From: Pseudomonadota bacterium
GTDB taxonomy: Bacteria; Pseudomonadota; Gammaproteobacteria; Steroidobacterales; Steroidobacteraceae
NCBI GenBank assembly: GCA_021790795.1
Contig: JAJYFU010000012.1
Location: forward strand, 1 to 47,371
DNA length: 47,371 nucleotides
Direction of reading: 5' to 3'
The position numbers were made by a program, and so were the translations under genes. The notes under the pieces were generated by a model, which saw nothing but the letters and a program-made list of their open reading frames with translations, did not search any database and was not told the origin of the DNA. Of the stretch, positions 1-47,371 are shown one piece after another. Each line of letters starts with the position of its first letter. Positions within the stretch are counted from its first letter, which is position 1.

Positions 1-2
1 GG

Positions 3-743
3 CTAGCCGCACTTCGAATCGCCGCAGTTGAGGCACGTCATGCAGCCGTCCATCATCACCACGGCGGCGGTGCTGCACTTCGCGCACAGTTGCGCCCCTT
101 CCGGGAACTCGGATTTTGCGAACGCATCGGTCTGGCGGGTGCGGGCTTCGTATTCCGCGCGTTTCTCGTCGACGAGCTTCTGCTGGTGCTCATCGAGCGC
201 CGGCCTGCGCAGCAGGCCGATGGTCTGCAGATGCCGCTCGATGACGTAGCCGAGCTCCGCGATGATCGAGGGCATGAACTTGCCGCCGGGCTGCCAATAG
301 CCGCCCCGGGGGTCGAACACCGCTTTCAGCTCATCCACGAGGAACGTGACATCGCCGCCCTTGCGGAACACCGCGGAAATGACGCGGGTGAGCGCCACGA
401 TCCACTGATAGTGATCCAGGTTCTTCGAATTGATGAAAATCTCGAATGGCCGGCGCTGTTCGGACTCTGTCCCCTCGTTGAGCACGATGTCGTTGATGGT
501 CACGTACATGGCGTGATCGGAGATCGGGGTCTTGATTTTATAGGTCGACCCGACCAGGACTTCCGGACGTTCCAGCTTTTCGTGCATCCGTATGATCTGC
601 GCGCTCTGTCCGGGCCTGTCGCGCGGCGGCTCAGCCGCGGCAGGTGTGGCCGCCGGCCTGGCGACTTCCGCTTTGGGGGCCGGCTTGTCTTCGGACTTCT
701 GCACTTCGTACTTCACGATCTTGTGTTCAATCTTGAGGGTCAT
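3..743 (-). CDS. nrdJb: NrdJb, C-terminal subunit of split B12-dependent ribonucleotide reductase
   Basis: This 246-aa protein is the small partner of a class II (adenosylcobalamin) ribonucleotide reductase that is encoded as two polypeptides, as in Pseudomonas aeruginosa. It begins with a charged, Pro/Ala-rich linker (residues about 15-50). A TSCPD-type region follows, with the stretch EIFINSKNLDHYQWIVALTR around residues 100-120. It ends in a Cys cluster, CAKC then CMTCLNCGDSKC, that fits a metal-binding and redox-active tail which re-reduces the active-site disulfide. The stop codon (TAG on the minus strand) lies at 3-5, so the gene is complete. It follows nrdJa by 47 nt on the same strand, so the two are almost certainly cotranscribed and form one enzyme. 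Confidence 0.88.
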   Translation of the reverse strand: MTLKIEHKIVKYEVQKSEDKPAPKAEVARPAATPAAAEPPRDRPGQSAQIIRMHEKLERPEVLVGSTYKIKTPISDHAMYVTINDIVLNEGTESEQRRPFEIFINSKNLDHYQWIVALTRVISAVFRKGGDVTFLVDELKAVFDPRGGYWQPGGKFMPSIIAELGYVIERHLQTIGLLRRPALDEHQQKLVDEKRAEYEARTRQTDAFAKSEFPEGAQLCAKCSTAAVVMMDGCMTCLNCGDSKCG

Positions 744-790
744 GATGCGGCTCCTGGACGACGATTCACACGGCTCTGTCCACGGGCGAT

Positions 791-2938
791 TCAGAAGCGC
801 CCGTAGTACCCCTCGCGCAACGCATCAAACAGATTCGCGGCGGTATGCAACTCGCCGTCGTACTGGATCTCCTCGTCACCCCGCGCCTCCACGACCGTGC
901 CGTCATCCAGCGTGAACTTGTAGATCGTATTCTTCAGATCCTGCTCCTTCACGAGCACACCCTGGAACGCCTCCGGGTTGAACCGGAAGGTCGTGCAGCC
1001 TTTCAGGCCCTGCTCGTGCGCGTACAGGTAGATATCCTTGAATTTCTCATACGGGAAGTCCGTCGGCACGTTCGCCGTCTTCGATATGGACGAGTCCACC
1101 CACTTCTGCGCGGCGGCCTGGACGTCGACGTGCTCCTTCGGGGTGATGTCCTCCGAGGCGGCAAAATAGTCGGGCAGCTTCTCGGCCGCGACGGTTGCAC
1201 CGGGAGTCGCCCGGGCGTTGACCAGCTCGCGATACGCCAGCAGCTCGTACGAGAAGACGTCGATCTTCTCCTTGGTCTTGCGGCCCGGCCGAATCACGTT
1301 GCGGAAGTAGTGATGGGCAAACGAAGGCTCGATGCCGTTGGAGGCGTTGTTCGCGAGCGACAGCGAAATCGTGCCCGTGGGCGCGATGGAGGTGTGGTGG
1401 CTGAAGCGTGCGCCGGTCTCGGCCAGCTCGTCCACCAGCTTCGGCGCGATCGCCGCGATCCGTTGCATGTAGCGGCTGTACTTGGCGTGCAGAATCCGGC
1501 CCGGCAGCCGATCGCCCGCCTTCCAGCCATCCCGGGCCATCTCGGGACGCTTGCGCAACATTTCGGGCGTGACCGCGAACTCCTCGGTCATGATGGGCGC
1601 CGGTCCCTTCTCGCGGGCCAGCTCGAGCGCCTCCTCCCAGCCGGCGACCGCCATCTCGCGCGCGACGTCCTCGGTGAATTTCACCGACTCGGACGAGCCA
1701 TACCTGATCCGCAGCAGCGTCAGCGCGCTGCCGAGGCCGAGGAAGCCCATGCCATGGCGGCGCTTGCGCATGATTTCCTCGCGCTGCCGCGCGAGCGGCA
1801 AGCCGTTGATCTCGACCACATTGTCGAGCATGCGGGAAAATATCTTGACGACCTGGCGATACTCGTCCCAATCGAAGCGCGCGCGCGCAGTGAACGGCTC
1901 GCGCACGAATCGCGTCAGGTTTACCGAGCCCAGCAGGCAGCTTCCATAGGGTGGCAGCGGCTGTTCGCCACACGGATTCGTGGCGCGGATGTTCTCGCAC
2001 CACCAGTTGTTGTTCATCTCATTGACGCGATCGATGAGAATGAAGCCCGGCTCGGCAAAATCGTAGGTCGACGCCATGATGACGTCCCACATGCGGCGTG
2101 CGGGCAGTGTCTTGTAGATCTTGCAGGCGACCAGCCCCTCTTCGTTCACGACATATCCGTCGTGGATCGGCCATTCGCGCCAGACGAATCCGGCCGGATC
2201 GTTCAGATCCGCCCGCTCCGTCTCGTATTCCCGGCGTGAAAGCGGGAATGCGAGCTTCCATTCGCCGTTGCGGCGCACCGCGTGCATGAACTCGTCGGTG
2301 ACGAGCAGCGACAGATTGAACTGCCGCAGGCGGCCGCTTTCGCGCTTGGCGCGAATGAACTCCATGGCATCCGGATGACCGACATCGAACGTGCCCATCT
2401 GCGCGCCGCGGCGACCGCCGGCGGACGAGACGGTGAAGCACATCTTATCGAAGATATCCATGAAGGACAGCGGACCGGAGGTGTAGGCCCCCGCGCCCGA
2501 CACGTATGCGCCGCGCGGCCGCAGTGTTGAATGCTCGTAGCCGATACCGCATCCCGCCTTGAGCGTCAGTCCCGCCTCGTGAACCTTGCTCAGGATGTCG
2601 TCCATCGAATCACGGATCGTCCCCGAGACCGTGCAATTGATCGTCGAGGTCGCCGGCTTGTGCTCCACGGCCCCCGCATTGGAAGTGACGCGGCCGGCGG
2701 GAATGGCGCCGCGGCGCAACGCCCACAGGAATCGCTCGTACCAGTGCTCGCGCACTTTCTCCTGCTCGACGTCCGCCAGCGCGCGTGCGACGCGCTTGTA
2801 CGTGTCGTCCATCGTCTCGTCGATGGCCGTGCCGTCTTTGGCGGTCAACCGGTATTTCTTGTCCCAGATGTCGAGCGACGCTTCCTGGAACGGAATGGCG
2901 TCAGTGCCCTTCGAATCGATCTTCATGACGGTATTCAT
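791..2938 (-). CDS. nrdJa: NrdJa, catalytic subunit of adenosylcobalamin-dependent (class II) ribonucleotide reductase
   Basis: Reduces ribonucleotides to deoxyribonucleotides using a thiyl radical generated by adenosylcobalamin, so it needs B12 but no oxygen. The 715-aa product shows the class II barrel motifs: STINCTVSG (active-site Cys about residue 102) and NPCGEQPLPPYGSCLLGSVNL-like sequence (radical Cys about 322 and its partner Cys). There is no N-terminal ATP cone, so no obvious allosteric activity site. The track starts at a GTG at 2968; I prefer the ATG at 2938 (MNTVMKID), because the ten extra residues look like leader. The C-terminal Cys tail found in one-piece NrdJ is supplied by nrdJb downstream. 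A palindromic NrdR-like operator lies about 160 nt upstream. Confidence 0.92.
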   Translation of the reverse strand: MNTVMKIDSKGTDAIPFQEASLDIWDKKYRLTAKDGTAIDETMDDTYKRVARALADVEQEKVREHWYERFLWALRRGAIPAGRVTSNAGAVEHKPATSTINCTVSGTIRDSMDDILSKVHEAGLTLKAGCGIGYEHSTLRPRGAYVSGAGAYTSGPLSFMDIFDKMCFTVSSAGGRRGAQMGTFDVGHPDAMEFIRAKRESGRLRQFNLSLLVTDEFMHAVRRNGEWKLAFPLSRREYETERADLNDPAGFVWREWPIHDGYVVNEEGLVACKIYKTLPARRMWDVIMASTYDFAEPGFILIDRVNEMNNNWWCENIRATNPCGEQPLPPYGSCLLGSVNLTRFVREPFTARARFDWDEYRQVVKIFSRMLDNVVEINGLPLARQREEIMRKRRHGMGFLGLGSALTLLRIRYGSSESVKFTEDVAREMAVAGWEEALELAREKGPAPIMTEEFAVTPEMLRKRPEMARDGWKAGDRLPGRILHAKYSRYMQRIAAIAPKLVDELAETGARFSHHTSIAPTGTISLSLANNASNGIEPSFAHHYFRNVIRPGRKTKEKIDVFSYELLAYRELVNARATPGATVAAEKLPDYFAASEDITPKEHVDVQAAAQKWVDSSISKTANVPTDFPYEKFKDIYLYAHEQGLKGCTTFRFNPEAFQGVLVKEQDLKNTIYKFTLDDGTVVEARGDEEIQYDGELHTAANLFDALREGYYGRF

Positions 2939-3096
2939 GTGTCCGCGGCGCCCTAAGTGTCTGCACACCGGATCACAGGGAATACGGGCGGCGCGTTAAG
3001 CGCGGCGCAGCGTGTACCGCATCCGGCGGCACACCGTTCGTCAGCCAGTATCCCCCCTGAGCCTCCCCGAACGCTTGATCTCGCACCCGACGGGCG

Positions 3097-3114
3097 GACA
3101 CAAGATCTTGTGTC
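3097..3114. promoter_or_regulatory. NrdR-box-like palindrome upstream of nrdJa
   Basis: GACACAAGATCTTGTGTC is a perfect 18-bp palindrome. Its core ACACAAGATCTTGTGT matches the NrdR box pattern (ACACWATATATWGTGT-like), and it lies upstream of a ribonucleotide reductase operon, where NrdR represses in response to nucleotides. NrdR sites usually come in pairs about three helical turns apart; I see no good second box at that distance on either side, so the site may act alone or the partner may be degenerate. Confidence 0.65.
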
Positions 3115-3355
3115 GGGGTAAAGAGCCTAATGAGCACCCCGCCACGCGTCAAGGTTTTGGAAATTCTCCTGGCGGGTTATAAAACACAATTAAAACAGAG
3201 ACTTATTGCGTTACGCGCCGCGCTGGCTCGCAAAAAATTTTTTGACTCCGTTTCAGACCGAGTCAAGGTCGAGCCCAACATCTTGTATCTCCAGAAAATG
3301 CATCCTTTGTCCACAGCCGGTGCTCCTCGTCTCGGCTTTTCCCGGGCCATCGGCG

Positions 3356-3383
3356 CTTGAATTCCCGAGTACCGGCCTCAGAT
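3356..3383 (+). promoter_or_regulatory. Sigma32-like heat-shock promoter for hsp20
   Basis: CTTGAAT, a 13-nt spacer and CCTCAGAT resemble the sigma32 consensus CTTGAAA-N13/14-CCCCATNT. The element ends about 60 nt before the hsp20 start codon, which fits a small heat-shock gene. The -10 element has two mismatches, so this is a candidate only. Confidence 0.45.
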
Positions 3384-3442
3384 CTGCTTCACGACATCGT
3401 GGGCGATAACGCCTGACATCATCAGCAATCGGAGGCTCGATC

Positions 3443-3880
3443 ATGACTGTGGTTCGCTATCAACCTTGGGCACTCATCGACAGCCTGCAGCGCCAACTCG
3501 ACCAGGCGCTCTCCGCGGAAAGTGGCGAGGGCGCTGCGGTGGCGGACATCTCGTGGATTCCGCAGGTCGACATCTACGAGGAATCGGATCGCTTCGTCGT
3601 TCTGGCCGACGTGCCGGGCGTGGAGCCGAAGGACATCCGCATTACCGCCGACAAGGGGCTCTTGACCCTGCGCGGCGAAAAGCATGCGCGAGAAGCACAG
3701 GACGGCAAGGGCCGCCAACGCCTCGAGCGCCGCACTGGAGCGTTCATGCGCAGCTTTACGCTGCCGGAAGGGGCGGACGTGGACCGGATCACCGCCAAGC
3801 ACACCGAAGGGGTGCTCGAGGTGGTCATCCCGAAACTGCCGGCGCTGCAGCCGCGCACCATCGAGGTGCAGGCAGCCTGA
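3443..3880 (+). CDS. Hsp20/alpha-crystallin family small heat-shock protein
   Basis: A 145-aa ATP-independent holdase that binds unfolding proteins in the cytoplasm. The alpha-crystallin domain spans about residues 38-138: it starts at the WIPQVDIYE stretch, continues with VVLADVPGVEPKDIRI and RTGAFMRSFTLPEGAD, and ends with the A-x-x-x-x-GVLEVVIPK hallmark. The C-terminal tail is short, with no clear IxI oligomerisation motif beyond PRTIEV. A strong ribosome binding site (GGAGG at 3431-3435) fixes the ATG at 3443. It is expected to be heat-induced given the upstream sigma32-like element, and the long hairpin just after the stop should isolate it from the next gene. Confidence 0.92.
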   Translation: MTVVRYQPWALIDSLQRQLDQALSAESGEGAAVADISWIPQVDIYEESDRFVVLADVPGVEPKDIRITADKGLLTLRGEKHAREAQDGKGRQRLERRTGAFMRSFTLPEGADVDRITAKHTEGVLEVVIPKLPALQPRTIEVQAA

Positions 3881-3885
3881 CAAAC

Positions 3886-3918
3886 GCCCTGGGACCGACG
3901 CATCGTCGGTCCCAGGGC
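3886..3918 (+). terminator. 15-bp perfect stem hairpin after hsp20
   Basis: GCCCTGGGACCGACG and its exact reverse complement are separated by only CAT, giving a 15-bp stem starting 5 nt after the hsp20 stop. There is no following T-run, so it may be an RNA-stabilising 3' end or a terminator that works without a U-tract. Confidence 0.6.
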
Positions 3919-3934
3919 GGGCTTCAGGCTCAAT

Positions 3935-3954
3935 CCCGCGGCACACGCCGCGGG
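3935..3954 (+). other. Second hairpin upstream of the NDUFA9-like gene
   Basis: CCCGCGGC and GCCGCGGG flank a 4-nt loop ACAC, giving an 8-bp GC stem that ends about 20 nt before the ATG of the next gene. It follows the larger hsp20 hairpin closely, so the two may act together, or this one may sit in the leader of the downstream mRNA. Confidence 0.4.
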
Positions 3955-3975
3955 CGATCCGCGGGAGGTGTGGCC

Positions 3976-4914
3976 ATGGCTGCTCCCTTGAACATATGCG
4001 TGCTGGGTGGCACCGGCTTCGTCGGCACCCACTTGGCGACCCGCCTGGCGCGCGATGGTCACTGGCTCACACTGCCCGCGCGTGATCCCGATCAGGGCCA
4101 GGCTCTGCGGGTACTTCCGACCGTCCGCCTGCTCAAAGCCAACGTACATGATCCCGGCATTCTCGATCGGCTGGTCGAGGACATGGACGTGGTCATCAAT
4201 CTGGTCGGCATCCTGAACGAGCACGGCCACGACACATTTCAGCGAGTGCACGCCGACCTGGCGGCGAAAGTGGTCGCCGCGATGCGGGCCGGCCGTATCC
4301 GCCGCCTGCTGCACATGAGCGCCCTCGGCGCCGACATCCGCGGCCCGAGCGCCTATCTGCGCAGCAAAGGGGTGGCCGAAAGCCACCTCCGCGCCGCCGC
4401 GGCACACCTCGATTTCACGATCTTCCGGCCCTCCGTCATCTTCGGGCCGGGCGACTCCCTCACCAACCGGTTCGCGGGCCTGCTGCGACTGTCGCACGGC
4501 TGGATGCCGCTGGCGCGCGCGCAAGCGCGGTTCGCTCCGATCTACGTCGGCGACGTCGCCGAAGCGTTCGCCCGAGCATTGCTCGAGCGCGAGACATTCG
4601 GCCAGACCTACGAGCTGGGCGGACCGGACGTCGTTACGCTGGAGCAGCTGGTGCGCCTGAGCGCGCAGGCCTCGGGTCTGCCCTGCCACATCGTGCGACT
4701 CCCCGATGCGCTCGGCCGCCTGCAGGCGGCCGTCTTGGGCCTGCTTCCCGGCAAGCCAATGACCCTCGACAACTTCCGTTCGCTGACGCGCGACAGCCTC
4801 TGCGCCGAAGACGGCTGTGCGCGGCTCGGATTGCACCCGCGGGCCATGTTGGACATCCTGCCCACCTATCTCGGGGCCCCGGCCGGACCGGTCAATTTCG
4901 GCGCCCACCCCTGA
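3976..4914 (+). CDS. NAD(P)-binding SDR of the complex I NDUFA9-like family
   Basis: A 312-aa atypical short-chain dehydrogenase/epimerase. The Rossmann motif GGTGFVG is at residues 10-16. Later stretches such as HMSALGA, FRPSVIFGPGD and APIYVGDVAEAF are typical of the NDUFA9/YfcH-like branch, whose members often lack a known substrate; mitochondrial relatives are complex I accessory subunits. The track ORF starting at 3466 only runs through hsp20 in another frame. The ATG at 3976 is preceded by GGGAGG and begins directly with the nucleotide-binding strand, so it is preferred. The gene converges on cca with about 30 nt between stop codons. No evidence here ties it to complex I itself. Confidence 0.85.
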   Translation: MAAPLNICVLGGTGFVGTHLATRLARDGHWLTLPARDPDQGQALRVLPTVRLLKANVHDPGILDRLVEDMDVVINLVGILNEHGHDTFQRVHADLAAKVVAAMRAGRIRRLLHMSALGADIRGPSAYLRSKGVAESHLRAAAAHLDFTIFRPSVIFGPGDSLTNRFAGLLRLSHGWMPLARAQARFAPIYVGDVAEAFARALLERETFGQTYELGGPDVVTLEQLVRLSAQASGLPCHIVRLPDALGRLQAAVLGLLPGKPMTLDNFRSLTRDSLCAEDGCARLGLHPRAMLDILPTYLGAPAGPVNFGAHP

Positions 4915-4921
4915 GGAAGCC

Positions 4922-4936
4922 GGCGCGCTGCGCGCC
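4922..4936. terminator. Small hairpin between convergent NDUFA9-like gene and cca
   Basis: GGCGCG and CGCGCC enclose a 3-nt loop in the 31-nt gap between two convergent stop codons. It could serve both directions, but it is short and lacks T-runs. Confidence 0.35.
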
Positions 4937-4945
4937 CGCCACCCC

Positions 4946-6175
4946 TCAATCCGCCTGCGGCGCGCACAGCGACTGCAGAGCCTCGAGTCGCTTGGCGCGC
5001 ATCCGCTCGCCGACGGCCGGGCCGGCGAGACCCTGGCGCTCCGCGCTCGTCAGCGTCACGGCGGCGCCCGCCGCGCGCGCGCGGCGCAGATAATCGGCCT
5101 GCGGGTAGGGCTGACCCGCAAGTCCCGCGCGGCCGCACGCATCGGCCTCGCAGGCGGCCAGCAGCTCATCGAATCGGTCCGGCCGGCGGAACGCGTCCGT
5201 GGCTTCCAGCAACTTCAGGATCGTGCCGGGACGCAATTGCTGCGCGCGGTGAACCTGAGCGTGATAGCGGGCGGTGAGCCCGGCCAAATCCCGGTACGCC
5301 GTGGGAATTCTCAGCCGCGCGCACAATGCCGCGATCATCGGCACGCCGGCCTCCTCGTGACCGTGATGGCTCGGCCACTGTTCGGGCGGCGTGCGTGCCT
5401 TGCCCAGATCGTGCGTCAAGACCGCGAAGCGCACGGCGGTCGCCAGCCCCGCGTCGGCCGCCCAGCGCAGCGCCAGCATCACGTGCACGCCCGTATCGAT
5501 CTCCGGGTGCCACGTCGCCGGCTGAGGCACGCCGTAGAGGGCAGCCAGCTCCGGGAAGATTACGGCAAGCGCCCCGCAGGCGCGCAGCGTCTCGAAGAAG
5601 ATCTCCGGCCGGGACTCGGCCAGCGCACGCTCGGTTTCCTGCCAGACTCGCTCGGGCACCAACGCGTCCAGCTCTCCGGACTCGCTCATGCGGCGCATCA
5701 GCTCCAGCGTCTCCTCGGCGACACGGAATCCGAGCGCCGCGTACCGGGCCGCGAAGCGCGCCACGCGTAAGACCCGCACCGGATCCTCGACGAATGCCGT
5801 CGATACATGCCGCAACAGCCGCGCCTCGAGGTCACGCCGTCCGCCATATGGATCGATGATCTCTCCGCCGAGATTCTCGGCCATGGCATTCACGGTCAGG
5901 TCGCGCCGGCGCAGGTCCTCTTCCAGCGTCACCGCCGGAGAAAACTCGGTGACGAACCCCCGGTAGCCCGGCGCGGTCTTGCGTTCCAGCCGGGCGAGCG
6001 CGTATTCCTCGTGGGTTTCAGGATGCAGAAAGACGGGAAACTCGCGGCCGACGGGCACATACCCTTGACGCTCGAGATCCTCGGGCCGCGCGCCGACGAC
6101 GACCCAGTCCCGCTCGGTCACCGGCCGCCCGAGCAGCCGGTCTCGCACCGCGCCGCCAACCAGGTAGACTTGCAT
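4946..6175 (-). CDS. cca: Multifunctional CCA tRNA nucleotidyltransferase/phosphohydrolase
   Basis: Adds or repairs the 3'-terminal CCA of tRNAs. The 409-aa length and the presence of an HD domain match the gammaproteobacterial multifunctional type, which also has phosphohydrolase activity. The class II nucleotidyltransferase head opens with VYLVGGAVRDRLLGR (residues about 3-17), followed by the RDW motif and the RRRDLTVNAMA motif near residues 90-100. The HD segment LTHDLGKA lies at about 250-257, with a second His cluster SHHGHEE. This activity is needed in this genome: the tRNA at 16779-16851 has no encoded CCA. Its ATG is only 6 nt from the start of the divergent peptidase gene. Confidence 0.96.
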   Translation of the reverse strand: MQVYLVGGAVRDRLLGRPVTERDWVVVGARPEDLERQGYVPVGREFPVFLHPETHEEYALARLERKTAPGYRGFVTEFSPAVTLEEDLRRRDLTVNAMAENLGGEIIDPYGGRRDLEARLLRHVSTAFVEDPVRVLRVARFAARYAALGFRVAEETLELMRRMSESGELDALVPERVWQETERALAESRPEIFFETLRACGALAVIFPELAALYGVPQPATWHPEIDTGVHVMLALRWAADAGLATAVRFAVLTHDLGKARTPPEQWPSHHGHEEAGVPMIAALCARLRIPTAYRDLAGLTARYHAQVHRAQQLRPGTILKLLEATDAFRRPDRFDELLAACEADACGRAGLAGQPYPQADYLRRARAAGAAVTLTSAERQGLAGPAVGERMRAKRLEALQSLCAPQAD

Positions 6176-6181
6176 GCAGAC

Positions 6182-7327
6182 ATGTTAACCGACTTCGCGC
6201 GCCCTTCCGCCTGCAATCCACCCGGTGCGCGCGCGCGCGCGCCGCGCCGCGCCGCGCGCATCGCCGGTGCGGCACTCGTTCTCGCCACGCTGGCCGGTTG
6301 CGCCAGCACGCGCTATTTGATGCAGGCGGGCGCCGGCGAGTGGCGCGTGCTGCGCGCTCGGCGGTCCATCGTGAATGTGATCGACGATCCGAAGACTTCC
6401 GAAGGGCTCGTGCGCCAGCTGGGCGAAGTGCGCGAGGCCCGCCGCTTCGCCTGGCAGAAGCTGGGGCTGCCCGACAACGACAGCTACAAGAGCTACGTGA
6501 ACGTCGGCCGCCGGTACGTGGTGTGGAACGTGGTGGCGGCGCCGGAATTCTCGGTCAGACCCAAGGAATGGTGTTATCCCATCGCCGGATGCGTGACGTA
6601 CCACGGATTCTTTCATCAGAGCGCGGCGCGCTCGTATGCCCGCCGCCTGAGGCATCAGGGATACGACGTGGTCGTCGAAGGCGTACCGGCGTACTCGACG
6701 CTCGGCTGGCTCCCGGATCCGGTCATGAGCACCATGATGCGCTACGGAACCGACGAGCTGGTGGCCATGATCTTCCACGAGCTCGCGCACGAGCTGCTCT
6801 ACGTGCCCAACGACTCGCCGTTCGATGAAGCCTTCGCGATGACCGTGGAGAACACGGGGCTGCAACGCTGGCTCGCCTACCGCCACGAGCCGGGGCGCTT
6901 CGCCGAATTCGAGCGCCTCGATGCCGCCGATATGCGCTTCGCGCGGCTGCTGCGGCACACGCGCGACCGGCTGGCGCGGCTCTACGCCTCCGCAATTCCC
7001 CGCACTCGGATGCTTCAGGAGAAGCAACAGGTCTTCGCACGGCTGGCGCGGCGCATCGTACGGCTGGAACACAAGCTCCGGGTACGCGCCCCGGTTTACG
7101 ACCGATGGATCCGCGAGGGGCTGAATAATGCGGATCTGGCCTCGGTGGGAACCTACTACAACTGTCTTCCGGGATTCGAGCGGCTGCTCGAGCGGGAAGA
7201 CGGCAATCTGCCGCGCTTCTACGCCGCGGCGCGCCGCCTGGCTCGCGAACCGGAGGCCGAACGCAACCGACAGCTGTGTCGGTCACCCCATTCCACGGCT
7301 ACGGGCGCCGAGAACACCGCGTCATAG
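6182..7327 (+). CDS. Putative aminopeptidase lipoprotein (Aminopep/PF10023-like gluzin)
   Basis: A 381-aa predicted lipoprotein with an HExxH zinc-protease motif. The N-terminus is basic, followed by a hydrophobic stretch and a lipobox LAGC (Cys about residue 40), so it should be membrane-anchored. The catalytic motif FHELAHELLY is at about 198-207, and the downstream DEAFAM stretch supplies the likely third zinc ligand Glu. This matches my recollection of the putative aminopeptidase family annotated Aminopep. I choose the ATG at 6182 because no in-frame ATG/GTG lies between it and the signal peptide; the upstream track ORF overlaps cca antisense. Start codons of this gene and divergent cca are only 6 nt apart. 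An alternating CG tract encodes part of the leader. Confidence 0.75.
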   Translation: MLTDFARPSACNPPGARARAPRRAARIAGAALVLATLAGCASTRYLMQAGAGEWRVLRARRSIVNVIDDPKTSEGLVRQLGEVREARRFAWQKLGLPDNDSYKSYVNVGRRYVVWNVVAAPEFSVRPKEWCYPIAGCVTYHGFFHQSAARSYARRLRHQGYDVVVEGVPAYSTLGWLPDPVMSTMMRYGTDELVAMIFHELAHELLYVPNDSPFDEAFAMTVENTGLQRWLAYRHEPGRFAEFERLDAADMRFARLLRHTRDRLARLYASAIPRTRMLQEKQQVFARLARRIVRLEHKLRVRAPVYDRWIREGLNNADLASVGTYYNCLPGFERLLEREDGNLPRFYAAARRLAREPEAERNRQLCRSPHSTATGAENTAS

Positions 7328-7353
7328 AGCGAAACGTCATGTTGGTGCGGCGC

Positions 7354-8526
7354 CTACAGCGAGCCCCGCAGGTCCTGCAGGGCGAAGCCGCTCAACGGTG
7401 CATCCAGCCCCCGCGTCAGCGCCATGACCTTGAAGGCCTCCCCCATCTGCGCGGGAAGCAGCAGCCGGCGCGCCTCGCCCGCCCGGCGCGCATGTTCCAC
7501 CGGATCGCCCGCCTCGGCGAGCTGACCTTCGATGCCCGTAGCCAGCAGAAAGGCCGCCTGGGTCGCGAAGCCCGCGACCTCCAGGCCGCACTCGAGCGCC
7601 GCTTCGGCGACGCGGGTGAAATCCACCCAGGCCGTGATGTCCTGCACGCCAAGGTTGACGTACGGGTCATCATGCACGCGATGTTTGTAATGGCAACGCA
7701 GCGTGCCGGCAAGGCGCTGGGGATGATAGTAGTGCGCCCGCGGCAGCCCGTAATCGAACAGCAGCATCGCGCCGCGCTCCAGGCAGTCCGCGAGTCCCGC
7801 GAGCCACGGTCCCACGCGCAGGCAGATCTCGGACACGTAGCCCTCGGGCAGCGGCGCTGACCGCTGCGCGGCCAGCCTCCTCCATTCCTCCGCAAGCGCC
7901 GGCTCCGCCGGCGCCGCGAGTTCGCGCAGCGTCTCGCCGTCCGCGGCCACGCCAAGCTCGAGAACCGCACCGTTACGAATGCTGAAGCGGCGGCACGGCA
8001 GGGCGTCGAGCACTTCGTTGGCGAGGATCACGCCGTCGATGGACCGCTCGGGCAGGCGCTCGAGCCAAGCCACCCGGTCGGCGAGCCCGGACGGAAGCGT
8101 CGCGATGCGCCGGCGCTGCCGGTCCGCGAGGTCGGCGCTCACCTCCAGAATCGCGTACCGATCAGGCAGGCAGCCGCGGGCGGCGAGCTCGGTCAGGATT
8201 GCGGCGGCCATGCGCCCGGTACCCGCGCCGAGCTCGAGGATCTCGCCGCCGTGCTGGAGCACCTGCGCACATTGCTCGGCGACACAGCGACTGAACAGAT
8301 CCGAGAGTTCCGGCGCCGTCACGAAATCCCCGCCGGCGCCGATCTTGACGCTGCCGGCGCTGTAATAGCCCAGACCTGGCGCATACAGCGCCAGCTCCAT
8401 GAACCGCTCGAAGGTCACCCAGCCTCCGGCGGCGCGCGTCTCGAGGGCGATCCGCTCCGCCACGGCATGGGAGTGCGCCGCTTCTTCCGCCGTCAGCGGC
8501 GGCGTCATAATGTCGCGCGAACTCAT
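7354..8526 (-). CDS. MidA/NDUFAF7-family SAM-dependent methyltransferase (COG1565)
   Basis: A 390-aa class I methyltransferase of the family whose mitochondrial member NDUFAF7 methylates an arginine of complex I subunit NDUFS2. Family signatures are TFERFMELALYAPGLGYY near residues 37-54, GDFVTAPELSDLFSRC, the SAM-binding LELGAGTGRM at about 95-104, and DGVILANEVLDALPCRRF. The ATG at 8526 gives MSSRDIMTPP; the second Met (8508) is an alternative. The GTG further upstream overlaps the divergent pteridine reductase and is unlikely. An NDUFA9-like gene lies in the same neighbourhood, so two homologues of complex I accessory factors sit within 5 kb; a functional link is speculation. Confidence 0.85.
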   Translation of the reverse strand: MSSRDIMTPPLTAEEAAHSHAVAERIALETRAAGGWVTFERFMELALYAPGLGYYSAGSVKIGAGGDFVTAPELSDLFSRCVAEQCAQVLQHGGEILELGAGTGRMAAAILTELAARGCLPDRYAILEVSADLADRQRRRIATLPSGLADRVAWLERLPERSIDGVILANEVLDALPCRRFSIRNGAVLELGVAADGETLRELAAPAEPALAEEWRRLAAQRSAPLPEGYVSEICLRVGPWLAGLADCLERGAMLLFDYGLPRAHYYHPQRLAGTLRCHYKHRVHDDPYVNLGVQDITAWVDFTRVAEAALECGLEVAGFATQAAFLLATGIEGQLAEAGDPVEHARRAGEARRLLLPAQMGEAFKVMALTRGLDAPLSGFALQDLRGSL

Positions 8527-8546
8527 CGCCGAACCACCGCCTGCCC

Positions 8547-9320
8547 ATGACACACAGCTGTGACGATACCCGCGCCGCCGCTCCACTTGCCGGCAAGACC
8601 GCCTTGGTCACCGGCGGCGCGCGCCGCCTCGGCGCGGTCATCGCGCACGCGCTGCACGGCGCGGGCGCGCAGATCGTTCTGCACTACCGCGGCTCCGCGG
8701 ACGCGGCGCAGGCGCTCGCCGACCAATTGAACGGCGTGCGGGCCGGATCGGTGGCCCTTGCGGCCGCCGACCTGCTCGCCCCCGAGGCGGTCGCGAAGCT
8801 GGCCGAGACCGCGCACGCGGCATTCGGGCGGCTCGACATTCTGGTTAATAACGCCTCGACCTTCTATCCAACGCCGATCGGCAGAATCGACGAGCATGCG
8901 TGGACCGATCTGATCGGTACCAATCTCAAGGCGCCGCTGTTCCTGGCGCAAGCGTTGAGCGGTGCGCTGCGGGTCAATTCCGGTCTGATCCTGAACCTCG
9001 TGGACATCCATGGCATGCGCCCGCTGCGCCATCACGCGGTCTACAGTGTCGCCAAGGCGGGATTGATCATGCTCACGAAGTCGCTGGCGCGCGAGCTGGG
9101 CCCTCAAGTGCGCGTCAACGCCATCGCCCCTGGCCCGGTCATGTGGCCGGAGTCGGGGGTCGACGAGGCGCTGCGCCGGCGCATCATCGAGCGCACGGCG
9201 CTCAAGCGTGGCGGATCGCCCGAGGATATCGCCCGCGCCGCGCTGTTCTTCGCCTGCGATGCCCCATTCGTGACGGGGCAGATCCTCGCGGTCGACGGCG
9301 GCCGAAGCGTCGGCTGGTAG
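8547..9320 (+). CDS. Pteridine reductase (short-chain dehydrogenase)
   Basis: A 257-aa classical SDR. The cofactor motif TGGARRLG (residues about 21-28) has Arg in the position that marks NADPH-dependent pteridine reductases (PTR1/FolM-like) rather than generic TGxxxGIG enzymes. NNAS follows, and the catalytic Tyr-x3-Lys is YSVAK at about 165-169. The C-terminal VTGQILAVDGGRSVGW is complete. It likely reduces dihydrobiopterin/dihydrofolate-type substrates. It converges on folK with only 5 nt between stop codons and diverges from the MidA-like gene. The folate gene neighbourhood (folK, folB) supports a pterin substrate. Confidence 0.87.
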   Translation: MTHSCDDTRAAAPLAGKTALVTGGARRLGAVIAHALHGAGAQIVLHYRGSADAAQALADQLNGVRAGSVALAAADLLAPEAVAKLAETAHAAFGRLDILVNNASTFYPTPIGRIDEHAWTDLIGTNLKAPLFLAQALSGALRVNSGLILNLVDIHGMRPLRHHAVYSVAKAGLIMLTKSLARELGPQVRVNAIAPGPVMWPESGVDEALRRRIIERTALKRGGSPEDIARAALFFACDAPFVTGQILAVDGGRSVGW

Positions 9321-9325
9321 GCCGC

Positions 9326-9829
9326 TCAAGCGCCGCCGCCCGCGGGGCTCACCGGAACGGGCACGAGCGGATGCGCCGCGCGGTCGAATCGCCGCCACAG
9401 CTCCTCGATGGTCAAAAGCGCGGTCGGATGCACCAGAGCCGGCGCGAGGTCCGCGAGCGGCCCGAGCATGTAGGCGCGCTTCAACAGGTCGGGACGGGGC
9501 AGGCACAGCACCGGGGTATCCGCCACCCGATCGCCGTACAAGAGGATGTCCAGATCCATGGTGCGCGGCGCCCAGCGCGGCGCCTCGCGAGCGCGGCCGC
9601 ACAGCCCCTCGATGGCATGCAGGCGCGCGAGCACGGCCTCGAGCGGAAGATCCGTCGGGAAACCGGCCACGAAGTTGATGAAATCCGCTCCCTCGAAACC
9701 CGCGGCGCGATTGCGATACCAAGGCGAGTACCGGACGCCCGGGAAATACTTGCCGAGCTCGGCGCTCGCGAGGCCGAGGTGCTTCTCGGGATCGACGTTA
9801 CTGCCGGCGGCGACGTAAACCTCGGGCAT
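9326..9829 (-). CDS. folK: 6-hydroxymethyl-7,8-dihydropterin pyrophosphokinase
   Basis: Transfers pyrophosphate from ATP to 6-hydroxymethyl-7,8-dihydropterin, the step before dihydropteroate synthesis. The 167-aa protein shows the family motifs AAGSNVDPEKHL at the N-terminus, SPWYRNRAAGFEGADFINFV, the Mg-binding RWAPRTMDLDILLYGD around residues 85-100, and LPRPDLLKRAYMLGPLADLAP. The track ORF extends upstream through folB in the wrong frame; the ATG at 9829 (MPEVYVAAGSN) is the natural start, 10 nt after the folB stop, implying coexpression. Confidence 0.95.
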   Translation of the reverse strand: MPEVYVAAGSNVDPEKHLGLASAELGKYFPGVRYSPWYRNRAAGFEGADFINFVAGFPTDLPLEAVLARLHAIEGLCGRAREAPRWAPRTMDLDILLYGDRVADTPVLCLPRPDLLKRAYMLGPLADLAPALVHPTALLTIEELWRRFDRAAHPLVPVPVSPAGGGA

Positions 9830-9839
9830 GGCGAGCCGC

Positions 9840-10244
9840 TCAGCGTGCCGGCGGGGCGCCGGCGACCGCAACCGCGCGGCGACGCTCGATCGACACGCCG
9901 ACGTCGCGCGAGTTACGGATCGCGCCCGGTTTGTTGACCGACAGCCGCACCCACTCCAGGGCGAACTCCTCGAGCAGCAGGGCCGCCAGCCGATGCGCCA
10001 GCGTCTCGACGAGTTTGAATTCAGACGCCTCGATATACGCCAGCACCCGCTTGGCGACCCTCTTGTAATCGACCGTGTCGGCCACCTCGTCCGAGGCCGC
10101 CGCCCGCGCGCAATCGACAGGCATCTCGAGATCGACCACCACGGCCTGCTTGACGCGCCGCTCCCAGTCGATGAAGCCGATGACACACTCGGCGGTCAGA
10201 CCCCGCAGGAAGATCCGGTCCCCCGCAGGGGGCGTGCTGGCCAT
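9840..10244 (-). CDS. folB: Dihydroneopterin aldolase
   Basis: Cleaves 7,8-dihydroneopterin to 6-hydroxymethyl-dihydropterin and glycolaldehyde, feeding FolK encoded next to it. About 134 aa. Key features are DRIFLRGLTAECVIGFIDWER, with the conserved Glu near residue 25; TVDYKRVAKRV; LVETLAHRLA; and VRLSVNKPGAI with the catalytic Lys. I take the ATG at 10244 (MASTPP); a GTG two codons earlier (10250) is the track start. In many gammaproteobacteria plsY sits between folB and tsaD; here it is absent from that slot. Confidence 0.94.
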   Translation of the reverse strand: MASTPPAGDRIFLRGLTAECVIGFIDWERRVKQAVVVDLEMPVDCARAAASDEVADTVDYKRVAKRVLAYIEASEFKLVETLAHRLAALLLEEFALEWVRLSVNKPGAIRNSRDVGVSIERRRAVAVAGAPPAR

Positions 10245-10354
10245 ACTCACTCTACAACCTTCTGTTTGCGATCAGGGTTCCGCGGTCGCGTCCACACTGC
10301 GCCGGGGCCCGCGGCTCCGACGGCACGATGTCTCGATCTCGCAGCCTACAGCGG

Positions 10355-10372
10355 TTCGCCGCGTGCGGCGAA
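10355..10372 (-). terminator. Hairpin between tsaD and folB
   Basis: TTCGCCGC and GCGGCGAA flank a 2-nt centre in the roughly 200-nt spacer between tsaD and folB, which holds no gene. It could reduce read-through from tsaD into folB; there is no clear T-run. Confidence 0.35.
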
Positions 10373-10441
10373 TGGCGCGCCCGGCCCTGCCCCACGCGTT
10401 GGATCTCACGGCGACCCGAGGGGAGCCTCCCGGCTCGAGGC

Positions 10442-11461
10442 TTACGCCGCGACCGGCGCCAACGACTCGATCGGCCACTGCGCGCGCGCCTCGATCGTCA
10501 GCCCCTGACGCGCCCCGCCGCGCAGTCGCAGCAGGCCGGCCATCGCGATCATGGCGGCATTGTCGGTGCAAAACTCGATGCGAGGATAGTACACGCGCGC
10601 ACCACGACGGGCCGCCGCCGCGTCCAGCGCCGAGCGCAGGCTGAGATTGGCGCTCACGCCGCCCGACACCACCAGCGTGTCGAATCCGGTCTGCTCCAGC
10701 GCCCGCTCGGCTTTGACGGTGAGCGTCTCGACGATCGCATCCTGAACGGCCCGCGCCACATCGGCCTCGAGGCGGCCGTCGAGCACTCGGTCGCGCACCG
10801 CATGTTGCACAGCCGTCTTGAGGCCCGAGAAGCTGAACTCGAGACCGGGCCGGTCCAGCATCGGGCGCGGGAACCGAAATGCCCCGGGCGCGCCCGCGCC
10901 GGCCAGACGCGCGAGCTCGGGGCCTCCCGGGTACGGCAGCCCGAGAAGCTTGGCGGTCTTGTCGAAGGCCTCGCCGGCCGCATCATCGCGGGTATCCCCA
11001 AGAATGCGATACCGGCCGACGCCGCGAACTTCGATCAGCTGGGTATGGCCGCCCGAGACCAGCAACGCAACGTGCGGAAAGGGCGGCGGCCGCGGCTCGA
11101 GCAGCGGCGCGAGCAGATGCCCCTCGAGGTGATGCACCGCCACGGCTGCAACACCCCAGGCATAGGCCAGGCTGCGCGCCAGAGCGGCGCCGGTCAGCAG
11201 CGCCCCGACCAGACCCGGGCCAGCGGTATACGCGACGCCGGCGAGGCTTTCGGGGCCGCTTCCGGCCTTCTCGAGGGCCCGGCGGACCAGAGGCAGGAGC
11301 TTGCGCACGTGATCGCGGGAGGCCAGCTCCGGGACCACGCCGCCATAGGCTCGATGGACCTCGACCTGGCTGTACAGCTCGTGGGCGAGCAGACCGCCGG
11401 TCTCGTCCAGAATCGCCGCGGCGCTTTCGTCGCAAGAGGACTCGATCGCCAGCACACGCAT
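10442..11461 (-). CDS. tsaD: tRNA N6-threonylcarbamoyladenosine transferase TsaD
   Basis: Transfers threonylcarbamoyl to A37 of ANN-decoding tRNAs with TsaB/TsaE. The 339-aa protein has the ASKHA motifs expected: [19 protein letters not shown] at the start; the metal-binding H-x3-H as [11 protein letters not shown] near residue 110; [11 protein letters not shown]; and the [19 protein letters not shown] segment. Near the C-terminus, [19 protein letters not shown] carries the conserved Asp. I use the ATG at 11461; six extra residues in the track ORF are not conserved. It is divergent from rpsU, and the rpsU -35 element sits within 10 nt of its start codon. Confidence 0.96.
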
Positions 11462-11464
11462 TTT

Positions 11465-11493
11465 TTGCCTTTGCCTCAAGCCTCAACTAGAAT
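11465..11493 (+). promoter_or_regulatory. Sigma70-type promoter for the rpsU-yqeY-dnaG-rpoD operon
   Basis: TTGCCT, a 17-nt spacer and TAGAAT form a good sigma70 promoter in the tsaD-rpsU gap. The -10 is followed directly by a GC-rich discriminator (TGCGCGCCC), a feature of promoters under stringent (ppGpp) control, which would suit a ribosomal protein operon. The predicted leader is about 100 nt. Confidence 0.6.
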
Positions 11494-11600
11494 TGCGCGC
11501 CCATTTGCCCGGCCGTCCGAGTCCCGCCGAGGCGCGCCCCTCATTGAGAGCCGGCGCGTGGGCGTCTCGGGTCCGCTTCCAAGAATGTTCAGAGGTTTCG

Positions 11601-11810
11601 ATGCCGAGCGTCCGTATCCGCGAAAACGAGTATTTCGATGCCGCCTTGCGGCGTTTCAAGCGCGCCTGTGAAAAGGCCGGCATCCTCACGGAGCTGCGCC
11701 GGCGCGAATTCTACGAGAAGCCGACCCAGGAGCGTAAACGCAAAAAGGCCGCGGCGATCAAGCGGCACATGAAGCGCGTCTCGCGCGAGGGCATGCGGCC
11801 CGCGCGCTGA
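11601..11810 (+). CDS. rpsU: 30S ribosomal protein S21
   Basis: A 69-aa basic ribosomal protein needed for initiation on natural mRNAs. The sequence [20 protein letters not shown] and the Lys/Arg-rich end with [17 protein letters not shown] are diagnostic. The ATG at 11601 follows AGAGG at the right spacing. It heads the macromolecular synthesis operon, which couples translation (S21), replication priming (DnaG) and transcription (RpoD). Confidence 0.97.
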
Positions 11811-11832
11811 GGCGGTGGGGAGCCGGCTGCGC

Positions 11833-12288
11833 ATGACGCTCAAGGAACGCATCACCGATGACATGAAGAGCGCGATGCGCGCAGGCGAGAAAGAGCGGCT
11901 CGCCACGATCCGCCTCGCCCTGGCTGCGATCAAGCAGCGCGAAATCGACGAGCGCATAACGCTCGATGATGGGCAGGTCCTCGGTCTGCTCGAGAAAATG
12001 ATCAAGCAGCGCAAGGAAGCGATCACGCAATTCCAGGCCGGCGGGCGCGCCGACCTGGTCGCCAAGGAGCGCGGCGAAATTGCCGTGCTCGAGCACTATC
12101 TGCCGGCGCAGATGAGCGATGCCGAGATCGACGCCCTCATTGCCCAGGCCATCGCGGCAAGCGGCGCGTCCTCGGTCAAGGACATGGGCAAGGTCATGGC
12201 CGCGATCAAAGCGCAGGCTCAGGGCCGCGCCGACATGAGCGTGGTTGGCGCACGGGTGCGCGAACGGCTGGGCCGCCAGCAGGGCTAG
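11833..12288 (+). CDS. GatB/YqeY domain protein
   Basis: A 151-aa protein of the YqeY family, related to the tail domain of the amidotransferase subunit GatB that contacts tRNA; its own role is not established. Signs are TLKERITDDMKSAMRAGEK at the start, a helical AAIKQREIDER segment, and the terminal DMGKVMAAIKAQAQGRADMS loop. The ATG at 11833 has GGGGAG upstream; a GTG at 11815 is the track alternative. It lies between rpsU and dnaG, 22 nt after rpsU and overlapping or abutting the conserved dnaG N-terminus, an arrangement common in proteobacteria. Confidence 0.93.
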   Translation: MTLKERITDDMKSAMRAGEKERLATIRLALAAIKQREIDERITLDDGQVLGLLEKMIKQRKEAITQFQAGGRADLVAKERGEIAVLEHYLPAQMSDAEIDALIAQAIAASGASSVKDMGKVMAAIKAQAQGRADMSVVGARVRERLGRQQG

Positions 12289-12299
12289 TCAAGGCCATC

Positions 12300-14081
12300 A
12301 TCCCCCAGCGCTTCATCGACGAGTTGATCGCCCGCACGGATATCGTGGAGGTGGTCGGTTCGCGCGTGCCGCTGACCAAGGCCGGCCGCGAATACAAGGC
12401 CTGCTGCCCGTTCCACACCGAGAAAACCGCCTCATTCTGGGTCAGTCCCGAGAAGCAGTTCTATCACTGCTTCGGCTGCGGCGCACACGGAACGGCGCTG
12501 CGATTCCTGATGGACTACGACCACATGACGTTTCCGGAAGCGGTGGAGGATCTGGCCGCCCGGCTCGGTCTGACCGTGCCGCACGAGGGTGGCGGCGCGA
12601 CGGATCCCCGGGACACCACCCTGTACGATCTGATGGGTCGGGTCGCCGGCCTCTACGCGCAGCGGCTGGCGCAGGACCTGCGGGCGAGCCGCTACCTGAC
12701 CGAGCGTGGGTTGAGCCCGGAGACCGCACAGCGCTTCGGTCTGGGTTATGCGCCGGATGCCTGGAATACCCTGTTGACGCGCTTCGGAACCGGCGAATCC
12801 GACCGCCATGCGTTGCTCCAGGCGGGTCTGATCATCGAGCGCGAGCGGGTCGCGGGAGCCGTTGAGCGCCACTACGACCGCTTTCGGGACCGGATCATGT
12901 TTCCGATTCGGGACAGCCGCGGGCGAGTCATCGCCTTCGGCGGGCGAGTCATCGACCGCGGCGAGCCGAAATACTTGAATTCCCCGGAAACGCCGCTATT
13001 TCACAAAGGCCGGGAATTGTACGGCCTATATGAGTCCCGCAGTGGCGGGACTCTGAAGCGGCTGCTCGTGGTCGAGGGGTATATGGACGTCGTTCGGCTG
13101 CATCAGGCCGGAGTGACGTACGCCGTCGCGACGCTGGGCACCGCGACGACGACCGAGCACCTCAAGCGCATATTCCGGCTCGTACGCGAGGTGGTCTTCG
13201 CCTTCGATGGCGATCGCGCCGGCCGCGGAGCCGCATGGCGGGCGCTGCAGCATGCCCTGCCCGAGGCGCGCGAAGGACGCGAAATCCGCTTCCTGTTCCT
13301 GCCCGAAGGGCATGATCCGGATACTTTGGTCGGTGAAGAGGGCCGGGACGCGTTCGAGCAGCGCCTCGAGTCCGCCCTGCCCTTGTCGGAGTACCTCGTA
13401 CGAGAGTTGTCCGGCCAATCGGATCTGGCGCATGCTGATGGACGCGCTCGGCTGGCTGAGGCGGCCCGGCCGCTGATCGCCCCGGTTCCCCCCGGAGTGT
13501 ACCGGGAACTGCTGATCGCCCGAATAGCCGAAGTTGTGGGCTTGCCGGCCGCGCGCCTCGCCGAGCTTTGGCATGGCGGCGCTACCGCGCCGGAATCTCC
13601 GGCCGTGCCGCCCCCCCCGCCGCGCACGGCGCGAAGCGCCGGACGCGGCGGCTTGGTTCGGCAAGCGCTGGCGCGGCTGGTGCGCTTTCCGGCGACGGCC
13701 GCCGCAGTCACGGATGCGGAGCGTGATGCACTCACGCGGTGCGAGGAGCCGGGCACGGATTTATTGCGCGCCGTACTGGATGATTTGCGCTCGCAGCCGT
13801 TACAGATCTCGGCGCAGGTGATCGAGCGCTGGAGGGATCGACCGGGCGGCGAGCATCTCACGCGCCTGCTCGAGCGCGAGGCGATGCTGGAGGACCCTGC
13901 GGCCGCGACAGTAGAGCTGCAGGCCGCGCTACGTAAGCTGGCCGCGCGAGTGCGCGAGCAGCGCCTGAAGGCGCTTGAGGCGAAGAGTAGAACGAGTCGA
14001 CTGAGCGATGAAGAACTGAAGGAAATTCAAGAACTTACAACAGAAAAACCCCTTCAGGGCGCGAAGCCACCGCGGGGGTGA
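12300..14081 (+). CDS. dnaG: DNA primase DnaG, with no canonical start codon at its conserved N-terminus
   Basis: Synthesises RNA primers at the replication fork with DnaB helicase. Domains: CHC2 zinc-binding domain (CCPFHTEK and FYHCFGCGAHG, about residues 37-70 of the full frame); RNA-polymerase core with YLNSPETPLFHKG; TOPRIM with LVVEGYMDVVRL near 255; and a C-terminal helicase-interaction region after a Pro/Ala linker. The track starts at a TTG (12324), but family homology (IIPQRFIDELIARTDIV) extends at least eight residues upstream where there is no in-frame ATG, GTG or TTG. ATC at 12300 is preceded by AAGG five nt away and is my best guess for a rare AUC start. The alternative is the TTG start with a trimmed N-terminus, or a base error. 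Confidence 0.9.
   Translation: MPQRFIDELIARTDIVEVVGSRVPLTKAGREYKACCPFHTEKTASFWVSPEKQFYHCFGCGAHGTALRFLMDYDHMTFPEAVEDLAARLGLTVPHEGGGATDPRDTTLYDLMGRVAGLYAQRLAQDLRASRYLTERGLSPETAQRFGLGYAPDAWNTLLTRFGTGESDRHALLQAGLIIERERVAGAVERHYDRFRDRIMFPIRDSRGRVIAFGGRVIDRGEPKYLNSPETPLFHKGRELYGLYESRSGGTLKRLLVVEGYMDVVRLHQAGVTYAVATLGTATTTEHLKRIFRLVREVVFAFDGDRAGRGAAWRALQHALPEAREGREIRFLFLPEGHDPDTLVGEEGRDAFEQRLESALPLSEYLVRELSGQSDLAHADGRARLAEAARPLIAPVPPGVYRELLIARIAEVVGLPAARLAELWHGGATAPESPAVPPPPPRTARSAGRGGLVRQALARLVRFPATAAAVTDAERDALTRCEEPGTDLLRAVLDDLRSQPLQISAQVIERWRDRPGGEHLTRLLEREAMLEDPAAATVELQAALRKLAARVREQRLKALEAKSRTSRLSDEELKEIQELTTEKPLQGAKPPRG
13032..13053 (+). other. Intragenic hairpin inside dnaG
   Basis: GAGTCCCGC and GCGGGACTC flank a 4-nt loop AGTG, a perfect 9-bp GC-rich stem within the coding sequence just upstream of the TOPRIM motif. 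It encodes a variable surface stretch (ESRSGGTL), so the pairing is not forced by a conserved protein motif. It could slow ribosomes or polymerase; no direct evidence. Confidence 0.4.
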
Positions 14082-14083
14082 AC

Positions 14084-14112
14084 TTGTGATGGTAAAAATA
14101 GCCTCATACACT
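14084..14112 (+). promoter_or_regulatory. Candidate internal promoter for rpoD
   Basis: TTGTGA, 17 nt and TACACT lie just after the dnaG stop in an AT-rich patch of the dnaG-rpoD gap. Internal promoters for rpoD are known in other macromolecular synthesis operons. Each hexamer matches consensus at four of six positions. Confidence 0.4.
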
Positions 14113-14203
14113 AGGTGAATTTATTTTGGCGCCCCTTGAGCCTGCTTCGATCCGCCAGCACATAGCGGGTCGAGGCCCCGCCAACTCTATTCTCCGAGAT
14201 TCA

Positions 14204-16288
<2,085 letters not shown>

Positions 16289-16294
16289 CCGGCC

Positions 16295-16320
16295 GCCGGG
16301 CGGCGCGCCGCGCGCCCGGC
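16295..16320. terminator. Hairpin at the end of the rpoD operon
   Basis: GCCGGGCG and CGCCCGGC bracket a 10-nt GC-rich centre between the rpoD stop and the convergent DUF4404 stop. It probably ends one or both transcripts, although a T-run is missing. Confidence 0.5.
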
Positions 16321-16321
16321 G

Positions 16322-16597
16322 CTAGATCCCGAGCTTGCCCAGTGCGTCGATCACCTGGCGCAGCAATTCCGCAAGCCCGGGATGGTCGGTCTGGAACCGC
16401 ACTGCGAGGGATTCCAGATGGGGTACGTGGCCGGTCGCTTCGCCCGACTCACGGCCCAAGGCCCGTCCGATGTCCCGCACCAGCGCGCCAAGCAGGCGGC
16501 GGGACTCCTCGTCGATCGAGTCCGCCTGGCTCAGCCGCTCGTGAACTCGCGCCAGCAGCTCGCGTAGACTCTCTTCGCTCGTGCGCCGTTGGCTCAT
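16322..16597 (-). CDS. DUF4404 family protein
   Basis: A 91-aa, highly charged helical protein. The start SLRELLARVHERLSQADSID with the following EESRRLLGALVRDI matches the DUF4404 pattern as I recall it; function unknown. The ATG at 16597 has GGAGCAGG upstream; the track ORF's 25 extra residues are non-conserved. It converges on rpoD, separated by the hairpin at 16295-16320. Cytoplasmic, no signal peptide or membrane helix. Confidence 0.75.
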   Translation of the reverse strand: MSQRRTSEESLRELLARVHERLSQADSIDEESRRLLGALVRDIGRALGRESGEATGHVPHLESLAVRFQTDHPGLAELLRQVIDALGKLGI

Positions 16598-16756
16598 CGC
16601 CTGCTCCGATGGAAATTCCCAGCCGATTCTAGCCGAGTTCACCGCACGGCGAGCGCCTGGCGACCACGGCACGCCTCAAGGCCATCAAGGCGCGCGCGCC
16701 GCTGACCGGGCGCCTGCATCCCTGAACCGGGCCGCCCCCGCTGCGGATGCCGCTGC

Positions 16757-16762
16757 TAGAAT
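16757..16762 (+). promoter_or_regulatory. -10 element candidate for the tRNA gene
   Basis: TGCTAGAAT contains a TGn-extended-like TAGAAT box 17 nt upstream of the tRNA, followed by GCGCACCC, a GC-rich discriminator typical of stable RNA promoters. No good -35 element was found. Confidence 0.4.
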
Positions 16763-16778
16763 GCGCACCCTCGCGGAT

Positions 16779-16851
16779 GGGCCTGTAGCACAGCGGTTAG
16801 TGCAGGGGACTCATAATCCCTTGGTCGTAGGTTCGAATCCTACCAGGCCCA
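16779..16851 (+). tRNA. tRNA with CAT anticodon, probably tRNA-Ile2 (lysidine-modified)
   Basis: A 73-nt cloverleaf: acceptor GGGCCTG/CAGGCCC with discriminator A, D-arm with GGTTAG, anticodon stem GGGGA/TCCC around loop CTCATAA (anticodon CAT), variable loop TTGGTCG, and T-arm GTAGG-TTCGAAT-CCTAC. The D-loop, anticodon arm and variable loop resemble E. coli ileX (tRNA-Ile2) much more than elongator tRNA-Met, so it probably reads AUA after TilS modifies C34. CCA is not encoded, so it depends on the Cca enzyme in this window. Confidence 0.93.
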
Positions 16852-16864
16852 GAATCCACCCTTG

Positions 16865-16887
16865 GCGCCGCAAAGCACAGGCGGCGC
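16865..16887 (+). terminator. Hairpin after the tRNA
   Basis: GCGCCGC and GCGGCGC flank a 9-nt loop starting 14 nt after the tRNA. It is a plausible 3' boundary of the precursor, but has no T-run. The rest of the 285-nt gap up to marC shows nothing else convincing. Confidence 0.35.
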
Positions 16888-17136
16888 GCCGACCGCAATG
16901 CCTCCCTCGGCGGCGAGGCGCGGGCGCATCCAGGATCTCGCGCCCGGATCGTGCGCGCCGGCGCCGCCCAGTCCTAGATGCGCCGGCCCTGTCGATCCGC
17001 GTGACCCGCCCGCACGCGCCCTGGCGCGACAGGCTCGTTGTGTAGATGTTTGGTCATCGGGACGCGCTTGAGCTTGCGGGCGTTCAGGGCGAGACTGTAC
17101 AGGCTGATCTTGAAGGCCCCCACGCCCCCCATAGCC

Positions 17137-17847
17137 ATGCTCCTGGCCCGCATTCATTATTTCGCCGAAATCGTCTTCGTCGCCGTGGCGGCGCTGCTGC
17201 CGATCATCAATCCATTCGGCGGGGCGCCCATTTTCCTCGCCATGACCTCGGGGCTCACGCCGGCCGAGCGCACGCGCACCGCGAAGCTCGTCGCCTTCAA
17301 CAGCTTCGTGCTGCTCATCGCCTCGATCCTGGTCGGCGCCTACGTGCTGGACTTCTTCGGCGTCTCGATTCCGGCGGTGCAGGTGGCCGGCGGCATCGTG
17401 GTATGCGCCTTGGCCTGGTCCCTGCTCAATGGCCCGCTCAAGCCGGTGGTTTCCGCGCCGGACGGCGCCGCCAGCCCCGACAGCATCACGCAGGGAGCGT
17501 TTTATCCAATCACCATGCCGCTGACCGTCGGACCCGGATCGATATCGGTGGCCGTCACCCTCGGAGCCAATCCGCCGCGCGGCCTGCGTGCGCTCCTGCC
17601 CACGATTCTCGCGCACTTCGTCGGCGTATTGATCACTTGCGTCATCATCTATCTTTGCTACCGGTACGCGGATCGTCTGGTGCACCGGCTGGGCAAGACG
17701 GGAACCAACATCATGATCCGACTGACGGCGTTCATCCTGCTCGCCATCGGCGCGCAGATCGTCTGGAACGGCGCCAGCGCGATGTTGATCGGCGTGCTCC
17801 ACTCCGCCGGGCGCACCGCACCTTCCGCGCTGGCGCATCCGAGGTGA
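17137..17847 (+). CDS. MarC family integral membrane protein
   Basis: A 236-aa six-helix membrane protein of the MarC/UPF0056 family (the old link to multiple antibiotic resistance was not upheld; substrate unknown). Typical stretches are LLPIINPFGGAPIFLAMTSG in helix 1 and the QGAFYPITMPLTVGPGSISV segment in the middle repeat. The ATG at 17137 begins just before the first helix; the upstream GTG-type start in the track adds a non-conserved leader, and no clear ribosome binding site precedes 17137. A second MarC homologue lies at 40123. Confidence 0.88.
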   Translation: MLLARIHYFAEIVFVAVAALLPIINPFGGAPIFLAMTSGLTPAERTRTAKLVAFNSFVLLIASILVGAYVLDFFGVSIPAVQVAGGIVVCALAWSLLNGPLKPVVSAPDGAASPDSITQGAFYPITMPLTVGPGSISVAVTLGANPPRGLRALLPTILAHFVGVLITCVIIYLCYRYADRLVHRLGKTGTNIMIRLTAFILLAIGAQIVWNGASAMLIGVLHSAGRTAPSALAHPR

Positions 17848-17907
17848 GCCCGACTGCTCCCAGGGTGAAGGATTAGAGCGGGCGCAGGGTAATCGTCGCC
17901 GGCTGGT

Positions 17908-18792
17908 CTACGGGTGATCCCGGCCGGCGCGACGCGGGGGCGGAGCGCTTCCTCGACAGCAGCGATATCGCGCGTCGTTTTCCACCATGTCGTGCGCGCT
18001 GTCGGCGATGATCCGACGAAGCCGGCTCAAACCGTCGGTGAGGGCCGCGGGGCCGGGCTGCAGGATCTCGGACGATTTGATCTCGAATAATCGATCGTGG
18101 CGGAGCGCCGGAATCGATTCCCAGCCGGGCCGCTCGCGCACTCTGGCCGGGTTGAATTTCTTTCCGCACCACGAGGCGATCAGCACGTCGGGGGCGCGCC
18201 GCACCACCTCCTGCGGATCGGCAATGATGCGCTCCTTGGCGGCAGGCCGCGCGGCGAGGTCCGCGAAGCAATTCTCCGCGCCCGCGATTTCGACGAGCTC
18301 GCCGACCCAACGGATGCCGCAGATCAGCGGATCGTCCCATTCCTCGAAATAGACGCGCGGCCGACAGGGCAGCCGAGATGCGGCGCGACGGGCATTGTCG
18401 ATCGAGCGGCGCAGCCGTCCGATCAGCGCCTGGGCGCGCGCGTGGGCGCCGATCATCCGGCCGAGCATGGCGATCGATTCGAGGATCTCGCCGACGCCGC
18501 GTTGATTGAAGACGTGCACCTCGATGCCGGCGCGAATCAGATCGGCGGCGATGCCCGCCTGCAGATCCGAGAAGCCCAGCACGAGATCCGGTTTCAGGGC
18601 GACGATGCGCTCGATCTTGGCGCTGGTGAAGGCGCTCACTTTGGGCTTTTCGCGGCGGGCCTGCGGCGGGCGCACCGTGAATCCCGAGATTCCCACGATA
18701 CGGTCCTGCTCCCCGAGCAGATACAGCGTCTCGGTCGTCTCCTCCGTCAGGCAGACGATGCGCCGCGGGCCGGTATTCTCGCGCTGAGTCAT
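17908..18792 (-). CDS. Cobalamin-binding-protein homologue (BtuF-like fold) without signal peptide
   Basis: A 294-aa protein of the periplasmic-binding-protein type III fold (BtuF/COG0614). Family features: RIVCLTEETTETLYLLGEQD, IVGISGFTVRPPQARR, IERIVALKPDLVLGFSDLQ and PRVYFEEWDDPLICGIRW. There is no N-terminal signal or lipobox, so it should stay in the cytoplasm, unlike a true ABC transporter binding protein. No btuC/btuD genes are adjacent. It may be a B12-related cytosolic binding protein or have drifted to another ligand. The last 25 residues are Arg/Pro-rich and probably not part of the fold. The B12-dependent NrdJ in the same window makes a corrinoid role attractive, but that is inference. 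Confidence 0.8.
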   Translation of the reverse strand: MTQRENTGPRRIVCLTEETTETLYLLGEQDRIVGISGFTVRPPQARREKPKVSAFTSAKIERIVALKPDLVLGFSDLQAGIAADLIRAGIEVHVFNQRGVGEILESIAMLGRMIGAHARAQALIGRLRRSIDNARRAASRLPCRPRVYFEEWDDPLICGIRWVGELVEIAGAENCFADLAARPAAKERIIADPQEVVRRAPDVLIASWCGKKFNPARVRERPGWESIPALRHDRLFEIKSSEILQPGPAALTDGLSRLRRIIADSAHDMVENDARYRCCRGSAPPPRRAGRDHP

Positions 18793-18883
18793 CTTTGGAG
18801 TTACATCGGGAGCTCCGAGGCATTATAGTCGGTGCAAGCCGCAGATTCGCGGCCGTGCATCGCGAAGCTCGGAGGGCTTGTCC

Positions 18884-19396
18884 GTGGCGGTATACGTCGC
18901 ACTCCTTCGCGCGGTCAACGTGGTGGGCGCCAACAAGCTGCCGATGCCGACGCTCGTGGAGTTGTGCCGCGACGCCGGCTGCGAGCGGGTGCGCACCTAC
19001 ATCGCATCGGGCAATGCGCTGTTCACCAGCCGGCTCGGGGAGCGCAGGATCAAGGCGCTGCTCGAGGAGCGCCTGCGCGCGCACCTGGGCAAACCCATCG
19101 GGGTGATGGTGCGCACCGGCGCCGAGATCGCGAGCGTGCTCGCCGCGAACCCGTATCCGCGCCACCCGCCGGACCGCACGGTGGCCATCTTTCTCGATGG
19201 GCCTCCGCCCTCCGACACGATCGCGACCTTGCGAGGGCGCAAGGGCGAGCTGCTCGCCCTGGGCGCTCGCGAGGTCTATGTGATGTACCGGGACGGCATC
19301 GCTCATTCCAGGCTGGTCATCCCGGCGGCCCAGGCCGGCACGGCGCGCAACATGAACACCATCGGCCGGCTTGCCGCGATGGCCGACGAGATGTGA
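18884..19396 (+). CDS. DUF1697 family protein
   Basis: About 170 aa. The start YVALLRAVNVVGANKLPM, then YIASGNALFTS, and the end with GTARNMNTIGRLAAMA fit DUF1697, a cytoplasmic family of unknown function. I choose GTG at 18884 because GGAGGG (18871-18876) then has normal spacing; the track's TTG at 18878 would be only 2 nt from it. The gene is divergent from the cobalamin-binding-protein homologue. Confidence 0.85.
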   Translation: MAVYVALLRAVNVVGANKLPMPTLVELCRDAGCERVRTYIASGNALFTSRLGERRIKALLEERLRAHLGKPIGVMVRTGAEIASVLAANPYPRHPPDRTVAIFLDGPPPSDTIATLRGRKGELLALGAREVYVMYRDGIAHSRLVIPAAQAGTARNMNTIGRLAAMADEM

Positions 19397-19446
19397 GGCG
19401 CGTATGGGATACTGGCGTGGGGGATCGCTGTTCCCGGGGCCTTGAT

Positions 19447-19881
19447 TTGAAGACGGTGGCCGGCAAGACGCTCGATCAATGGCTCGCGGAGTACTCGCTG
19501 TCTCACCAGCACCGCATCAATCGAGCCATTCACATCGTCTGTGTGCCGGCAATCCTGTTCGCCGTCGTGGCTCTCTTGTGGGGCGTGCATGCGCTCGGCC
19601 TGCGCGTCGCGTACTTCGCCATGATTCTGGTGGCGCCGTTCTACGTGAGCCTGGGTTGGAAGGCGACGGGTATCATCGCGGTACAGCTCCTGATCTGCGT
19701 CCTGATCCTGAGCTTTTGGCCCCGGTCGGTCCCGCTGCTCGCCACCGCAGTCTGGATATTCGGGGCCGCCTGGATCGGTCAGTTCGTCGGCCATGCGATC
19801 GAGGGCCGTCGACCGAAGTTCCTCCAGGACGTCATGTTCCTGCTCATCGGTCCGCTGTGGGTCGTCCTGAAGCATCGCTGA
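19447..19881 (+). CDS. DUF962/Mpo1-like membrane protein
   Basis: A 144-aa protein with three to four membrane helices. SLSHQHRINRAIHIVCVP contains the conserved His/Asn pattern and GHAIEGRRPKFLQD the second conserved block of the family; yeast Mpo1 is an iron-dependent dioxygenase of 2-hydroxy fatty acids, so the histidines may bind iron. The start is uncertain: TTG at 19447 or GTG at 19456; neither has a strong ribosome binding site. The long track ORF from 18832 is a read-through of the DUF1697 gene in another frame. It lies 50 nt after DUF1697. Confidence 0.78.
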   Translation: MKTVAGKTLDQWLAEYSLSHQHRINRAIHIVCVPAILFAVVALLWGVHALGLRVAYFAMILVAPFYVSLGWKATGIIAVQLLICVLILSFWPRSVPLLATAVWIFGAAWIGQFVGHAIEGRRPKFLQDVMFLLIGPLWVVLKHR

Positions 19882-20360
19882 GCCCACCCAATCAGCGGGT
19901 TTTCCCTTCCGGACCGTGCGCGCTTCGGCCATACGTGCCGGCCGCCGCATCGGGTGGCACTCGGAGGATCCCCATGCCTGCCGCCGCTGTCGTTCCCGCT
20001 CGAGGGCGGCTGCGACTGCGCTCAGAGCCGCTACGGCGGCGCCGGGCCAGTGCCGTGTGAACACACGCCAGCTCCGGCGGGATTGTCCGGGCCAGCGGCC
20101 TGGGCCGCGGATCGTCCACTACCGCGCACGACAGCCCGTGCCATCGCTGCGGCGAACGCGGCTAGCCCGGCCCTTCGCCCGGGCGTAGGCTCTAGCGGCG
20201 CGCCGAGGGAAGCGCCATTGCGGCTGTTGGCAGCTGGGCTCGGGTTCGCCGCCCGCGGGCTCGGCATCCCTGGCGAGCGCTGCCCAGGGGAACCTCCAGG
20301 CGGCTCGGCCCGCAACTTTCCGGCTCCTGCCGTGTTCTTGCCTCAAACGATGATCCACCC
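19882..20360. other. 479-nt gap upstream of the ECF sigma operon
   Basis: No complete gene is supported. Frames open through it have irregular codon use. One frame around 19996-20030 reads LEGGCDC-x3-RY, which resembles the N-terminal zinc motif of GFA-family (glutathione-dependent formaldehyde-activating-like) proteins, and a CHRC appears about 110 nt later in another frame; a decayed GFA gene is possible but weakly supported. The promoter of the sigma operon should lie here, but I could not find a convincing -35/-10 pair. Confidence 0.4.
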
Positions 20361-20945
20361 GTGCAACTGGCAAGCCCAAGGCCCGATTCTCGAGAGTTCG
20401 CAGCGTTTATGCGCGCCTATCAGGATATGGTTTTCTCCACAGCAGTCCGCCTGACGGGCAGCCCCGCGCAGGCCGAGGACATCAGCCAGGACGTGTTCCT
20501 GAAGGCTTACGAGAATTTCGGGCGCCTGCGAGAAAGTCCGACCGCGGGCGGGTGGCTGAAGACCGTGGCCACGAATCTGACGCTGAATCACCTGACCCGC
20601 CACCGTAATCGCTGGCGGCTGTTCTCCGAAGTCTTCGCCGACGACGGGCGCGAGGCCGATCTGGAGAGCGCCACCGCGACCTTCGACGGCGTCCTGCAGG
20701 AGATGGACGAGGCGCAACGCCATGCGCTCATCGAGCACGCCCTCGGTCAGCTCCCCGACCATCAGCGCGTGCCGCTCGTACTGTTTCACTTCGAAGAGAT
20801 GTCCTACCAGGATATCGCCGCCCGTCTCGGTCACTCCCTGGCCAAGATCAAGACCGATATCCTGCGTGGACGTCTCGCCATGGCCAAGTCGCTGGCGCAA
20901 AGCGGCGTGGCGCCAAGCTCCGCGCAAAGCTGCAACCCGACATGA
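20361..20945 (+). CDS. Sigma-70 family RNA polymerase sigma factor (ECF-like)
   Basis: A 194-aa two-domain sigma factor. Region 2 is seen in DMVFSTAVRLTGSPAQAEDI, DVFLKAYENFGRLRES and GGWLKTVATNLTLNHLTRH; region 4 in LPDHQRVPLVLFHFEEMSYQ and DIAARLGHSLAKIKTDILRG. There is no region 1 or 3. The start is GTG at 20361; ATG at 20409 is a weaker option. Its TGA overlaps the ATG of the next gene (ATGA), so the next membrane protein is translationally coupled, as in sigma/anti-sigma pairs. Its likely targets include its own operon, which encodes an envelope protein and an RND efflux pump. Confidence 0.88.
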   Translation: MQLASPRPDSREFAAFMRAYQDMVFSTAVRLTGSPAQAEDISQDVFLKAYENFGRLRESPTAGGWLKTVATNLTLNHLTRHRNRWRLFSEVFADDGREADLESATATFDGVLQEMDEAQRHALIEHALGQLPDHQRVPLVLFHFEEMSYQDIAARLGHSLAKIKTDILRGRLAMAKSLAQSGVAPSSAQSCNPT

Positions 20946-21430
20946 ATTCCCCTAACCGCACGCTCGAAGAACATCTGGAACACTTGACGCACGAGGCGCT
21001 GCGGCAGCTTCCGCCGTGCCGCGCGCCCGCCTCGCTCGAGGCCCGCATAATGGGTGAGGTCGCGGCGCGCGCCGCACAGCCGCGCCGGGCCGCCGGCATC
21101 AATCGCTGGCCGCTCGCGGCACGTCTGGCGCTGATGGCGGGCTGTATTCTGTGCATCCCGCTCGCCTGGGTGCTCATGATGAGCCTGCGGATGCAGCTGA
21201 GCTACACGCTGGTGGCCACCGGCGCGATCCCTGTTCTCCACGGCTTTCGGAGCGTGAGCAGCGCGCTGCTGCTGCTCGCCGAGCTTGCCGTTCACCTGGC
21301 TCGGCAGATCCCGGGAGCCTGGCTGTTCGGTGGGCTGCTGGCCACCGGCGCGCTGTACGCGGCCCTGTGCGCGCTCGGCCACCTCGTGCTCCGTTCGGCT
21401 GCACCACATTCCAAGGTTCACTCGGTATGA
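20942..21430 (+). CDS. Small membrane protein, candidate anti-sigma factor
   Basis: A 162-aa protein that I do not recognise by family. The first 60 residues are soluble and include LEEHLEHLTHEALRQLPPCR, similar in layout to an anti-sigma N-terminal helix bundle, though I see no zinc His-x3-Cys-x2-Cys motif. It has about three hydrophobic segments: LAARLALMAGCILCIPLAWV, one near residues 93-118, and LFGGLLATGALYAALCALGH. It overlaps both the sigma gene upstream and the bactofilin/RDD gene downstream by 4 nt, so all three are translationally coupled. Position and topology suggest a membrane regulator of the sigma factor; this is inference. Confidence 0.6.
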   Translation: MNSPNRTLEEHLEHLTHEALRQLPPCRAPASLEARIMGEVAARAAQPRRAAGINRWPLAARLALMAGCILCIPLAWVLMMSLRMQLSYTLVATGAIPVLHGFRSVSSALLLLAELAVHLARQIPGAWLFGGLLATGALYAALCALGHLVLRSAAPHSKVHSV

Positions 21431-23109
21431 AACAGATACTCCGCTGGGCGATGACCGGCGCGCTGCTCGCCGGACTGTGCGCATGCATCGCACCTGCCGC
21501 CGCGCACGATACCCGCCGCGTCGAGGTGGGCTCCACGGGCATCGACATCAGGGGCGGCGGCGGCCATGTCGTGATCGGCAACGGGGGAATCCGCATCACC
21601 GATCATTCCAAGTCCATCGTCATCGCGAAACAACAGTCCCGCTGCCCGAGCGGTCAGGAAATCGTCGAGGTCGGACACAATGCGCGGCTTCCCGCGGGCA
21701 GGGCCGCTTGCGACGTCGTGACGGTATTCGGCAACAGCTCGGTCCACGGCACCGTGTCGGACTCCGTGGTCGCGGTCATGGGCCGCACCCGCGTCGACGG
21801 CAACGTCGCCAACAGTGTGGTCACCGTCTTCGGCAACGGCCACATCAACGGCAGCGTCGGCGGCAACGTCGTGACGATTTTCGGCAACCTCAGACTCGGT
21901 CCCAAGGCCATCGTACAGGGCCAGACCGTCAGCCTGTTCGGCTCCTACGAGCGCAACCCGTCGGCGGTGGTTCAGGGCGGAACGGTCCGGCTCATGTCCG
22001 GCATCTTCCACTTCACGGACGCGTTGCAGGGGTGGGGCGAGCATTGTCTGCTCTTCGGCCGGCTGCTCGCGCCCCGACTCGACGTCCTGTGGGCCTGGGG
22101 GGTGGCGCTCGGCCTGCTGGCGATCTACCTGCTGGTGGCCGCCTTGTTCCGTGACGGCCTGCGCCACTGCGTCCGGACGCTGGAGGAGCACCCGGGTCCG
22201 TCGATTCTGACGGCGCTCGCAATGGTGCTGCTCACGCCGATCCTGATGCTCGTCTTGATGGTCGCGCTGACGGTGACCGTGGTCGGAATCATATTCGTTC
22301 CCCTGCTGTGGATCGGCCTGCTGTGCGCGGGGATTTTCGGGCGCGTCGTCACCCTTGCCTGGCTCGGCGGCCGGATACTGCGCGGCGCGCACCGTGGTGT
22401 CGACCAACCCGTCCTGCATGTGCTGGTCGGCGGGGTGCTGGTGTCGGTCTTGTACATGGTGCCGGTGGTCGGCTTCATTGTCTTCGCCGTGATCGGCCTG
22501 ATCGGCTTCGGCACGCTGACCTACACGCTGCTGCTCGCGCTGCGCTCAGCACGCGGCGCCGTGCCGCCGCCACAACCGGCCGAGCCCCCGGGCACGGCCG
22601 GCGCTGCGCCGGGTCCCGGGGCGGCCGCGGCCGACGCAACGAGCGAAACCGCCGCGATGAGCGCTGGCCCCATACCAGGCGCGACGGCGAGCGCCGCGCC
22701 CGCGGAGCCCACCCCGCTCGAATTGATGGCGCTGCCGCGCGCAGGGTTCTGGATCCGCATGGCGGCGCTGCTGATCGACCTGGTGCTGATCAGCGTCTGC
22801 CTGAGTCTGATCGGTCATCACGACAGCGACGGCACGCTGATCGCACTGGCCGCCTACGGCGCGATCATGTGGAAACTGCGCGGCACCACCGTCGGCGGCA
22901 TCATTTGCCACTTGCGCGTGGCGCGCATCGACGGCCGCCCGCTCAACTGGGAAACGGCGATTTTGCGCGCCCTCGGCTGCTTCCTCTCGTTGGTTGCCGC
23001 CGGACTCGGCTTCTTCTGGATAGCCTTCGATGCCGAGCGTCAGGCTTGGCACGACAAGATCGCCGGCACCGTGGTGGTGTCGGTTCCCAAGGTACGGGGC
23101 TTGGTGTGA
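21427..23109 (+). CDS. Bactofilin-like repeat domain fused to membrane helices and an RDD domain
   Basis: A 560-aa protein. Residues 1-26 are a signal peptide ending in APAAAHD. Residues about 94-190 form a right-handed beta-helix-like array of roughly 17-residue repeats (VVTVFGNSSVHGTVSDS, VVAVMGRTRVDGNVANS, VVTVFGNGHINGSVGGN), the pattern of bactofilin/polymer-forming proteins, here predicted outside the cytoplasm. About four to five membrane helices follow (220-373), then a Pro/Ala/Gly linker and an RDD domain (about 435-555) with FWIRMAALLIDLVL and the final DAERQAWHDKIAGTVVV. The ATG at 21427 overlaps the previous stop; the track start at 21151 is out of frame with that gene. No known function for this combination; probably an envelope structural or sensing component. 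Confidence 0.78.
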   Translation: MKQILRWAMTGALLAGLCACIAPAAAHDTRRVEVGSTGIDIRGGGGHVVIGNGGIRITDHSKSIVIAKQQSRCPSGQEIVEVGHNARLPAGRAACDVVTVFGNSSVHGTVSDSVVAVMGRTRVDGNVANSVVTVFGNGHINGSVGGNVVTIFGNLRLGPKAIVQGQTVSLFGSYERNPSAVVQGGTVRLMSGIFHFTDALQGWGEHCLLFGRLLAPRLDVLWAWGVALGLLAIYLLVAALFRDGLRHCVRTLEEHPGPSILTALAMVLLTPILMLVLMVALTVTVVGIIFVPLLWIGLLCAGIFGRVVTLAWLGGRILRGAHRGVDQPVLHVLVGGVLVSVLYMVPVVGFIVFAVIGLIGFGTLTYTLLLALRSARGAVPPPQPAEPPGTAGAAPGPGAAAADATSETAAMSAGPIPGATASAAPAEPTPLELMALPRAGFWIRMAALLIDLVLISVCLSLIGHHDSDGTLIALAAYGAIMWKLRGTTVGGIICHLRVARIDGRPLNWETAILRALGCFLSLVAAGLGFFWIAFDAERQAWHDKIAGTVVVSVPKVRGLV

Positions 23110-23110
23110 C

Positions 23111-24379
23111 ATGAGCACGCAGAACGACCCACAGCCCGTGATCGAGCCCGTGGCACGGGAGTCCTCCGCGATCGAGACTTCGGTCGCCGTCGACACCGGC
23201 GGCGGACCCTGGATCGGCCTCGATCGGCCCCCCGCCGACACTGCGACCGAACGCGGCGTCGGGACGCGCAAACTCTGGTGGCTCGCGGCCGGCGTGCTGC
23301 TTGCGCTCGCCGTCGCTGCCGGGGTGACCATGCGGGTGACGCGGGCATCCAAGCCGCTGACGCCACTCGCCGATCAGCGCAACATTCCCCTGGTCTCGAC
23401 CTTCGTCCCGGGTGTACGGCCGGTGAACACCGAAGTCATGGTGACCGGTTCGATCTCGGCGCGCCACGACCTGCCGATCGGCGACGGCGGTCAGGCCGAG
23501 CGCATCGTCGCGGTCTACGTGCAAGTCGGCGACGTGGTCAGGCGGGGTCAGATCCTGGCGCAGCTGGACGATTCAGTTTTGAAACCGCAGGTCGCCGAGC
23601 TCGCCGCGGCCCTTGCCAGGGCACAAGCCCAGGCGGCGCTCGCGGCCGCCGAGTACCGCCGGGCCGTGGCGATCGGCCCGAACGGCGGACTGTCGGCGCA
23701 AAATGTCGAGCAGCTCCAGGCCGCGGCGGCGATGGGCGTTGCCAACACCAGGATGGTCGCGGCGCAGCTGCGGCAGAAACGCGCCGAACTGGCCCTGACC
23801 CGCATCGTCGCGCCGGTCGCGGGCACCGTGCTGACTCGCGCGGCCGAGATCGGTCAGGTGGCCAGCCCCGGAGGCCCGCCGCTGTTCACCCTGGAGGATG
23901 AGAATCGCGTCGAGCTCATCGGACAGGTCGCCGAGCAGGATCTGGCCTCGTTGAAGGTCGGGCAACCGGCGCAGGTATATCTGATCGGATATCCGCGGCC
24001 TTTCCCGGGCCACATCTGGCTGCTCGGCGCCACCGTCGACACGCAGAGCCGGCTCGGCGAGGTGCGCATCGCTCTTGCGCCCAATCCTGCCTTGAGGCCC
24101 GGCGCGTTCGCGCACGCCGTAATCAGCGAGAGTCACGCCGAGCGGCCGGTGGTACCGCAAACGGCGGTCATGACCGACTCCAAGGGATCGTATGTGTTCA
24201 TCGTCAACCGCCGGAACGTCGTCGTGCGCCGACCGGTGCAGCTCGGCGGCGTGCTCGCCTCGGGCGTGGTCATCGCGAAGGGTCTGACCGGGCAGGAGCG
24301 CGTGGTGACCCTGGCGGGCGGCTTCCTGCAAGGCGGCGAGAAGGTGCAGGTGGCGTCCGCCGCGCCGGCACACTCATGA
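23111..24379 (+). CDS. RND efflux periplasmic adaptor (membrane fusion protein)
   Basis: A 422-aa HlyD-type adaptor that bridges an inner-membrane RND pump to an outer-membrane channel. The N-terminal about 55 residues are cytoplasmic; one membrane helix follows (LWWLAAGVLLALAVAAGVTM, about 56-76). The first lipoyl half is IVAVYVQVGDVVRRGQILAQ, then a coiled-coil hairpin, then the second lipoyl half LTRIVAPVAGTVLTRAAEIG. A beta-barrel and membrane-proximal domain complete it. The start ATG lies 1 nt after the RDD gene stop and its own end overlaps the permease start by 4 nt, tying the pump to the sigma operon. Confidence 0.92.
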   Translation: MSTQNDPQPVIEPVARESSAIETSVAVDTGGGPWIGLDRPPADTATERGVGTRKLWWLAAGVLLALAVAAGVTMRVTRASKPLTPLADQRNIPLVSTFVPGVRPVNTEVMVTGSISARHDLPIGDGGQAERIVAVYVQVGDVVRRGQILAQLDDSVLKPQVAELAAALARAQAQAALAAAEYRRAVAIGPNGGLSAQNVEQLQAAAAMGVANTRMVAAQLRQKRAELALTRIVAPVAGTVLTRAAEIGQVASPGGPPLFTLEDENRVELIGQVAEQDLASLKVGQPAQVYLIGYPRPFPGHIWLLGATVDTQSRLGEVRIALAPNPALRPGAFAHAVISESHAERPVVPQTAVMTDSKGSYVFIVNRRNVVVRRPVQLGGVLASGVVIAKGLTGQERVVTLAGGFLQGGEKVQVASAAPAHS

Positions 24380-27300
24380 AACGCCTGTCCGCATGGGCGA
24401 TCCGGCACCCGCTGCCGCCGATCGTGCTGTTCGTCGTGTTGCTGTTCGTCGGCATCGTGTCCTTCCTGCGCCTGCCGGTGACACAGAACCCCCACATTTC
24501 CTATCCCATCGTGTCGGTGGTGGTCAGCGAGCCGGGTGCGGCGCCGGAAGAAGTACAGATCCAGATCGTACGCCGAATCGAGGCGGCGGTGGCGGGGATC
24601 GGCAACATCCACCGCATTCTCTCCGACGCCTATCAGGGCGGCGAGGAAACCGACATCGAATTCCGGATCGGCACCCCGATCGATCGCGCCGTGACCGAAG
24701 TGCGCGACGCGGTCACCGAAGTACAGCCCGATTTGCCCAATGACATCCTGCCGCCGATGGTGCAGCAGGTCAAAGTCGACGGCGGACCGATCGTGTACTA
24801 CGCCGTCAGCTCCACCGATATGAGCGACCGGGCGATTTCCTGGTTCATCGACAACACGATCACCAAGACGCTGCTCAGAGTGCCGGGAGTCGCACAGGTC
24901 TCCCGCTACGGCGGCGTGAGCCGCGAGATCCGTGTCGAGCTGAATCCGGCGCGCATGCAGGCCCTCGGCATCACCGCCTCGCAAGTCAACCGGCAGCTGG
25001 CCAATCTCAACATCGACATGCCCGGCGGCCGCGCCGATCTCGGCGACGGCGAGCAGACCATCCGGGTGCTCGGCAACGCGCACACCGCCTGGCAGCTCGC
25101 GCAGACGCAGATTGCCCTCCCCGGCGGGCGGTTTGCCAGGCTCGGCAGCATCGCCACGGTGCGCGACGCCGCCGCCGAGGTGCGCAGCGTCGAGCTGTAC
25201 AACGGGCGCCCCGCCATCTCCTTCGGGGTGGCGCGCGCCCGCGACACCTCCGACGTCACGGTGCTGCGGGGCGTCCAGCGCGCCCTGGCCAAGATCCGCA
25301 AGGAATACCCCGACGTCGAGATCAATCAGACGTTCACCTCGGTCTCTTACACCACACACCAATATCACTCCGCGCTCGAGGCGCTCGTCGAGGGCTCGAT
25401 CCTCTCGGTGTTTGTGGTCTGGCTGTTCCTGCGGGACACGCGCGCCACGTTGATCTCCGCGCTGGCGATTCCGCTGTCGGCGATTCCCACGTTCGCGTTC
25501 ATGGAGGCGATGGGCTTCACGCTCAATCAGGTCAGCCTGCTCGCCCTGTCGATGGTATCGGGCGTGCTCGTCGATGACGCCATCGTCGAGATCGAGAACA
25601 TAGTGCGGCACAAACGCATGGGCAAAAGCGCCTATCAGGCCGCGATCGACGCGGCCGATCAGATCGGGCTCGCGGTCGTCGCGACTTCGTTCACCATCAT
25701 CGCGGTGTTCGTTCCGGTGAGCTTCATGAGCGGCATCATCGGCCAGTACTTCAGACAGTTCGGGCTGTCGGTGGCCGCTGCGGTTTTCTTCTCGCTGCTG
25801 GTCGCCCGGCTGCTGACGCCGGTGATCGCCGCCTACACCCTCAAATCGGAGCCGGAACCGGAACACCGGGACGGTCCGGTCATGGCATGGTACCTGCGTG
25901 TCCTGAATTGGTGCGTACATCACCGCTGGAAGACCGTCGGACTCGGCGTGCTGTTCTTCGTGGCGTCGGTCTACGGCCTGGCGATGATGCCCAAGACGTT
26001 CATCCAGGAGCCCGACACCAGCACCGCGTCGCTCGAGATCGACTTGCCTCCGGGCGTGCAGCTCGCCGACACGAAACGCGTCGCCAACGCGGCCTACCGC
26101 ATCCTCGCCCGACAGAAGGACGTGAAGGCCATCGACGAGTCGGTCGGTGTCAACGGCAGCGTGCGCAAGGCCAACCTGTCCGTCGTCCTGGTGCCGCCGA
26201 GCCAGCGCAGGCTGACGCAGGTCCAATGGCAGAACAGCATGCTCGGCAAGCTGCGCGCGATCCCCAATGCGCAGATGTACTTCCAGGACTTCAACGGCGA
26301 CAGCAACGGACATGACGTCACCGTCGATCTGACCGGAGACAACCTGACGCTTCTGGAGCGCACCGCCCGCAAGGTGATGCGGCAGATGGCGGTGCTGCCC
26401 AGTCTGCGCGACGTCAGCTCCGAGGACGATCTGCCGCGTCCGGAAATCCGCATCCGGCCGCGGTTCGATCTGGCCGCCCAGCTCGGCGTGACGGTTGCCG
26501 ACATCAGCCAGACGATCCGCATCGCCACGATCGGCGATCTGCTGCAGAACGACGCGAAATTCACGCTTCCCGACCGGCAGGTACCCATCCTGGTCAACCT
26601 GCGGCGCTCGGCGCGCGGAAGCTTGACGACACTGGAGAATCTGCCCGTGCCGACCGCGGACGGCGGCACCGTGCCGCTGAAAGCCGTCGCCGCCTTCAGC
26701 TTCGGCGAGGGCCCCACTCAGATACACAGCCGCGACCAGCGCCTGCGCATTGCGATCAACGCCAATCTGAGCAGCGGCGTGCAGCTCGGTCAGGCCATGA
26801 AGGAGATCCACGCGCTACCGGCGCTCGAGCACCTGCCGTCCGGCGTGCATCTGGCGGACACCGGCAATGCACGCCTGATGTCGGAGCTGTTCACCGACTT
26901 CTTGATCGCGATGGGCACCGGCGTATTGATGGTGTTCGCGGTGCTGGTGCTGCTGTTCGCCCGGCTGCTGCAGCCGATCACGATCCTCTCGGCGCTGCCG
27001 CTGTCCATCGGCGGGGCGGTGGGCGCTCTCTACGTCACGGGGGAGCCGCTGTCTCTCGGGGTGATGATCGGCTTTCTGATGCTCATGGGCATCGTGGCGA
27101 AGAACTCGATTCTGCTCGTCGACTTCGCGATCGAAGAGATGCGTGCCGGCAAGGATCGGGTAACCGCGCTGCTCGAAGCCGGACACAAGCGCGCGCGGCC
27201 GATCGTCATGACCACGGTGGCCATGGTCGCCGGCATGCTGCCGGTCGCGCTCGCGATCGGCGACCCTTTCCGCGCGCCCATGGCGATCGCGGTGATCGGC

Positions 27301-27462
27301 GGCCTGCTCGCCTCCACCGCCCTGACGCTGGTGGTCGTGCCGGCCGGTTTCACGCTGGTCGACGACATCGAGCGCTGGATCGGACCGAAATTGGCGAAAG
27401 TGGTGATCGCCGAGCCGGGCGCGGTGCACGCGGCCTCCACGCCGGCGCGTCAGCCGGGATGA
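24376..27462 (+). CDS. RND (HAE1/AcrB-type) efflux permease
   Basis: A 1028-aa inner-membrane proton/drug antiporter with the RND repeat plan of twelve helices and two large periplasmic loops. The N-terminus (WAIRHPLPPIVLFVVLLFVG) is the first helix; the proton-relay Asp pair of helix 4 is in SMVSGVLVDDAIVEIENI, about residues 399-400; and the second half carries LMLMGIVAKNSILLVDFAIE. Length is normal. It is closer to the VexF/CzcA-neutral multidrug group by eye than to metal pumps, which usually have an extra acidic residue set; the substrate cannot be read from sequence. No outer-membrane channel gene is in the window. Confidence 0.93.
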   Translation: MKRLSAWAIRHPLPPIVLFVVLLFVGIVSFLRLPVTQNPHISYPIVSVVVSEPGAAPEEVQIQIVRRIEAAVAGIGNIHRILSDAYQGGEETDIEFRIGTPIDRAVTEVRDAVTEVQPDLPNDILPPMVQQVKVDGGPIVYYAVSSTDMSDRAISWFIDNTITKTLLRVPGVAQVSRYGGVSREIRVELNPARMQALGITASQVNRQLANLNIDMPGGRADLGDGEQTIRVLGNAHTAWQLAQTQIALPGGRFARLGSIATVRDAAAEVRSVELYNGRPAISFGVARARDTSDVTVLRGVQRALAKIRKEYPDVEINQTFTSVSYTTHQYHSALEALVEGSILSVFVVWLFLRDTRATLISALAIPLSAIPTFAFMEAMGFTLNQVSLLALSMVSGVLVDDAIVEIENIVRHKRMGKSAYQAAIDAADQIGLAVVATSFTIIAVFVPVSFMSGIIGQYFRQFGLSVAAAVFFSLLVARLLTPVIAAYTLKSEPEPEHRDGPVMAWYLRVLNWCVHHRWKTVGLGVLFFVASVYGLAMMPKTFIQEPDTSTASLEIDLPPGVQLADTKRVANAAYRILARQKDVKAIDESVGVNGSVRKANLSVVLVPPSQRRLTQVQWQNSMLGKLRAIPNAQMYFQDFNGDSNGHDVTVDLTGDNLTLLERTARKVMRQMAVLPSLRDVSSEDDLPRPEIRIRPRFDLAAQLGVTVADISQTIRIATIGDLLQNDAKFTLPDRQVPILVNLRRSARGSLTTLENLPVPTADGGTVPLKAVAAFSFGEGPTQIHSRDQRLRIAINANLSSGVQLGQAMKEIHALPALEHLPSGVHLADTGNARLMSELFTDFLIAMGTGVLMVFAVLVLLFARLLQPITILSALPLSIGGAVGALYVTGEPLSLGVMIGFLMLMGIVAKNSILLVDFAIEEMRAGKDRVTALLEAGHKRARPIVMTTVAMVAGMLPVALAIGDPFRAPMAIAVIGGLLASTALTLVVVPAGFTLVDDIERWIGPKLAKVVIAEPGAVHAASTPARQPG

Positions 27463-27505
27463 GGGGCTCGGGGTCGAGTTTCGTGGCGAACAGGGGGGCT
27501 TGACG

Positions 27506-28066
27506 ATGATTCGTAAACCGTTTCTCGCACTCTGCGCGGCGCTGCCGCTCATGACGCTCGCCGCATGCGGGCATACCGACGAGACCGTCGGCCGCGGATC
27601 GCTGTCGATCGCCTCCGGCGCCGTGCACATCTCGGTGCGCGGCGCGCCGAAAGCGACCATAAAAAGCGACGGTGGTTTGCTGATCGGCCGGCGGATCGTG
27701 CCGCTCAACCCGGCCGAGCAGGCGCTCGCGCGGCATTATTATCAGGATGCGCTCGCCATCGGCGCGGCGGGCAAGGCCACCGGCGAAGCGGGCGGCAAGC
27801 TGGGCATCTCCGTCGTCGGGTCGCTCTTCTCCGCGATGTGGCATGACAATTCAGCGATCATCAAGCGCACCGCCAAGCAAGGCGCAGCCGGCGTGGCAGC
27901 CGACGTCCGGACTCTGTGCGCGCATCTGGCGGGCCTAGAGGCGGCCCAGAACACTCTCGCGGCGGATCAGCCCGCGTTCGCGCCCTACCGCATCATCCGC
28001 CACAAGAATGTGACCGACTGCCGCAAGGGGACCGGACAGCATGCCATCGTGACGTATGCGTACTGA
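27506..28066 (+). CDS. YggN/DUF2884-like lipoprotein
   Basis: A 186-aa predicted lipoprotein with lipobox LAAC (Cys 21). The body aligns by eye with E. coli YggN: a short strand pair (VHISVRGAPKATIKSDGGLL), then IVPLNPAEQALARHYYQDAL, and a Cys in the tail (VRTLCAHLAGLEAAQ) corresponding to YggN's C-terminal Cys. Function is unknown. I use the ATG at 27506; a TTG two codons earlier is the track start. It lies 43 nt after the RND permease on the same strand and is probably the last gene of the sigma/RND operon, followed by a hairpin at 28114. Confidence 0.65.
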   Translation: MIRKPFLALCAALPLMTLAACGHTDETVGRGSLSIASGAVHISVRGAPKATIKSDGGLLIGRRIVPLNPAEQALARHYYQDALAIGAAGKATGEAGGKLGISVVGSLFSAMWHDNSAIIKRTAKQGAAGVAADVRTLCAHLAGLEAAQNTLAADQPAFAPYRIIRHKNVTDCRKGTGQHAIVTYAY

Positions 28067-28113
28067 AGCCAGGCGGATCACGCTCGGGAGAGATTGACGA
28101 CGCCTCGCCGCGC

Positions 28114-28132
28114 CCGCGGCATCGGGCCGCGG
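28114..28132 (+). terminator. Hairpin after the YggN-like gene
   Basis: CCGCGGC and GCCGCGG with loop ATCGG form a 7-bp GC stem about 50 nt after the stop codon, in the gap before the convergent TonB-like ORF. It may end the sigma/RND operon transcript; there is no T-run. Confidence 0.4.
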
Positions 28133-28207
28133 CGGACGCACAAGTGATATCACCAGCGACCCAGGCATCACCGCCGACACATCGCCCATACACAGTTTGC
28201 TTTCATC

Positions 28208-29128
28208 CTAGCGCGGACATGTTGCCACCTGGCAGTGAAACGCCGCTTCAATGCGGCGAAGCGCTCCGCGCGGCGTGGCTTCGACCATCCATTCGGAGAA
28301 GCCCCGCTGCTGCTTGACCGCATAGACTTGCCACCGAGACCGCCCGGTTCCGCTTCGACGCCGCCGGCGCGCCAATGTCGGATTCGTGTGTTGCAATCCA
28401 TGGGAAAGGAAACCCACGAAGCGCACCGATTGCGCCCTGCCGAGACCGGCCAGCTCGGCCTCCAGCGAACGCCCTCCGCGAGCATCGCGGCCACTGTTGC
28501 CGGACAGCGCGTTGATGAATCTGCGGAGTCGTTTCCAGACTTTCAACATGTTTAAAGGCGCATATCCCCGCTGTTTGACTTCAGCATTGATCTGCCGCGC
28601 GACTTCGCGGTAGTGCATGATGACGAACGGCACGCCTAGCGTACGGCGAGGCTGGATGAAATGCAGATTCACCACGCTCCAGATGCTCTCGTCCAGGGCG
28701 CGCTTGAAAGGAACAAAGCGCCACTGCCGCGCGGCGGCGATCGCCGCGCGATTCAATTGCGGCGAGCCCGAACTGCGCAGGACTTTGACCCGCGCAACTT
28801 TACCCGACGGAGCTACGAACACTGCAAGCCTGACGGTGCCTTGTTGGTCCGAGTCGGGCGGATAAATCGGCGCCACGAAGTGCGCAAAGGTGAGCGCCAC
28901 GCGCCCACCGGGCTCGGCATGTGCGCCCCCCGGCGTGCGCGAGCCGCTCGTCGCTACGACCAGTTTCGAACGCGCGGCGAGTTTTGGGGGCACCGTGATC
29001 TGGAATCCCGGAGACTTCAGTGCGGGGATGGCTCGAAGCCTGACGATTCGAGGCTTCAGCTTGAACTGATTGACGACGCGAAATGGGCGCACCACTGAGG
29101 CGCTGCCGCAGCGCGACGCCCCCGCCAT
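28208..29128 (-). pseudogene. TonB-like C-terminal-domain protein, apparently N-terminally truncated
   Basis: A 306-aa frame with a TonB C-terminal fold near residues 85-170: FVAPIYPPDSDQQGTVRLAV, then VLRSSGSPQLNRAAIAAARQ and WRFVPFKRALDE. TonB proteins need an N-terminal membrane anchor and usually a Pro-rich spacer; both are absent. The first ATG is directly preceded by an in-frame TAG, so no longer start exists. About 130 residues after the domain are Arg-rich and unrecognised. The 5' end overlaps the Sel1-repeat ORF on the other strand by 59 nt. I read it as a remnant, although an unusual soluble protein cannot be excluded. Confidence 0.6.
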
Positions 29129-29498
29129 CTACTGGTCCCGGATAGGCGCCGCCCAGGGCAACGCCGCGGCGCAGTTCTTTCAGGGGGTCATGTACGAGAA
29201 AGGTCAGGGTCTGCCGCAAGATTATGCCAAGGCCGCACGGTGGTTCCACAAAGCCGCCGATCAAGGCGATGCCGATGCGCAGTTCGACCTGGGGCTGATG
29301 TACGCCAGAGGACAGGGTGTCCCGCTCGACTACGTCAGGGCATACCGGTGGTGGCTTCTAGCCGCGTCCGACTCGAGCGCTCACAATCATGTCCATGACC
29401 TGGCCCACCAGAAGATGAAGGAGTCAGCGTCCCGGATGACCACAGCTCAATTAGCGCTTGCGCATCGCCAGGCCGCCCGGTGGATTTCCGCTCACTGA
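29070..29498 (+). pseudogene. Sel1-repeat protein, apparently N-terminally truncated
   Basis: A 142-aa frame with Sel1 repeats: it enters in the second half of one repeat (IYWSRIGAAQGNAAAQF), then has a full one (VMYEKGQGLPQDYAKAARWF) and part of another (LMYARGQGVPLDYVRAYRWW). Such proteins normally begin with a signal peptide and earlier repeats; here the open frame starts at TTG 29070 right after an in-frame TGA, and its first 15 codons lie antisense to the TonB-like ORF. No ribosome binding site. The C-terminus looks intact. Confidence 0.6.
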
Positions 29499-29944
29499 AC
29501 CGTCCGTCGAATGGCGCCCGCCCCGCAATTCTCCTCGCGAGCAGTCGTTCTTTCCGCACAGGAACCGCTCTGCAGGCGCACGTTCATCAGCCGGGGTCAT
29601 CAGCTTCGCGAAGGGCACGGGCATCGGCCGCGCCGAGATCGCGTTCGTGGACACGCCTGAGCACCTTGACCTTCCGCAGCATCTCGGCCGAGAAGGGTGA
29701 CTTGCCCTCGAGGCGCACGCCGGTCTGCACGCGGATCACGGTCTTCAGGGGCATAGGGCACCGAGGTATAGGGGCACCACCGATCCGGTGCGCTGCGGGC
29801 CGGCTTGCGGCCGAGCGCGCCGGCGGCACGCCCGGTAAGATGGCCGGTGACCTCGGGGCCGGGCCCACGATTTGCGCAGGGGGGAACCCCGGCGGCTCCG
29901 ACCGGTCAATCCGGCTCTCGGCAACACCCTGGAGGCCATGCGCG
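29499..29944. other. 446-nt gap before the moxR-bat operon
   Basis: Most of this stretch has no supported gene. It contains one possible minus-strand small ORF (29587-29754, listed separately). The moxR promoter should be here; a TAAGAT at 29836 resembles a -10 box but lacks a properly spaced -35. Confidence 0.4.
29587..29754 (-). CDS. Possible small protein of 55 aa, unrecognised
   Basis: An ATG-initiated frame with mostly G or C at third positions, as in real genes here, and a Lys/Arg-rich middle (GKSPFSAEMLRKVKVLRRVH). It has no clear ribosome binding site and no recognised family. The track reports it as the end of a longer 122-aa ORF whose first half is Pro/Arg-rich and unlike coding sequence. 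It could be a gene fragment or a real small protein. Confidence 0.3.
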   Translation of the reverse strand: MPLKTVIRVQTGVRLEGKSPFSAEMLRKVKVLRRVHERDLGAADARALREADDPG

Positions 29945-30970
29945 ATGATCGGCACCGGTTCGCTCTCCCACTCTGCTCCCGCCCCGGAATCGGCCCAACC
30001 GGGCGCTGCGGCGCGGACGGCCTTCTCGCGGCTGCGCGACTATCTGCGCAGCCAGATCCTCGGCCAGGAGGCGCTGGTCGAGCGGTTGCTCGTGGCCCTG
30101 CTCAGCGATGGTCACCTGCTGGTCGAGGGCCCGCCGGGTCTCGCCAAGACGCGCGCCGTCAAGGCGCTGGCGCACGGCGTGGAGGCCGATTTCCAACGCG
30201 TGCAGTTCACACCGGACCTGCTGCCGGCCGACCTCACGGGATCGGAGATCTACCGGCCGGAAGAGGCCACCTTTCGCTTCCAACGGGGACCGCTTTTTCA
30301 CAACGTGATTCTCGCCGACGAAATCAACCGCGCGCCGGCGAAGGTTCAATCGGCGCTGCTGGAGGCCATGGCCGAGCGCCAGATCAGCGTCGGCGCGGCG
30401 ACCTACCCGCTGCCGCCACTGTTCATGGTGATGGCGACCCAGAACCCCATCGAGCAGGAGGGCACCTATCCACTGCCCGAGGCGCAGCTCGACCGCTTCA
30501 TGCTGCATGTGCGCATCGACTACCCCGACCGCGCCACGACGCTCAAGGTGATGGCCTTGGCGCGCAGCGAAGCGATCAGTCAGCGCGAGCTGCCGCCTCC
30601 GACGCAGCGGATGAGCCAGCAGACGGTCTTCGAGGCGCGGCGCGCGGCGCTCGGCCTGACGCTCTCCGATCCTGTCGCCGATTACATTGCCGCATTGGTC
30701 GATGCGACACGCAGACCAGAGCCCTACAGCGCGCAGCTGCGCCAGTGGCTGCGCTGGGGGGCGAGCCCGCGCGCGGCGATTGCGATCGAGCGCGGCGCGC
30801 GCTCGCTCGCGTGGCTCGACGGCCGCGATTTCGTGACACCCGAGGACGTGCAGGCCCTCGCTCCGGACGCGCTGCGCCATCGGCTGCTCATCGACTACAC
30901 CGCGCAGGCGCAGGGCGTGACCGCCGAAGCCTGCGTCAACGAACTGCTGAGCCGGGTGCCGGCTCCGTGA
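29945..30970 (+). CDS. MoxR family AAA+ ATPase
   Basis: A 341-aa AAA+ chaperone-like ATPase that acts with VWA-domain partners. Walker A is EGPPGLAKT (about residue 60-68), Walker B VILADEINRAP, and sensor 1 is in MVMATQNPIEQEGTYPLPEA, all diagnostic for MoxR. The lid domain follows with LRQWLRWGASPRAAIAIERG. The ATG at 29945 (MIGTGSLSHS) leaves a low-complexity leader of about 25 residues. It heads a seven-gene operon with DUF58, DUF4381, two VWA proteins, a TPR protein and BatD, the classical Bat (aerotolerance) arrangement. Confidence 0.92.
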   Translation: MIGTGSLSHSAPAPESAQPGAAARTAFSRLRDYLRSQILGQEALVERLLVALLSDGHLLVEGPPGLAKTRAVKALAHGVEADFQRVQFTPDLLPADLTGSEIYRPEEATFRFQRGPLFHNVILADEINRAPAKVQSALLEAMAERQISVGAATYPLPPLFMVMATQNPIEQEGTYPLPEAQLDRFMLHVRIDYPDRATTLKVMALARSEAISQRELPPPTQRMSQQTVFEARRAALGLTLSDPVADYIAALVDATRRPEPYSAQLRQWLRWGASPRAAIAIERGARSLAWLDGRDFVTPEDVQALAPDALRHRLLIDYTAQAQGVTAEACVNELLSRVPAP

Positions 30971-30974
30971 GGCG

Positions 30975-31877
30975 ATGACGACCCCGACCCTGGCGGACTT
31001 GTTGACACTCCGCGGCGCGGCGCACGGCCTGACCCTGCGGGGACGACGGCACGCGCGCGCCGCGCTGATTGGCGCGCACTCCAGTGCGCAGCGCGGCCGA
31101 GGATTGGAGTTCCAGGAGGTCCGCCCCTACACCGCCGGTGATGATCCACGCAGCATCGATTGGCGTGTCACTGCGCGGCGGGGACGGCCGCACACCAAGC
31201 TTTATCGCGAAGAACGCGAACGGCCCGTGTGGTTGCTGGTCGACCTGCAGCCGGGCACATTCTTCGGCAGCCGACGCCAGCTGAAGTCGACGCTCATCGT
31301 GCGGACCGCGGCGCTGCTCGCCTGGGTCGCGGCGCTCGGCGGCGACCGGATCGGCGGGGTGATCGCCGGCGGCGCCGCGGGCGTGCGCGTGCTGCCGGCG
31401 CGCGGACGGCTCGAGGGCGTGTTGCCGCTGCTCGAGGCTTTGCTGGAAGCGCAGCCGACGGCGCCGGGACAACCGGCCCCGCAGTTGCTCGGCGAGGCGG
31501 TGCGCGCGCTGGGCGCGGTGGTCCGTCCCGGCAGTCAGGTGTTCGCGCTCAGCGATTTCTGCGGTCCTGGCGCTCATCAGGAGGATCACTGGATACCGAT
31601 CGCCCGACACAACGACGTCAGGCTCTACTGGATCACCGATCCACTCGAGTCCAACGGCCTGCCCCCGGGACGCTTCCGGGCGGGACTGCCCGGCCGCCTG
31701 CTGGTGCTCGACGGACGGCGAGCGCGCAATGCGTGGCTCGCCGTGTGGCAGGCCCGCGAGCGGCGCGTCACCGAGCTCTCGCAGCGCCTCGCCGCGCCGG
31801 TCGTGCGGCTCGAGACGTCGGAAAGCGTCGAAACCGCGCTGCGCACCGTGCTCTTGCGAGGACTGCCGGCGGCATGA
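30975..31877 (+). CDS. DUF58 domain protein
   Basis: A 300-aa cytoplasmic protein of the family always found next to MoxR. The signature GRGLEFQEVRPYTAGDDPRS followed by IDWRVTARRGRPHTKLYREE lies at about residues 42-80. The C-terminal half is a VWA-like fold (VFALSDFCGPGAHQED) without clear MIDAS residues. Start ATG is 4 nt after the moxR stop; its TGA overlaps the next ATG. Confidence 0.9.
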   Translation: MTTPTLADLLTLRGAAHGLTLRGRRHARAALIGAHSSAQRGRGLEFQEVRPYTAGDDPRSIDWRVTARRGRPHTKLYREERERPVWLLVDLQPGTFFGSRRQLKSTLIVRTAALLAWVAALGGDRIGGVIAGGAAGVRVLPARGRLEGVLPLLEALLEAQPTAPGQPAPQLLGEAVRALGAVVRPGSQVFALSDFCGPGAHQEDHWIPIARHNDVRLYWITDPLESNGLPPGRFRAGLPGRLLVLDGRRARNAWLAVWQARERRVTELSQRLAAPVVRLETSESVETALRTVLLRGLPAA

Positions 31878-32404
31878 ATCCCAATTGGCTGAGCGAGCTT
31901 GCGCCGGCGCACGCGCCACCGCCGCCAGGCTGGTGGCCGCCGGCACCAGGCTGGTGGGTGTTGGCGGCGCTGGCGGTCGCGCTTGCCGGTGGCGCGCTGT
32001 GGCGGTGGCACACGCCGCGGCGCAGGCTGCGCCGTGCGGCGCTGCGCGAGCTGCGGCGGATCGGGTCGGCCGATGCGGATCTGCGGCACAGCGCCGGGGC
32101 CATCGAGAACTTGCTGCGACGCTACGCGATGGCGGTGTTCGGCCGTGAGCGGGTTGCCCGCCTCACGGGAGCGGCGTGGCTCGCATTTCTGGGCACCGAG
32201 GGCGGCGCGCCGCTCGCCGGTGAGAGCGGTCGGCATTTGCTCAGCACAGCGTTCGGCGGTGAGGCCTACGACGAGCGTCCGAGCTGGCTCGCGGGTGCCG
32301 ACGCCTTCGTGCGCTGCGCGGGACGCGAAGCCCGGGCCCGGCGCAAGGGGAAGCGATCCGGTGCATCCGCGGCGGATCGCGGCCCAGAGGAAGGACAACT
32401 CTAG
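31874..32404 (+). CDS. DUF4381 domain membrane protein
   Basis: A 176-aa protein: a Pro-rich start (APPPPGWWPPAPGWWVLAAL), one membrane helix (about residues 25-45), then a basic cytoplasmic domain with RRAALRELRRIGSAD and LLRRYAMAVFGRERVARLTG. This is the pattern of DUF4381, found in moxR-bat operons. The ATG overlaps the DUF58 stop by 4 nt; the track ORF starting at 31160 is antisense-frame noise over DUF58. Its stop shares one base with the next GTG start. Confidence 0.85.
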   Translation: MNPNWLSELAPAHAPPPPGWWPPAPGWWVLAALAVALAGGALWRWHTPRRRLRRAALRELRRIGSADADLRHSAGAIENLLRRYAMAVFGRERVARLTGAAWLAFLGTEGGAPLAGESGRHLLSTAFGGEAYDERPSWLAGADAFVRCAGREARARRKGKRSGASAADRGPEEGQL

Positions 32405-33369
32405 TGTTCCACTTCGCATGGCCGTGGATGGCGCTGCTCGCCCCCCTGCCCTGGCTGCTGCGCCGCATTCTGCCCACGAGCGAGCCGCGCGGCGCGGCGC
32501 TGTACCTGCCGATGGCCATCGAGGTGGCCACCGCGGGCGCCGGCACGCCGCGGACCACGCGCGCCGATGGCGCGCTGCTGTCGATCATCTGGGCGCTGTT
32601 GGTGCTCGCGGCCATGCGGCCGCAGTGGTTGGGTGCGCCCATACCCATTCATACCGAAGGGCGTCAGATCATCCTCGCCATCGACTGCTCGGGCTCCATG
32701 GCCACCCGGGACATGGGTGGGCAGGAGTCGCGCCTGCAGGTCGTGCAGCAGGTCGCCGGACGGTTCATCGATCACAGCCAGGGGGATCAAATCGGGCTCA
32801 TCCTCTTCGGCACCCGTCCCTACCTGCAGGCGCCGCTCACGACGGATCTGCGCACGGTGCACCGCTTCCTCGACGAGGCGATGGTCGGCGTGGCCGGACC
32901 CGAGACCGCGATCGGGGATGCCATCGGCCTGGCGATCAAGACGTTGCGGCAGGTCAACCGCGACGTGCACACCCCGTACCAACCGGTCATGATCCTGCTC
33001 ACCGACGGAGGCAACAACACCGGAGTCATGCCGCCGATCGAGGCGGCGCATCTGGCGGCGCAGGTCGGTCTGCGCATCGACACGATCGGGGTCGGCGCGG
33101 CGGTCCATCGGACGATGTTCGGTTTCAGCGGCAACACCGCACTGAATAAAAAGCTGCTGAAGAGGATCGCGCGCATCACCGGCGGTCGGTATTTCCGCGC
33201 CACCAGCCGCAGTGCGCTGCGCACGGTGTACCGGCAAATCGACCGGCTCGACCCGGTCGCCGCCAATCGGCGGTGGCTGCGCCCGGCGACCGAATGGTTC
33301 ACGCTGCCGCTGGCCTTGGCCCTGCTGCTCAGCGTGCCGGCCGCGTGGCGCATGACGGAGCGAGTCTGA
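32404..33369 (+). CDS. batA: VWA-domain protein BatA
   Basis: A 321-aa inner-membrane protein with two N-terminal hydrophobic helices (FAWPWMALLAPLPWLL and LSIIWALLVLAAM), a VWA domain, and a C-terminal helix (FTLPLALALLLSVPAAW). The MIDAS site is intact: AIDCSGSM (DxSxS) near residue 93 and LLTDGGNNTG downstream, so it should bind a metal and a partner. GTG start at 32404 overlaps the DUF4381 TAG. Likely a scaffold for MoxR-driven remodelling at the membrane. Confidence 0.88.
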   Translation: MFHFAWPWMALLAPLPWLLRRILPTSEPRGAALYLPMAIEVATAGAGTPRTTRADGALLSIIWALLVLAAMRPQWLGAPIPIHTEGRQIILAIDCSGSMATRDMGGQESRLQVVQQVAGRFIDHSQGDQIGLILFGTRPYLQAPLTTDLRTVHRFLDEAMVGVAGPETAIGDAIGLAIKTLRQVNRDVHTPYQPVMILLTDGGNNTGVMPPIEAAHLAAQVGLRIDTIGVGAAVHRTMFGFSGNTALNKKLLKRIARITGGRYFRATSRSALRTVYRQIDRLDPVAANRRWLRPATEWFTLPLALALLLSVPAAWRMTERV

Positions 33370-33373
33370 CGCC

Positions 33374-34360
33374 GTGCCGCATGCCTTGCACTTTCTGCAC
33401 CCGCTGTACCTGCTGGCGCTGTTGCCCCTGTGGGCGCTCGCGCTGTGGCTGGCTCGGCGCCGTGCTCGCGACGGCGCCTGGCTGCGCCACATCGACGCCG
33501 AGCTCCTGGCGCGGTTGCGCCTGCGCGGCGGCGGCGGCCGCTCGCCGTGGCCGTTGGTCGTCGCGCTGTGGACACTCTCGGTGGTGGCGCTTGCCGGCCC
33601 GAGCTGGCAGCGGCAGGTCACCCCGGCTTATCGACTGCCCGCGGCATGGGTGGTCGCCCTGCAGCTGTCGCCTTCGATGGAGGCCCGCGACATCGCGCCG
33701 AGTCGCATCGCGCGGGCACGCTTCGCCATCGACAACCTGCTCTCCGCGGCGCACGATGCGCGCGTCGGACTCGTCGCCTTCGCGGGTGACGCCTATACGG
33801 TCGCGCCGCTGACCGAAGACGTCGACACGGTGCGCAATCTCAGCCGCACACTCTCTCCGGACCTGATGCCGGAGCACGGCGCCCGTCTCGCGCCGGCGCT
33901 GGAGAAGGCCGCGCGGTTGCTCGCTGCGTGGAAAGGTCACGACCGACAGATCGTCGTGCTGATGGATGGCGTGACCGACCCGGCGCGCGCGATGATGGTT
34001 GCCGAGCGCCTGCACCGCGCGGGCATCGACGTGAATGTCGTCGGCGTTGGAACCACCGGGGGAGCACCCGCGCCCAACGGCAATGGCGGATTCGAGCACG
34101 GCCCCGACGGCAAGATCATCATGACGCGACTGCGGCCCGCGATCCTGCGGCGCATCGCCACGGCCGGCGGCGGCCAGTTCGTGACGGTGAATCAATTGCC
34201 GCTGTTGATCGGCGGACTGCACGCGGCTGGACTGAGCAGCCTGGGCCGGGCACAGCTCGCCCCGCACGAGCGCCTCGCAAGCTGGCTGAACGACGGTGTC
34301 TGGCTGCTGCCGCTGATTCTGCTGCTCGGCGCGCTCGCGGCGCGACGGGGGTGGACCTGA
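33374..34360 (+). CDS. batB: VWA-domain protein BatB with degenerate MIDAS
   Basis: A 328-aa membrane protein organised like BatA: N-terminal helices (LYLLALLPLWALALWLA and WPLVVALWTLSVVALAG), VWA domain, C-terminal helix (VWLLPLILLLGALAA). The expected DxSxS metal motif reads ALQLSPSM, so the first Asp is replaced by Gln, while SPS and a later LMDGVTD remain. Metal-dependent adhesion may be lost or changed, in contrast to BatA beside it. GTG start at 33374, 4 nt after batA. A C-terminal Gly-rich stretch with NGNGG sits before the last helix. Confidence 0.85.
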   Translation: MPHALHFLHPLYLLALLPLWALALWLARRRARDGAWLRHIDAELLARLRLRGGGGRSPWPLVVALWTLSVVALAGPSWQRQVTPAYRLPAAWVVALQLSPSMEARDIAPSRIARARFAIDNLLSAAHDARVGLVAFAGDAYTVAPLTEDVDTVRNLSRTLSPDLMPEHGARLAPALEKAARLLAAWKGHDRQIVVLMDGVTDPARAMMVAERLHRAGIDVNVVGVGTTGGAPAPNGNGGFEHGPDGKIIMTRLRPAILRRIATAGGGQFVTVNQLPLLIGGLHAAGLSSLGRAQLAPHERLASWLNDGVWLLPLILLLGALAARRGWT

Positions 34361-34362
34361 CG

Positions 34363-35343
34363 ATGCGCGCGATGGTTCTGCTCATCCTGGGATCCCTGGT
34401 GTGCGCCCCGGCCTGCGCGGGCGTGTGGACCAATCTGTGGCGAACCCCCGATCAGCAGGGCGAGGCGCTGCTCGCGGCCGGTCAGCCGGCCAAGGCGGCC
34501 GAGCGCTTCTCCAATCCGCGGTTGAAGGCATACGCGGACCTGCGCGCCGGCCATTACGGCGCGGCGGCGCGCCTGCTCGCGCCGCTGAAGGATCCTACTT
34601 CGGAATACAACCGCGGCAATGCCTTGGCGCGCTTGGGTCATCTACATCAGGCACTCGCGGCCTACGATGCGGCCTTGAAACAGACGCCGCACGACGCTGA
34701 TATCCGGCACAACCGCGATTTGGTCGAGCGCATGCTGGCGCACCACCGGCGGCCGCGCGCGCGCAAGCCGGGGCACGGCGGCGCGAAGCGTCACGCCTCG
34801 GGCACCTCACGGGGCAAACAAGGACACGGCGCTCACGGCGCCGGCAAGGGACAGCGCTCGGACAAATCCGGCGCGAAGGGCCGTGGCTCGAGCCGACAGC
34901 AGGGCCACAGCGGCGGCACGGGAACGGCCGCGGGCGCGCCGGGATCCCGCTCGGCCCAGGCACGCGGCACGACCGGCACCGGAGCGCATCGAGAGCAGGC
35001 GACTCGCGCGAGCGGACAGTCGGGCGAGCGGGCCGGAGCGCGGCGGCGCACCCCCGGTCAGGCGCGCCGTGACGCGGCACGGGCTGCTGCGCTGGCCCGT
35101 CGCGAGGCGGAGCACGGTCACTCGCATCCCGTGCAAGCCGGCCGCGCAAACGGATCGCATCGCGCCGCGCACAGCCTCGTGGCCCGCACAGCCGGGATGC
35201 GCTCCCGGCCGCCGAAGCCCGTGAGCGAGAAAACCCTGGCGCTGCGGCAGTGGCTGCGGCAACTGCCGAATAATCCGGCCGGGCTGCTGCGCCGCGAGTT
35301 CCTGATCAAATACATGATGCGCCATCGCGGGACGGAGCCATGA
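34363..35343 (+). CDS. batC: BatC-like TPR protein with a basic low-complexity region
   Basis: A 326-aa exported protein. A signal peptide (MVLLILGSLVCAPACA) is followed by a TPR-like region, residues about 35-125, with SEYNRGNALARLGHLHQALA and the end DADIRHNRDLVERML. Residues about 128-275 are Gly/Arg/Ser/His/Lys-rich low complexity (GHGAHGAGKGQRSDKSG and similar), and a short conserved-looking C-terminal end (LRQWLRQLPNNPAGLLRREF, then IKYMMRH) follows, which is typical of BatC-like proteins. The ATG at 34363 is 2 nt after the batB stop; the earlier track start is out of place. It overlaps batD by 4 nt. Confidence 0.8.
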   Translation: MRAMVLLILGSLVCAPACAGVWTNLWRTPDQQGEALLAAGQPAKAAERFSNPRLKAYADLRAGHYGAAARLLAPLKDPTSEYNRGNALARLGHLHQALAAYDAALKQTPHDADIRHNRDLVERMLAHHRRPRARKPGHGGAKRHASGTSRGKQGHGAHGAGKGQRSDKSGAKGRGSSRQQGHSGGTGTAAGAPGSRSAQARGTTGTGAHREQATRASGQSGERAGARRRTPGQARRDAARAAALARREAEHGHSHPVQAGRANGSHRAAHSLVARTAGMRSRPPKPVSEKTLALRQWLRQLPNNPAGLLRREFLIKYMMRHRGTEP

Positions 35344-37079
35344 AGGCGCGGGCCGCGGGCGCGGCGCTGGCACTTTGCCTGTGGGTGCTCGCCGGGCCCG
35401 CTCGGGCGGCGATCACAGCGCAGCTCAGCAGCTCGCAGGTCACATCGGGCAGCACCGTTCAGTTGACACTGCGGTACGACGGTCTGACCACCAGCGAACC
35501 GGCTCTGGCGCCGCTGCGCCGGGATTTCGACATCCTGGGCACCAGTTCCAGCACCAGCGTACAGATCGGCACCGGCGGCAGCGCGGACAGCACGGAAGTC
35601 GAGCTGACATTGGCGCCGAAGCACGCGGGCCGCTTGACGATCCCGCCGATCGCCTGGGATGGGCAGCGCAGTCCGGCACTGACGCTCACCGTATCCGGCT
35701 CGAGCTCGGCCACGGCGCCACGCGGCGGCACGGCCGCGCCTCCCGGAATCTTCATCGTCAGTCACGTCACGCCGGCACATCCGTATGTGCAGTCACAGGT
35801 ACGGCTGACCATTCAGATTTTCACGGACGAGCAGCTTTATCGCGGCACCCTGGATTTCTCCGGCCACGGGGCGGCCCTGGTGAAACAGATCGGCACCAAC
35901 CAGTACGCGAGCACGATGCGCGGCGGCCGGTCCTATCAAGTCATCACGCGCCGCTACGTGCTGTTTCCGCTGCGCAGTGGCACGGTGCGTCTGGCCGGCC
36001 CGGTGCTCGATGGGCAGGTCGCCGTGACGCGGAGCACCTCTCCCTGGAACGGCGGCTTCGGCGGCTTCTTCGGCCAACTGGTCCAAAGCACTCGGCCGAT
36101 CGAGGTGCGCGGCAATCCAATCGTGCTGTCGGTGCGGCCGCGGCCGGCAGGCCAGTCGGGCGGTTACTGGCTACCGGCCCGGCAGGTCACCCTGTCCGCG
36201 CAATGGAGCCCCGCCACCCTGCGCGCGCATGCCGGCAATCCGCTCACCGTCTCGCTCCATCTGCGCGCAACCGGGCTGACGGCCGGGCAGTTGCCCAACC
36301 TCGCGCACCTGATCACGCCGCCAGCCGGGCTCTCGGCCTACCCCGACCAACCCAAGCTCCGCAACACGATGCAGGGCAACGACATGGTCGGCCAGCGGGA
36401 TCAGACCCTCGCGTTCATTGCCAACCGGGCAGGCCATTACTCGCTACCGGCGATCACGGTCCATTGGTGGGACACACGCACGAACCAGGCCCGCACCGTC
36501 AGCATTCCAGGGCGGACCCTGACGATCCTTGCCGCTCCCAGCGGCACTGCCGCGGCCGCCGCGCCGGCCGCGCGCAGCGAATTGCCGCATCCGGCGCCGA
36601 ACGTGACACACGCCGGGTCCCGGCATGCGAGCGCCGGTGCCGCGGTCAGGCGCTGGCAATGGGTGAGTGCGGGCCTGGCCGCACTGTGGCTGGCGACGAT
36701 CGGCGCGTGGCTCGGGACGGGCTGGGTCCGCCGGCGCCGCGCCGCCGTGTCCCCTGTCGAGCGCCTCGTCCGGCTCGATCCTGCGCGCGAGCGCGAGGCG
36801 TTTCGCGCCGCCTGCGCCCGCGACGACCCTCTGGCGGCCCGGCGCCATCTGCTGCTTTGGGCGTCGGCCGCGTGGAACGCTCGGCAGACCAAGCTCGGCA
36901 CGATCGCCCGCGCGATCAACCGACCGGAGCTCACGGAGCGTCTGCGCGAGCTCGAGCGTGCTTGCTACGGCGGCGGGAGCTGGAAGGGCGAGCCGCTGGC
37001 GCAGGTGCTCACCGAGCTCGCGCCGCGGTCGCGGCCTGGCCCTCCGCGCGATGAGCCTCTGCCTCCCTTGTACTCGTAG
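35340..37079 (+). CDS. batD: BatD family protein
   Basis: A 579-aa protein with a signal peptide (cleaved near PARAAITA), several Ig-like beta domains (SSSQVTSGSTVQLTLRYDG at the start, then repeats), a membrane helix at about 439-463 (WVSAGLAALWLATIGAWL), and a cytoplasmic tail with FRAACARDDPLAARRHLLLW. This is the BatD layout. ATGA overlap with batC. It closes the moxR-bat operon and converges on pyrE with 21 nt between stops. Confidence 0.9.
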   Translation: MKARAAGAALALCLWVLAGPARAAITAQLSSSQVTSGSTVQLTLRYDGLTTSEPALAPLRRDFDILGTSSSTSVQIGTGGSADSTEVELTLAPKHAGRLTIPPIAWDGQRSPALTLTVSGSSSATAPRGGTAAPPGIFIVSHVTPAHPYVQSQVRLTIQIFTDEQLYRGTLDFSGHGAALVKQIGTNQYASTMRGGRSYQVITRRYVLFPLRSGTVRLAGPVLDGQVAVTRSTSPWNGGFGGFFGQLVQSTRPIEVRGNPIVLSVRPRPAGQSGGYWLPARQVTLSAQWSPATLRAHAGNPLTVSLHLRATGLTAGQLPNLAHLITPPAGLSAYPDQPKLRNTMQGNDMVGQRDQTLAFIANRAGHYSLPAITVHWWDTRTNQARTVSIPGRTLTILAAPSGTAAAAAPAARSELPHPAPNVTHAGSRHASAGAAVRRWQWVSAGLAALWLATIGAWLGTGWVRRRRAAVSPVERLVRLDPAREREAFRAACARDDPLAARRHLLLWASAAWNARQTKLGTIARAINRPELTERLRELERACYGGGSWKGEPLAQVLTELAPRSRPGPPRDEPLPPLYS

Positions 37080-37100
37080 GGAGGTATCGGGGGATGGGCC

Positions 37101-37754
37101 CTAGGCCACCCCGTAGCGCGCGCGGTAAGCCTCGAGCGCCGCCAGCTGCCCGGCCGTGATGCCGTGGGCACCGGGACGTGCAAACGCCTCGATCAGCGCC
37201 GCCAGCGTGAGCACGCTCAAGCATTTCACGCCGTGCTCCTGCTCGATCTCCTGTGTCGCGCTGAGGGCGCCCTGCCCGCGCTCCTGGCGGTCCAGCGCAA
37301 ATACGCAGCCGACCGGGCGGGCGCCGGCGGCGCGGATCAACTCGAGAGACTCGCGGACCGCGGTGCCGGCGGTCACCACGTCATCCACGATCAGCACCCG
37401 CCCCTGCAGGGGGGCGCCGATCAGCAAGCCGCCTTCACCGTGGTCCTTGGCTTCCTTGCGGTTGAACGCATACGGCACATTGCGCCCATGGTGATCGAAC
37501 AGTGCGGCAGCCGTCGCGGCCGCGAGCGCGATGCCCTTGTAGGCTGGTCCGAACAGCATGTCGAACGGGAGGCGGGATACGCTGATCGCCGCCGCGTAGC
37601 AACGCCCGAGCACGGCAATCGCCTCGCCGTCACTGAACAGGCCGGCATTGAAGAAATAGGGACTCTCACGGCCGGATTTGAGCGTGAACGAGCCGAAGCG
37701 CAGGGCCTGGCGCGAAAGCGCCAGATCGATGAATTTGAGCTGGTGATCTTGCAT
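37101..37754 (-). CDS. pyrE: Orotate phosphoribosyltransferase
   Basis: Converts orotate and PRPP to OMP in pyrimidine synthesis. The 217-aa protein has [60 protein letters not shown] (the mobile catalytic loop with Lys and His) and the PRPP motif [16 protein letters not shown] at 37754 is preferred; ATG at 37766 would add four residues. The long track ORF from 38162 is overlap with ampG. It is divergent from the AmpG-like gene, with start codons within about 60 nt. Confidence 0.96.
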
Positions 37755-37816
37755 AGCGAATATCATTGCCTGATGCGCACCCACGTCGTCAACCGCCGCG
37801 GCACGGATCAGAGGCC

Positions 37817-39244
37817 GTGAGCCCGGGGAATGCGCCGACCCGGCACACCGGGGTGCTCGGGCGCTGGTGGAATGCGCTCGAGATCTACCGGCAGCGCAGC
37901 GTGGTAACGATGCTGTTCCTCGGTTTCTCGAGCGGACTGCCGTTCCTGCTGGTGTTCTCGACGCTGTCGATGTGGCTGCGCCAGGCGGGGATAGAGCTTT
38001 CGACGATCGGCATGATCTCGTGGGTGGGCTTCGCCTATTCCTTCGAATTCGTGTTCTCGCCGTTCGTCGACCGGTGGGAGCTGCCGCTGCTGCACCGGCT
38101 GCTGGGGCGGCGGCGCTCGTGGATGCTGTTGGCGCAGATTGGCATCGCGATCGGTCTCGCACGACTCGCCACGGCCAATCCGTCCACCAGCGTCGCCTCG
38201 ATAGCGATCGCGGCTTTGTTCGTGGCCTGCTGCTCGGCGACGCAGGACGTCGCGATGAACGCCTGGCGCATCGAGTCCGCCCCGAGCGAGATGCAAGGCC
38301 CCATGGTGGGGGCTTACGAAGTCGGCTACAACGTCGGGATGATCGCGGCCGCCGCCGGCGCCCTGTCGGTCGCCTCCGACTTCGGCTGGCATGTCAGCTA
38401 TGGCGTCATGGCGGCCCTGATGGCGGTCGGCATCGCCACCACCTTGTTGGCCAGGGAACCTCGAGCCGTCGTGACCCGCGAGGAGCAGCAGCGCGAGACG
38501 CGCGTCATCGAATGGCTGGAGCGCCGTGCCCACTGGCCCCGCTCGCTGCGCAAGATCGGCGAGTGGTTCATCGGCGCGGTCATCTGCCCGCTGACCGACT
38601 TCTTCGGCCGATACGGCCTGCGCTTCGCGCTTCCCTGCGTGGCGTTCATCGGACTGTACGAGATGAACGAATTCATCATGGGCGCGATGACCGGACCGTT
38701 TTACATCGCCCATCACTACAGCCTCGAGCAGATCGCGCTGGTGGTGAAGGTATACGGATTCTCCCTGTCGATCGCCGGGGTATTCATCGCCGGCGCACTG
38801 GTGGCGCGAATCGGCCTGGCACGCTCGCTCCTGATCGGCGGCGCGCTGGCGGTGCTCTCGAATCTGAGCTATTCGCTCCTCGCCACGACCCACGCCCCGA
38901 CGCTGCTCGGGCTCGGTTTCGCCAACGGGCTGGACAACCTCGCGCGCTCGGTCGAAGGCGTGGCGCTGATCGCGTTCATGTCCAGCCTCACCAGCTCGAA
39001 GTACACCGCCACCCAGTACGCGCTGTTCGCCTCGCTCTATGCCCTGCCCGGCAAGATCTCCGAGGGCGTTTCCGGTTTCGTGGTCCAGCGGATCGGCTAC
39101 CCCCACTTCTTCCTGCTCACCGCGAGCCTCGGCATTCCGGGGCTAGTGCTGCTCGCGTGGCTGTGGCACAGCGTGCCACGAGGAAACGCATCGAAGGCGC
39201 GCGACAATCGTGGCACGCCGGAACGCTGCGATGCCGCGGAGTGA
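37817..39244 (+). CDS. ampG: AmpG-like muropeptide permease (MFS/PAT family)
   Basis: A 475-aa, 12-14 helix transporter of the AmpG group, which imports anhydromuropeptides for cell-wall recycling. Conserved parts are [75 protein letters not shown] and [21 protein letters not shown] suggest GTG at 37817; TTG at 37766 is the track start, and both have weak ribosome binding sites. It overlaps the following Rieske gene by 14 nt. Its muropeptide substrate is known from the family only. Confidence 0.85.
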
Positions 39245-39620
39245 AATCGATCTGGAGCGCGTCGTCTGCCGCCTCGCCGAACTCGAGGAGCACGGCGCGC
39301 GCGCATTCATCATCGGCGGCGGTGACTGGCCCTTGCGCGGGTTCGTGGTCAAATACGCGGGCGGCGTACGCGGTTACGTGAATCACTGCCCGCACGCGGG
39401 CCATCCGCTCGATCTGCTCCCGCATCGTTTCCTGACGCCCGACCGGACGCTCATCGTGTGCGCCTCGCACGGCGCGCTGTTCGAGCGAGACCTGGGACAG
39501 TGTGTCGCGGGGCCCTGCGCGGGCCGATCACTGCGGGCGATTCCGCTGCAGATCGTGCACGATCTGGTGCTCCTGGCGCCCGAAGCGGACGTCGCGGCGC
39601 TCGCAGCCACGAGCCCTTGA
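39231..39620 (+). CDS. Small Rieske [2Fe-2S] protein
   Basis: A 129-aa soluble protein with a single Rieske domain: NHCPHAGHPLDLLPHR (C-x-H) and CASHGALFERDLGQCVAGPC (C-x2-H), the cluster ligands. A short extra Cys pair follows in CVAGPCAG. It has no membrane anchor, so it resembles stand-alone Rieske ferredoxins that feed oxygenases. ATG at 39231 overlaps the ampG end; the track GTG at 39210 is possible. It converges on the next gene with 3 nt between stops. Confidence 0.87.
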   Translation: MPRSEIDLERVVCRLAELEEHGARAFIIGGGDWPLRGFVVKYAGGVRGYVNHCPHAGHPLDLLPHRFLTPDRTLIVCASHGALFERDLGQCVAGPCAGRSLRAIPLQIVHDLVLLAPEADVAALAATSP

Positions 39621-39623
39621 GGC

Positions 39624-39938
39624 CTATTCGAAGAGGTCGAGTCCCTCCAGGTTGCTCGCGCGCAGCGTCACATCGTCCCCGGGCGATTCACCGCCTTGGG
39701 TCTGATCCTCGTCGGCCTCCACATCGACCGAGCCGCTCCAGTCCTCCGGCAGCTCCGCGGCTTCGATCAGGCCATCGTCCCATTGAGCCTCCCAGTCCTC
39801 CCGATCGATCTCCCCGACCGTGCCGTCGAAGTACTGGATATCGACGGTGGCGTCGGAGTCATCGATCGCGACGACTTCGAAAAGCTCGCCGCCGCTCAAG
39901 CGGTACCAGTCGCCGATTCTCGGTTGCGGTGCGACCAT
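39624..39938 (-). CDS. DUF6763-like acidic small protein
   Basis: A 104-aa acidic protein. It starts GDWYRLSGGELFEVVAIDDS then DIQYFDGTVGEIDREDWEAQ; this agrees with my memory of a gammaproteobacterial family called DUF6763, function unknown. The second half is Asp/Glu-rich with no motif. Soluble, cytoplasmic. The gene is divergent from marC at 40123 with about 185 nt between. Confidence 0.65.
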   Translation of the reverse strand: MVAPQPRIGDWYRLSGGELFEVVAIDDSDATVDIQYFDGTVGEIDREDWEAQWDDGLIEAAELPEDWSGSVDVEADEDQTQGGESPGDDVTLRASNLEGLDLFE

Positions 39939-40122
39939 GGCCTGACCTCACCGGCGCGCCGCCCCCTGGCGCCCCGGAACGACGGTCCCTGGATGAGACC
40001 GTTGAGCCCGCCCGGACGGCCGCAGAGCTGTTATCCTGCATTCGCCGGGCGAAGGGCGGATGCCCATGGTGCGCCTCGCACGCGCCCCTTTCAAGAACGG
40101 GAAAAACCGCAGTCCGCCGCCG

Positions 40123-40755
40123 ATGCTCGAGCAGCCGCTGAAATTCTTCGTGGTTTTTCTCGCGGTCGTGGAGCCGATCTCGCTGCTGCCGATCTTCAGC
40201 GGGCTGACCCAGGGCGCCACCCGGGAATACCGACACCGGATGGCGGTGAAGGCGACGGTGGTGGCGGCACTGATCCTGGCCCTTTTCGCCCTCGTCGGCG
40301 CGCCCTTCCTCGCATTGATGGGCATCAGCCTGGGGGCGTTCCGCATCTTCGGCGGAATACTGCTGTTCCTGCTGGCGCTGGAGATGGTTTTCGCGCGCGA
40401 GTCGGGTAGCAGGACCTCGAGCGACGAGCAGGCCGAGAGCCAGCGCCGCGCCGATATCTCGGTGGTGCCGCTCGCCTTCCCCTTCATTTCCGGTCCGGGC
40501 GCCCTCGCCACGGTCCTGCTGTGGTTCGGGCCGGTGCATCTACTGGACCAGCCGCTGCTATTCCTCGGTCTGTTCGTGGTGGTGGTCGTGGTTCTCGCCA
40601 TATCCCTGGTGATCATGTGGCTGGCCGAGCCCCTGATGCGCATCATCGGGGTGACCGGGGTAAACGTGGCCGGACGGCTCTTCGGCATCGTGCTCGGCGC
40701 CCTGGCGGTTCAATTCGTGGTCGACGGGTTGCGTTCCGCCTTCCTGCACGGGTAG
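40123..40755 (+). CDS. MarC family integral membrane protein (second copy)
   Basis: A 210-aa, six-helix protein of the MarC family, with FFVVFLAVVEPISLLPIFSG (compare LLPIINPFGG in the copy at 17137) and ISVVPLAFPFISGPGALATV in the middle. It is more divergent from the classical NPFG motif, reading EPISL instead. I take ATG at 40123 (MLEQPLKF); ATG at 40060 would add 21 basic residues. Substrate unknown. Confidence 0.86.
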   Translation: MLEQPLKFFVVFLAVVEPISLLPIFSGLTQGATREYRHRMAVKATVVAALILALFALVGAPFLALMGISLGAFRIFGGILLFLLALEMVFARESGSRTSSDEQAESQRRADISVVPLAFPFISGPGALATVLLWFGPVHLLDQPLLFLGLFVVVVVVLAISLVIMWLAEPLMRIIGVTGVNVAGRLFGIVLGALAVQFVVDGLRSAFLHG

Positions 40756-40871
40756 TCCGGCAGCGGCGCAGGTCCGCCAGGATGTTCCGGCCCGGCGCTT
40801 CACCGCCCGGGAGGCCCATTGGATCCGCCTGGGTTCACGCTTGAGCACGGAGCCGCTCACCGGGTGCGCCA

Positions 40872-41600
40872 CTAGATCCGTCTAAAGGTCAGATCCCATA
40901 CGCGGTGTCCCAGGCGTTCTCCGCGGCGCTCGAAGCGCGTCTGCGGACGTTCGGGGGGGCGTGGCACAAAACCTCCCTGCGGCGCCACATTGCGCAGGAG
41001 CGGCTCCGCGGTGAGCACCGCGAGCATCTCTTCGGCATAGGGACCCCAGTCCGTGGCCAGATGCAGGGTACCGCCACGGCTCAGATGAGCCGCGAGCACG
41101 CTCACGAACGGCCCTTGGATCAACCGTCGCTTGTGATGGCGCTTCTTCGGCCAGGGATCCGGGAAAAGCACCAGGATCTCCTCCAGGCAGGCCGGCGGCA
41201 GGTGCTGCTCGAGCACCTCGACGGTATCGCGACAGATCACCCGCACATTCTTCAGGCCGAGCGCCGCCAGACCGAGGAGCAGCCTCCCGACCCCGGGCCG
41301 ATGCACCTCGATGCCGAGATAATCGCGCTCGGGATGAAGGGCCGCGAGCGCAAGCAGATTCTCGCCATTGCCGAAGCCGATCTCGACACTGCGCAGGGCG
41401 GTACGCCCGAAGAGCGCGTCGAGGTCCAGCATCCCGGCCGGCTCGATGCCGTAGCTCGGCCAAAGGTTCAGGAGCGCTCGCTCCTGGGCCGTGGTGATGC
41501 GCCCGGCGCGCGTGACGAAGGAGCGGACCGAGCGAGGATGCTCGCCGGCGCTCGCGCACTGCGATCCTAGCTGACGGTGGGTAGACCGAGGGCCTTCCAT
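40872..41600 (-). CDS. trmB: tRNA (guanine-N7-)-methyltransferase TrmB
   Basis: Methylates G46 in the tRNA variable loop. Motifs: EIGFGNGENLLALAALHPER (SAM binding), DYLGIEVHRPGVGRLLLGLA, ILVLFPDPWPKKRHHKRRLI (catalytic) and LHLATDWGPYAEEML. About 242 aa from the ATG at 41600, which overlaps the upstream rhodanese gene by 34 nt; no later ATG/GTG/TTG precedes the conserved RSVRSFVTRAGRITTAQ, so the overlap is likely real. The rhodanese gene on the same strand suggests cotranscription. Confidence 0.93.
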   Translation of the reverse strand: MEGPRSTHRQLGSQCASAGEHPRSVRSFVTRAGRITTAQERALLNLWPSYGIEPAGMLDLDALFGRTALRSVEIGFGNGENLLALAALHPERDYLGIEVHRPGVGRLLLGLAALGLKNVRVICRDTVEVLEQHLPPACLEEILVLFPDPWPKKRHHKRRLIQGPFVSVLAAHLSRGGTLHLATDWGPYAEEMLAVLTAEPLLRNVAPQGGFVPRPPERPQTRFERRGERLGHRVWDLTFRRI

Positions 41601-41896
41601 GCGGCGATGCCTCCGGCCATGTGCGCGGCCGACTGGCCGCTCGCCTTGCGCAAGCGCGCGGCGGTCAAGGATCTGCCGCCCGCCGCGCAATGAAACACCA
41701 CCGCCCGCTGTCCGTCGACCGGCAAAAATGCGGCGTCGAATGTCGAGAGTGGATATAACAACGCGCCGGGGATGCGCTCGGTGCCGTACTCGGCGGGCTC
41801 GCGCACGTCGATCAACAGGATCCGGCCCTCTTGGAGCAGGCTCTGCACGTCCTGGGGGCCATACTCGATGACCCCATCTGTGGTGACTCGGTTCAT
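41567..41896 (-). CDS. Single-domain rhodanese
   Basis: A 109-aa sulfurtransferase-type protein. IEYGPQDVQSLLQEGRILLI leads to DVREPAEYGTERIPGALLYP, and the active-site loop is FHCAAGGRS with the catalytic Cys. ATG at 41896 is the natural start; the longer track ORF runs through kmo. It is 10 nt after kmo and overlaps trmB. Small rhodaneses donate sulfur or detoxify cyanide; which applies cannot be read here. Confidence 0.88.
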   Translation of the reverse strand: MNRVTTDGVIEYGPQDVQSLLQEGRILLIDVREPAEYGTERIPGALLYPLSTFDAAFLPVDGQRAVVFHCAAGGRSLTAARLRKASGQSAAHMAGGIAAWKALGLPTVS

Positions 41897-41906
41897 ATGG
41901 GGGATT

Positions 41907-43286
41907 TTAGCTGGTCCGCGCGTCCGGGTCTCGGCCAATCGGCACCGCGAGGCGCGCGCGCACGAGCCGATCGGCGAGCGCGTAATCGATGCCGCCATCG
42001 GCGGTTCGGGCGCGGTCCAACTGCTCGATGATCGATGCCTGGATTGCGCCGCGTCGCTGCGCGTCACGGTAGGAAATCTCCGGATGGAACATCACCATCG
42101 AGTAGCGCGGGATGAACCGCTCGGGGAAGCGCCGCTCGAGCTCGAACGCCAGACGCTTGCGACGTTGAAAATCCGCTTCCCGGACGCTGGCGCGCATCTC
42201 CTCATAGTTCTCGAGCGCCATGCGGGCGATCGCCGCCGCGCTTGGCCGGCGCAGGCGCTCGAATTCGGCATACACCGCCGCCCACTCCCCGCCGCGCTCG
42301 AGCAGCGTGTCGAGCACGGCGCAGTCCTCGAACGCGGCATTCATTCCCTGGCCGTGGAACGGGACGATGGCATGGGCCGCATCGCCCAGCAGCAAGGCCC
42401 GGCCCTCGAAGTGCCAGCCGCGCACGTACACGGTGCCGAGCTCGCCCCGCGGGTTGTGGCGGAAGTCCTCGATCAGCGCCGCGTGATACGGCTCCAAGTC
42501 GGGAAACTGCGCGCTGAAGAATGCGCGCAGCGCCAGATCATCGGACAGCGCCGCGAAGCTCGGCTCGCCGGTGCGCGGCAGAAACAGCGTCAGGGTGAAC
42601 GTGCCGTCCGGATTCGGCAAGCCGATCAGCATGAATCCGCCGCGCGGCCAGATATGCAGCACATCGGGCTCGAGCGCATGAGATCCGGCGAGCGCCGGCA
42701 GGGTCATCTCCTTGTAGTCGTGATCGAGCGGCGCGGCGCGCACCGCGCAGGCGCCGGCCGCCACCAGACTCGCGCGCACCGCCGAGCCCGCACCATCGGC
42801 CGCGATGGCCGTCTCGCACTCGAGCTCGAATGTCAGACCGGATCGCTCCTCGACGCACTGCACCGCGCGCGACTCGGGAGCAAGGCCGAGGCAGCGATGC
42901 TCGAAGCGCAGCGTCACGCCGGCGCGCTCGGCCACAGTCACGAGCACACGGTTGAGCGCCGCGCGTTCAACCGAATAGTTGATTTCCTCCGGCCGCTGGC
43001 CGTACGGCTGCAGACTGCCGGATCCGGACCGCGGATGAACTCTTCGGGCGCGCATCGGCATCAGCAGCGGCTTCACATCGGTGAACACTCCGGCGCGCTC
43101 GAGCGGCCGGATTCCGCGTGCCGAAAGGGCGAGATTGATCGAGCGGCCGGCTTGCGCAACGTCTCGTCGGGGGTCGGCTCGACGCTCGATCAGCGTCACC
43201 GCGAACCCCCGCCGGGCCAGCAGCAGCGCCATCAGCGGCCCCCCGAGACCGGCGCCGACGACCGCGACGTGACGCCCGCGCGACAT
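41907..43286 (-). CDS. kmo: Kynurenine 3-monooxygenase
   Basis: FAD- and NADPH-dependent hydroxylation of L-kynurenine to 3-hydroxykynurenine. The 459-aa enzyme begins VAVVGAGLGGPLMALLLARR (GxGxxG), then AGRSINLALSARGIRPLERA, a family-specific stretch. Further on it has the flavin-binding LLGDAAHAIVPFHGQGMNAA. It is 2 nt after kynU, which uses its product, so the two are a unit. No tryptophan dioxygenase or 3-hydroxyanthranilate dioxygenase is in the window; they would be elsewhere if the route leads to NAD. Confidence 0.93.
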   Translation of the reverse strand: MSRGRHVAVVGAGLGGPLMALLLARRGFAVTLIERRADPRRDVAQAGRSINLALSARGIRPLERAGVFTDVKPLLMPMRARRVHPRSGSGSLQPYGQRPEEINYSVERAALNRVLVTVAERAGVTLRFEHRCLGLAPESRAVQCVEERSGLTFELECETAIAADGAGSAVRASLVAAGACAVRAAPLDHDYKEMTLPALAGSHALEPDVLHIWPRGGFMLIGLPNPDGTFTLTLFLPRTGEPSFAALSDDLALRAFFSAQFPDLEPYHAALIEDFRHNPRGELGTVYVRGWHFEGRALLLGDAAHAIVPFHGQGMNAAFEDCAVLDTLLERGGEWAAVYAEFERLRRPSAAAIARMALENYEEMRASVREADFQRRKRLAFELERRFPERFIPRYSMVMFHPEISYRDAQRRGAIQASIIEQLDRARTADGGIDYALADRLVRARLAVPIGRDPDARTS

Positions 43287-43288
43287 GC

Positions 43289-44557
43289 TCAGGCTGCTCG
43301 CAGTGCCGCCTGGAGACCCTCGACGAAGTCGAAGACGTCCACAAAACCATTATAAAGCGGCGCAGCGGCGACCCGAATGACATCCGGCGCCCTCCAGTCA
43401 CACACCACGCCGCGCGCGCGCACCCAGTCGAAGACCCGACGCGCGCGAGCCGGGTCCCGACTGACACGCAGCGACAGCTGGGCGCCGCGCGCGTCATGCT
43501 CGCGCGGAGTGATCACGCGCACCTGGGGCGTGCGCTGCGCGCTGAGCTGCTCGAAGAACGCGCTGAGCGCCACCGACTTCTCTCGCAGCCGCTGCACGCC
43601 GGCCTCCTGAAACAGCGCCAGCGAAGCCACGAGCGGTGCGGCCGCGAGTATCGATTGATTGCTCAGCTGAAAGCCGGCCGCGCCGGCGGCGGCGCGAAAA
43701 TCACGCGGCATGTCGAAGCGGCTCGTGAGCTCGTGCCCCCACCAGCCGGCGAGCCGCGGCCGCGCCGCATGAAAATGCCGGCGGTGGACGAAGCACCCGC
43801 CGAGCGCGCCGGGTCCGGCGTTGAGATACTTATAGCTGCACCAGACGGCAAAATCAGCCGAGCTGTCCCGCAGCGGGAACGGCATGTTGCCGACCGAATG
43901 GGCCAAGTCGAAACCGACGAGCGCGCCGGCGGCGTGCGCGGCGCGCGCGATGCGCGCCAGGTCGAACGCTTGTCCCGTCAGGTACTGCACTCCGGGCCAC
44001 AGAACCAACGCGATCTGCTCGCCGCAACGGTCCAGAACGGCTTCCAGATCCTCCTCGCGAATCAATTCCTCCCCGGCCCGCGGGGCGAGCTCGAGCAGGT
44101 CCTCCCGCGGATCGCATCCGTGCCATTGCAGTTGTGACACCACCGCGTAGCGGTCCGACGGGAAAGCGCCGGCCTCGATCAGAATTCGGCGCCGCGCGCG
44201 CTCCGGCCGATAGAAGCTGGCAAGCATCAATTGCAGGTTGACCGTGAGCGAGTTCATCACCGCGACTTCGTCGGTGCGGCAACCGAGCAATTCGGCCAGC
44301 GGCGTCGCGAGCGCATCGTGGTAGCTGATCCAGGGGCGCCGCGCGTCTTCATGGCCGAGCACGCCCAGACGCTCCCAATCCTCGAGGTCCTCGGCGACCG
44401 TCTGGCGCGCAGCGAGCGGCATCGGTCCCAACGAGTGGCCACAGAGGTAGGTGCAGCGTCCGCCTTGCGCCATGCGCGGCATGGCGAAGCGCTGCCGCAG
44501 CAGCGCCAAGGGGTCCGCAGCATCTCTTTCGAGGGCGCTCTCTCGCATCAGCGCCAT
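43289..44557 (-). CDS. kynU: Kynureninase
   Basis: PLP-dependent hydrolysis of (3-hydroxy)kynurenine to (3-hydroxy)anthranilate and alanine. The 422-aa protein has GRCTYLCGHSLGPMPLAAR near the start, AVMNSLTVNLQLMLASFYRP, FDLAHSVGNMPFPL (PLP-binding Asp) and the Schiff-base Lys in WCSYKYLNAGPG. The start could be the ATG at 44557 or at 44548. It follows emrB by 35 nt on the same strand. Confidence 0.95.
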   Translation of the reverse strand: MALMRESALERDAADPLALLRQRFAMPRMAQGGRCTYLCGHSLGPMPLAARQTVAEDLEDWERLGVLGHEDARRPWISYHDALATPLAELLGCRTDEVAVMNSLTVNLQLMLASFYRPERARRRILIEAGAFPSDRYAVVSQLQWHGCDPREDLLELAPRAGEELIREEDLEAVLDRCGEQIALVLWPGVQYLTGQAFDLARIARAAHAAGALVGFDLAHSVGNMPFPLRDSSADFAVWCSYKYLNAGPGALGGCFVHRRHFHAARPRLAGWWGHELTSRFDMPRDFRAAAGAAGFQLSNQSILAAAPLVASLALFQEAGVQRLREKSVALSAFFEQLSAQRTPQVRVITPREHDARGAQLSLRVSRDPARARRVFDWVRARGVVCDWRAPDVIRVAAAPLYNGFVDVFDFVEGLQAALRAA

Positions 44558-44592
44558 GATTCGGTCACGAGGGTCACACCGTCGGCGGGAAT

Positions 44593-46248
44593 CTAAAAAG
44601 CCACCTCGGTCACGCTATCGGCCGCGGCCGCAGCGCGGCGCCCGTGGTGAGCAGGCGGCGGCCTCAGCAAAAGCACCACAGGCAGGATCATGATGACGAA
44701 TATCATCAGCGCCCAGAATACGTCGTCGAACGACATCATCAATGCCTGACGCTGCATCCACGCATAGATCTGACCTACAGCCATGTGCGCGGCGGCTTCG
44801 GGCGCGGCGCCGCGACTCACGAACGTCCGGGTGAGTACGTGCACGGCATGCAGGTACGGCGCATTGAGCGGCTGCAGGCGACTCACCAGGCGTTCCTGGT
44901 GAAATTGCTCGCGACGCGCAAACAACGCCTGCACCATGCCGATGCCGATGCTGCCGCCGAGGTTGCGCGCCACATTGATGATTGCAGTCGCATTTCCCGT
45001 GCGCTGCGGCGGTACGCCGATGTAGGCGGCGCTCATCAACGGCACGAACAGGAACGGTATCGCGCCCGATTGCCAGGTGCGAGCGATCGCGATGCTGGCA
45101 AAAGTCTCATCGACCGTGAAATGCGCCATCATCCACAGGGAAACGGCGATGACGGGCAGCGCAATTCCCATCAGAACGCGCGGCTGCACGCGCCCGGTGA
45201 GCACGCCGGCGAGCGGCATGGTGACGATGGTGATCATGCCACCGAACGTCAGCACCAGACCGGCGTCCGTTGCGGTATAGCCGTATACCTCTTGAACCAG
45301 CTGCGGCACGAACTGGGTCGTGCCGAACAGAATGACCCCAATCACCATGACGATGAGCGAGCCCGCCGCGAAGTTGCGATTCTTGAACAGATGCATGTCC
45401 AGCAGCGGCCTTGCAGTCCACAGCTCCCAGATCACGAAACCCACGATGCAGACGGCGGCGATCAGGGCCGCAATGCGGATCAGCGGGCTGCCGAACCAAT
45501 CGTCCTGAACTCCGCGATCGGTCATGATCTCGAGAGAGGCCAGACCCAGCGCAATGAGCAGAGCGCCCGGAAAGTCGAAATGAATGCCGCGGCGCCAACG
45601 CGCGAGCCGCTCCTTCACGAGCAGCGGCGGCTCGTCCACGAAAGCGCTGACCAGGCTGAGCGACAGGACGCCGATCGGCACGTTGATGAGAAAGATCCAG
45701 TGCCAGGAGAATCGGTCGGTGATCACGCCCCCGAGCAGCGGGCCGAGCATCGGCGCTAGGATCACGGTGAAGCCGTAGACCGCCATCGCCTTGCCCCGGG
45801 AGGCGGGTGGAAATGAGTCGACCAGCATCGCCTGCGTGTTCGGCTGCAAGCCGCCGCCGCCGAGTCCCTGCGCGACGCGCGACACGATCAGCATGGTGAA
45901 CGACGAGGCGATTCCACAGCACAATGATGAAATCGTGAACAAGGCCACGCTGAACATGTAGTAGCGCTTACGTCCGAACACGTCGCTCAACCAACTGCTC
46001 ATGGGTATGACGACGGCGTTGGCCACCAGGTAGGTCGTCAGCACCCAGGTCGCCTGATCGTAGCTGACGGCCAGGGACCCTGCGATGTGCCCCAACGACA
46101 CGTTGGCGATCGCCGTGTCGAGGACCTCCATGAAAGCCGAGATCGATATGATCGTGGCGATCAGCCAGGGGCTGTGCCGTCCCGCGGCCGAGCGGTCCGG
46201 GGTCCAGCCGTGCGCGCCCTCGCCGCCCTGTGCGCTGGGCCCCGCCAT
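44593..46248 (-). CDS. EmrB-type MFS drug efflux permease (DHA2 family)
   Basis: A 551-aa, 14-helix exporter. It begins with a soluble leader, then LIATIISISAFMEVLDTAIA (the DHA2 motif D1 with VLDTAIANV), followed by WVLTTYLVANAVVIPMSSWL, LSDVFGRKRYY (motif A) and MLGPLLGGVITD (motif C). Its partner is the EmrA-like adaptor ending one nt before its start (TGACATG). Together they should form an inner-membrane/periplasm pump that needs an outer-membrane channel. ATG at 46248 is chosen over the track start at 46299, which overlaps emrA. Confidence 0.92.
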   Translation of the reverse strand: MAGPSAQGGEGAHGWTPDRSAAGRHSPWLIATIISISAFMEVLDTAIANVSLGHIAGSLAVSYDQATWVLTTYLVANAVVIPMSSWLSDVFGRKRYYMFSVALFTISSLCCGIASSFTMLIVSRVAQGLGGGGLQPNTQAMLVDSFPPASRGKAMAVYGFTVILAPMLGPLLGGVITDRFSWHWIFLINVPIGVLSLSLVSAFVDEPPLLVKERLARWRRGIHFDFPGALLIALGLASLEIMTDRGVQDDWFGSPLIRIAALIAAVCIVGFVIWELWTARPLLDMHLFKNRNFAAGSLIVMVIGVILFGTTQFVPQLVQEVYGYTATDAGLVLTFGGMITIVTMPLAGVLTGRVQPRVLMGIALPVIAVSLWMMAHFTVDETFASIAIARTWQSGAIPFLFVPLMSAAYIGVPPQRTGNATAIINVARNLGGSIGIGMVQALFARREQFHQERLVSRLQPLNAPYLHAVHVLTRTFVSRGAAPEAAAHMAVGQIYAWMQRQALMMSFDDVFWALMIFVIMILPVVLLLRPPPAHHGRRAAAAADSVTEVAF

Positions 46249-46249
46249 G

Positions 46250-47371
46250 TCAGTTGATCCTGATCTCGGGCTCGACCGACATGCCGGGACCGAGCACACA
46301 GCCGGACGGCAGTGCGTCGAAAGTGATCCGAACCGGCACGCGCTGCACGACCTTCACGTAATTCCCGGTGGCGTTCTGCGGCGGCAGGAGATCGAACGCC
46401 ACGCCCGATCCGCGCTGAATCGACTGCACCTTGCCATGAACGGTGGCGTTCGGACACGCGTCGATGTGGATGCTCGCGCGCTGACCGGGGTGGATGAGGT
46501 ACAGGTCGGTCTCTTTGAGGTTTGCAGTCACCCACATCGTGAGCGGAACGAGCGCCATCAGCTCCTGTCCGGGACTGACATAGTTGCCGATGGCCACTAA
46601 TTTCTTCGTTACGTGGCCGGCTTCGGCGGCCCTGACGGTGGTGTAGCTCAGGTCGAGGCGCGCGGCCGCGACCTGCGCGCGGGCGCTCGCCACGCGGGCC
46701 CTGGCACCCGCCACAGCCGCGTGCGCCGCCTCGAGCTGGGCTCGTGCGCCGACCACTTTCTGGCGCGCCGCGCGCAATTGAGCCTTGGCGCTGCGCGCAG
46801 CCGCCTCGACTTGGTCGAGCTGCGTGCGCGCCAGGGCCTCGATGTTGCGGCGGCGCAGAAAGAGATAGCGGTGCAGGTTCGCGAGCGCGTTCACCGTCTG
46901 GGCTTGTGTGCTGATGTATGCCGCTCGGGCCTGCTCGACCGCCGCACGCGCAACTGAGACGTTTGCCTGCGCCTGGCCCAGACCGGTCCGCGCCAGTTGC
47001 TCGGCCGCCAACGACTGGCGCAGCGCCACCCGGAAGGGAGCCGGATCGATCTGTGCCAGAACCTGGCCCGCGGCGACTTTCTCGTTGTCCACGACCGGCA
47101 CCGCGATCACCTGCCCGGACACACGGGGCGAAACCGCAGCGATTCGAGTGTCGATGAACGCATCGTCGGTACCGACGAACTGGCTCTCGTACTTCCAGAT
47201 CAGCACGCCAGCGATGATTCCCACGAGAATGACGCCGGCAGCCACGATCTTGAGCACCATCTGCCGGCGCAGTGCGCCCTGCGGCGCCTGCCGGTCGGCG
47301 CCGCTCTGGGGTGCCGGGGTGCCGCTGACATCGCTGTGGATTGGGGTCTCTGGCCGGCGGTCGCCGGCACT
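46250..47371 (-). CDS. EmrA-like membrane fusion protein, 5' end cut by the window
   Basis: HlyD/EmrA adaptor of the adjacent EmrB pump. A membrane helix (LKIVAAGVILVGIIAGVLIW) is followed by VGTDDAFIDTRIAAVSPRVS (diagnostic of EmrA), the lipoyl half, an Ala/Arg-rich coiled coil, and the beta barrel with PLTMWVTANLKETDLYLIHP. The track starts at the ATG at 47260, only one codon before the helix region, but the frame stays open to base 47371 with a polar leader (ALRRQ before the Met), as EmrA proteins usually have a cytoplasmic tail. So the true start is probably outside the window. Confidence 0.92.
   Translation of the reverse strand, partial: SAGDRRPETPIHSDVSGTPAPQSGADRQAPQGALRRQMVLKIVAAGVILVGIIAGVLIWKYESQFVGTDDAFIDTRIAAVSPRVSGQVIAVPVVDNEKVAAGQVLAQIDPAPFRVALRQSLAAEQLARTGLGQAQANVSVARAAVEQARAAYISTQAQTVNALANLHRYLFLRRRNIEALARTQLDQVEAAARSAKAQLRAARQKVVGARAQLEAAHAAVAGARARVASARAQVAAARLDLSYTTVRAAEAGHVTKKLVAIGNYVSPGQELMALVPLTMWVTANLKETDLYLIHPGQRASIHIDACPNATVHGKVQSIQRGSGVAFDLLPPQNATGNYVKVVQRVPVRITFDALPSGCVLGPGMSVEPEIRIN

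Follow-up and report, generated by a model that had tools for sequence, protein, structure and literature searches.

The gene at positions 21427-23109 of the window (the whole 47,371-nucleotide stretch of DNA that was analysed) belongs to a conserved and apparently undescribed three-gene operon, in which it follows the genes of an ECF sigma factor and of a small membrane protein that is a putative anti-sigma factor. It encodes a 560-aa protein made of a very probably periplasmic beta-helix, five transmembrane (TM) helices and an RDD domain, which may well be the third, near-obligatory part of an autoregulated ECF sigma system, supplying its periplasmic input. The trio probably senses the envelope and, in the home genus, turns on drug-efflux and envelope genes. 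The first-pass annotation of this DNA had described the same open reading frame as extracytoplasmic bactofilin-like repeats fused to an RDD domain, and had proposed a membrane-anchored periplasmic lattice or a gated permease. It overlooked the genomic context: the gene is locked to the ECF sigma/anti-sigma-like pair, and such linkage suggests regulation instead of a cytoskeleton or a permease as such.

The operon and its conservation

All the genes of the operon lie on the forward strand. The first one (20361-20945, probable GTG start at 20361) encodes an ECF sigma factor, judged by the presence of regions 2 and 4 only (Pfam Sigma70_r2 and r4_2) and by the match to the sigma70-ECF superfamily model, all above cut-off. 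The product of the second one (20942-21430) is a small membrane protein; its N-terminal segment in the cytoplasm is short, it has two or more TM helices, and it lacks a folded domain on the periplasmic side. A significant match to this protein was found neither in Pfam nor in the PDB, and its matches to the NCBIfam anti-sigma models are weak (E 0.003-0.009, far under cut-off). Its gene lies directly after the sigma gene and its cytoplasmic N-terminus is followed by a TM helix, as in the usual anti-sigma layout; position, topology, the conservation of the family and the weak profile matches suggest that it is an anti-sigma factor. The sigma gene, the anti-sigma-like gene and the 21427-23109 gene overlap consecutively by 4 nt. 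The trio is followed, in the home clade only, by RND genes, which in the window encode a periplasmic adaptor (MFP; 23111-24379; TIGR01730 RND_mfp above cut-off), starting 1 nt past the stop of the third gene, and an efflux permease (ACR_tran; 24376-27462; Pfam, 728 bits). The window also carries a tRNA-Met (cat) gene at 16778-16852 and a tRNA-Arg (gcg) gene at 46637-46720.

In order to evaluate this linkage, we used two locus sets that partly overlap, each spanning Gammaproteobacteria and Verrucomicrobiota. In the first scan, both genes were found directly upstream of the full-length protein in 29/30 loci, the gap between the stop of the anti-sigma-like gene and the third gene ranging from -17 to +29 nt, most commonly -4. 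In the second set (32 full-length loci), the anti-sigma-like gene is present in 31 cases and the sigma gene in 30; L062 gave no sigma match, its stretch being possibly too short. In the exception (L011/L044), the protein is encoded alone (L011:5908-7491) behind a leuA-like (2-isopropylmalate-synthase-like) gene, with no sigma or anti-sigma-like gene, and the closest locus in the tree, L013, carries the trio. The genes located after the trio differ by lineage, suggesting that the constant core is regulatory.

The distribution of the third protein is patchy. Matches to the beta+TM profile were obtained in 20/289 sampled Verrucomicrobiota genomes (17 of these appear full) and in 6/97 genomes from the order of Povalibacter (one partial). 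Among 30 closely related genomes, the window genome counted, 11 have the protein, and in a sample of 398 genomes from its phylum the window genome is the sole match. In the tree, which has an arbitrary root and converging long branches, the Pseudomonadota sequences are nested in a more diverse Verrucomicrobiota set, and transfer is possible. Povalibacter uvarum DSM 26723 (L019) is a named strain that carries the trio. Our literature searches returned no report of an RDD fusion of this kind or of the sigma trio, none that connects RDD with bactofilin or "polymer-forming cytoskeletal", nothing relevant on bactofilin with an ECF sigma factor, and none on RDD in ECF classification. Since they did not cover the main ECF catalogue and reclassification, novelty is provisional and the sigma factor may belong to an existing ECF group.

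Architecture and topology of the third protein

The 560-aa protein begins with a signal peptide (residues 1-26, 21427-21504, cut between APAAA and HD), with a basic n-region, a hydrophobic core and an A-x-A-like site in most relatives. A right-handed beta-helix follows (residues 78-190, 21658-21996). Within residues 94-193, the residue autocorrelation is highest at lags of 17 (z 5.4) and 34 (z 5.6), values that none of 2000 shuffles reached, and the turns comprise three of 17 residues and two of 19. AF2, with 28 relatives as input, places five TM helices (residues 218-377, 22078-22557) at 218-240, 256-283, 287-321, 328-342 and 348-377, as supported by hydropathy and positive-inside charges. 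They are separated by a disordered Ala/Pro linker (383-426) from the C-terminal RDD domain (438-552, 22738-23082), which scores 61.1 bits against a Pfam cut-off of 24.1 (PF06271), a cut-off passed by all the relatives scanned as well. In the alignments, the RDD residues F441, R444, D451, W482, G486, R500, R514, H542 and D543 are family-invariant. The beta repeats that the first-pass annotation had seen behind a signal peptide, at residues 94-190, are thus real and extend to about 78-190, and the helices and the terminal RDD domain that it had described are recovered too; the structure prediction that it had proposed as a check yields the beta-helix, with a pLDDT of 96.2 for the isolated domain. 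No paralogue of the protein was found in the window genome.

The location of the repeats was addressed by prediction only. Signal peptides are conserved among the relatives. In the set of 28 relatives, K/R make up 16-22% of the loops predicted to be cytoplasmic, while the two predicted periplasmic loops contain none (0.00), and the beta domain is acidic (5.5% KR vs 10.5% DE). Moreover, Cys73 and Cys95 co-occur in 9/28 relatives, all home-clade proteins, and are both missing in the other 19, a pattern expected if they form a disulfide outside the cytoplasm. Loop charges, acidic beta domain and paired cysteines, along with the signal peptides and the AF2 model, indicate that the repeats are very probably periplasmic, in line with the extracytoplasmic placement and with the combination of beta-helix, multiple TM helices and RDD domain that had been proposed. 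We also considered a lipoprotein reading, which was rejected as lipobox-like cysteines occur in some relatives (L009, L010) and in most there are none.

Relationship of the beta-helix to bactofilins

When submitted to Foldseek, the full-length model gave no match at E<=0.001, and since this was uninformative the beta domain was folded separately (AF2, pLDDT as given above, pTM 0.87). Its best global structural match is the NMR structure of the bactofilin BacA (2n3d; Foldseek probability 0.97, TM 0.67/0.74), with a superposition of 2.5 A over 110 columns and a weak Foldseek E-value of 0.33. By sequence the relationship is marginal. The 560-aa protein has no match to Pfam Bactofilin (PF04519) at E<=1, the top score among its relatives is 22.7 bits, below the cut-off of 27.9, and the top PDB match of the family profile is again a bactofilin, 6ria, at E 0.016. 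"Bactofilin-like" is therefore appropriate for the fold and weak at the sequence level.

Like bactofilins (PF04519; BacA 2n3d, Thermus 6ria), the protein has a right-handed beta-helix with turns of 17-19 residues. Unlike them, it has a signal peptide, a periplasmic placement and a C-terminal extension of five TM helices and RDD; bactofilins are mostly cytoplasmic, whereas signal peptide, charges and cysteines predict the opposite location here. TM bactofilins make up about 3.2% of those known, and their TM helices are N-terminal (PMC12448750). RDD-less proteins that combine a signal peptide with bactofilin-like repeats and several TM helices are found too (L064, L065, L066 and L073), so that periplasmic bactofilin-like repeats are not unique to the 560-aa protein. 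Their layout is identical to that of the latter as far as the last TM helix, but they have no RDD, and no sigma or anti-sigma-like gene was found within flanks of about 1.5 kb. These RDD-less proteins represent a wider class which almost no family model covers, L066 alone scoring above the Pfam Bactofilin cut-off.

Promoter and predicted regulon

An ECF-type promoter, CAACTTT-N12-GTGTT (-35 CAACTTT, -10 (C)GTGTT), lies before the sigma gene at 20313-20336 on the forward strand. Alignment of the DNA upstream of the sigma genes from both phyla revealed a shared element, TG(C/T)(A/G)ACTTT, 12-13 bases, then (C/G)GTGTT or a variant such as GGGTT, which fits the general layout of ECF promoters. The motif occurs once in the window, against 0.02 expected. 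Throughout the 2.8 Mb window genome, CAACTTT-N11-13-GTGTT was found twice and the reversed control not at all. One of the two sites is the sigma promoter, and the only other exact one precedes a Toastrack gene with DUF4097 (L076:1237-2337, contig C96). The conservation of this promoter before the sigma gene in both phyla implies autoregulation.

In the home genus (21 genomes), we counted 37 motif sites vs 7 for the control, a five-fold enrichment (p 5e-6), and 29 vs 7 once the sigma promoters were removed (p 3e-4). The recurrent targets, with the motif about 13-30 nt before the start, are tolC, DUF2807, DUF4097 and small exported peptides. Sites before tolC, mostly at 13 nt, were observed in L082, L084, L085, L086, L088 and L117, the last from a genome outside the 21-genome sample; the TolC assignment was checked with Pfam for L082 alone and relies on visibly similar N-termini for the others. 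The window genome has CAACCTT-N12-GTGTT, with one mismatch, at an equal distance from its own tolC (contig C28, near 17480). TolC thus appears to be under this sigma factor in the home clade, and the RND genes and tolC, if driven by the common motif, would form a co-regulated tripartite pump. DUF2807 sites were found in L101, L104 and L115, the domain being Pfam-checked in the first two and assigned to L115 by its visibly similar N-terminus. Short exported peptides of about 40-70 aa, with a common signal-like N-terminus and a variable tail, have the motif 27-43 nt upstream (L079, L081, L087, L097, L099, L103, L114).

Genomes of the genus that are >90% complete and do not encode the protein have 0 sites (G398, G399) or 1, within a coding region (G413). 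In three Gammaproteobacteria outside the genus, the exact motif gave three sites, essentially the sigma promoter alone, and consequently the wider regulon is shown for the home genus only. A broad Verrucomicrobiota regulon (CGACTTT form) was not supported, with 9 sites vs 7 for the control. Small all-hydrophobic membrane proteins are encoded behind the motif in two Verrucomicrobiota genomes (L112:1228-1488 and L109:1556-1753), possibly by chance.

Proposed function and alternatives

The trio is invariant, and its anti-sigma-like protein has no sensor domain while the third protein has one, which makes an input role the best reading; we would put its chance of being right at about even. The solitary copy of the protein in L011 speaks against it. 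In this reading, the anti-sigma-like membrane protein, itself devoid of a periplasmic sensor domain, would retain the sigma factor. The beta-helix would be the periplasmic input, sensing the envelope or a ligand, and the TM bundle and RDD may signal its state, inside the membrane, to the anti-sigma-like protein, thereby setting sigma release. Once freed, sigma would drive transcription of the operon that encodes it; in the home genus its targets would also include the co-operonic RND pump, tolC, the Toastrack/DUF2807 envelope proteins and the small exported peptides. The computations establish the architecture, the topology, the conservation of the trio, the promoter and the enrichment of the motif in the genus; contact with the anti-sigma-like protein, sensing, the direction of control and expression that depends on sigma are inferred from them.

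In the main alternative, control runs the other way, the 560-aa protein being an output, namely an envelope-stabilising or scaffold protein under sigma control that feeds back through operon autoregulation only. We regard this as possible but rather unlikely. The gene does lie within an autoregulated operon whose predicted genus regulon includes other envelope proteins, several of them beta-helical (Toastrack/DUF2807), and a constant effector would give an equally strict linkage. Against it stand the persistence of the gene beside the sigma/anti-sigma-like pair over two phyla while the later genes change, and the lack of a sensor domain in the anti-sigma-like protein.

Since the domain has the bactofilin fold and that family forms nucleotide-independent, non-polar filaments (PMC12448750), the helices might polymerise into a membrane-anchored periplasmic lattice, with or without its mechanical state serving as the signal; this is unlikely, as the C-terminal end of the helix continues directly into a membrane helix and the sequence falls under the bactofilin cut-off. 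It is just as doubtful that the assembly state of the helix is itself the signal, read through RDD/TM contacts by the sensor-less anti-sigma, as in a cytoskeleton-type sensor. Transport of ions or a solute by the RDD and TM bundle, with the helix as gate or binding element, is improbable, for although the RDD has family-invariant charged residues in or near its helices and an RND pump adjoins in the home clade, the sequence gives no evidence of transport, the RND genes follow the trio in that clade only and a sigma operon is an unusual setting for a permease.

Comparison with known systems

In many cases, neither the signal of an ECF sigma factor nor its route across the membrane is known. The trio is compact and conserved in two phyla, and its predicted promoter and genus regulon make the role of a periplasmic bactofilin-fold domain directly testable. 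The trio also places RDD domains in a regulatory context, and the regulon provides a prediction of how one bacterial clade controls its RND-TolC pump.

A parallel in organisation is RpoE-RseA-RseB of E. coli, in which a sigma factor, a membrane anti-sigma factor and a third gene whose product has a periplasmic domain likewise share one operon. RseB, however, is soluble in the periplasm and has a different fold, and RseA, unlike the anti-sigma-like protein described here, carries a periplasmic domain; no homology is claimed between the two systems. As in the Psp/Lia systems with their Toastrack partners, beta-helical envelope-stress proteins would be tied to transcription control (PMC11237479). 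The Toastrack domain, which that work argues to be intracellular with no mention of RDD or bactofilin, is a different family, and the operon described here has an ECF sigma factor; another link between the two is that Toastrack proteins are themselves predicted targets of the trio sigma.
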